Assembly: GCA_021792185.1 (NCBI GenBank)
Contig: JAJYVD010000021.1
Coordinates: 1-36,016, forward strand
Origin: Nitrospirota bacterium
GTDB lineage: Bacteria; Nitrospirota; Thermodesulfovibrionia; Thermodesulfovibrionales; Dissulfurispiraceae
Length of the DNA stretch: 36,016 nucleotides
Direction: 5' to 3'
The number at the start of each line of letters is the position of its first letter. Position 1 is the stretch's first letter. Below are positions 1 to 36,016 of this stretch, piece after piece. The translations under genes were made by a program, and so were the position numbers. Under the pieces are notes generated by a model, which worked only from the letters and a program-made list of their open reading frames with translations, searched no databases and was not told the DNA's origin.

Positions 1-124
1 CCTCTATCAATGCTCATGTAATAAACTTCCCTGTCGTGCTTATGGAGGACTTGCTTAAAACTGCTGGTATAATTACTATGTTCCTTAAGTCGTTTTACAC
101 TGGTAAGTATGTCTATACCAAGTG

Positions 125-149
125 CCGTTGGAAAGCCGCTTTCCGACGG
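125..149. terminator. stem-loop beyond the 3' end of ppdK
   Basis: An 11-bp stem (125-135 with 139-149, one G-U pair) closes a 3-nt loop 16 bp downstream of the ppdK stop on the minus strand. The minus-strand side is not followed by a T run. On the plus strand a T-rich stretch begins about 9 bp after the stem. It may end ppdK transcription, or that of a plus-strand gene to the left of the window, but it is not a textbook intrinsic terminator for either. Confidence 0.4.
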
Positions 150-164
150 GGTCGATGTTTGACT

Positions 165-2939
165 TTATTTTTTGCCCTTCAATGACGCCTGTGCCGCCGC
201 GAACCTCGCGATAGGAACTCTGAACGGCGAACAGCTCACATAGTTGAGCCCGATCTTATGGCAGAATTCTACGGACTTCGGCTCTCCGCCGTGTTCGCCG
301 CAAATGCCCATTTTCAGGTCTTTCTTAACGCCCCTGCCCTTTTCGACAGCCATGCGCATCATAGCGCCGACGCCGTTCTGGTCTATGGTAATGAACGGGT
401 CTTCCGTAAGCACTCTGTTCTCTATATAGAAAGGCAGGAACCTTCCCGCATCGTCTCTCGAAAGGCCATAGACCGTTTGTGTAAGATCGTTTGTGCCGAA
501 TGAATAGAAATCCGCTATCTGCGCGATCTCATCCGCGGTTACACATGCCCTCGGAAGCTCTATCATCGTTCCTACTGTGTAAGGGACTTTAACTTTATAT
601 TCCTTCTGAACCCTTTCCGCAGTGGAAACGACAACCTCCCTCATATTCTTAAGCTCGTTCACATGCCCTACGAGCGGGATCATTATTTCCGGAATAACCT
701 TGACCTTTTCCTTCGCAAGACCGCACGCGGCTTCCATTATCGCCTGCGCCTGCATTTCATATATTTCGGGATACGTTACTCCGAGACGGCATCCCCTGTG
801 TCCCAGCATAGGGTTGAATTCGTGGAGAGACTTGTTCTTAGCGTTCAGCCTTTCAAAAGGAACTCCCATCTCATCCGCAAGTTCCTGAAGCTCCTTGTCG
901 GTGTGCGGCAGGAACTCATGGAGCGGCGGATCTAAAAGCCTTATGGTTACCGGGAATCCCGCCATTGCCTTGAATATGCCGGCAAAGTCCTGCTTCTGGA
1001 ACGGAAGGAGTTTTGCGAGCGCCCTCTTCCTTTCATCTACAGTATCCGAGAGTATCATTTCCCTCACGGCCTTTATCCTGTCGGGGCCGAAGAACATATG
1101 CTCTGTCCTGCAGAGACCTATGCCCTCAGCGCCGAAGTTCCTTGCCGTAGTCGCATCATCAGGGGTATCTGCGTTTGTCCTTACCTTCAATGTCCTTAAC
1201 TGATCGGCCCACTTCATAATCTCCTTATACCAGAGATTGCGATCCGGATCCGCGGGCAGCAGATCGAGCTTGCCTTCGTATACGCGGCCCTTTGTACCGT
1301 TAAGGGTTACCCAGTCGCCCTCTCTCAACGTCCTGCCGTTTACATGTAATGTTTTCTTATGAACATCTATATCGAGCGCCGAGCAGCCGACTATGCAGCA
1401 TTTGCCCCATCCCCTCGCAACAAGGGCTGCATGGCTTGTCATTCCGCCTTTTGCTGTGAGAATGGCCTCTGCCGCGTGCATTCCGTGAACGTCCTCCGGG
1501 GAAGTTTCACTTCTGACAAGGATAACTTTTTCGCCCTTTTTTGCCCACGCCTCTGCGTCATCGGCGGTAAATACTATTTTCCCTATAGCGCCGCCCGGTC
1601 CTGCGGGAAGCCCTTTAGCGAGTTCGGTTGCCTTCTTTTCCGCGACAGGCGCAACGCTCGGATGCAAAAGCTCATCGAGCTGTTCCGGCTTTACTCTTAA
1701 CACTGCGGTTTCTTTTGTAATAAGCTTTTCCCTTCCCATCTCCACAGCCATGCGGATCGCAGCCTGACCGTTACGCTTACCGGTCCTTGTCTGGAGCATC
1801 CATAACCTGCCATCCTCGATGGTAAATTCGATATCCTGCATATCTGTATAATGCTTCTCAAGCTTCTTCTGGATGCTGAATAACTCTTTATATAACTTAG
1901 GCATCGCTTCTTCGAGTGAAGAAAGGTGCTTTGTATCGTCCGTCTTTCCGGCCTTGTTCACGGGATTCGGCGTCCTGATGCCGGCGACAACGTCTTCGCC
2001 CTGCGCGTTCGGCAGCCACTCTCCGAAGAACATATTTTCTCCAGTGGCAGGGTTGCGGGTAAACGCAACGCCTGTAGCTGAATTGCCTCCCGTATTTCCG
2101 AATACCATTGACTGCACGTTGACGGCCGTTCCCCAGTCATCCGGTATCTTTTCTATTTTTCTGTACGATACCGCGCGCTTGCCCATCCATGACTGAAAGA
2201 CCGCGCCGATGCCTCCCATAAGCTGCTCCTGCGGGTCGTCCGGAAATTCCTTGCCGAGTGTATGCCTGATGATCACCTTGAATTCATCGCAGAGTATTTT
2301 AAGATCATCTACCGTAAGGTCCGTATCGCTCTTGCATCCCTTATCCTTTTTCAACACTTCCATCGCGTGTTCGAGTTTCTGGCGTATTGCATTGCCCTCA
2401 GCAGACTCGATGCCTGCGGCCTTTTCCATAACTACATCCGAATACATCATAAGCAGACGGCGATATGCGTCATAAACAAAGCGCTCATTATTCGTCTTCT
2501 TTATAAGCGCTGGAATCGTCTTTGTGGTAAGACCTATATTCAAAACCGTCTCCATCATGCCGGGCATAGAGCTGCGCGCGCCCGAACGCACCGATATGAG
2601 GAGCGGGTCATTAGTATCCCCGAACTTCTTTCCCATAATCTTTTCGACCTTAGACATTGCGGCATCGATCTGTGATTTTAATTCTTTGGGATATTTCTTA
2701 TTATTTTTGTAGTAAAGGGTGCAGACCTCGGTGGTTATGGTAAAGCCCGGAGGAACCGGTATGCCGAGATTGACCATCTCAGCCAGATTGGCTCCTTTTC
2801 CCCCCAAAAGGTTTTTCATCTCCGCCTTGCCGTCGGCCTTTCCTCCTCCGAAAAAGTAGACATACTTCTGTGACTTCGCAGACTTTGCCGGCTTAGCGGC
2901 CTTTGCCGGTTTTTTTGTTTTTTTGACGACCTTTCCCAT
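165..2939 (-). CDS. ppdK: pyruvate, phosphate dikinase
   Basis: Interconverts pyruvate, ATP and Pi with phosphoenolpyruvate, AMP and PPi in the cytoplasm. The 924-residue protein has the full PPDK order: an N-terminal nucleotide-binding domain beginning YVYFFGGGKADG near residue 26, the phosphohistidine swivel domain with GGMTSHAAL (His503), and a C-terminal PEP/pyruvate barrel with GICGEHGGEP (Cys880). The ATG has a strong Shine-Dalgarno (GGAGGG on the minus strand, about 2945-2951). The first ~25 residues are an unusual Lys/Ala/Pro-rich stretch (MGKVVKKTKKPAKAAKPAKS...) placed before the normal family start. That tail looks disordered and basic and has no obvious role in catalysis. The gene lies 89 bp downstream of the acyl-CoA synthetase on the same strand and probably has its own promoter. 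PPDK here could serve gluconeogenesis or PPi-linked glycolysis; enolase is also in the window. Confidence 0.97.
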   Translation of the reverse strand: MGKVVKKTKKPAKAAKPAKSAKSQKYVYFFGGGKADGKAEMKNLLGGKGANLAEMVNLGIPVPPGFTITTEVCTLYYKNNKKYPKELKSQIDAAMSKVEKIMGKKFGDTNDPLLISVRSGARSSMPGMMETVLNIGLTTKTIPALIKKTNNERFVYDAYRRLLMMYSDVVMEKAAGIESAEGNAIRQKLEHAMEVLKKDKGCKSDTDLTVDDLKILCDEFKVIIRHTLGKEFPDDPQEQLMGGIGAVFQSWMGKRAVSYRKIEKIPDDWGTAVNVQSMVFGNTGGNSATGVAFTRNPATGENMFFGEWLPNAQGEDVVAGIRTPNPVNKAGKTDDTKHLSSLEEAMPKLYKELFSIQKKLEKHYTDMQDIEFTIEDGRLWMLQTRTGKRNGQAAIRMAVEMGREKLITKETAVLRVKPEQLDELLHPSVAPVAEKKATELAKGLPAGPGGAIGKIVFTADDAEAWAKKGEKVILVRSETSPEDVHGMHAAEAILTAKGGMTSHAALVARGWGKCCIVGCSALDIDVHKKTLHVNGRTLREGDWVTLNGTKGRVYEGKLDLLPADPDRNLWYKEIMKWADQLRTLKVRTNADTPDDATTARNFGAEGIGLCRTEHMFFGPDRIKAVREMILSDTVDERKRALAKLLPFQKQDFAGIFKAMAGFPVTIRLLDPPLHEFLPHTDKELQELADEMGVPFERLNAKNKSLHEFNPMLGHRGCRLGVTYPEIYEMQAQAIMEAACGLAKEKVKVIPEIMIPLVGHVNELKNMREVVVSTAERVQKEYKVKVPYTVGTMIELPRACVTADEIAQIADFYSFGTNDLTQTVYGLSRDDAGRFLPFYIENRVLTEDPFITIDQNGVGAMMRMAVEKGRGVKKDLKMGICGEHGGEPKSVEFCHKIGLNYVSCSPFRVPIARFAAAQASLKGKK

Positions 2940-2981
2940 GTATTCCCTCCGGATATAATTTGAAAAATAGAAAAGCCCTAT

Positions 2982-3011
2982 AATTTATCCCAACTAAGCT
3001 GAAAAATTCAA
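2982..3011 (-). promoter_or_regulatory. possible ppdK promoter
   Basis: On the minus strand, TTGAAT (3006-3011) and TAAATT (2982-2987) are separated by 18 bp, about 45 bp upstream of the ppdK ATG in an AT-rich 89-bp gap. The match to the sigma-70 consensus is moderate. Confidence 0.3.
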
Positions 3012-3028
3012 GGAAACAAGGAGATTTT

Positions 3029-4654
3029 TCACCTCCCGAATTCCCTCATCTTCAATTCCTTCCTCTTTATCTTCCCGCTTATGGTTTTAGGCAGGTCTTC
3101 GACAAATTCTATTTTTCTGGGATATTTATAAGGTGCAGTGTTTTTCTTAACGAATTCCTGAAGCTCCTTTATCAATGCGTCCGACGGTCTGTAATCCTGA
3201 GTTAAAACAATAAACGCCTTAACCACCTCGCCCCTTACTTCATCGGGGCTTGCGACAACAGCAGACTCTTTTACAGCAGGATGCTTAATCAGGATGCTCT
3301 CTATCTCAAAAGGACCGATCCTGTAGCCGGATGTGAGAATAACATCGTCCGCCCTTCCCACGAACCAGAAGTAGCCGTCTTCATCCTTATATGCCCTGTC
3401 GCCTGTTATATACCACTGCCCGCGCATGGTCTTTTCAGTAGCGTGAGGATTTCCGGAATATTCCCTGAATAACCCTACCGGCCTTTCTGGCTTTATCTTT
3501 ATTGCTATATCGCCTTCCGTATCCGGAGGGAGAAGATTCCCATCTTCGTCGATAATATCTACCGTAAATCCGGGGACAGGCATTCCCATAGAGCCGGACT
3601 TTACGCCAAGACATCTGAAATTCGCCAGGATGTTTACGGTCTCTGTCTGTCCGTATCCGTCGTAAATGTATCGTCCTGTTCGCTCCTTCCATATTTCGAT
3701 TATCTCCCTGTTCAGCGGTTCCCCTGCCGCGACAAAATGGCGCATTGCCTTAAAATGAAATTCTTCTGCCGGGATTTCCTTAGCCATCATCCTGTATGCC
3801 GTAGGCGGCCCGCATAATGTAGTAACCGGATATTTCCGCAATATATCCATTATCGACGACGGCTCGAACCTGCCTTTTTTATGGAAGGAAAAAATTGTCG
3901 CTCCCATGTGCCACGGCCCGAAAAGGCTCGACCACGCCGCCTTTGCCCATCCTGTGTCGGAGAGGTTCCAATGGATATCTCCGGGCCTTAAATCGAGCCA
4001 GTATTTGCCTGTTACGAAATGCGCTAACGGATATGATGCCTGCGTATGAAGAACCATCTTGGGAGGCCCTGTAGTGCCGGAGGTGAAATAGATCAGGGCA
4101 GGCTCGTGAGATAAAGCCCTCTCCCCTTCTAAGGCATCCGCATTATCCCTCTCGGCAATATAATCAAGCATTCCTTCCCTCTTTCCCACGATTATGAGAA
4201 GCGGCTTTGAGGACGAATTATTTACAGCCTCCTCCACCTTTTGAGCGTCCTCTTCCATTGAAATAACAGCCTTTATATCTGTTGCCGAAAGCCTGTATTC
4301 GATGTCCTTCGATGTCAAAATAGTAGTCGCGGGAATAGGTATGGCGTTGAGCCTCATGAGCGCAAGCATTATCTCCCACCATTCCGGAATATTCGGAAGC
4401 ATTACGAGGACTTTGTCTCCTTTTTGAATGCCCATCTTTTTAAAAGCGTCTGCGCCCTTTGATGATAGAACTTTCAATTCATTAAACGAGAACATCTTTT
4501 CGACAGCACCGTCTGTCCATAAAATGGCTGTATTATTTTTATCTTCAGCCCATCTATCGAAAACATCGAGGGGAAAAGAAAATCTTTCAGGGACATGCCA
4601 TGAAAACTCGGCGTATTCCTTCCTGTAATCTTTCATATTAGGCGCTTGTTCCAT
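3029..4654 (-). CDS. AMP-forming acyl-CoA synthetase
   Basis: Adenylates a carboxylic acid and transfers it to CoA. This 541-residue ANL-superfamily enzyme shows the P-loop-like A3 motif TSGTTGPPK (191-199), the YGQTET motif, GDRAYKDEDGYFWFVGRADD with the hinge region, and the C-terminal catalytic lysine in SGKIKR (Lys528). Sequence style (EFSWHVPERFSFPLDVFDRWA near the start) is closest to the medium-chain/benzoate-like (ACSM) branch rather than true acetyl-CoA synthetase; substrate cannot be fixed from sequence. The ATG at 4654 is preferred over the one at 4636 because AAGGA lies about 9 nt upstream of it. It follows the membrane protein gene by 19 bp, so it probably shares a transcript with that gene and the cyclase. 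Confidence 0.93.
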   Translation of the reverse strand: MEQAPNMKDYRKEYAEFSWHVPERFSFPLDVFDRWAEDKNNTAILWTDGAVEKMFSFNELKVLSSKGADAFKKMGIQKGDKVLVMLPNIPEWWEIMLALMRLNAIPIPATTILTSKDIEYRLSATDIKAVISMEEDAQKVEEAVNNSSSKPLLIIVGKREGMLDYIAERDNADALEGERALSHEPALIYFTSGTTGPPKMVLHTQASYPLAHFVTGKYWLDLRPGDIHWNLSDTGWAKAAWSSLFGPWHMGATIFSFHKKGRFEPSSIMDILRKYPVTTLCGPPTAYRMMAKEIPAEEFHFKAMRHFVAAGEPLNREIIEIWKERTGRYIYDGYGQTETVNILANFRCLGVKSGSMGMPVPGFTVDIIDEDGNLLPPDTEGDIAIKIKPERPVGLFREYSGNPHATEKTMRGQWYITGDRAYKDEDGYFWFVGRADDVILTSGYRIGPFEIESILIKHPAVKESAVVASPDEVRGEVVKAFIVLTQDYRPSDALIKELQEFVKKNTAPYKYPRKIEFVEDLPKTISGKIKRKELKMREFGR

Positions 4655-4673
4655 ATAAATTTTCCTTGCAGAT

Positions 4674-5237
4674 TTAAAGCATCATAATTATGCCGACGAT
4701 TACCATGCCTGCAATGCCTGCAGTTGCCAGAGCCTCGAACAATCCGCCGATCCAGCCCAGCTTTTGAATCCAGAGCCCTGCGCATATTCCAAGAAAATAC
4801 CCTGCAACTAATCCTGCAAGACCATCCATTACACGCATCCATAGCGAATGATCGAACCCAAGCCTCCCGACAGTTATTCCGGCTACAACTCCAAAAACTA
4901 CAAAAAAGAAGAAAATAGTAACCTTAAACGCCTCAAAAGAAGGACGGTATCCTGCCTTAGAACAAATACTTTGGATAAATAAGGCCAAAAAACCTGCGGC
5001 TCCAAGCCCTCCAAGCAGCCATCCGAGTATCGAGCCTTTCGACAGTCCTGAAGATATTCCTAAAACAGCGGCAATGAACAGAACTACCGCAAGAATAGGC
5101 AGTTCAATCAGGATATGATTTTTAAAAGGAGATTCATATTCATCCTTTTTAGGCGCTAAGATATTAAAAAGGATCGAAGGAAAAAACCGTAAATGGAAAT
5201 CGAGAGAAAAAAATCTTGGGGGTTCCGGAGGAATCAT
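4674..5237 (-). CDS. multi-pass membrane protein of unknown function
   Basis: The 187-residue protein is mostly hydrophobic and glycine-rich, with about five likely membrane segments (near residues 44-66, 70-92, 105-127, 136-158 and 165-187). The first ~40 residues are Pro/Phe-rich and probably cytoplasmic. I do not recognise a family. Its ATG overlaps the stop of the upstream cyclase gene (ATGA) and there is no clear Shine-Dalgarno, which points to translational coupling. It may be a membrane partner of the cyclase, but only gene order supports that. Confidence 0.75.
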   Translation of the reverse strand: MIPPEPPRFFSLDFHLRFFPSILFNILAPKKDEYESPFKNHILIELPILAVVLFIAAVLGISSGLSKGSILGWLLGGLGAAGFLALFIQSICSKAGYRPSFEAFKVTIFFFFVVFGVVAGITVGRLGFDHSLWMRVMDGLAGLVAGYFLGICAGLWIQKLGWIGGLFEALATAGIAGMVIVGIIMML

Positions 5238-6385
5238 GGCGTTTTAAAATCGTTATCGAATTTTGTGGAATAAAAACCAATCACACGGAAATCATGGAAA
5301 CAATAAATATTTCGTTTAAGCAAATGTGCTGCCTCATCATCGGACAGCCTGTCTTTCGACAAAAGAGTAGGCCCTGAAATAGCGTTTTTCATATGATCTA
5401 TGGCGGTGTATATTCCGATTACCTGCCGGGCATCTGACGAAGCGAGCGGATTCTGATAACGGCAGTAAACTTCCTCTTTGTGATATCCGAGTTCGTGAAC
5501 AGCGCTATAAGGCATCTCGCCTGCTGAATAGAGGCTTATCAGCATATAACCGTCTTCCGTTTCACGGGCAAGGCCGCTATATGAGAGTTTTATATCACGT
5601 TGTCTGTCCGCAATGTGAGTGCCGTTTATATTGATCTTCTGGTGCTCCCTTATAACTTTCCATTCCGATGCAAGGAACTTTACATCTCTCTCCCTGTCGC
5701 CCGGAGACCGTTTCAAGCTGAAATGATACTCATATAACACTCCATCCAGAAAACTCATTACCTCCGCCGGAAGAATTCTCTTTTGAACGATATCGGTTTC
5801 GGATGACGCCATTACCCTGATTCTCTCCGCAATCCCCTTGACGGCAAGCTCATGCTCATAAAATCCGTGCTGCGTAAAGTCAAAGTCATAAAAGGCATCG
5901 CGGCTGATTATGATGCCTTCGGGTCTCGCCTCATTGCACAGCCTCGCCGCTTTATTGATATCACTCGAAAGAAAATCAGTTTTTTTATTGCGCCCCTCAT
6001 GCAGCTCTATCTGAAATACATATCCCGCGCTTATACCGTATCCCAGCTTAAGATTTATAGAATATCCGAGGTCTGATAGATACTTCAACTGAACATCCTT
6101 GAAACGATCATTAATATGAGGTATTGTCTCATGCAAAATCGTATTGAGGTTATCGAAGCGCTCTCTTGAGGATTTAATAAGGTGAATTATCACGACACCG
6201 TCGCCGTTGGGTTTTACAAATGTCTTTTTTTTATCGAGTCCTGGCATTGAACTAAAAATACCGTAGAAATCCGACATAAACTCCTGAATGACATACGACG
6301 CCTCGGTTCTTTCACTCCATTGGGTAAACCCACGGATATCGAGAAACATGATTATCGCGTAATGTCTCGCTGCTATCTTTCCCAT
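5234..6385 (-). CDS. class III adenylate/guanylate cyclase domain protein
   Basis: The N-terminal ~165 residues form a class III nucleotidyl cyclase domain: IIMFLDIRGFTQWSE with metal-binding Asp16, PNGDGVVI with Asp62, and SSDINKAARL with the transition-state Asn144 and Arg148 (numbering from ATG 6385). It therefore looks catalytically complete, probably making cAMP. The C-terminal ~200 residues match no domain I recognise and contain no membrane segment, so the protein looks soluble. A longer reading from TTG at 6433 would add 16 residues, but ATG at 6385 has GAGGG 8 nt upstream and is preferred. It is the first gene of a minus-strand set with the membrane protein and acyl-CoA synthetase, and is divergent from htpG. 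Confidence 0.85.
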   Translation of the reverse strand: MGKIAARHYAIIMFLDIRGFTQWSERTEASYVIQEFMSDFYGIFSSMPGLDKKKTFVKPNGDGVVIIHLIKSSRERFDNLNTILHETIPHINDRFKDVQLKYLSDLGYSINLKLGYGISAGYVFQIELHEGRNKKTDFLSSDINKAARLCNEARPEGIIISRDAFYDFDFTQHGFYEHELAVKGIAERIRVMASSETDIVQKRILPAEVMSFLDGVLYEYHFSLKRSPGDRERDVKFLASEWKVIREHQKININGTHIADRQRDIKLSYSGLARETEDGYMLISLYSAGEMPYSAVHELGYHKEEVYCRYQNPLASSDARQVIGIYTAIDHMKNAISGPTLLSKDRLSDDEAAHLLKRNIYCFHDFRVIGFYSTKFDNDFKTP

Positions 6386-6458
6386 GACATCAACCCTCAT
6401 GCTTATTGTAATATGTAAATGGAAGCGGGTCAAATAAAAACTTCAAAGCATTGCAGTC

Positions 6459-6464
6459 TTGACT
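6459..6464 (+). promoter_or_regulatory. possible -35 element for htpG
   Basis: TTGACT stands 30 bp upstream of the CIRCE element. The matching -10 is weak (A-rich AAAATAG region around 6484-6490), so only the -35 half is well supported. Confidence 0.35.
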
Positions 6465-6493
6465 TTTTCCGCCATTCTGTCAAAAAATAGATT

Positions 6494-6520
6494 TTAGCAC
6501 TCTCTTTGCGAGAGTGCTAA
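6494..6520 (+). promoter_or_regulatory. CIRCE operator (HrcA binding site)
   Basis: TTAGCACTC (6494-6502), 9 bp, then GAGTGCTAA (6512-6520): an exact match to the canonical CIRCE inverted repeat bound by the heat-shock repressor HrcA. It sits 27 bp upstream of the htpG ATG, inside the expected promoter/5' UTR zone. It implies that htpG is repressed by HrcA and induced on heat or unfolded-protein stress. Confidence 0.95.
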
Positions 6521-6547
6521 AATCCTATCGAGAGGTGATTAATAACC

Positions 6548-8464
6548 ATGACAATGCAAAAACACGAATTCAAAACCGAGATCAAACAACTCCTCGACTT
6601 AATGATCCACTCGCTTTATTCGCACAAAGAAGTATTCCTCAGAGAGCTAATCTCAAACAGCTCCGACGCCATAGATAAGGCACGCTACGAATCCCTTACA
6701 AACCCGGATATCATGGAAGGCGGAGCCGAATGGAAAATAAAGATAACCGCGGATAAGGACGCCGGCACTCTCACAGTCAGCGACAACGGCACAGGCATGA
6801 CAGAGGAAGAAATAATCAAGGCGCTCGGCACAATAGCCCACTCCGGAACAAAGGAATTTATCAAGGCATTGCAGGACGCGAAACTCAACGACAATCCGGA
6901 ACTCATAGGCCAGTTCGGGGTCGGATTCTATTCATCATTTATGGTTGCGGATAAGGTCGCCGTAATATCCCGCAAGGCAGGCTCTAAAGATAAACAGGCA
7001 GTCCAATGGGAATCAAGCGCAGACGGCTCCTTTACAGTCGGAACCGCTGAAAAAGAGACGAGAGGCACGGATGTAATCCTTCATCTTAAAGAAGACGCCA
7101 AAAAATATCTCGAACTATGGGAGATAAAAAGTATCGTAAAAAAATATTCGGATTTTATCGAGCATCCTATTGTCATGGACATCGAAAAAGAAGAGGAGTC
7201 GTCTCTTAAAAAGGGTGAAAAAATAAAGGTAAAAGAAGAGGAAACCCTCAACTCCAGAAAAGCGCTCTGGCTCAAGGGAAAGGACGAAATCTCCCATGAG
7301 GAGCACAACGAATTTTACCGCCATATATCCCATGACTTCGCTGACCCCGCAAAGATAATACACTACAAGGCCGAAGGCACTTCGGAATTCACGTCTCTTC
7401 TCTACATACCGTCAAAGGCCCCTCATGGAATCCTCTTCAGGGATTACAAGATAGGGCCCATGCTTTATGTGAAAAGGGTCAAGATAATGGACAACTGCGA
7501 GGACATCATCCCTCCGTATCTCAGGTTTGCAAAAGGCGTCGTGGATTCGTCCGACCTGCCTCTAAACGTATCGCGCGAAATGCTCCAGAACAACAGGCAG
7601 GTCGAGGTCATCAAAAAAAGCATCACTAAAAAAATACTCGATACCCTTTCCGAGATGAAGCAGAACGACTACGAAAAATACATATCCTTCCATAAAGAAT
7701 TCGGCAGGGTGCTCAAGGAAGGCCTCCATTACGACTTTTCGAGGCGCGAGTCCATAGCAGACCTGCTTCTCTTTGAATCCACGAAAACAGAGCCGGATAA
7801 ATACACCACAATGCAGAACTATGTCGAAGGCATGAAGGAAAAGCAGGATGAAATTTATTACATATCCGCACCTACTCGGGAAGAGGCGCTCCAGTCCCCT
7901 TACCTCGAAAACCTTCTCGATAAAGGATATGAAGTCCTTATCATGACCGACGAGATAGACGACCTTCTCATGGCGGGTTTTGAATACAAAGGCAAAAAAC
8001 TCAAGTCAGTCATAAAGGGAGACGTGTCCTTTGAAGGAAAGGATAAAAAGGAGCGCGAGGCAGAAACAAAAGAATTTGCCGGACTCATCAGCCTCATCAA
8101 AGATATATTGAAGGACGATATAAAAGACGCAAGGCTTTCATCGAGGCTTAAGGATTCTCCTTGCTGCCTTGTGGCCGACGAGGGAGATATAGACCCGCAG
8201 ATGGAAAGGGTCTTCAGGGCAATGGGTCAGGAGCCTCCAGTGAGCAAGAGAATACTTGAGATAAACGCGTCTCATCCTCTGTTTTCGGCAATGAAGGCGG
8301 CTTATGAAAAAAGCGCCGGAAGCGCGGAACTCGCGGAGAATATAAGGCTGCTTTACGATCAGGCGCTTATCCTCGAAGGCTCGAAACCAAAGAATCCGGC
8401 TGAATTCGCGAAATCCGTCGCAAAACTTATGGCCGAGGTAATCGAGAAAAACGCGGTTAAGTGA
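6548..8464 (+). CDS. htpG: molecular chaperone HtpG (bacterial Hsp90)
   Basis: ATP-dependent dimeric chaperone acting in the cytoplasm. The 638-residue length and order are standard: an N-terminal GHKL ATPase domain with SNSSDAIDKARYESL (catalytic Glu/Asn helix), DNGTGM and GQFGVGFYSSFMVADKV lid motifs, the middle domain with PLNVSREMLQ, and a C-terminal dimerisation domain ending in a helical tail. The ATG at 6548 has AGAGGTGAT about 8 nt upstream. Regulation is by the CIRCE operator just upstream. No convincing terminator follows; the Fic gene begins 77 bp later with its own likely promoter. Confidence 0.98.
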   Translation: MTMQKHEFKTEIKQLLDLMIHSLYSHKEVFLRELISNSSDAIDKARYESLTNPDIMEGGAEWKIKITADKDAGTLTVSDNGTGMTEEEIIKALGTIAHSGTKEFIKALQDAKLNDNPELIGQFGVGFYSSFMVADKVAVISRKAGSKDKQAVQWESSADGSFTVGTAEKETRGTDVILHLKEDAKKYLELWEIKSIVKKYSDFIEHPIVMDIEKEEESSLKKGEKIKVKEEETLNSRKALWLKGKDEISHEEHNEFYRHISHDFADPAKIIHYKAEGTSEFTSLLYIPSKAPHGILFRDYKIGPMLYVKRVKIMDNCEDIIPPYLRFAKGVVDSSDLPLNVSREMLQNNRQVEVIKKSITKKILDTLSEMKQNDYEKYISFHKEFGRVLKEGLHYDFSRRESIADLLLFESTKTEPDKYTTMQNYVEGMKEKQDEIYYISAPTREEALQSPYLENLLDKGYEVLIMTDEIDDLLMAGFEYKGKKLKSVIKGDVSFEGKDKKEREAETKEFAGLISLIKDILKDDIKDARLSSRLKDSPCCLVADEGDIDPQMERVFRAMGQEPPVSKRILEINASHPLFSAMKAAYEKSAGSAELAENIRLLYDQALILEGSKPKNPAEFAKSVAKLMAEVIEKNAVK

Positions 8465-8489
8465 GTGCCGCCCTCAAAGACTCTTAATA

Positions 8490-8498
8490 TGGTATAAT
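8490..8498 (+). promoter_or_regulatory. extended -10 promoter upstream of the Fic gene
   Basis: TG, one base, then a perfect TATAAT (8493-8498), 44 bp before the Fic ATG. No good -35 is visible, as is common for extended -10 promoters. Confidence 0.5.
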
Positions 8499-8541
8499 AG
8501 AATAAAATGAATAAGCCATATTAAGAAGGCGGTGAGAAATT

Positions 8542-9486
8542 ATGCGGTATTTAGACCCGAAGATAATATCCGTTCTGGATGAAAAATTGTCCTTGTTGAA
8601 TTCCTATCGTCCGCTTCCGCAGGCATCAGTCCGGAAACTGAGGGAGCAATTCGGGATGGAAATGACATACAATTCAAACGCGATTGAAGGAAACAGTCTC
8701 ACGCTCAAAGAAACGTTCCTCGTTATCAGCGAAGGCCTTACTATAAAGGGCAAACCGCTTAATGACCACCTTGAGGCGAAGAGCCACACAGAAGCGCTGG
8801 AGTATCTCTATGAATTGGTTGACAAAGACAGCCGCAGCACGATTTCCGAGCGGCTGATAAAAGAACTGAACCTTATTGTTATGCGGGACATCGATAAAAA
8901 ATGGGCGGGCAGATACCGAAACAGCAATGTGATTATCGGCGGCGCGGATCATGCTCCGCCGGATGCGCTCGACGTGCCGTCATTGATGCAGGAACTTATA
9001 AATTGGGCGCGACAAAATAGGAAGGCCCTGCATCCCGTTGAATTGGCTGCTATTCTGCACCACAGGCTCGTCAACATCCATCCCTTTTTAGACGGCAATG
9101 GCCGTACCGCACGGCTTGCGATGAATATAATCCTGATGCAGGCTGGATTTCCTCTGGCGGTTATTCTAAAGAACGACAGGAAGAAATATTATAGGATGCT
9201 TGCCGAGGCCGACAAAGGAAGCTATCCGCCTTTTGTAAGGCTTATAGCGCAGGCTGTCCTGCGGTCGCTCAATATCTACCTGAAGGTGCTGACTCCGGCA
9301 AGGAGAGGCAGAGAGCGTTTTATTCCGCTCTCAGATCTCGCGAAAGACTCAAAGTTCACAGGAAAATATCTTAACCTTTTGGCGAGAAGCGGAAAGCTCG
9401 ATGCGTACAAGGAGGGGCGTAACTGGCTGTCGTCAAAAGAAGCGCTTAAAAGATATCTGGATGGAAGAGAAAGAAAAAGGGAATGA
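8542..9486 (+). CDS. Fic family protein (AMP-transferase-like)
   Basis: Fic proteins usually transfer AMP, or another part of a nucleotide, to hydroxyl groups of target proteins. The 314-residue protein has the intact catalytic motif HPFLDGNGR (180-188). It also has the inhibitory-helix motif SNAIEGN (45-51) in the N-terminal part, which marks a class II, self-inhibited Fic protein. The last ~60 residues (IPLSDLAKDSKFTGKYLNLLARSGKLDAYK...) look like a small winged-helix/excisionase-like module that may bind DNA or recognise targets. A Shine-Dalgarno (GGCGGTGA) precedes the ATG. No antitoxin neighbour is needed for class II. It opens the accessory patch between htpG and the tRNA-Ser gene. Confidence 0.92.
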   Translation: MRYLDPKIISVLDEKLSLLNSYRPLPQASVRKLREQFGMEMTYNSNAIEGNSLTLKETFLVISEGLTIKGKPLNDHLEAKSHTEALEYLYELVDKDSRSTISERLIKELNLIVMRDIDKKWAGRYRNSNVIIGGADHAPPDALDVPSLMQELINWARQNRKALHPVELAAILHHRLVNIHPFLDGNGRTARLAMNIILMQAGFPLAVILKNDRKKYYRMLAEADKGSYPPFVRLIAQAVLRSLNIYLKVLTPARRGRERFIPLSDLAKDSKFTGKYLNLLARSGKLDAYKEGRNWLSSKEALKRYLDGRERKRE

Positions 9487-9598
9487 CTATTTCGCTTTTG
9501 AGCCAGTTAGAAAACATCTCCGTATGATTTTCTAATGGGGTTGGATTTTGCCCGCGTGGGCGGTTTATTGGCGGGATAAAGGTATCGTTACTTTTTTC

Positions 9599-10591
9599 TT
9601 AACCCCAATTTTTATCCAATCTCATAATAGTCCTATCCCCATTCCCTCGGTCGATTATTTGAATGTGGTCAATGCCTCCAATAGCAAGTGGCATCTCGCC
9701 TACCTTCATCATATCGAGCAAAGTACGCATAGGAGAATCATTTTCAAGATACTTGGGGACAGGTAGAGATAATGCTACCCACGCACAAGCAACAACCGAT
9801 TCGCCGCAAAGCGAATAATCAGTGCGTGCTTCAGGTGCAGAGTTGTCAGCACATACAATTCCACACGCAGCAATAGTTGCGCCATCGCGTGGCAAGTAAA
9901 CAAAACCGCCACTCATTCCAGGTTCAGCCGGTATGGAAGTTGTAAAACATTGCCATGGATACTGACGAAACCCTTGCGGATATATGGCAGTTACAGTGCC
10001 GATACGAATGCTAACACGACGATGTATTACAAACTGCTGTCCAACTCCAGTAACATCTGTTGGGGGCAAGCGATCATAAATTTTCATTCCACCTTGAGAT
10101 ACCATAACAACAACGTCTCCAACAGAAGGTCTGGTTGTATCTAATGGAATCGAAACTGGTTTGAAATGAGTTGCATATGATTCTTGAGGGGCAAGAAGAC
10201 AGCATGCTATATCTTCCGAGCCGTGATAAGACAAATGCCTTACGAATAACATATCAGCAATCTCAGAACCCATCCAAATTGCTCTTACTTTTTCTTCATG
10301 CAGTAAAGGTTTTTTAGAGCTATCAGGTATAAAAAATGCTGAAGGTGCATGCCGAGGTATGGGGCGCTGAATATTTAGCACCCCTTCAGTAAGGACATGT
10401 TTTGCAGTGATGACTAAGGCATGGCCAGTACCTGCACCTATAAAAAAACCGGTACCTGCAAGTTCTGGCATTCGTCCATAATCAAATGCCAAAAAACCGA
10501 CCAAACAAGGACGAAGCTCGTCTACAAATTTAGGATTGGCACTTGAAATATCAACCCAGTAACGGTTTTCAGGATCATTAGGAATCGGCAT
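9599..10591 (-). CDS. trypsin-like serine peptidase domain protein
   Basis: The 330-residue protein has a chymotrypsin/trypsin fold pattern: GTGFFIG followed by VITAKHVL (catalytic His65), an Asp in SEIADMLFVRHL (Asp113), and EPGMSGGFVYLP (nucleophile Ser227, GxSGG). No signal peptide or membrane segment is visible, so it is probably cytoplasmic, like other lone trypsin-like domains in accessory regions. The ATG lacks a clear Shine-Dalgarno. The wording of the gene is more A/T-ending than its neighbours, consistent with later acquisition, though I did not compute this. Substrate and partner are unknown. The gene is convergent with the Fic gene across a 112-bp gap holding only short inverted repeats. 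Confidence 0.75.
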   Translation of the reverse strand: MPIPNDPENRYWVDISSANPKFVDELRPCLVGFLAFDYGRMPELAGTGFFIGAGTGHALVITAKHVLTEGVLNIQRPIPRHAPSAFFIPDSSKKPLLHEEKVRAIWMGSEIADMLFVRHLSYHGSEDIACCLLAPQESYATHFKPVSIPLDTTRPSVGDVVVMVSQGGMKIYDRLPPTDVTGVGQQFVIHRRVSIRIGTVTAIYPQGFRQYPWQCFTTSIPAEPGMSGGFVYLPRDGATIAACGIVCADNSAPEARTDYSLCGESVVACAWVALSLPVPKYLENDSPMRTLLDMMKVGEMPLAIGGIDHIQIIDRGNGDRTIMRLDKNWG

Positions 10592-10734
10592 AGATCTAAA
10601 TGGTGTCAGCCTATAATCTGCTCAAGGTGCGGATTCGTACACATCCTTTCCCCTTCTATCATGACGTAATTTCAAGCTATCCATCATCTAAGCTGGAACA
10701 AATTCCTTAATTTGCCCCTCCTGATGCGGGAACG

Positions 10735-10791
10735 CCCCCGTCCCCCAAAAACTGCTTAATGATAATACGTTATGCCCGTTAAAGACAAGGG
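10735..10791. repeat. 57-bp direct repeat, copy 1 (downstream of TA pair)
   Basis: Matches 11436-11492 at 56 of 57 positions in the same orientation (C-rich start, CCCCCAAAAACTGCTTAATG..., ending GACAAGGG). It begins 20 bp beyond the stop of the DUF433 gene. An inner imperfect inverted repeat, GCTTAAT / GTTATGC with an 8-bp spacer, lies in the middle. The outer TTTGGGGGA arm found after copy 2 is missing here. The remaining 10592-10734 stretch shows no gene. Confidence 0.9.
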
Positions 10792-10811
10792 GTTAAGAGA
10801 TGACTTTTTGA

Positions 10812-11045
10812 TTATGCCGCAAAGACTTCTTCGGTGGAAACAACCTTAGATGCATAAAGAACTGCTGCTCTGATATCATCCTTGGTCAAGAAAGGATAAT
10901 CTTTGAAAATGTCCTCATAGGTTGCACCGTAAGCAAGTTTTTCGAGTACAAGTTCCACGGTAAGCCTTGTTCCTTTAATCACCGGCTTTCCGAGCATGAC
11001 CTTCGGATCTATTACTATCCTTTTAAGAAGATTTTCCTCTTTCAT
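10812..11045 (-). CDS. DUF433 (VapB-like) antitoxin
   Basis: A 77-residue protein of the DUF433 family, which typically pairs with a DUF5615 PIN-like toxin. The central stretch VIDPKVMLGKPVIKGTRLTV followed by LVLEKLAYGATYEDIFKDYPFLTKDDIRAALY-like helices is diagnostic. It is predicted to neutralise the partner and bind DNA through its helix-turn-helix. Its ATG overlaps the stop of the toxin reading frame (ATGA) and has GGAGG 8 nt upstream. The toxin comes first here, which is the less common order as I recall it. With its partner apparently broken, it may be a relic or act on another toxin. Confidence 0.88.
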   Translation of the reverse strand: MKEENLLKRIVIDPKVMLGKPVIKGTRLTVELVLEKLAYGATYEDIFKDYPFLTKDDIRAAVLYASKVVSTEEVFAA

Positions 11046-11419
11046 TTCTTCGCCTCCAGAGGTATAAACCTGAATTTTTCCTTTGTTACAACCACAAAAT
11101 GACCGGAGAGTTTTCCAGAATACTCTTCCATCACCCTTTTTATCAGCTTTACTTTCAAGCCTGTTTCCTGCCCCCTAACTCTCAGAAGTATTATACCGTG
11201 AGACAGTTTCTTTTGTAAAAATACCAGCTCGCCAAAGTCTTTGTCATTAGTCAGCAATATTCTTTTTTCAGTCTTTGCAAGTTTTATCAGGGCTTCATCA
11301 TCCATTTTCGGGCTAAAATCAGAAACCCACTTTATATCCCATTCATTATTTTAAAAAAAATCAATAATCGGCTTTTCTATATTTACATCTGCCAGGAATT
11401 TTAATTTTTTAGAAGGCAT
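11042..11419 (-). pseudogene. DUF5615 PIN-like toxin gene interrupted by an in-frame stop
   Basis: From ATG at 11419 the frame reads MPSKKLKFLADVNIEKPIIDFF, then a TAA, then continues in the same frame as NNEWDIKWVSDFSPKMDDEAL... to TGA at 11042. The whole matches a DUF5615 protein: LADVN with the first acidic residue at the start and ILLTNDKDFGELVF in the middle. The stop lies in a T8A4 run (about 11352-11363), and one T-to-A change would restore Lys. The longest remaining open piece (ATG at 11305, 87 residues) lacks the first catalytic Asp, so an active toxin from it is unlikely. A G-rich Shine-Dalgarno-like stretch before 11419 lies at the edge of repeat copy 2. Sequencing error in the homopolymer is possible. 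Confidence 0.75.
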
Positions 11420-11435
11420 TTTAATAATCTTCTCC

Positions 11436-11501
11436 CCCCCGTCCCCCAAAAACTGCTTAATGATAATACGTTATGCCTGTTAAAGACAAGGGTTTGGGGG
11501 A
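11436..11501. repeat. 57-bp direct repeat, copy 2, with terminal inverted arms
   Basis: 11436-11492 repeats 10735-10791. Here the unit is also bounded by a perfect 9-bp inverted repeat, TCCCCCAAA (11442-11450) and TTTGGGGGA (11493-11501), making a 60-bp palindrome-like element with a second imperfect dyad inside. A short hairpin TCTCC-CTCT-GGAGA (11506-11519) follows. It lies 16 bp upstream of the toxin start. This looks REP/MITE-like. Confidence 0.88.
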
Positions 11502-11534
11502 TACGTCTCCCTCTGGAGATAATATACGGAAGAA

Positions 11535-11560
11535 CTAAATGCAAGTAGATTTGCATTTAG
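11535..11560. promoter_or_regulatory. perfect 10-bp dyad upstream of the AAA_14 ATPase gene
   Basis: CTAAATGCAA (11535-11544), 6-bp spacer, TTGCATTTAG (11551-11560). The right arm ends 9 bp before the ATPase ATG at 11570, in the place where a Shine-Dalgarno would be expected and is absent. It could be an operator or, in the mRNA, a hairpin limiting translation. Confidence 0.65.
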
Positions 11561-11569
11561 TAGCACTAT

Positions 11570-12748
11570 ATGCTAATATGGTTGCATATGGTACATAGGC
11601 ACTTTTGGATAGACAGGGTAAAAAAGGGACTGAAAGAGCGGTCGGTGCTCTGGCTCTCCGGCGTCCGCCGCGCCGGTAAGACAATGCTCTGCAAGAGCCT
11701 TCCTAAAATAGAATATTTTGATTGCGAGTTGCCGAGGGTTCGGCGCATGATGGATGATCCGCAATTCTTTCTGGACGATTTTAAAGGGCGTACGATAGTA
11801 CTGGATGAAATCCATCGCCTCGATAATCCCTCTGAAATCCTTAAAATCGCCGCAGACCATTATCCCGATACCAAGGTATTGGCAACAGGGTCTTCAACGC
11901 TCGGCGCTTCGGCAAAGTTTAAGGATACGCTGTCCGGCAGGAAATATGAGCTATGGCTGACGCCTATGATCTCGGCAGACCTCGCCGATTTCGGCAATAC
12001 GAATCTCACCCATTATTTTTTACACGGAGGGCTGCCTCCGTTTTTCCTTGCGGAGAGAGTTCCGGAGCGCGACTTTCAGGAATGGATGGACGCGTATTGG
12101 GCAAAAGACATTCAGGAGATGTTCCGGCTCGAACGGCGGCACTCATTTCTGAAATTTGCAGAGCTTCTTATGGTCCAAAGCGGTGGAATCTTTGAGGCAA
12201 CAGCCTTTGCCAGACCATGCGAAGTCAGCCGCGCGACAATTGCGAATTATCTGGCCGTGCTTGAAGCGACCTTTGTCGTCCATGTAATACGTCCTTTCAG
12301 CTCACATCGCCCCATAGAGATTATCTCAGCCCCCAAGGTATATGCCTTTGATGTGGGTTTTATGTGTTATTACCGCGGCTGGCATGAATTACGCAATGAC
12401 GACTTCGGAACCTTATGGGAGCATTTTGTCTTAAACGAAATACACGCACAGACGCAATCCCACAGGATTTTCTATTGGAGAGACAAGCGCGGTCATGAAG
12501 TAGATTTTGTGCTGGCAAGGCGCAAATCGGAGCCGACAGCAATCGAATGCAAGTGGTCGGCATCCGATTTTGATGCGACGAATCTCAAGGCATTCAGAAG
12601 GCAGTATCCTAAAGGAAATAATTTCGTAGTCGCCTCAGATGTGCAAAGAGCATTTTCCCGGCAGTATGATAACGTGCAAGTAAGATTTGTAGGCTTAAGA
12701 GACCTGGTCAAAGAGATGCATGATTCATCTGTCATCATTAAATCATAA
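11570..12748 (+). CDS. AAA_14/DUF4143 ATPase
   Basis: A 392-residue member of the widespread AAA_14 + DUF4143 ATPase family of unclear function. The Walker A region is SGVRRAGKT (30-38), Walker B is RTIVLDEIHR (Asp79, Glu80), and ATGSST follows as sensor. The DUF4143 part begins near residue 170. The C-terminal region has HEVDFVL...AIECKWS, the D...ExK pattern of a PD-(D/E)xK nuclease-like fold usual in this family. Two ATGs (11570 and 11588) are possible and neither has a Shine-Dalgarno. These genes are typically scattered lone accessory genes, and this one ends the accessory patch just before the tRNA gene. The 108-bp gap downstream is AT-rich and presumably holds the tRNA promoter. Confidence 0.9.
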   Translation: MLIWLHMVHRHFWIDRVKKGLKERSVLWLSGVRRAGKTMLCKSLPKIEYFDCELPRVRRMMDDPQFFLDDFKGRTIVLDEIHRLDNPSEILKIAADHYPDTKVLATGSSTLGASAKFKDTLSGRKYELWLTPMISADLADFGNTNLTHYFLHGGLPPFFLAERVPERDFQEWMDAYWAKDIQEMFRLERRHSFLKFAELLMVQSGGIFEATAFARPCEVSRATIANYLAVLEATFVVHVIRPFSSHRPIEIISAPKVYAFDVGFMCYYRGWHELRNDDFGTLWEHFVLNEIHAQTQSHRIFYWRDKRGHEVDFVLARRKSEPTAIECKWSASDFDATNLKAFRRQYPKGNNFVVASDVQRAFSRQYDNVQVRFVGLRDLVKEMHDSSVIIKS

Positions 12749-12856
12749 ACAGATTATTTCCCCGAGTGAAGAAGCTGAAAGCAAGATTATATTTCCCGTG
12801 ATAGTCGGTTGATTTTAATTACAACTTTACATTAACCTAAATAGTTATATTTTTTT

Positions 12857-12946
12857 GGAGAGGTGGCCGAGCGGCTTAAGGTGCACGACTGGAAATCGTG
12901 TGTGGGGTTAAACTCACCGAGGGTTCAAATCCCTCCCTCTCCGCCA
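12857..12946 (+). tRNA. tRNA-Ser (anticodon GGA)
   Basis: Acceptor GGAGAGG pairs with CCTCTCC (12936-12942); anticodon stem CACGA/TCGTG encloses CTGGAAA, anticodon GGA. A long variable arm (GTGGGGTTAAACTCACC region) marks a serine tRNA, the T arm is AGGGTTCAAATCCCT, and CCA is encoded. It reads UCC/UCU codons. Confidence 0.98.
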
Positions 12947-12958
12947 TTTTAAACAACA

Positions 12959-12985
12959 TTGAACGATTTGAACTGTTTGAACGGT
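12959..12985 (+). repeat. three 9-bp tandem units before ffs
   Basis: TTGAAC recurs at 12959, 12968 and 12977, each followed by three variable bases. The array fills most of the 43-bp gap between tRNA-Ser and the SRP RNA gene. It could supply a -35-like element for ffs or be slippage-born filler. Confidence 0.5.
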
Positions 12986-12989
12986 TTTT

Positions 12990-13119
12990 TCTACAGCCGG
13001 GGGCCGGCCCTGCGCAGCAGGCAGGTGTGAATCCCGCCAGGTCCGGAAGGAAGCAACGGTAAGCATTTTGTCTGGGTGCCGCAGCAAGCCGGTTCCGTAA
13101 GCCGGTCCCCGGGTGTAGA
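12990..13119 (+). ncRNA. ffs: signal recognition particle 4.5S RNA
   Basis: The conserved SRP core is clear: GTGAATCCCGCCAGGTCCGG, GAAGGAAGCAACGGTAAGC and the returning strand GTCTGGGTGCCGCAG. The ends pair: TCTACA...CCGGGGGCCGG at the 5' side with CCGGTCCCCGGGTGTAGA at the 3' side. The size (about 130 nt with flanks) fits the short bacterial form. It lies directly upstream of dnaX, an arrangement also found in Bacillus (scr-dnaX). No terminator is seen before dnaX, so it may be processed from a longer transcript. Exact ends are estimates from the pairing. Confidence 0.95.
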
Positions 13120-13140
13120 AAAAATAATTTTAGGAGCAAA

Positions 13141-14775
13141 ATGTCATACCTTGTTTTAGCGCGGAAATGGAGACCCCAGACCTTCGAGGATTTGATAGGG
13201 CAGGAGCCTATCGCGCGCATCCTCAAAAACGCCGTTACCCAAAATAAAGTAGCGCATGCCTATATCTTCTCGGGCCCGAGGGGCGTGGGAAAAACAACGA
13301 CGGCAAGGATACTCGCAAAGGCATTGAACTGCTTAAGCGGCCCTACCCCTCAGCCCTGCGGCAAATGCCAGATATGCATGGCAATCGCAGACGGCTCATC
13401 CATAGACGTATCCGAGATCGACGGCGCTTCCAATACCGGCGTCGATAACATCAGGGACCTTCGGGAAAGGGTGAGATACGCGCCCTCCGGAGGGAAATAC
13501 AAGGTTTATATAATCGACGAAGCGCATATGCTCTCGACATCCGCCTTCAATGCCCTTTTAAAGACCCTCGAAGAGCCCCCTCCCCATGTAATATTCGTGC
13601 TTGCGACTACCGACCCTAAGAAAATACCGTCCACTGTGCTCTCCAGATGCCAGCATCTGCCGTTCAGAAGGATATCGGGACAAAAGATCAAGGAACGCTT
13701 GAAATTCATTTCGACCGAGGATGGGATAAAGGCAACGGATTCAGCCCTCGAGATGATAGCCCGCGCCGCGGACGGAAGCATGAGGGACTCTTTGACCATC
13801 CTCGATCAGATAGCGTCGTTCTCGGAGGACATAACGGAATCGGAGATTAACGACCTCCTCGGCATTACCGATATCGAAACCCTCGCGCGCCTTACGACTG
13901 CGGTAATAGAAGGGGACAGAAAGGCCATAATAAACATAATCGCGGACCTCGCGAATTCGGGAACAGACATTAAGGTATTTACCAAAGACCTCTTGCTGTT
14001 CATCAGAAACCTGCTGATAGCGAAGATAGCCGGAGAGACAGAAGGGATCATAGACCTGAGCGAACAGGAGTCAAGCGCGATAAATACGCTCAAGGATAAA
14101 ACGGCCGAAGAACATATGGCGCTTCTGCTCTCGGAATTGATAAAGGCGGAGCCTGGAATCAGAAGCGCGTTTTATCCGAGGATCTCTCTTGAGATGGCGC
14201 TTATTAAATTAAGCATGCTGAGCCATCTTACGTCGATAAACGAGGCGTTGAAAATAGTCGGCGGTCATCAGCCTGCAGCCGGCAACCCTGAAAGCAAAAC
14301 CCATGGATCAAAAGCAAAAAAACAGGAATCCGGTTCCGATAAAAACGAAGAGCGGAAAACCGCAGGCATAGAGAAAACGCCGGTTCACCGGGTCGCCGAT
14401 TCGCCGCTGACAGACATATGGAATTCCGCCTTTAAGAAAATAGACGAGACCAATCATCCCCTCGCGTCCAAGCTTGAAGAAGGAGTTGTCTCTTTCGGCG
14501 ATGCCGGGATCAAGATTGTTTTCAACGGCGGGCTTTCCGTGCATGCAGAATCGGTAAAGGAAAACCTTCCGCTTATAAAAAAATTAATTCATGATTTATC
14601 CGGCAGGAATATAGCCGTACAGATAGAGACAGTCAAGCAAAAGTCGGCGAGCAAAAAGGATTTAAAAGAGGACGCGCTGAACAATCCAATAGTCAAAGAA
14701 GCGCTTGAATTATTCGAGGGAAGGATTGTAGATGTAATACCTATAAATAACAAATCAGGAGGAGATAATGTCTAA
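13141..14775 (+). CDS. dnaX: DNA polymerase III subunits gamma and tau
   Basis: Clamp-loader ATPase of the replisome. The 544-residue protein starts MSYLVLARKWRPQTFEDLIGQ, has Walker A GPRGVGKT (45-52), the zinc cysteines 64, 73, 76 and 79, Walker B IIDEAH, and SRC motif LSRCQHLPF, followed by domain III. A charged, low-complexity linker starts near residue 380, and a tau-like C-terminal region ends the protein. AGGAG precedes the ATG. A -1 frameshift signal lies in the linker (separate entry), predicting a gamma form of about 400 residues beside tau. The gene overlaps ybaB by 8 bp; recR follows: the ancestral dnaX-ybaB-recR operon. Confidence 0.97.
   Translation: MSYLVLARKWRPQTFEDLIGQEPIARILKNAVTQNKVAHAYIFSGPRGVGKTTTARILAKALNCLSGPTPQPCGKCQICMAIADGSSIDVSEIDGASNTGVDNIRDLRERVRYAPSGGKYKVYIIDEAHMLSTSAFNALLKTLEEPPPHVIFVLATTDPKKIPSTVLSRCQHLPFRRISGQKIKERLKFISTEDGIKATDSALEMIARAADGSMRDSLTILDQIASFSEDITESEINDLLGITDIETLARLTTAVIEGDRKAIINIIADLANSGTDIKVFTKDLLLFIRNLLIAKIAGETEGIIDLSEQESSAINTLKDKTAEEHMALLLSELIKAEPGIRSAFYPRISLEMALIKLSMLSHLTSINEALKIVGGHQPAAGNPESKTHGSKAKKQESGSDKNEERKTAGIEKTPVHRVADSPLTDIWNSAFKKIDETNHPLASKLEEGVVSFGDAGIKIVFNGGLSVHAESVKENLPLIKKLIHDLSGRNIAVQIETVKQKSASKKDLKEDALNNPIVKEALELFEGRIVDVIPINNKSGGDNV
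14316..14362 (+). promoter_or_regulatory. predicted -1 ribosomal frameshift signal in dnaX
   Basis: A7 (14316-14322) is read as GCA AAA AAA CAG, the canonical A_AAA_AAA slip phase. After 8 nt, 14331-14338 pairs with 14353-14362 (8 bp, 2-nt bulge, 14-nt loop). In the -1 frame a TAA occurs at 14340-14342, after six codons. The layout parallels the known E. coli dnaX signal that produces gamma. RNA polymerase slippage on A7 could give the same product. Confidence 0.65.
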
Positions 14776-15106
14776 GAAAATGCTTGGTGATATTATGCGT
14801 CAGGCGCAGAAGATGCAGGAAGAGATGCAGAAGATGCAGGAGGAGGCGCGGACAAAGACCGTTGAGGCGAGCGCCGGAGGCGGCATGGTAACCGTGGTAG
14901 CGAACGGCGGGGGAGAAATAATATCCATTAAAATAGAAAAGGATGTCGTGAATCCGGATGATGTGGATATGCTTCAGGATCTGATACTCGCAGCCGCGAA
15001 CGAGGCGCTGAGAAGGGCTCAGCAGATGGTAAACGAAGATATGTCAAAGCTGACGATGGGTATGCAGATCCCCGGACTCGGCGGACTGGGCAACATGTTC
15101 AAATGA
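14768..15106 (+). CDS. ybaB: YbaB/EbfC family nucleoid-associated protein
   Basis: Small dimeric DNA-binding protein of 112 residues. An N-terminal Met/Gln/Glu-rich helix (MRQAQKMQEEMQKMQEEARTKT) is followed by the family core VEASAGGGMVTVVANGGGEIISIKIEKDVVNPDDVDMLQDLI. AGGAGG precedes the ATG, which overlaps the dnaX end. It sits between dnaX and recR, as in most bacteria, and is probably co-translated with both; its precise role is unsettled but linked to recombination and chromosome organisation. Confidence 0.96.
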   Translation: MSKKMLGDIMRQAQKMQEEMQKMQEEARTKTVEASAGGGMVTVVANGGGEIISIKIEKDVVNPDDVDMLQDLILAAANEALRRAQQMVNEDMSKLTMGMQIPGLGGLGNMFK

Positions 15107-15693
15107 CACAGGGGATCATAGAAAATCTTATCACAGCGCTCACTAAACTGCCGGGCATCGGGAGAAAGAGCGCGCAGAGGCTCGCGTTCTTTATATTGAC
15201 TATGACGCCTGACGACGCGAAGGGCATCGCATTCGCTATTATCGACATAAAGGACAAGGCGCGATTCTGTTCCGTATGTTTCAACATCACGGATACCGAC
15301 CCCTGCAATATCTGCAGCGACACATCGAGGGACAAAGAGAGGATATGCGTCGTTGAAGAACCGAGCAATATCATTGCCATAGAGAGGACGGGATTCAAAG
15401 GAACATATCATGTCCTGCTCGGAGCGCTCTCACCTCTCGATGGAATCACGCCCGATAAGCTGAAAATAATAGAACTGGCAAAGCGCATTCAGTCCGACAG
15501 CGTTCAGGAGGTCATCTTAGCCACCAACCCGAACACAAGGGGAGAGATGACCGCCCAATACATTACCGAAATTATCAAACCGTTCAATATAAAAATAACG
15601 CGGATCGCCTACGGCCTGCCTATCGGAAGCGATATAGAGTTCGCAGATGAAGTGACTCTCGCAAAGGCCCTCGAAGGCCGGAGGGAGATGTAG
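15103..15693 (+). CDS. recR: recombination protein RecR
   Basis: Works with RecF/RecO to load RecA on gapped DNA. The 196-residue protein shows the helix-hairpin-helix LTKLPGIGRKSAQRLAFF, the four-cysteine zinc finger (Cys56, Cys59, Cys68, Cys71) and a Toprim domain starting ICVVEEPSN with LLGALSPLDGI. The ATG overlaps the ybaB stop (ATGA) with no separate Shine-Dalgarno, so translation is probably coupled. The gene ends 1 bp from the convergent phosphohexomutase gene, leaving no room for a terminator between them. Confidence 0.98.
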   Translation: MTQGIIENLITALTKLPGIGRKSAQRLAFFILTMTPDDAKGIAFAIIDIKDKARFCSVCFNITDTDPCNICSDTSRDKERICVVEEPSNIIAIERTGFKGTYHVLLGALSPLDGITPDKLKIIELAKRIQSDSVQEVILATNPNTRGEMTAQYITEIIKPFNIKITRIAYGLPIGSDIEFADEVTLAKALEGRREM

Positions 15694-15694
15694 C

Positions 15695-17335
15695 CTATTT
15701 AAGCGCCTCTTCTGTTATCCTTTCTGCCGTCTCAAACACGGCTTTTTTGCCGTCCTCGGTCCTCGCCTCTATGTAAAACCTGACTTTCGGTTCCGTGCCG
15801 GACGGCCTTATCATAAGCCACGAGCCGTCATCAAATACTATCTTTGTGCCGTCAACCGTAATCATGTCCTTTACAATTCTTGCCTTGCCTCCAATATCAA
15901 TGACCGTTCCTATTTTATAATTCTCCTTAATGACCGAAAGTTTTTTTATAAGAGGCTCTCCGATAAGGGACGAATCAACGGCGATCCCCGAACGGTCGGG
16001 ATAATAATATCCGAATTCATCCATGACAGCTTTGAGGTATTCATTAAGATTTTTCCCTGTTACGGCCATCATCTCTATGGATAAAAGAAGGCCGAAGATC
16101 GCATCTTTTTCGAGCGTATGGTTGTAGCCGGATATGCCGTCGGACTCCTCAAAAGCTACTATCGCCCGTTCGCCTGATGCCTTAAGCATGTATGGCCTGA
16201 AGTTCTTAAATCCTACTTTCGTCTCCTTTATAGGAATACCGAGTTTTTCAGCGATTGCGTTCACAAAATTGCTTGTCCCTACGGACTTTGCTACTACACC
16301 TTTAATGCCCTTATGCTTATTAAGGAAATGAAGCGCCATAGCTCCGAAATAGTTCATGGGTATCTGCACTATACTGTCGCCGTATCCGGCAGCGAATCTT
16401 ATACGGTCGCCATCGGGGTCCATAATAGCTCCGAGTTTGAAACGGGCATTGCTTTGCTTTAAAACACTTTCGACCCCGGCCATATTTTTCTCTGAAGGCT
16501 CCGGAGCAACGCCGCCGAATAAATAATCGTCCTCTGTTCTGAGATATTTGATTTTAGGAGATTCGCCGATAATCCTTTGAATGCGGCCTCTCGTGGCTCC
16601 GTGAACATTATCTATGCATATAATGCAGTCGCTGCCGTCTATGAAATCGCGGATTTTTCCGATATCGAGGGTCTTTCGTTCCGTTATATATTCAATGTAG
16701 AGTTCCGTTAAATCTGTCCTCTCAGCAACAACCCTTGACTCCTGATCCTTGACCCTTGACCCTTCTTTCATCATCCTGTTGGCTATCTCTTCTATTTTTG
16801 TCGTAATCTCCGAGCCTGCAGGGCCGCCATCTGACGGGTTGAACTTGAATCCCGCATAATTTGCCGGATTATGAGACGGCGTAAGGTTTATGGAACATGC
16901 GGCTTTCATCATCTCTATACCTGCGGAAAATTCAGGCGTTACAGCCTCTCCAGCGTACCACGCCTTTATGCCTTCCTTTTGAAGAATGCCTATAACCTCC
17001 ATCGCAAAGTCAGGGCCTAAAAACCTGTTGTCATGCCCGACAATAACTCCCCTCTTTTTTATCTCGTCAAAATTCTTTACCCCCATAGCCTGCATAACAG
17101 CGGCGTCACTGCCCTTGAACATCTCTATTATCGCCATCGTTACGATCCGTATATTATTGAACGTGAAATCAGTGCCTATCTCGCCGCGCCATCCCGAAGT
17201 GCCGAATACGACTTTCGCCGGGCTTGTATTGTCCCGCGCAAATTTCTCGATAACAGGCAAAAGCTCCCTTCCCTTTGACGCATCGGCCATTATTACCTTC
17301 CAGCACGCATCGGCGTTTTCAAAGATTTGACTCAT
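15695..17335 (-). CDS. alpha-D-phosphohexomutase (phosphoglucomutase/phosphomannomutase)
   Basis: Moves phosphate between C1 and C6 of a hexose, feeding glycogen, cell-wall or nucleotide-sugar synthesis. The 546-residue protein has the phosphoserine loop NLTPSHNPANYAG (Ser154), the Mg loop DPDGDRIRF (Asp306, 308, 310), the sugar loop FEESDGISGYNHT and the phosphate-binding loop RPSGTEPKVRF. ATG at 17335 is chosen because GGTGGAGGAA lies 5 nt upstream; a GTG at 17347 falls inside that Shine-Dalgarno. Residues 191-203 (EGSRVKDQESRVV) are encoded by a tandem heptamer repeat and look like an insertion beside the active-site domain. Substrate (glucose or mannose) is not decided by the motifs. The GH57 enzyme elsewhere in the window could supply or use the same sugar phosphates. 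Confidence 0.94.
   Translation of the reverse strand: MSQIFENADACWKVIMADASKGRELLPVIEKFARDNTSPAKVVFGTSGWRGEIGTDFTFNNIRIVTMAIIEMFKGSDAAVMQAMGVKNFDEIKKRGVIVGHDNRFLGPDFAMEVIGILQKEGIKAWYAGEAVTPEFSAGIEMMKAACSINLTPSHNPANYAGFKFNPSDGGPAGSEITTKIEEIANRMMKEGSRVKDQESRVVAERTDLTELYIEYITERKTLDIGKIRDFIDGSDCIICIDNVHGATRGRIQRIIGESPKIKYLRTEDDYLFGGVAPEPSEKNMAGVESVLKQSNARFKLGAIMDPDGDRIRFAAGYGDSIVQIPMNYFGAMALHFLNKHKGIKGVVAKSVGTSNFVNAIAEKLGIPIKETKVGFKNFRPYMLKASGERAIVAFEESDGISGYNHTLEKDAIFGLLLSIEMMAVTGKNLNEYLKAVMDEFGYYYPDRSGIAVDSSLIGEPLIKKLSVIKENYKIGTVIDIGGKARIVKDMITVDGTKIVFDDGSWLMIRPSGTEPKVRFYIEARTEDGKKAVFETAERITEEALK
16734..16761. repeat. four tandem 7-bp units inside the phosphohexomutase gene
   Basis: CTTGACT, CCTGATC, CTTGACC, CTTGACC follow one another on the plus strand, then a partial CTTC. 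Seven is not a multiple of three, so gain or loss of one unit would shift the frame. The coding frame stays open across it. Confidence 0.75.
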
Positions 17336-17355
17336 TAATTCCTCCACCTCTAATC

Positions 17356-17368
17356 GGGGACCGTCCCC
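17356..17368. repeat. GGGGAC/GTCCCC palindrome
   Basis: Six-bp perfect arms around a single C, 20 bp upstream of the phosphohexomutase start. It could be part of a dispersed repeat family or a protein site. Confidence 0.5.
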
Positions 17369-17429
17369 TCTGTTGATAAGAATATTTTATCACTAAAATA
17401 GATGATGTCAAATTTATACAGCAACTATC

Positions 17430-17593
17430 GATGTGAGGCATACTTCAAAAGCCTTTACTAAGTGTAATTACCAGTGCAATCCGGAGACTACCTCTGCCTC
17501 ATTCAATAAGAGAGCAATGCTGTAGCTCACGGGAGAGAGAATGTTGTGATGATATTCCATATGAGTAAAGGCTTTTTCAGCACGCCTCACATC
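17430..17593. mobile_element. MITE-like element with 30-bp imperfect terminal inverted repeats
   Basis: 17430-17459 and 17564-17593 are inverted copies matching at 26 of 30 positions (outer GATGTGAGGC, inner AAAAGCCTTTACT identical). They enclose 104 bp with no ORF. No target-site duplication is evident. It fills most of the gap between the phosphohexomutase gene and the small ORF, and ends 13 bp beyond that ORF's stop. Alternatives are a large RNA hairpin or a decayed insertion sequence end pair. Confidence 0.6.
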
Positions 17594-17606
17594 CCATAAC
17601 TTGTAA

Positions 17607-17867
17607 TCAAATATTTGAAAAATTCAACACAAAGCGCGGGTTCGCTTCAATGACTTTATCGACGAAACTTTTAAACAACATTCTCTTATACCCGTCATCC
17701 GCATCGGCGGCATCTATTTTTGATGAAACATATATTATCTTTGCTTTACACAAGAAATAACACTTATAAAGGCGTTGAAGCGGATTTGCACTTTGTGTTA
17801 TGAAAAGCTTTGAAGTCGTGCCTTCCATGCATAGGCTACAAATCATCCGGTTATCTTTTTCCCCCAT
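17607..17867 (-). CDS. small Cys-containing protein of unknown function
   Basis: An 86-residue reading frame overlapping the 3' end of the deaminase gene by 25 bp. The start ATG has AAAGG 8 nt upstream. CSLCMEG near residue 10 and CYFLCK near residue 36 give a CxxC...CxxxC arrangement that might bind zinc or iron. The second half (GYKRMLFKSFVDKVIEANPRF) is amphipathic. I recognise no family. The overlap and orderly composition favour a real gene, but it could be fortuitous. Confidence 0.45.
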   Translation of the reverse strand: MGEKDNRMICSLCMEGTTSKLFITQSANPLQRLYKCYFLCKAKIIYVSSKIDAADADDGYKRMLFKSFVDKVIEANPRFVLNFSNI

Positions 17868-19174
17868 TCAGACGCCTTTCGCAGTATCTCGTCTTCGTCC
17901 GCCGAGATCAGCCTTCCGCTGTTGACAAGCAACCTTCCGTTCACCATAACATCTTCGACATCCGACTCCATAGCTGAATAAACAATATGCGAATAAACAT
18001 CGTACATCGGCATAAGATGGGGCTTTTTAAAATCTAAGCTTATAATGTCCGCAAGTTTGCCTTTCTCGATACTCCCGATCCTGTCTCCAAGACCGAGCGC
18101 GTCCGCGCCCCATTTGGTAGCCATAAGGAGCGCAGTTTTAGCGTCTATAACCGTAGGATCTCCGGAAAAAGTCTTATGCACCTTGGCCGCTGTGGACATC
18201 TCGCTCAAAATGCTTAAGTCATTGTTGCTCGCGGCCCCGTCAGTGCCGAAGGAAACCTTTATGCCGGAACTCAGCATTTTCGGCACAGGCGCGATGCCCG
18301 ATGCAAGCTTTAAATTGCTCTCGATGCAATGAGAAACGCCGACATTTTTCCGGGCGAGAAATTCTATCTCGTTGTCATCCACCCAAACGCAATGGGCTGC
18401 CAGCACATTCTTGTCGAGAAAGCCTATGGCATCGAGGTGTTCTACGGGCCTTTTGGCGTATTTCGATATAATCTCGCCCACCTCCCATTCGGTCTCGGCA
18501 AGATGGATGCTTAAAGGCACATCGAGCCTCTCAGCGGTCTCCTTTATCTTCTTCAATGTCTCGGGCGAGCAAGCATAGGCGGAATGAGGCGCAATGCAAG
18601 GAATTATCAGGTCGTCGCCTTTCCAGTTGCTTATAAATCTTTCCGCATTTCTGATATAATCGTCTGCCGAGTTTCCGGTCTTTGTCGGAAAATCCACAAT
18701 GCCGGCTCCGATAACCGCCCTCATCCCGATCTCTTTGGTTGAAGCCGCCACGCTTTCCCCGAAAAAATACATATCGTTATATGCGGTAACCCCTCCCCTC
18801 AACATCTCAAGGCATGCGAGCTTGGTCGCATCGAAAACGAATTCCGGGCTAAGCCACCTGTTTTCGGCAGGCCAGATATGTCTTTCAAGCCAATCCTTCA
18901 ACGGCATGTCGTCCGCAAGACCTCTGAAATAGACCATAGCTGCGTGAGTATGGGTATTGATAAGTCCCGGCATCACGATCCTGTCCTTGCCTTCGATAAG
19001 ATTGCCGGAAAAGTATTTTTTCATTATCTCGTCCGAGCCGCCGACATCGATTATCTTTTCGCCTTTAACCGCCACTGCGCCGTTACGGATTACATCGAGC
19101 TTTTCATTCATGGTAATCACATAATCGCCGCAGATAATGTAATCTACTGTTTGCACAAAATCTCCAAAGTTCAT
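17843..19174 (-). CDS. amidohydrolase: MTA/SAH deaminase or aminofutalosine deaminase
   Basis: Metal-dependent deaminase of the MtaD/SsnA/TrzN group, 443 residues. Zinc ligands are visible: INTHTHAAM (His75, His77), SIHLAETE (His224, with Glu227 as catalytic acid), AAHCVW (His261) and GTDGAASNN (Asp312); His197 in APHSAY is the usual substrate-side histidine. Members deaminate 5'-methylthioadenosine and S-adenosylhomocysteine; close relatives (MqnX) deaminate aminodeoxyfutalosine in menaquinone synthesis. The UbiA-family gene upstream on the same strand makes the MqnX role plausible. Its ATG overlaps the stop of the restriction-modification gene (ATGA), so translation is likely coupled. Confidence 0.88.
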   Translation of the reverse strand: MNFGDFVQTVDYIICGDYVITMNEKLDVIRNGAVAVKGEKIIDVGGSDEIMKKYFSGNLIEGKDRIVMPGLINTHTHAAMVYFRGLADDMPLKDWLERHIWPAENRWLSPEFVFDATKLACLEMLRGGVTAYNDMYFFGESVAASTKEIGMRAVIGAGIVDFPTKTGNSADDYIRNAERFISNWKGDDLIIPCIAPHSAYACSPETLKKIKETAERLDVPLSIHLAETEWEVGEIISKYAKRPVEHLDAIGFLDKNVLAAHCVWVDDNEIEFLARKNVGVSHCIESNLKLASGIAPVPKMLSSGIKVSFGTDGAASNNDLSILSEMSTAAKVHKTFSGDPTVIDAKTALLMATKWGADALGLGDRIGSIEKGKLADIISLDFKKPHLMPMYDVYSHIVYSAMESDVEDVMVNGRLLVNSGRLISADEDEILRKASEWGKKITG

Positions 19175-22100
19175 TTGTTTTTAAGTTCTATAACATCTTC
19201 TTCGACCTGAGGATAGATTTTGTCGATTTCGTTCTGTATTTTCACGGTCTTTTCAATTGCGGTTACAACTTTTAAGTAGTGTTTTATATCGTCGAGGGAT
19301 AGAATCCTTTCCTTTCTGTCTTTCAGCCATTTCTCGCATACCTGATAACCGCCTACCTGATAGTTCCAGATTTCCGGCTCTATGAATTCAAAATACTGCT
19401 CCTTGTTTATGTAAAGCCTTCTTTGCTCGTATTTTAGTTTCTCGACCCTGTTGTCACCTTTGCCCTTAAATCTAACCGCAGGCTTATCAGGTTCCGGTGA
19501 TTTGAAAAGATGCAGTTTAACAAGCTTCTCTCCGTAAGCAGCCATCTTGCTGAACAGCTTGTAATCTTTTGCAAAAGGAATTCGAGGAAAATCTATCTTC
19601 AAAAACTCGGCGTATTTTGTGCGGTAAATGTCCGAATAAAGAACAGCATAAATGTAATAAAATATTTGTTCCGGCGCCGGCTCTTTCTTGAATATCTTTG
19701 ATAATGCCTCTGTCAGGGCAGAAGATAAATTAGGCATCTTTACATCATATTCAGCCTGCGGTTCAAAAAGCATTATGGCACGGCCAAAAGTAAACCTTTC
19801 CCGTGGGCTTCTTTCTTTTTGATAAAGGTAAAGAGGGAAAAGATATGATCGCTCGCGTGTTTCCAGAGATACTGTGCAATCGTTAATAATCGTATCCGTA
19901 CAAAGTGCATGTCTAAATTTGCCATTCACTTGACGGTTTGTCATCAAGCCTAAATTTTCTTTCATCATATGCCGCATAACTTCTTTGCGGGAACGCTCTA
20001 TAACAGCGTCATGATAAAAAATCCATTTTTCATCAAAAGGACGATACAAAATCTTTGTTATAGCCTGCTCCCAATCGTCATCTTTCCTTACGGCTTCGCG
20101 CGCATCTTCCAATTTAAACTTTGAAGTGTCGTGCAGCTTGAATGTCTGCCTTATAATTTCATCGGGTAATTTCTTATCCTTGAACATTCTGATACGACGT
20201 TTGAGGACTTCTTTGTCATTGTCGATCACAAAGCCGTCCCTTGAAGTCACTATTCCGACACTATTCACCGGAAAAATATTAGTTATTTTGGGATATGTGT
20301 CGTATAGCTTTAAAAGTCCTTCGTCTCTCGGTATGAAAAGGTAAAACTCCGACGCGGGGTTAATCTTCTTCCATTTTGTAGTTTTAATATCGTGTTTGTT
20401 AAGCCAATCGTATTTATCTTCTCTTACGCCCCATAGCTCAGAGTGCGAAATCTTTTTCTTCAAGCCCTTTTTCTTTATAAACACGGCAATGGCAACGCCT
20501 TGCTGAATGTCGAAAACATTTTCATCTTTACTGCCGTCGGGACACCGTTCTTTTTTCAGGCTATTGCCATGAAGATCGAGAATATAAATCTCGTCAAAAC
20601 TCTGCATCAATGATTGACGCATACCTCTAAAAGTGGGGTTATCAAGATAGCTGTGGTTTGTAATGAACCCCAAGATGCCTTCTCCTGCTTGTTCTATCTT
20701 CCATTGGGCGAAACGAATAAATTTTACATAATCGTCTTGAAGCCATTTTGGATTTTTCTCGCCGAGAGGTTTCCCGTCAACCTGAAAATAAGCCTTGATC
20801 TCACTTGATATCCATTCTCCAATATTCGAAGAATGTCCGGAATACGGCGGATTGCCTAAAATCACCAGGACAGGCTGTTCTTTCTTAACCTTTCCCGCGA
20901 GGTGAGATTCCTCCGAGAGGGATGACATTCCCGGCAGTTCCGTCTGAGCAAGCTCTTCCATCTCAAGGGTATTAGTCAGATAGAGCTTTAACCTCTCGTC
21001 TTCGTGAAGTTTGTATCCAAGCTCTTCGAGCAGAAAAGACATCTTTAGATGTCCGATTGCGTATGGGGCCATCATCAGTTCAAACGCATAAAAATTTTTA
21101 AGCACATGCTCTTTGATGAATTTGTCTTTTGCTCCTTCGCCATATTTGGATGTGAATTCATCCGTTGCCAGTCTTGCGGCTTCCGCTAAAAAGGTAAGCG
21201 TGCCTGCCGCGGGGTCCAAAACCGTTACAGAAGGATTCGCAAAGCCTTCATCCTTGTTGAAATGCTCTTTCAACATATGATGCAGAGAGCGGACAATGTA
21301 AGAGACTACAGGCTCCGGCGTATAATAAACGCCCCTTTTCTCTCTGGTCTTGGGATCATATTCCGCAAGAAATGTCTCGTAGAAATGAACTATGGGATCT
21401 TTACCCTTATGCTGATGAAAATATGTATCGAGCAGCTTATAAACATCGGTAACCGCTAAGACCTCCGAGATATCGTCTACAATCCACTCCATCTGTTTTG
21501 GAAGGTCTCCGAGAGAGATAAATCTAAAAACGTCCCTCAAAATTCCGATTGTTTGCGGAATATGGTCGTATGCGAGCTTCCTGTTAAACCCGTTCTGAGA
21601 GCGTGTGCGGGCCGCAAAAAGACCGTATGTGATGGTCTGCGAGTAAAGGTCTGCAAAATCCTCTTTTAAAAGTCCGCTTATAAGGTAAGTCCTGAATGCC
21701 TCATAGAATCCGAATATATGTCCCTTCTTTATCTTTTCCTCTTCTTTTAATTCTTGAGCTATAACCTCATCCCTTAAAAACCGTGTCCTCTTTGCAAGCT
21801 CAACAGCAAGATTTTTGGCATCGTAAACATTCGGCAGAGAAAAAGAGAAAAACTTTTCCATCAACTTTATGAAATCCTGCTCTTTTTCTACGGGAGGAAC
21901 CGTCTTAAGTTTATGCACTACATACGGTCTGCCGATAAGAGCTTTATCAACCAATTCACCGTTACGATAAAGCCTGAACTCAAAAAAATCAGTAAGTATC
22001 AGATTAGGAAATGTGTGCAAGTAACGTCTTAACTGTTCGGAGTCTTCGATGCTGTCTAAATTCGCAACTGTAGGCGCTTTGGCTTCGATATACCCGATTA

Positions 22101-22302
22101 TATGCTGTTTCCCATCCCATATCCTGAAGTCGGGATTGCCTGCCTCGGTCTTTTTGGGGAGCGTTGTGATATGGATATTTTTCTTGCCGCATGATTCCGA
22201 ATAGTTATTTAAAAGGGTTTCAAGAATGGAATAGTAGCTCTCTTCCCTTGCATCGCCTCTATCGGCAACATCGAATATTTTTTTCAGATAGGATTTCAGC
22301 AT
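19171..22302 (-). CDS. fused restriction-modification enzyme (type IIG / ISP-like)
   Basis: A single 1043-residue polypeptide with both activities expected. The N-terminal domain has a PD-(D/E)xK nuclease pattern: GNPDFRIW (Asp58) and GYIEAKAP (Glu73, Lys75). Residues ~300-500 form an N6-adenine methyltransferase: GVYYTPEPVVSYIV, motif I VLDPAAGTLTF (363-367) and motif IV LGNPPYSGHS (484-487). The rest resembles the target-recognition and C-terminal part of type ISP enzymes, but there is no helicase between nuclease and methylase, so it is shorter than LlaBIII-type ISP proteins and closer to type IIG in layout. No separate methylase or specificity gene is nearby. The ATG lacks a clear Shine-Dalgarno and lies 66 bp after the UbiA gene. 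It should protect against phage by cutting unmethylated DNA. Confidence 0.9.
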   Translation of the reverse strand: MLKSYLKKIFDVADRGDAREESYYSILETLLNNYSESCGKKNIHITTLPKKTEAGNPDFRIWDGKQHIIGYIEAKAPTVANLDSIEDSEQLRRYLHTFPNLILTDFFEFRLYRNGELVDKALIGRPYVVHKLKTVPPVEKEQDFIKLMEKFFSFSLPNVYDAKNLAVELAKRTRFLRDEVIAQELKEEEKIKKGHIFGFYEAFRTYLISGLLKEDFADLYSQTITYGLFAARTRSQNGFNRKLAYDHIPQTIGILRDVFRFISLGDLPKQMEWIVDDISEVLAVTDVYKLLDTYFHQHKGKDPIVHFYETFLAEYDPKTREKRGVYYTPEPVVSYIVRSLHHMLKEHFNKDEGFANPSVTVLDPAAGTLTFLAEAARLATDEFTSKYGEGAKDKFIKEHVLKNFYAFELMMAPYAIGHLKMSFLLEELGYKLHEDERLKLYLTNTLEMEELAQTELPGMSSLSEESHLAGKVKKEQPVLVILGNPPYSGHSSNIGEWISSEIKAYFQVDGKPLGEKNPKWLQDDYVKFIRFAQWKIEQAGEGILGFITNHSYLDNPTFRGMRQSLMQSFDEIYILDLHGNSLKKERCPDGSKDENVFDIQQGVAIAVFIKKKGLKKKISHSELWGVREDKYDWLNKHDIKTTKWKKINPASEFYLFIPRDEGLLKLYDTYPKITNIFPVNSVGIVTSRDGFVIDNDKEVLKRRIRMFKDKKLPDEIIRQTFKLHDTSKFKLEDAREAVRKDDDWEQAITKILYRPFDEKWIFYHDAVIERSRKEVMRHMMKENLGLMTNRQVNGKFRHALCTDTIINDCTVSLETRERSYLFPLYLYQKERSPRERFTFGRAIMLFEPQAEYDVKMPNLSSALTEALSKIFKKEPAPEQIFYYIYAVLYSDIYRTKYAEFLKIDFPRIPFAKDYKLFSKMAAYGEKLVKLHLFKSPEPDKPAVRFKGKGDNRVEKLKYEQRRLYINKEQYFEFIEPEIWNYQVGGYQVCEKWLKDRKERILSLDDIKHYLKVVTAIEKTVKIQNEIDKIYPQVEEDVIELKNK

Positions 22303-22368
22303 TTACGGTTTTTATTGCAAAAAGCCTTATTCCCCCTGTGTCAATATCGGTTTTCTTTCTATAAAACT

Positions 22369-23229
22369 TTACATCAATACAGTTATCGCTGTAAACACGA
22401 ATACCGCGATGCTTATATAGCCGTTCATATTGAAAAACGCCATGTTCAGCTTGCTTAAATCGTCCGGTTTAACAAGGGAATGCTCGTAAATAAGCAGCCC
22501 CGCGACAAAAAATATGCCTGCCCAGTAAACAATTCCCAAATTGAAAATAATGCCGTTCGCGCCCAGTAAAGACCACGTCGTGAAATGGAAAATCCTTGAA
22601 AGTATCAATGCCTGTTTAACGCCGAATCTTTGTGGAATGGAATGCAGTCCGTGGCTTTTATCGAACCCTATATCCTGAAGGGCGTAGAGTATGTCAAAGC
22701 CGGCAAGCCAGAATACTACGGCAATGCTCAACGGCATAATTTCCCAATCGAATGTTCCCCTCACGGCGATCCATGCCCCGAGCGGAGCCGCGGAAATGGC
22801 GATGCCGAGCACTATATGGGACAGCCATGTGAATCTTTTAGTGTATGAATAAATGAATAAAACGGCAATCGCGACCGGAGAAAGCTTCAGGCAAAGCGGA
22901 TTTAAATTATATGCCGCAAATACAAATACGACGAGGGAGATGAATGTAAAAACAGCCGCGTCAGTTATCCTTATCTTTCCGGAAGGTATTTCCCTGTTTG
23001 CGGTCCTCGGATTCAGCGCGTCGATATTCCTGTCGATTATCCTGTTCATGCCCATTGCGCCCGATCGGGCGCCGACCATCGCAACCGTGATCCAGAATAT
23101 TTGACTGAGGGGCGGAAAACCCGATGAGGCCAGTATCGCGCCCGTGAACGCGAAGGGAAGCGCGAAGACGGAATGGGATATCTTTATCATCCCGAGATAA
23201 AGAAGCGCCTTATTTTTAGCCGTTTCCAT
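22369..23229 (-). CDS. UbiA-family polyprenyltransferase (possible MqnP)
   Basis: Membrane prenyltransferase that attaches a polyprenyl chain to an aromatic acid in quinone synthesis. The 286-residue protein has the two Asp-rich Mg-pyrophosphate sites: NRIIDRNIDALNPRTANRE (Asn62, Asp66, Asp70) and FDILYALQDIGFDKSHG (Asp179, Asp186, Asp190), with about eight or nine hydrophobic segments. ATG at 23229 (AGG just upstream) is chosen over GTG at 23259, which has no Shine-Dalgarno. Annotated relatives are called 4-hydroxybenzoate octaprenyltransferase. In menaquinone-only anaerobes this clade often acts as MqnP of the futalosine pathway. The nearby deaminase supports that, though neither assignment is proven here. 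Confidence 0.9.
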   Translation of the reverse strand: METAKNKALLYLGMIKISHSVFALPFAFTGAILASSGFPPLSQIFWITVAMVGARSGAMGMNRIIDRNIDALNPRTANREIPSGKIRITDAAVFTFISLVVFVFAAYNLNPLCLKLSPVAIAVLFIYSYTKRFTWLSHIVLGIAISAAPLGAWIAVRGTFDWEIMPLSIAVVFWLAGFDILYALQDIGFDKSHGLHSIPQRFGVKQALILSRIFHFTTWSLLGANGIIFNLGIVYWAGIFFVAGLLIYEHSLVKPDDLSKLNMAFFNMNGYISIAVFVFTAITVLM

Positions 23230-23268
23230 CCAACCTATGATAACATACTTGCCGAACACGGCAAAATT

Positions 23269-23288
23269 ATGCTCTAATATGCTCTAAT
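23269..23288. repeat. two perfect tandem 10-bp units between ubiA and gcvH
   Basis: ATGCTCTAAT occurs twice head-to-tail, one helical turn apart, in the divergent promoter region: 39 bp before the ubiA-type start and 22 bp before the gcvH -35. This spacing suits a regulator binding the same face of the DNA twice. Confidence 0.6.
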
Positions 23289-23310
23289 TAGTAACAAGCA
23301 TTTTTCTTGC

Positions 23311-23339
23311 TTGACAAAGAAAGAAAACTATGTTAGAAA
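23311..23339 (+). promoter_or_regulatory. sigma-70 promoter of the gcvH operon
   Basis: Perfect -35 TTGACA (23311-23316), 17-bp spacer, -10 TAGAAA (23334-23339) with TG one base before it. A leader of about 80 nt follows, with small inverted repeats (AAAGG/CCTTT near 23350-23367; CGTGG/CCACG near 23384-23411). No known riboswitch is recognised. Confidence 0.65.
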
Positions 23340-23428
23340 AATCACACTAAAGGGCTTTGTCCTTTTAAAAATTTAAGAGGAGTTCGTGGGGGAAATGAAG
23401 TATCTTCCACGCCTTAAAGGAGGAGAGT

Positions 23429-23815
23429 ATGAATCCCGACAATCTCAAATATCACAAAGAGCACACATGGGTTAAGGTATCCGGCAAAAAAGCAACTGTG
23501 GGTATAACCGATTACGCGCAGGACGCGCTGGGAGATATCGTGTACATCGACCTTCCGGAAGCGGATACGGAAGTCGAGGCGAGCACCGAAATGTCCGAGA
23601 TCGAATCGACAAAGGCGACATCGGCCGTCATAGCTCCGGTCAGCGGCACGATCATCGAGGCGAACGAAAAACTCGCAGACTCTCCCGAGATAATCAACGA
23701 AGAGCCCTACGGCAAGGGATGGATAGCCGTAATAGAAATGTCCAACGAATCCGAACTTGACGACCTCATGGACGCCGGAGATTACGAAAAATACATCGAA
23801 GAGGAAGCGAAATGA
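23429..23815 (+). CDS. gcvH: glycine cleavage system H protein
   Basis: Lipoyl carrier protein shuttling the aminomethyl group in glycine cleavage. The 128-residue sequence has the family start YHKEHTWVKV and the lipoylation site IESTKATSAV (Lys62), where most members have ESVKA. A strong AAAGGAGGAG Shine-Dalgarno lies before the ATG. gcvT and gcvP are not in the window; lpdA (the L protein) follows with an ATGA overlap. In some anaerobes a lone GcvH also supports lipoate assembly, so this copy need not mean a complete cleavage system. Confidence 0.97.
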   Translation: MNPDNLKYHKEHTWVKVSGKKATVGITDYAQDALGDIVYIDLPEADTEVEASTEMSEIESTKATSAVIAPVSGTIIEANEKLADSPEIINEEPYGKGWIAVIEMSNESELDDLMDAGDYEKYIEEEAK

Positions 23816-25197
23816 GATTAACGATTATCGGAGCCGGTCCCGGAGGTTATGTAGCAGCTCTAAAGGCGGCGCAGCTCGGCGCTCAGGTAACGGTCATCGA
23901 AGATACCGAAGTGGGCGGCACATGCCTGAACAGGGGCTGCATTCCGACAAAGGCCCTTGTAGCATCGGCGGAAGCCCTGCACAAGGCGCGCAGCCTCGAT
24001 GATTACGGCATCGACATCTCAGGCGAAATCATCCCTAATCTCGCCAGGATCATCGAGAGAAAAAATAAGGTCGTATCCGTACAGGTCAAGGGCATCCGTT
24101 CCCTGTTCAAAAGCTGGGGTGTAACCCTCGTAGAAGGCAGGGGCATGATACTCACCCCGGAGAAAGTGGAAGTGCAGAAAAAGGACGGCTCGATAGACGT
24201 TATAGAAACCGACAAACTCATTATAGCTACAGGATCGAGGCCCGCGCAGATACCCATCTTCCCCTTTGACGGCGAGCATATCATGTCGAGCGACGACGCC
24301 CTGAACATCAAATCAATACCTAAGAGCCTGATAATTATAGGCGCCGGAGTAATAGGCTGCGAATTCGCGTGCATATTCAGGGAACTCGGCACTGATGTAA
24401 CTATGGTAGAAATGGTGCCGAGGGCTGTTTCCACCGAAGACCCGGAGATATCCGAGGTGCTCGAAAAGGAACTGAAAAAGAAAAAAATAAAACTCATGAC
24501 CGGCGTAAAGGTGGAAAGGGTCGAAGGCCAACATGACGGCATCCATGTCTATCTTGCGGACGGCAAAGAACTTATAGCGGAAAAACTCCTCGTATCCATA
24601 GGCAGATCGCTCAATACCGAAAATATCGGCCTTGAAGCCTTGGGGATCAAAAAGGGATCGAGGGGAGAAATAGCCGTAGATGAAAAGATGGAGACGAACA
24701 TCGGAGGCATTTACGCCATAGGCGACGTAACCGGAGGGATACTCCTCGCGCACATGGCTTCAAAGGAAGGGATCATAGCGGCATATAACGCGTGCGGCAT
24801 CGAAAAGAAAATAGATTATTCCGTCGTGCCTGCGGCAATATTCACATCTCCGGAAATAGGTTCTGTGGGTTTGAGAGAGCATCACGCACAGGAGAAGGGG
24901 ATGAAGATAAAGACCGGACATTTCCAGTTCAGGGGATTGGGCAAGGCGCATGCTATGGGAGAGATAGCCGGAATGCTTAAGATTGTAGCCGACGCGGATA
25001 CCGATAAGGTTTTGGGAGTGCATATAATCGGGCCTCATGCCTCGGACCTTGTGCATGAAGGCGCTCTCGCTATAAAATCCGGATTAACGGTAAGGGAGCT
25101 TGCAAACATGATACACGCGCATCCCACGCTTGCAGAAGGACTGATGGAAGCTGCGGAGGATGTGCACGGTGAGGCAATACACGCGCCTAAGAAATAA
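23812..25197 (+). CDS. lpdA: dihydrolipoyl dehydrogenase
   Basis: Flavoenzyme that reoxidises dihydrolipoyl groups with NAD+, here probably of GcvH. The 461-residue protein has FAD motif IIGAGPGGYVAALKAAQ, the redox disulfide GGTCLNRGCIPTK (Cys38, Cys43), NAD motif IIGAGVIGCEFACIF, the second FAD motif GGIYAIGDVTG and the partner active-site dyad HAHPTLAEG (His437, Glu442). It overlaps gcvH by 4 bp, so the two are co-translated. Length and motifs are complete. Confidence 0.97.
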   Translation: MRLTIIGAGPGGYVAALKAAQLGAQVTVIEDTEVGGTCLNRGCIPTKALVASAEALHKARSLDDYGIDISGEIIPNLARIIERKNKVVSVQVKGIRSLFKSWGVTLVEGRGMILTPEKVEVQKKDGSIDVIETDKLIIATGSRPAQIPIFPFDGEHIMSSDDALNIKSIPKSLIIIGAGVIGCEFACIFRELGTDVTMVEMVPRAVSTEDPEISEVLEKELKKKKIKLMTGVKVERVEGQHDGIHVYLADGKELIAEKLLVSIGRSLNTENIGLEALGIKKGSRGEIAVDEKMETNIGGIYAIGDVTGGILLAHMASKEGIIAAYNACGIEKKIDYSVVPAAIFTSPEIGSVGLREHHAQEKGMKIKTGHFQFRGLGKAHAMGEIAGMLKIVADADTDKVLGVHIIGPHASDLVHEGALAIKSGLTVRELANMIHAHPTLAEGLMEAAEDVHGEAIHAPKK

Positions 25198-26499
<1,302 letters not shown>

Positions 26500-26518
26500 C
26501 GAAAACACCGATAATTAA

Positions 26519-26875
26519 ATGATGAGGGCCATGATACAGCCGCGAAATCTCAGGCAGCAGGTCGTTGTCGAAAAAAAAAGGCGTAATGTAATATTTTTTA
26601 CCGTCATCGCCTTAGCATCTCTGTACATGGGCGCATCCCTGCTCTTCGGGAATATGGGACTTATAAAATATTTCGGGATCCAGAAGACTAAAAATAAATT
26701 AGAGGCCGAAATGAAACATATCGAAACTGAAAATCAACGTCTCAAAGCGGAAATACACTCCCTAAAACATGATCCGTACTACATAGAAAAACACGCGCGG
26801 GAAGATTTCGGATTGGCAAAGCCGGATGAATACATCTTCCAGTTCCAGAACGACAACAACCGAAATATCAGATAA
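26519..26875 (+). CDS. ftsB: FtsB/DivIC-type septum formation initiator
   Basis: Small bitopic division protein, 118 residues. A basic cytoplasmic start is followed by one membrane segment (about 24-44, VIFFTVIALASLYMGASLLF) and a periplasmic coiled coil (about 56-86, KNKLEAEMKHIETENQRLKAEI), ending with DPYYIEKHAREDFGLAKPDEYIF, the conserved FtsB/DivIC tail. Adjacency to eno is typical. Start choice is uncertain: ATGs at 26519, 26522 and 26531 are in frame and none has a well-spaced Shine-Dalgarno. Confidence 0.9.
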   Translation: MMRAMIQPRNLRQQVVVEKKRRNVIFFTVIALASLYMGASLLFGNMGLIKYFGIQKTKNKLEAEMKHIETENQRLKAEIHSLKHDPYYIEKHAREDFGLAKPDEYIFQFQNDNNRNIR

Positions 26876-26876
26876 A

Positions 26877-29054
26877 ATGTCCGACCGGCCCCTTTATATC
26901 GCCTTTCTCTGGCATATGCACCAGCCTTACTACAAAGACCCTTTTACAGGCGTTTACCGTCTGCCGTGGGTAAGACTGCACGGGACAAAGGATTATCTCG
27001 ATATGGTAAGGATACTCGATGAGTTCCCGGATATCAGGCAGACGTTCAATCTCGTCCCTTCGCTCTTAGAACAACTGAGAGACTACATAGAAAACGGCGC
27101 GAAAGACAGGTATCTCGAACTTACCCGGAAAGACCCTTCTGACCTCACGGAACAGGAAAGGATATTCGTCATAGAAAACTTCTTCCTCGCGAACTGGGAC
27201 AACATGATAAAACCCTTCCCCCGATACTACGAACTTCTCATAAAAAGGGGATTCCGCTTCACGAAAGGAGACCTCGCAAGGATATCCAGATACTTTACCG
27301 ATTACGACATAAGAGACCTTCAGGTTCTTTTTAATTTGAGCTGGATAGACCCCATGTTCAGGGACAGCGACCCTATTATGAAAGAGCTTATACTTAAAGG
27401 CCGCAGCTTTACCGAAAATGAGAAACAACTTGTAATAAATAAACAGTTTGAAGTGCTTAAAGATATAATCCCTGAATATAAAAAAATGGCGTCAACCGGT
27501 CAGGTCGAGCTTTCGGTAACGCCCTTCTACCACCCCATACTGCCGTTATTATGGGATACCGATTCCGCGCGTATAGCAATGCCGCATGTCAATATGCCGC
27601 AGAGAAGATATTCTCACCCCGAAGACGCGGTAAGGCAGATAAAAATGGCGCTGAATTACTTCGAAGAGATCTTCGGATACAGGCCGTCGGGAATGTGGCC
27701 TTCCGAAGGCTCGGTGAGCGAAGACGTCGTAAGGGCGATGCATGCCGAAGGGATTAAATGGATCGCAACGGACGAGGAAGTATTGGCGCGCTCCCTTCAA
27801 AGACCGCTGAGGAGTCCTGAAGGCTATCTGACCGACGCCAAATGTTTATACAGGCCTCATAAATTCAGCGATGTATCAATAATCTTCAGAGACCATAAAC
27901 TCTCGGACCTGATAGGTTTTGTGTATTCCGGATGGAAGCCTGAAAAGGCCGTGGAAGATTTCATCGGCAAACTCATACAGGCGCGTAACAATCTGCCCGG
28001 AGACAGGTCATATCTGGTACCCATAATCCTCGACGGAGAAAACGCGTGGGAATATTATAAAAACGACGGCCATGATTTCCTGCGCGGACTGTATCACGCG
28101 CTGAGCAATGACTGCCGGTTTAAGACCGTAACAGTATCTGAATTCATTAAAGATCACGACGCAGGAGACCACCTGCCGGGGCTTCATACAGGCTCATGGA
28201 TAAATGCAAACTTCGGCATATGGATAGGCCATGAAGAAGATAACCTGGCATGGGATTATCTTTCGCAAACAAGGGAAGACCTCGATGCGTTCGCAAAGGC
28301 AAATCCGGCCATGGACATCAGCGAGGCATGGGCTGCCATCTATGCGGCGGAAGGCAGCGACTGGAACTGGTGGTACGGAGACGAGCACACAACCGAAACG
28401 CAGGAAGATTTCGACGAACTGTTCAGGAACTACCTCATGCAGGTCTATAAGGTCATAGGCAAAGACATACCTCCGCATCTTCATGTTCCCATACTGCTTG
28501 AGGACAGAAAGGTCATGCCGGTCACGCAGTCGCGCGGTTTTATCTATCCGAAGATCGACGGCTTTGTGACGAGCTATTTCGAGTGGTATCAGGGCGCTTA
28601 TTTCGACGTTAAGAGATCGGGCGGCAGCATGCATAAATCCGAAAGCTTCGTATCCGCGCTTTACTACGGTTTCAATAAAGACAATCTCTACATCAGGATA
28701 GATCCTGCAATGCCCTTCACCGAAATGCAGGAACACATCGTTATCCACATAAATATCGTCCATCCGTTCAATTTCAGAGTCGTATTCGATATGCGGAAAA
28801 CCCCGCATGGAGCCGTGCTTTACGAAAAGGTATTTGAGGAATCGGTTATTGTGAAGACCATAGACAATGTGGCGGCGCAGGATATTTTCGAAATAGAGAT
28901 ACCTTTTTCGGACATGAAGACAAAGGAGAACGACGAAATACATTTCTCGGTCGAGATAATGCGAGACGGAGATGAGATCGAGAGATGCCCGTGGAGAGGG
29001 CATGTAACCGTAACCGTCCCCACGCCGTATTATGAAACGCTGATGTGGTATTAA
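26877..29054 (+). CDS. glycoside hydrolase family 57 enzyme
   Basis: Retaining alpha-glucan enzyme (amylase, glucanotransferase or branching-type). The 725-residue protein carries all five GH57 regions: HMHQP (13-17), VELSVTPFYHPILPLL, GMWPSEGSVSEDV with the nucleophile Glu277, ILDGENAWEYY with acid/base Asp386, and HTGSWINANFGIWIGHEEDN. The last ~200 residues form a beta-rich extra domain. ATG at 26877, 1 bp after the ftsB stop, is chosen since the family begins PLYIAFLWHMHQP. The extra 17 residues read from 26826 overlap ftsB and are Ser/Thr-rich. Exact specificity is open. It probably belongs to glycogen turnover with the phosphohexomutase. Confidence 0.95.
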   Translation: MSDRPLYIAFLWHMHQPYYKDPFTGVYRLPWVRLHGTKDYLDMVRILDEFPDIRQTFNLVPSLLEQLRDYIENGAKDRYLELTRKDPSDLTEQERIFVIENFFLANWDNMIKPFPRYYELLIKRGFRFTKGDLARISRYFTDYDIRDLQVLFNLSWIDPMFRDSDPIMKELILKGRSFTENEKQLVINKQFEVLKDIIPEYKKMASTGQVELSVTPFYHPILPLLWDTDSARIAMPHVNMPQRRYSHPEDAVRQIKMALNYFEEIFGYRPSGMWPSEGSVSEDVVRAMHAEGIKWIATDEEVLARSLQRPLRSPEGYLTDAKCLYRPHKFSDVSIIFRDHKLSDLIGFVYSGWKPEKAVEDFIGKLIQARNNLPGDRSYLVPIILDGENAWEYYKNDGHDFLRGLYHALSNDCRFKTVTVSEFIKDHDAGDHLPGLHTGSWINANFGIWIGHEEDNLAWDYLSQTREDLDAFAKANPAMDISEAWAAIYAAEGSDWNWWYGDEHTTETQEDFDELFRNYLMQVYKVIGKDIPPHLHVPILLEDRKVMPVTQSRGFIYPKIDGFVTSYFEWYQGAYFDVKRSGGSMHKSESFVSALYYGFNKDNLYIRIDPAMPFTEMQEHIVIHINIVHPFNFRVVFDMRKTPHGAVLYEKVFEESVIVKTIDNVAAQDIFEIEIPFSDMKTKENDEIHFSVEIMRDGDEIERCPWRGHVTVTVPTPYYETLMWY

Positions 29055-29160
29055 AGACAAAAATCTGCTAAACTTTGTCAAAACTTTTGTTGATTATTTT
29101 TTATCTTTTTATACCTTTTTCGATTTAAAATGCGTTATCATAGAGAAGCTATAGGATTTA

Positions 29161-29799
29161 TTGTCCAAGGTTTTTATAGGCAAGCTCATTGCGCAAGATA
29201 AGGAGTACTTTCTGAACAGATCTGACACAAAGGATTTCACTCATAACATCCAAAGGCAGGTCAATAGTGCAGGAAAATCCTTCGGAACCTGGTTACACGA
29301 TCTTTGGAAAGTGCTTCCCTCGAGAGATGGTCAGTCACTGCTTAAGTACATCGTTTATCGGCTTGAAGATTCAGATAATATCTCAATATCAGCGAGAAGG
29401 AAAAAGTTCTTGTTTTACACAAAAGGCATTCTGCTCTTTGCGGCGGCGGTATCCCTGACAGTGCTCTTAACCAGAAAATTTTTTCTTCCGAGCGATACCT
29501 ATTGGGTGAGTGAAGCAACTCATACCCTTTTCGAAACTTTCAGCGGTTTCATCGCAATTATCATAGGCATCATATTGTCATGGGAATATTCCACATCAGG
29601 CAAAAAAACATCCTCTTCCTTGTCTATGCTTTTTTTTCAGTCGGCATTCTCGATTTCTTCTATGCCTTCTCTAATCATTGCCATAACTTGTTCGTCTGGT
29701 ATCACTCATCAGGCGCCCTGCTTGGGGCCTTTTTCTTTTTTATTTCAATGTTTGTTTATCGTGCCGATAAATCTTATGATGACCAGTTGGGCTGGATAA
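29161..29799 (+). pseudogene. N-terminal part of the histidine kinase, out of frame with its C-terminal part
   Basis: From TTG at 29161 (AGGAT upstream; a TAG at 29152 excludes a longer start) the frame reads a soluble ~85-residue head, a membrane segment (LFAAAVSLTVLL), then THTLFETFSGFIAIIIGIILSWEYSTSGKK. At the A7 run (29602-29608) the natural continuation (NILFLVYAFFSVGILDFF) lies in the -1 frame. Downstream of the run this frame encodes an unlikely Ser-rich tail to 29799. It is therefore the first ~149 residues of the sensor, separated by an apparent 1-nt deletion, an assembly error or recoding. Confidence 0.65.
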
Positions 29800-31058
29800 G
29801 AAAATTCTCGATCTTTTCCGGAATCTTTATGATTCTTCTCTTTGCAGTTGTGTCCCACGCATTTTATTCACACGTCCCCGACGTTCTATCAGTATCATTG
29901 CCTCACCATACCCATGTTTCCTTGGCAAAAGGCAAGTTCAGTTCCTTTATCTATGCGGTTAATTACACCTCCTGCGTGCTTTATCTGTCCGCAGGAATTC
30001 TTTTCATCAGGGGTTTTCTTAAAACCAATGACGTCATTTACCTTATTTTCGGGATATCTGCGCTCCTCTTTTTTATGAGCGAGCTTTTTTTTGCTTTTTC
30101 AAGTTTATGGGACCCTATGTGGTGGTACTGGCATGTCATAAAAGTGATTATTTTTGGAGGCCTTCTCCTTGGACTTGCCTATGGATTTACAAAGACCTTT
30201 TACAGGCTTTACACATCTAAAACGCAATTGGCAAATCTGCTTGAAAAAATCGAAGGGAAGAATATTGAAATAGAGAAAGCCTATGTCACTTTGAAGGAGA
30301 CACAGAAGTATCTCAGTGAATCTGAAAAGCTTGCTTCAATCGGGAAAATGGCGGCGGTTCTGGCTCACGAAATCAGGAATCCGCTGTGCGCGATCTCTAA
30401 TTCAATAGGCATTTTAAAGAATTACAATTTACATACTGAAGAAAACAATGAACTTCTCGGCCTTGTTGAAGGCGAAACGGAGAGGCTGAACCAGCTTACC
30501 GAAGATTTCCTGAGTTTTGCTAGGCCATCGCAACTCAGAAGAAATGAAACGAATCTGAATTCATTGCTTGCTGAAACGCTCTTTCTTATGGATACTGAAA
30601 ACACTAAAAGCCGCAGAATTATATTTCAGAAATTATTCGCGCCCGATATTCCGCTTCTCATGCTGGACGAGAGTAAGCTGAAGCAGGTTTTCATTAACAT
30701 TCTGATGAATGCTGTTCAGGCAATGCCTGAGGGAGGAACGATTTCGGTCCAGACGCTTTATAAAAAATCCGAGGATGAGGTTGAGATAATTTTTATAGAT
30801 ACGGGAACAGGGATGTCCGAGGATGTGCTTTCGCAGGTATTTCAGCCTTTCTATACGACAAAGGATAAGGGATTGGGGTTGGGGCTAAATATTGTTCATA
30901 AAATTGTTAAAGAGCATGGTGGATACATTGCCCTATCAAGTGAAGAGGGTAAAGGCACAGAAATTAAGTTGAGCTTTCCAATAAATCCCAAAATTCCTCA
31001 GCCGGACGCGCGTAATAACGAGGGGACAATCCCTAACATTAGCTTAACAAATGACTGA
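29580..31058 (+). CDS. membrane sensor histidine kinase
   Basis: Autophosphorylating sensor, partner of the NtrC-type regulator whose gene overlaps its end by 8 bp. The open frame encodes 492 residues: about six membrane segments (11-30, 40-60, 75-94, 122-145, 151-172, 184-203) resembling a MASE-type membrane sensor, a coiled linker (~210-250), the H-box LAHEIRNPL (His263), and ATPase motifs NILMNAVQAM (N), DTGTGMS (G1), FQPFYTTKDKGLGLGLNIV (F, G2). No PAS domain is seen. If joined to the upstream fragment across the A7 run, the full protein would be about 630 residues with one or two more membrane segments. ATG 29580 lies inside the broken region and has no Shine-Dalgarno, so this start is nominal. 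Confidence 0.85.
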   Translation: MGIFHIRQKNILFLVYAFFSVGILDFFYAFSNHCHNLFVWYHSSGALLGAFFFFISMFVYRADKSYDDQLGWIRKFSIFSGIFMILLFAVVSHAFYSHVPDVLSVSLPHHTHVSLAKGKFSSFIYAVNYTSCVLYLSAGILFIRGFLKTNDVIYLIFGISALLFFMSELFFAFSSLWDPMWWYWHVIKVIIFGGLLLGLAYGFTKTFYRLYTSKTQLANLLEKIEGKNIEIEKAYVTLKETQKYLSESEKLASIGKMAAVLAHEIRNPLCAISNSIGILKNYNLHTEENNELLGLVEGETERLNQLTEDFLSFARPSQLRRNETNLNSLLAETLFLMDTENTKSRRIIFQKLFAPDIPLLMLDESKLKQVFINILMNAVQAMPEGGTISVQTLYKKSEDEVEIIFIDTGTGMSEDVLSQVFQPFYTTKDKGLGLGLNIVHKIVKEHGGYIALSSEEGKGTEIKLSFPINPKIPQPDARNNEGTIPNISLTND

Positions 31059-32412
31059 AATGACGAAAATACTTGTTATCGATGACCAGATTGGTATGCG
31101 AAAAAGCCTAAGCATACTGCTGAAAAAAGAGGGTTTTCATGCCGACACGGCTGAAAATGGCGAGCAAGCGATCGACTATTTAAAAAAGAGTTCTTATGAC
31201 CTTGTCATCACAGACATGAAAATGTCGCCCGGCACGGGCTTGGATATTCTTTACTATGTTAGAGAACGGCATCCGCAAACGGACGTAATAATTATGACCG
31301 GATACGGCACAGTGGACTCCGCTGTGTTGGCCATGAAAATGGGGGCATTCGATTATATCCCTAAGCCGTTCAACAACGAGGAAATACTGCATAGAGTCAG
31401 AAAATCCATGAATCACCTTGAAATAGTAAAGGATATGCCTTCTTTTCAAAAAAGAACAGGCGCAGAAAACAATAAGATTCCCATTTTAGGTATAAGCGCG
31501 GCAATAAAAGAAATAGTGGCTGTGGTGCAGAAAATCTCGAAAACAGACATTTCAGTATTAATCACCGGAGAGACCGGAACAGGGAAGAGCCTCATCGCCA
31601 AGACAATTCACAGTCTTAGCCGCAGGGCTAACAAGCCATTTATCTCAATTAATTGCGCTTCTGTCCCGGAAAATCTACTCGAGAGTGAACTCTTCGGTCA
31701 CGAAAGGGGCGCTTTCACCGGCGCACTTCTCGAAAGAAAAGGACTGTTTGAAGCGGCTGAAGGCGGTTCGATATTACTCGATGAGATAGGAAGTATGCCT
31801 CTTTCAATGCAGGCGAAATTACTGGATGTTCTTCAGGAACAGGAGATACGGAGAATAGGCAGCAACAAGAGTAAAGCTATAGATGTAAGGGTTATTGCCG
31901 CCACGAATTCAGACCTTAATAGAGCGATAGATACCGGAGCGTTTCGGAGCGATCTGTATTATCGAATAAAAGTCGGCCATATTCATATGCCTCCTCTCCG
32001 GGAACATACCGAAGACATTCCTTTTCTCGCAAAGCATTTTCTGGAATCCGCTATGGGAAAGCTGGATAAAACTGACATGCGATTCTCTCCTGAAGCGCTC
32101 GACTTTCTTCAAAACTATAAATTTCCCGGAAATGTCAGAGAACTTGCAAATGCTATCTCAGGAGCGGTTACTGTTTCAGAAGGCAATATTATTTCCGATC
32201 AGGATTTAGCGCTAACTCTCACAAGCAGTCTTTTTGAAATGCAAAAATATCCAGAAGATGATACGCAACCCGGTAGTCTCGAGGAATGGGAAAAAGAGAT
32301 AATTATTGAGAGCATCAAGAAAAATGCGGGCAATCTCACCAAAGTATGCAGCGAATTGAAAATCGGCAGGACTACACTTTGGAGAAAAATGAAAAAATAT
32401 AACCTTCAATAA
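31051..32412 (+). CDS. NtrC-family sigma-54-dependent response regulator
   Basis: Transcription activator of 453 residues in three domains: receiver with ILVIDDQ and phospho-acceptor Asp55 (LVITDMKM), Lys105 in IPKPF; AAA+ domain with Walker A GETGTGKS (173-180), the sigma-54 contact loop GAFTGA (220-225) and Walker B GSILLDEIG; and a Fis-type helix-turn-helix (NLTKVCSELKIGRTTLWRKMKKYNL) at the end. All key residues are intact, so it should activate sigma-54 promoters after phosphorylation by the upstream kinase. I found no clear -24/-12 promoter in the gaps nearby, so the targets may lie elsewhere. Confidence 0.96.
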   Translation: MTEMTKILVIDDQIGMRKSLSILLKKEGFHADTAENGEQAIDYLKKSSYDLVITDMKMSPGTGLDILYYVRERHPQTDVIIMTGYGTVDSAVLAMKMGAFDYIPKPFNNEEILHRVRKSMNHLEIVKDMPSFQKRTGAENNKIPILGISAAIKEIVAVVQKISKTDISVLITGETGTGKSLIAKTIHSLSRRANKPFISINCASVPENLLESELFGHERGAFTGALLERKGLFEAAEGGSILLDEIGSMPLSMQAKLLDVLQEQEIRRIGSNKSKAIDVRVIAATNSDLNRAIDTGAFRSDLYYRIKVGHIHMPPLREHTEDIPFLAKHFLESAMGKLDKTDMRFSPEALDFLQNYKFPGNVRELANAISGAVTVSEGNIISDQDLALTLTSSLFEMQKYPEDDTQPGSLEEWEKEIIIESIKKNAGNLTKVCSELKIGRTTLWRKMKKYNLQ

Positions 32413-32425
32413 ATACTGCGCATTG

Positions 32426-32722
32426 CTATTTGAACCATTGAATCAAATCTACTGTAAGAAGAAATTTTTGCCCCTCTTCTTCCTTTACTTTCTGGTAGAA
32501 TTCGCATCTTCTGCAGTCTTCATATTTCTTTGCAAAACTGCCTTCTACTTTGCCTCCGCACATAGTACCGGCAACTATCCAGCAAACTCTGCCGGCGTTC
32601 TTGCCGCCATGAGCAGAATCGAGCTTTGTGTAGGTCGCCGCGGGACAGACTCCAAGTTCCTTGGCTTTTTCCCCGCCAACTTCCCTCCAGCAATTCATAA
32701 ACTCCCAGCAGTTTCTTTTCAT
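32426..32722 (-). CDS. two-CW domain protein
   Basis: A 98-residue Cys/Trp protein of the two-CW family: NCWEFMNCWREVGGEKAKEL, GVCPAAT, GGKNAGRVCWIVAGTMCGG and CRRCEFYQKVKEEEG. The repeated Cys-Trp pairs and extra cysteines suggest metal or redox binding. Relatives occur next to or fused with signalling domains in anaerobes. The gene converges on the response regulator with a 13-bp gap and no terminator. It may belong to the same signalling unit, but only proximity supports that. Confidence 0.85.
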   Translation of the reverse strand: MKRNCWEFMNCWREVGGEKAKELGVCPAATYTKLDSAHGGKNAGRVCWIVAGTMCGGKVEGSFAKKYEDCRRCEFYQKVKEEEGQKFLLTVDLIQWFK

Positions 32723-32793
32723 TTAAACATCCGGCATATATTCTCATTATGCAATATTCCGCAGAAAAAAAACGCGAAACAGCCACAATCCCT

Positions 32794-33327
32794 TTACATC
32801 CCCTCTCTGAGAATCCATATATCTGTCTTCGGGGTTATCCAATATGAGTTTTCGCCATAATGACTACGCATATCGGTTTCCGAACTAAAAACGAATCGTA
32901 TCAGATACTTAAACATCACATTAACAGCGCCCTCATTGTTTGTATATAGGCATGAAAGATTAAGCGGTATATTCACGATATACGCCATTCGCAGCCCTTT
33001 CAGCGGAGGGATTCGGGCGTTATCCGCACTCCCAAGCCGAAAAGCGCTTAAATCCTTCCATCGACCGAGAATTTCTGTCTGGGCATAAAAGTTCTCACGA
33101 TGTTCTTTCAAGACAATGGTTTTGTCCGACCGATTATATAACATTATATCTACTTTGTAATTTCCATCGCCCTTATATGAAATATTCTCGACTGTTATAT
33201 CGAGATATTCGACAGATAGACCGACTGCAAAACAGTTACTTGTACCCATAACAATAAGCAGTGCGGTTGCAAAAAAGCTGTACAAGTTTTCACTTGACAG
33301 TGACATTAAATACCGCGGTATCTTCAC
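32794..33327 (-). CDS. exported protein of unknown function
   Basis: The 177-residue protein has a signal-peptide-like start (LYSFFATALLIVMGTSNCFA, cleavage likely after CFA) and a beta-rich remainder with no recognised domain (NYKVDIMLYNRSDKTIVLKE, TDIWILREGM at the end). GTG at 33327 gives a basic n-region (KIPR) and AAAGGG 9 nt upstream; ATG at 33306 is the alternative and lacks basic residues. Its start overlaps the end of the YtkA-like gene, so it is the last gene of the ABC-led operon. The two-CW gene downstream is 71 bp away. Confidence 0.65.
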   Translation of the reverse strand: MKIPRYLMSLSSENLYSFFATALLIVMGTSNCFAVGLSVEYLDITVENISYKGDGNYKVDIMLYNRSDKTIVLKEHRENFYAQTEILGRWKDLSAFRLGSADNARIPPLKGLRMAYIVNIPLNLSCLYTNNEGAVNVMFKYLIRFVFSSETDMRSHYGENSYWITPKTDIWILREGM

Positions 33328-33703
33328 CTTTTTTCCCTTTATTTATCCTGACATATATTTCCCATGATCCCGGCATACTGAGGTTCAGTCCCTCAACGAG
33401 ATATACTCCTTTGCCGATTCCCTTAACAATAGTTTGTCCGGTCATCCCATGCTCATGTGACGGCATCCACGGGACTATTTCAATATCCAGTTTATCCTTT
33501 ATGGGCGCCTTTGTCTTGCTGTCCCCAATGAATAGTTTCATGCTGTTCTTACCAACCTTCACCTGTGTTCCTGTGAATTCAAGCGAAACAAAATACAACC
33601 CTTGCTCGGTCTTATTTTGCTGCACGGTTAGTCCAAACAAAAAGAAGCTTAGGATCACAAGTAAAACTGCAGGAAGCCTGAGTTTAAATGCTCGTTCAAT
33701 CAT
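33290..33703 (-). CDS. YtkA/FixH-like membrane-anchored protein
   Basis: The 137-residue protein has one N-terminal membrane anchor (LPAVLLVILSFFLFGLTV) and a periplasmic domain with KAPIKDKLDIEIVPWMPSHEHGM and GVYLVEGLNLSMPGSWEIYVRI. The His-rich MPxHxHGM loop and MPGxWxxxV strand mark the YtkA-like/FixH family, whose members are linked to copper or cytochrome oxidase assembly. A metal role is inferred, not shown. AGGGGG about 6 nt before the ATG is a good Shine-Dalgarno. It lies 19 bp after the upstream paralogue gene. Confidence 0.8.
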   Translation of the reverse strand: MIERAFKLRLPAVLLVILSFFLFGLTVQQNKTEQGLYFVSLEFTGTQVKVGKNSMKLFIGDSKTKAPIKDKLDIEIVPWMPSHEHGMTGQTIVKGIGKGVYLVEGLNLSMPGSWEIYVRINKGKKGEDTAVFNVTVK

Positions 33704-33722
33704 GTTATCCCCCTTTTAATGT

Positions 33723-34367
33723 TTAGTGCGGCGGCATTGGAATCATGGTAGGGACTTTATTATTCGAGAATGCCGCCTGTTTCAAAATCTCCTGATCGCT
33801 GATGAAGTATGGTTTCAGATACATATACACATCATTTACCCTTTCAATCACTTCTTCTTCTTTGAAAACACTCTGCGGCACGACAAACATAGAGATATGA
33901 ACCCGCACATGCATATACCCGTACATCTGATAAAAAGTGTATTTGATATCGCGTTTTACAGTAATTATTTTCTTATATATGTGTTGCCCTTTCTCAAGCT
34001 TAATGATCTGTTCGTGCCTCTCTTTTTCTTTCTCACGAATCGGCACTTCCGTCCAAAATGTTCCGGTTTGAACATAGGCCCTGGTCTCAGGATAGGTAGC
34101 ATACACCGGTTCATCGGAGAGAACATCAACTTTTAGGGTTACATCATAGTTTTCCGGAGAACCGGCAATATCCCCGGCATCCTGTATATCAGGGAAGACC
34201 ATATAAAATGCCAATCTTTCAAGACGCTGTTTTTTAGCCTCTCTTTCTCTTATAATTGATTCCTGTTTTTGGCCTATATAATAGTCTCCGATAAGAAAAA
34301 GCGCAATTGTGCACAAAACCGCAATGATCAACTTTCTTTTTCTCATCATGCCCGAAAAAAATCTCAT
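33723..34367 (-). CDS. single-pass membrane protein, paralogue 2
   Basis: A 214-residue protein with one N-terminal membrane segment (KLIIAVLCTIALFLIGDYYIG), a charged helix (KQESIIREREAKKQRLERL) and a beta-rich periplasmic domain. It is a clear paralogue of the next gene upstream: DYYxGxKQExxIRxREAK, AFYM, DEPVYxxYPExRAxxQxGT, YMHxRxxxxM, SxFKExEVxER, YLKPxxI and KVPxxMP are shared in order. No family is recognised. Within the operon it sits between its paralogue (75-bp gap) and the YtkA-like gene. Confidence 0.75.
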   Translation of the reverse strand: MRFFSGMMRKRKLIIAVLCTIALFLIGDYYIGQKQESIIREREAKKQRLERLAFYMVFPDIQDAGDIAGSPENYDVTLKVDVLSDEPVYATYPETRAYVQTGTFWTEVPIREKEKERHEQIIKLEKGQHIYKKIITVKRDIKYTFYQMYGYMHVRVHISMFVVPQSVFKEEEVIERVNDVYMYLKPYFISDQEILKQAAFSNNKVPTMIPMPPH

Positions 34368-34442
34368 AAAGGCTTCGCCAAGCTATCTTGATTTTCGCAT
34401 CAAATATTTTTTCATTCTCTTCTCAGCAGATTCCCTCCGTCA

Positions 34443-35135
34443 TTACTTGTTCCAGTTTCTGAATCCTGTTATAGGCATGTAAACAGGCACCTTGGTATCG
34501 CCCCAGTCCATCACCTCCCTGATTTCTCTCTCCGTTATCCAGAATGGCTTAAGGTAAACATACGTATCGCTTTTCCGCTCGAATACCTCTCCTTCCTTAA
34601 ACCCGCTCTCCGGTAATACCGACATCCTGACAAGGAACCTGATATGCATATATTTCGGAATAAGATAACGGTTATACGGTATCTTTGGATCTATGGTCAA
34701 TATTCTATGAAACCTATGCGGGCCGGTATCGAGTTTATACATCTGTTCCTTTTTTTCCAAGCCCGCGTCTGCAACGGGTATTTCCCTCCATGAAATAGTG
34801 CCGACCTGCATGAAGGCCCTGACTTCAGGATAACCTATATACACCGGTTCGTCTGCGACATTATCTATTCTGATTGTCGCAATATATTTCCAGCTTTTCC
34901 GGATATCTTTAGTTTCCCGTATATCGCGCACATCGACAGAGAGCATATAAAAGGCCTGCTCTTGAAGCCGCTTTATTTTTGCTTCTCTCGCCCTGATGAC
35001 CGCTTCCTGTTTTTCGCCAACATAGTAATCAATCACCAGCCCAATAATGACTGCTCCCAGCAATAAGAGCAAAGCCTTCCGGCTCATGAGTAGTGAAAGT
35101 ATCTTTCTCATACTATTTTTTCTTACTGGTTCCAT
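34443..35135 (-). CDS. single-pass membrane protein, paralogue 1
   Basis: A 230-residue relative of the neighbouring gene: membrane segment ALLLLLGAVIIGLVIDYYVG near residues 21-40, charged helix KQEAVIRAREAKIKRLQEQ, then a beta-rich domain ending DTKVPVYMPITGF. The start ATG shares one base with the ABC ATPase stop (TAATG), a sign of coupled translation; ATG at 35111 is possible but has no Shine-Dalgarno. Two copies of a membrane-anchored periplasmic domain next to an ABC ATPase suggest a two-subunit partner for a transporter or mechanotransmission complex, but no permease is visible. Confidence 0.75.
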   Translation of the reverse strand: MEPVRKNSMRKILSLLMSRKALLLLLGAVIIGLVIDYYVGEKQEAVIRAREAKIKRLQEQAFYMLSVDVRDIRETKDIRKSWKYIATIRIDNVADEPVYIGYPEVRAFMQVGTISWREIPVADAGLEKKEQMYKLDTGPHRFHRILTIDPKIPYNRYLIPKYMHIRFLVRMSVLPESGFKEGEVFERKSDTYVYLKPFWITEREIREVMDWGDTKVPVYMPITGFRNWNK

Positions 35136-35866
35136 TAATTAGCCGGGCAGGGAGTGCAGCATACGGCTTCGTCTTTCAGGAATACGCCGTCTTTTAGGTG
35201 CACAATCCTGTCAGCCTTATTTGCTATTTCAAGGTCATGTGTCGAAAAGACTATAGCGATGCTTTTTTCCTTAGAGAGCTTACGGAATGTATCCACCACA
35301 AATAAGCGGTTATCCCTGTCAAGGTTTGCCGTAGGCTCGTCCGCCAGGATCATTGCAGGATGCGTTATGAGAGCCCGCGCAATAGCAACTCTCTGTATTT
35401 CACCGCCGCTCAGTTGACTCGGCATATGATATATTCGATGGCCTAATCCCAGCGACTTAATAATATCTATCCCTTCACTCTTTATATTCCCATTGCGGTT
35501 CTTCGGTTTAAAAAAATTGAAGGGCAACAGAGTATTTTCCAAAACATTTAACATTCGAAGCGGTTTTGCGTCCTGAAAGATAAAACTGAATTTTTCTCTC
35601 CGGAAATGAACAAGGTCTTCTTCCGACAATACATCTATTCTAACCCCTTCAAGGATAACTTCTCCCGCACTGGGCCGGTCCAGAGAACCGATGATATTTA
35701 ATAACGTCGTCTTGCCCGAACCGCTGGGCCCAACAAGGGCAACCAGCTCTCCTTTGTTGATCGTTAATGAAACATTCTCAAGAGCAGTCACGGTACCGGA
35801 AGGTAAATTAAAAGCCTTGTTAACCTGCCGTAACTCCAACAAAGGCGTAGTATTCGCTTTTTCCAT
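35135..35866 (-). CDS. ABC transporter ATP-binding protein (LolD/MacB-like)
   Basis: ATPase subunit of 243 residues with Walker A GPSGSGKT (46-53), Q-loop FIFQDAKPL, signature LSGGE (152-156), Walker B MILADEPTAN and the H-loop STHD. The short form with ADEPTANLD is typical of the LolD/FtsE/MacB group that powers MacB-type permeases. ATG at 35866 is chosen because GGAGGG lies 6 nt upstream; the longer start at 35881 precedes that site. It is the first visible gene of the operon. The usual permease is missing in the window and could lie just beyond the right end, although about 150 bp upstream show no coding. Confidence 0.93.
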   Translation of the reverse strand: MEKANTTPLLELRQVNKAFNLPSGTVTALENVSLTINKGELVALVGPSGSGKTTLLNIIGSLDRPSAGEVILEGVRIDVLSEEDLVHFRREKFSFIFQDAKPLRMLNVLENTLLPFNFFKPKNRNGNIKSEGIDIIKSLGLGHRIYHMPSQLSGGEIQRVAIARALITHPAMILADEPTANLDRDNRLFVVDTFRKLSKEKSIAIVFSTHDLEIANKADRIVHLKDGVFLKDEAVCCTPCPAN

Positions 35867-35905
35867 AATCATCCCTCCCATTGTGTTCTAACGTATTGTC
35901 AAAAG

Positions 35906-35928
35906 TTTTTAAGCTAAAAGCTTTAAAA
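35906..35928. promoter_or_regulatory. AT-rich inverted repeat upstream of the ABC operon
   Basis: TTTTTAAGCT and AGCTTTAAAA (9 of 10 paired) around 3 bp, about 40 bp before the ABC start. A TTGACA occurs on the minus strand next to it (35898-35903), without a good -10. It may be an operator. The rest of 35929-36016 shows no gene. Confidence 0.35.
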
Positions 35929-36016
35929 CCCTTGTCCAGTAATACATTGCTTCAAATAAGCTTGCCTCCCCCTATTTGTTTAGGGTTAAGTTAGTAGTGC
36001 GACCCACCAACAAGGA

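Follow-up and report, generated by a model that had tools for sequence, protein, structure and literature searches.

A TcDH locus of Nitrospirota and a candidate ABC machine for loading its copper

Introduction

Thiocyanate dehydrogenase (TcDH) is described as a copper enzyme, and its gene cluster has been published for Thioalkalivibrio, where it is strongly induced on thiocyanate (Berben et al. 2017, PMC5328954, PMC5744179). According to excerpts of these reports, four ABC genes and the genes for one anchored and one exported hypothetical protein rise together with TcDH on thiocyanate, and the cluster is flanked by copCD, tatA, and fccAB (PMC5328954, PMC5744179). In the same excerpts, the transporter genes are said to show no known features of copper transport, and the transcriptomics paper left copper acquisition and incorporation in TcDH to be determined. 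Other TcDH loci, in Thiohalobacter and Guyparkeria, are of a Cus type, and N2O reductase, another copper beta-propeller enzyme, has the NosDFY/NosL system beside it (PMC6504805, PMC6530538). Nitrospirota are not the topic of the TcDH literature that we searched, as judged by titles and the start of abstracts.

Gene content of the window

The window, i.e., the whole stretch of DNA analyzed here, is 36,016 bases long and is an entire contig. A first-pass annotation had claimed a tight run of five genes, and five minus-strand ORFs were indeed found in tight order from 35881 to 32794. We regard them as genes and not as chance ORFs, because all five (encoding ATP2, P1, P2, a YtkA-like protein, and Exp) are conserved in four relatives. 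The set is wider than that, as it also includes a two-CW domain protein and a convergent histidine kinase/sigma-54 regulator pair (29161-32412), which stays adjacent in the relatives. The features are as follows.

35135..35881, minus strand: ATP2, LolD/MacB-like ABC ATPase, 248 aa from the first start (the ATG at 35866 is equally possible)
34443..35135, minus strand: P1, paralogue 1, 230 aa, predicted single N-terminal membrane helix and periplasmic beta-sandwich
33723..34367, minus strand: P2, paralogue 2, 214 aa, C terminus IPMPPH
33290..33703, minus strand: YtkA-like periplasmic protein, 137 aa, with the motif PWMPSHEHGM
32794..33327, minus strand: Exp, exported protein, 177 aa, probable third, divergent P1/P2 paralogue lacking the anchor
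32426..32722, minus strand: two-CW domain protein, 98 aa, final gene of the cluster
31051..32412, plus strand: convergent sigma-54 type response regulator whose translation shows a GAFTGA motif
29161..31058, plus strand: membrane histidine kinase in two frames (29161-29799 and 29580-31058), with a run of A near the split (29602-29608)
35869..35889, minus strand: remnant of permease 3, recognized by comparison with the relatives; only the final six codons and the stop (RTQWEG-stop) are left
35891..36016, minus strand: end of a repeated, probably mobile element, which cuts permease 3; the contig terminates here

ATP2 matches ABC_tran with 113.7 bits and shares 88 to 90% identity with its ATPase 2 counterparts in four TcDH loci. 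Its nearest models are those of LolD, as the label LolD/MacB-like had implied, but the LolD equivalog cut-offs are not reached (TIGR02211, 209.9 of 307.75 bits; PRK11629, 179.4 of 360 bits). The YtkA-like call was correct, with a score of 48.9 bits against PF13115 (YtkA; gathering cut-off, 25.9). The two-CW protein scores 108.6 bits against NF045718 (cut-off, 35) and is kept 3' of the cluster in loci L009 to L012. The regulator is 77 to 79% identical in four TcDH loci, and in four relatives the kinase is a single open frame of 588 to 599 aa.

TcDH loci in relatives

In four relatives, the gene order is tcdh, permease 1, ATPase 1, permease 2, permease 3, and then the gene set of the window. When the upstream protein of L009 was searched with phmmer against the PDB, it matched 8q9x (E value of 1.4e-174) and 5f75, the TcDH of Tv. 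paradoxus (2.7e-160). The 13 published active-site residues, as listed for 5F75, are all present in 11 of 11 Nitrospirota homologues with at least 54% identity; outside these 11, glutamine replaces His482 in L096 and L087. By sequence comparison, then, the upstream protein in the relatives is TcDH, and by gene order the window genes are the downstream (3') half of a TcDH locus. NosZ had been considered first for the upstream propeller because of an HH motif and NosL. Both NosZ and the lactonase-type L-NosZ were rejected: the L-NosZ model scored only 17.6 bits (cut-off, 700), while TcDH structures match with E values down to 1e-174. The match to hydrazine synthase beta and YncE-type propellers is limited to about 60 residues, and these candidates were set aside as well.

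In layout, these loci are like the Thioalkalivibrio TcDH cluster, as the window and its relatives have the anchored (P1/P2) and exported (Exp) proteins, the kinase, and the sigma-54 regulator. The operon had first been taken as uncharacterised, but it belongs to a cluster type already published and known to be thiocyanate induced. TcDH heads the cluster and is directly followed by permease 1 in all 11 Nitrospirota loci with at least 54% identity; the window contig ends before that point. Thioalkalivibrio has two permeases and two ATPases after TcDH, and so have G211 and G263 (in G263, permease 2 is divided between two ORFs) and, spread over two contigs, G063, whereas the window keeps one ATPase only. 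L009 to L012, L049, and L051 have three permeases and two ATPases. Compared with Thioalkalivibrio, one Nitrospirota clade adds permease 3, beta-sandwich paralogues number two or three, a YtkA-like protein is usual, NosL is occasional, and a two-CW protein is present in one clade. Permeases 1 to 3 of L009 score above the cut-off for PF02687 (FtsX), and permeases 2 and 3 do so for PF12704 (MacB_PCD). ATPase 2 was not seen apart from the paralogues: it adjoins them in all nine relatives whose contigs reach that place.

TcDH with at least 54% identity was found in 11 of 395 sampled Nitrospirota genomes. The P1 family is present in 10 of the 395, nine of which carry TcDH and the tenth of which is the genome of the window (hypergeometric P value for P1-TcDH co-occurrence of 9e-16, with genomes that are not independent). 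P1 was not found in four TcDH genomes: in G168 and G295 the contig ends before or at the place, and the 16 and 20 kb read for G220 (45% identical) and G350 (35%) contain no ABC set of this kind. L088, a TcDH homologue of 35% identity with all 13 residues, is without such a set in its 20 kb, and an AcrB-family RND pump lies about 5 kb away. A scan of 72,556 plasmid records turned up P2-like sequence solely in the two Methylocella records with near-full-length TcDH-like sequence; the one that was read has a short run of TcDH-like gene, permease, ATPase, and P2.

The P1, P2, and Exp proteins

P1 and P2 had been annotated as tandem paralogues of no known family. Both points hold: they are 42% identical (hhalign probability of 100%), and P1, P2, and Exp match no Pfam or NCBIfam family above cut-off. 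Exp had been recorded simply as an exported protein, which it is, but it is not unrelated to the pair, because profile comparison with hhalign links it to P1 (probability of 88%, E value of 2.9e-6) and P2 (58%), against 0.2 to 7% for the YtkA control. Exp is thus probably a third, divergent paralogue without the anchor.

Methionine and histidine are conserved in three motifs: [YF]MH, shared by P1 and P2; IPMPPH of P2; and PWM..H.H of the YtkA-like protein (alignment of eight). This conservation may be structural. IPMPPH is the C-terminal end in 11 of 11 P2-type proteins examined, one of them from a Methylocella plasmid. P1 of the window and its five closest homologues have no cysteine, and neither P1 nor P2 has an invariant one. 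No lipobox is apparent in P1 or P2 by eye.

The predicted model of P1 is of moderate confidence only (mean pLDDT of 68.9, with parts of the core above 80), and that of Exp (pLDDT of 43) is too poor for use. The P1 model is a beta-sandwich whose best structural match is the luminal domain of TMEM106B (Z score of 8.4, root mean square deviation of 3.2 over 122 residues), and ApaG, LEA, and FixG-related domains also match (Z scores of 7.1 to 8.1). As a functional clue the fold was discarded, since it resembles many unrelated domains and is not diagnostic. No solved structure is related to P1 by sequence (best E value, 0.74).

The missing upstream half

The statement that no permease is present is true of the window, but it is an artifact of the contig end: the window is the whole contig, which ends in a mobile-element-like repeat starting 9 bases upstream of the ATPase ORF, and a stub of permease 3 is left. 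The first-pass annotation had suggested looking for a permease to the right, and at that place the loci of the relatives carry three FtsX-type permeases and a second ATPase. The terminal 126 bases belong to a repeat with 11 genomic copies; as far as seen, 10 of these lie at contig ends, and the flanks differ in all eight copies read. A mobile element thus appears to have cut off the upstream half, and the remaining genes would be either stranded or partnered with a piece absent from the assembly.

The genome assembly, which is 99.36% complete, gave no match for TcDH and only weak matches for permeases 1 and 3. Substitute permeases elsewhere in the genome (contigs C89, C65, C75, C48, and C33) were rejected, being only 22 to 33% identical over partial length. 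No ATPase of the genome was more than 43% identical to ATPase 1 among the loci examined, which are a part of 40 ATPase matches.

The kinase/regulator pair would act through a sigma-54 site before tcdh to switch the cluster on. Such a site (0 to 1 mismatches) lies upstream of tcdh in 6 of 14 loci (L009 to L012, L053, and L085) and was not found (at least 2 mismatches) in the other eight. In the genome of the window, the best sequence in four stretches tested has 3 to 4 mismatches.

It is a serious possibility, though one we put somewhat below even, that in this genome alone the cluster is a dead remnant, stripped by the mobile element of tcdh, its permeases, and its sigma-54 promoter. The unmatched TcDH and weakly matched permeases, the element end just before the permease 3 stop, the lack of a sigma-54-like site in the stretches tested, and the frameshifted kinase, split over two frames, are what such a remnant would leave. 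On the other hand, the regulator and the rest of the cluster keep open frames, their dN/dS against L009 being about 0.07 to 0.23, and the ratio of protein to silent change is not raised on the branch of the window (200:267 codons) relative to that of L009 (121:130). The upstream part may be on an unbinned contig, and the kinase frameshift may be an assembly error. A remnant in this genome would be compatible with a role of the locus in copper loading.

Proposed copper loading and its alternatives

The first-pass annotation had proposed an envelope machine, perhaps for metal or cytochrome assembly. Cytochromes lie outside the cluster in L009 and L010, and nothing in the cluster supports cytochrome assembly, but the locus to which the set belongs is that of a periplasmic copper enzyme, with NosL in three relatives. 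By analogy with NosDFY/NosL, we propose, with a probability of about 0.58, that the parts of the locus serve a pump-like machine of MacB/FtsX-type ABC proteins and anchored periplasmic partners that helps to equip TcDH with copper. LolD-type ATPases and FtsX/MacB-type permeases would form one or two inner-membrane complexes that carry no substrate through the membrane; instead, ATP hydrolysis would move periplasmic partners, namely, P1 and P2, each anchored by one helix, and free Exp. These would dock on the periplasmic domains of the permeases, take over Cu(I) from NosL, the YtkA-like protein, or both, and assist in inserting the three copper ions into the TcDH beta-propeller. The core would be the smallest form, permease, ATPase, and P2, and the other genes would be duplicated copies.

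The NosDFY/NosL system is alike in that ABC transporter genes and NosL stand beside a copper beta-propeller enzyme (PMC6530538). It differs in that the permeases here are of the FtsX/MacB type and come with anchored beta-sandwich proteins, and in that NosL is found in only three loci: L010, L012, and L054 (PF05573 above cut-off). A blastp search with the L012 protein found none in the other loci covered by that search; L009, L011, and the window have no extra gene between Exp and the two-CW gene.

The signal peptides of the 11 Nitrospirota TcDHs bear on where copper is needed. Four (L052, L053, L086, and L089) are Sec-like, strongly hydrophobic without a twin arginine, and ABC genes follow in all four. 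A Sec-like signal would mean export unfolded, and copper would therefore be needed in the periplasm. The other seven have a Tat motif, and copper has been argued to enter TcDH in the cytoplasm ahead of Tat export (PMC6504805), which would leave less work for a periplasmic loader. Nor is the ABC machine universal, because Thiohalobacter and Guyparkeria have the Cus-type system instead and the 20 kb around L088 are without the ABC set. The Cus-type loci resemble the present ones in that TcDH is accompanied by a kinase, a sigma-54 regulator, and two paralogous periplasmic proteins (CusB1 and CusB2), but their pump is of the RND type, not ABC, and their partner proteins are of the HlyD superfamily (PMC6504805).

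The same genes could instead remove the sulfur product, with the ABC machine and its partners pulling zero-valent sulfur from TcDH or passing it to a carrier, which prevents clogging, and with copper loaded by other proteins. TcDH is reported to release elemental sulfur, a dedicated sulfur acceptor gene has been proposed beside TcDH in other bacteria (PMC6504805), and NosDFY has been proposed as a sulfide supplier for the N2O reductase center (PMC6530538). Moreover, the copper genes described near TcDH vary (CopCD, Cus, NosL), whereas the ABC set is common to Thioalkalivibrio, Nitrospirota, and Methylocella. However, the cysteine pattern of P1 and P2 is unexpected for a persulfide carrier, the NosL and YtkA-like partners point to copper, and excerpts of the Thiohalobacter and Guyparkeria study describe no such ABC set (PMC6504805). 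We consider sulfur removal unlikely.

The ATPases and permeases fall in the MacB/LolCDE/FtsX group, with LolD-like ATPases and with FtsX C-terminal and MacB_PCD periplasmic domains, as expected if the unit were an ordinary exporter for copper or cyanate efflux or for lipoprotein sorting, co-regulated with TcDH but not touching it. The scores, however, are well below the LolD and LolC/E cut-offs, and inspection of the cluster, without model search, brought up no gene like those of MacA, TolC, or LolA. The Methylocella four-gene run is without annotated MacA or TolC, an RND adaptor gene being several kilobases away, and by eye a lipobox is missing from P1 and P2. An ordinary exporter is therefore quite improbable.

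A more far-reaching form of the copper-loading proposal is tentative, and we hold it slightly less likely than its converse: P1, P2, and Exp may be a new family whose sole function is to link an ABC machine of the FtsX/MacB type with the loading of copper into TcDH-type propellers in the periplasm. Permease, ATPase, and P2 with its IPMPPH tail would then have evolved independently as the equivalent of NosDFY and would have been duplicated inside a single cluster to give two or three variants, perhaps one per step or copper ion.

Implications

The candidates for building the trinuclear copper center of TcDH are narrowed to a portable unit of permease, ATPase, and P2, which accompanies TcDH-type genes in two phyla, and the IPMPPH tail and [YF]MH motif are named conserved targets. 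With Sec-like signals in four TcDHs, a periplasmic loader becomes a tangible requirement. If the proposal is true, N2O reductase and TcDH, two copper beta-propeller enzymes, would each be assembled by an ABC machine with NosL-type chaperones.

A TcDH locus cut at the contig end

The five genes of the original finding lie on the minus strand of the window and encode a LolD/MacB-like ABC ATPase (ATPase 2), two anchored paralogues (P1 and P2), a YtkA-like protein, and an exported protein (Exp). The top-scoring models for ATPase 2 are those of LolD, yet its scores lie under the LolD cut-offs, and the fourth protein is a member of the YtkA family. P1, P2, and Exp have no Pfam or NCBIfam family above cut-off, which bears out the first-pass annotation in its claim that the paralogues match no known family. 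Beyond the two-CW gene that follows, there are a convergent sigma-54 response regulator and a histidine kinase.

29161-31058: histidine kinase in two frames, split near an A run at 29602-29608; one open frame in four relatives
32426-32722: two-CW domain protein, after Exp; last gene of the cluster, conserved there in one clade
35889-35869: permease gene remnant, last six codons and stop
35891-36016: 126-base repeat, right end of the window

A scan of species genomes returned four relatives (L009 to L012), whose P1 is 73 to 81% identical. The order in all four is a Tat-type beta-propeller protein, permease 1, ATPase 1, permease 2, permease 3, ATPase 2, P1, P2, YtkA, Exp, two-CW protein, and the convergent regulator and kinase. 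In L010 and L012, a NosL-containing protein lies between Exp and the two-CW protein. This protein (L010 10463-11998, L012 10572-12032) has an unusual architecture, in which a NosL domain precedes a C-terminal region with weak similarity to Phenol_MetA_deg; L054 has a separate gene for each of these parts.

The propeller protein is a near-full-length match to solved thiocyanate dehydrogenases (TcDH; 8q9x, E 1.4e-174; 5f75, E 2.7e-160), and the 13 residues that PMC6504805 lists for the active site are all present in the proteins of 11 of 11 loci (L009-L012, L049, L051-L053, L085, L086, and L089). We read the cluster at the right end of the window as the downstream half of such a locus.

The window is one complete contig of an 89-contig, 2.65-Mb assembly. 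The repeat at its right end occurs at 11 places in the genome in two sequence variants (six copies identical, five 86 to 87% identical), at least 10 of them at a contig end, the eleventh being on contig C8, and the flanks of the eight copies read are unlike one another. It resembles a mobile-element terminus where the assembly breaks off. A TTGACA at its outer edge might be part of an outward promoter. The repeat adjoins the permease remnant, whose terminal residues are the same in the relatives' permease. The earlier statement that no permease is present holds for the window, which ends at the contig end, but not for the relatives' loci, where permeases lie upstream of ATPase 2.

In the organism's own assembly (99.36% complete), no match to TcDH was found, and those to permeases 1 and 3 are weak and partial. 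The kinase split may be a mutation, a slippage site, or an assembly error. The other cluster genes in the window are open, with dN/dS of 0.07 to 0.23 (dS close to saturation), and protein change is not in relative excess, so the damage is either recent or partly an assembly gap. Because P1 has no match in the two other genomes of the genus or the 18 other genomes of the family listed, and the closest copies belong to another family, horizontal acquisition is likely.

Distribution of the cluster

P1 homologues were found in 10 of 395 Nitrospirota genomes (two matches per genome) and TcDH of at least 54% identity in 11, with weaker homologues (45% and 35%) in two more and only short, weak matches in the remaining 18 genomes with matches. 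Both occur together in nine genomes (hypergeometric P = 9e-16 over 395 genomes, kin genomes not being independent); the remaining P1 genome is that of the window itself. In the TcDH genomes without P1 (G168 and G295), the locus is cut by contig ends. Permease 1 lies directly 3' of tcdh in 11 of 11 loci with TcDH of at least 54% identity. No ABC/P1 set was found in the stretches read from the genomes with weaker homologues (G220 and G350). The 35%-identical homologue (L088 9296-10762) has 13 of 13 active-site residues, with an RND pump of the AcrB family encoded about 5 kb upstream and a multicopper oxidase nearby; no ABC set was found in the 20 kb read.

Among 72,556 plasmid records, seven have TcDH-like matches, near full length in two, both from Methylocella tundrae, which are also the only records with a P2-like sequence. 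The one read encodes, in this order, a TcDH-like protein, a permease, an ATPase, and P2, the smallest cluster form seen. Gln replaces active-site His482 in its TcDH-like protein (L096 11539-13383) and in that of L087 (3393-5123), and these proteins may have a different activity. The solved sequence 8yu5 likewise has Gln for His482.

L009-L011 and L053 have a mismatch-free sigma-54 -24/-12 site ahead of the tcdh start used, at a distance of 149 to 166 bases in L009-L011 and 116 bases in L053, and one with a single mismatch lies upstream in L012 and L085; random stretches of the same loci equal these scores in 0.5 to 3.5%. Over 14 loci, mismatches number zero or one in six, two in four, three in three, and five in one. 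The best candidate in four stretches beside the window's remaining genes has three to four. In L086 (5739-7496), a YtkA-like domain and the sigma-54 response regulator are fused in one open frame, a topologically odd arrangement that is possibly the result of a lost stop codon.

The paralogue family

P1 and P2 share 42% identity across 202 aligned columns. Exp aligns over the sandwich core with a probability of 88% to P1 and 58% to P2, against 0.2 to 7% for the YtkA control. Its predicted strand order is consistent with the P1/P2 sandwich, from a poor model, and in a distant clade (L052-L054) it directly adjoins P1 and P2; no match to Exp was found in L049. Exp is probably a third paralogue whose anchor was lost or never present. 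P1 is predicted (pLDDT 68.9) to begin with a long helix and to continue as a beta-sandwich, a common fold that in structure comparison was uninformative on function. A C-terminal IPMPPH is found in 11 of 11 P2 proteins from two phyla, and a [YF]MH motif in P1/P2 proteins, with His in 21 of 21 and Met in 20 (one row has masked residues). Eight aligned YtkA-like proteins share PWM, TWM in one row, and then H.H; none was found in L052, and L054 has a weak match.

Published counterparts

This kind of cluster has already been published. In Thioalkalivibrio, the genes reported downstream of the TcDH gene encode two permease/ATPase pairs, hypothetical proteins, a kinase, and a sigma-54 regulator (PMC5328954, PMC5744179). 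One hypothetical protein has a single-helix anchor and the next an export signal, and on thiocyanate the log2 changes were 7.47 for TcDH, 4.54 to 6.75 for the ABC genes, 5.07 for the anchored protein, and, according to the text, 4.0 for the exported one, whose locus tag the table labels kinase (PMC5744179). From layout and topology, we infer that these proteins are homologous to P1/P2/Exp. Copper transport was weighed by those authors, who saw none of the features known for copper transport and did not settle on a function (PMC5744179). Unlike the Nitrospirota clusters with their ABC set, the TcDH loci described for Thiohalobacter and Guyparkeria have a Cus-type set (PMC6504805). The family of paralogues and its invariant tail, the four-gene minimal form, and the wider three-permease Nitrospirota form were not met in the TcDH literature covered, a partial sample from outside the subscription journals.

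A proposed role in copper loading

The clusters encode two FtsX/MacB-type ATPases, two or three such permeases, small anchored periplasmic proteins, and usually a YtkA-like protein, with NosL in three loci. Transporters of this type generally use ATP for motion of periplasmic parts. The NosL of denitrifiers is described as a Cu(I) chaperone dedicated to N2O reductase (PMC6530538). From this gene content we favour a function in which the ABC machine and anchored proteins would aid copper loading of TcDH; the first-pass idea of an envelope machine, perhaps for metal or cytochrome assembly, agrees with this proposal in its metal part. Its main rival is that the ABC unit removes the sulfur product from TcDH, against which counts that P1 and P2 have no conserved cysteines.

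The crux of the copper-loading mechanism is the site of loading. A Tat motif at the N terminus of 7 of 11 Nitrospirota TcDH would permit loading before export, as has been argued (PMC6504805). The TcDH of L052 (7263), L053 (17257), L086 (5062), and L089 (9298) have no twin arginine, though they keep 13 of 13 active-site residues, and their signal hydrophobicity peaks at 2.5 to 3.0, versus 1.3 to 1.6 in the Tat-type seven; by a simple scan rather than a trained predictor, these signals are Sec-like. ABC genes follow tcdh in all four of these loci, and a Sec-exported TcDH would need copper delivered in the periplasm.
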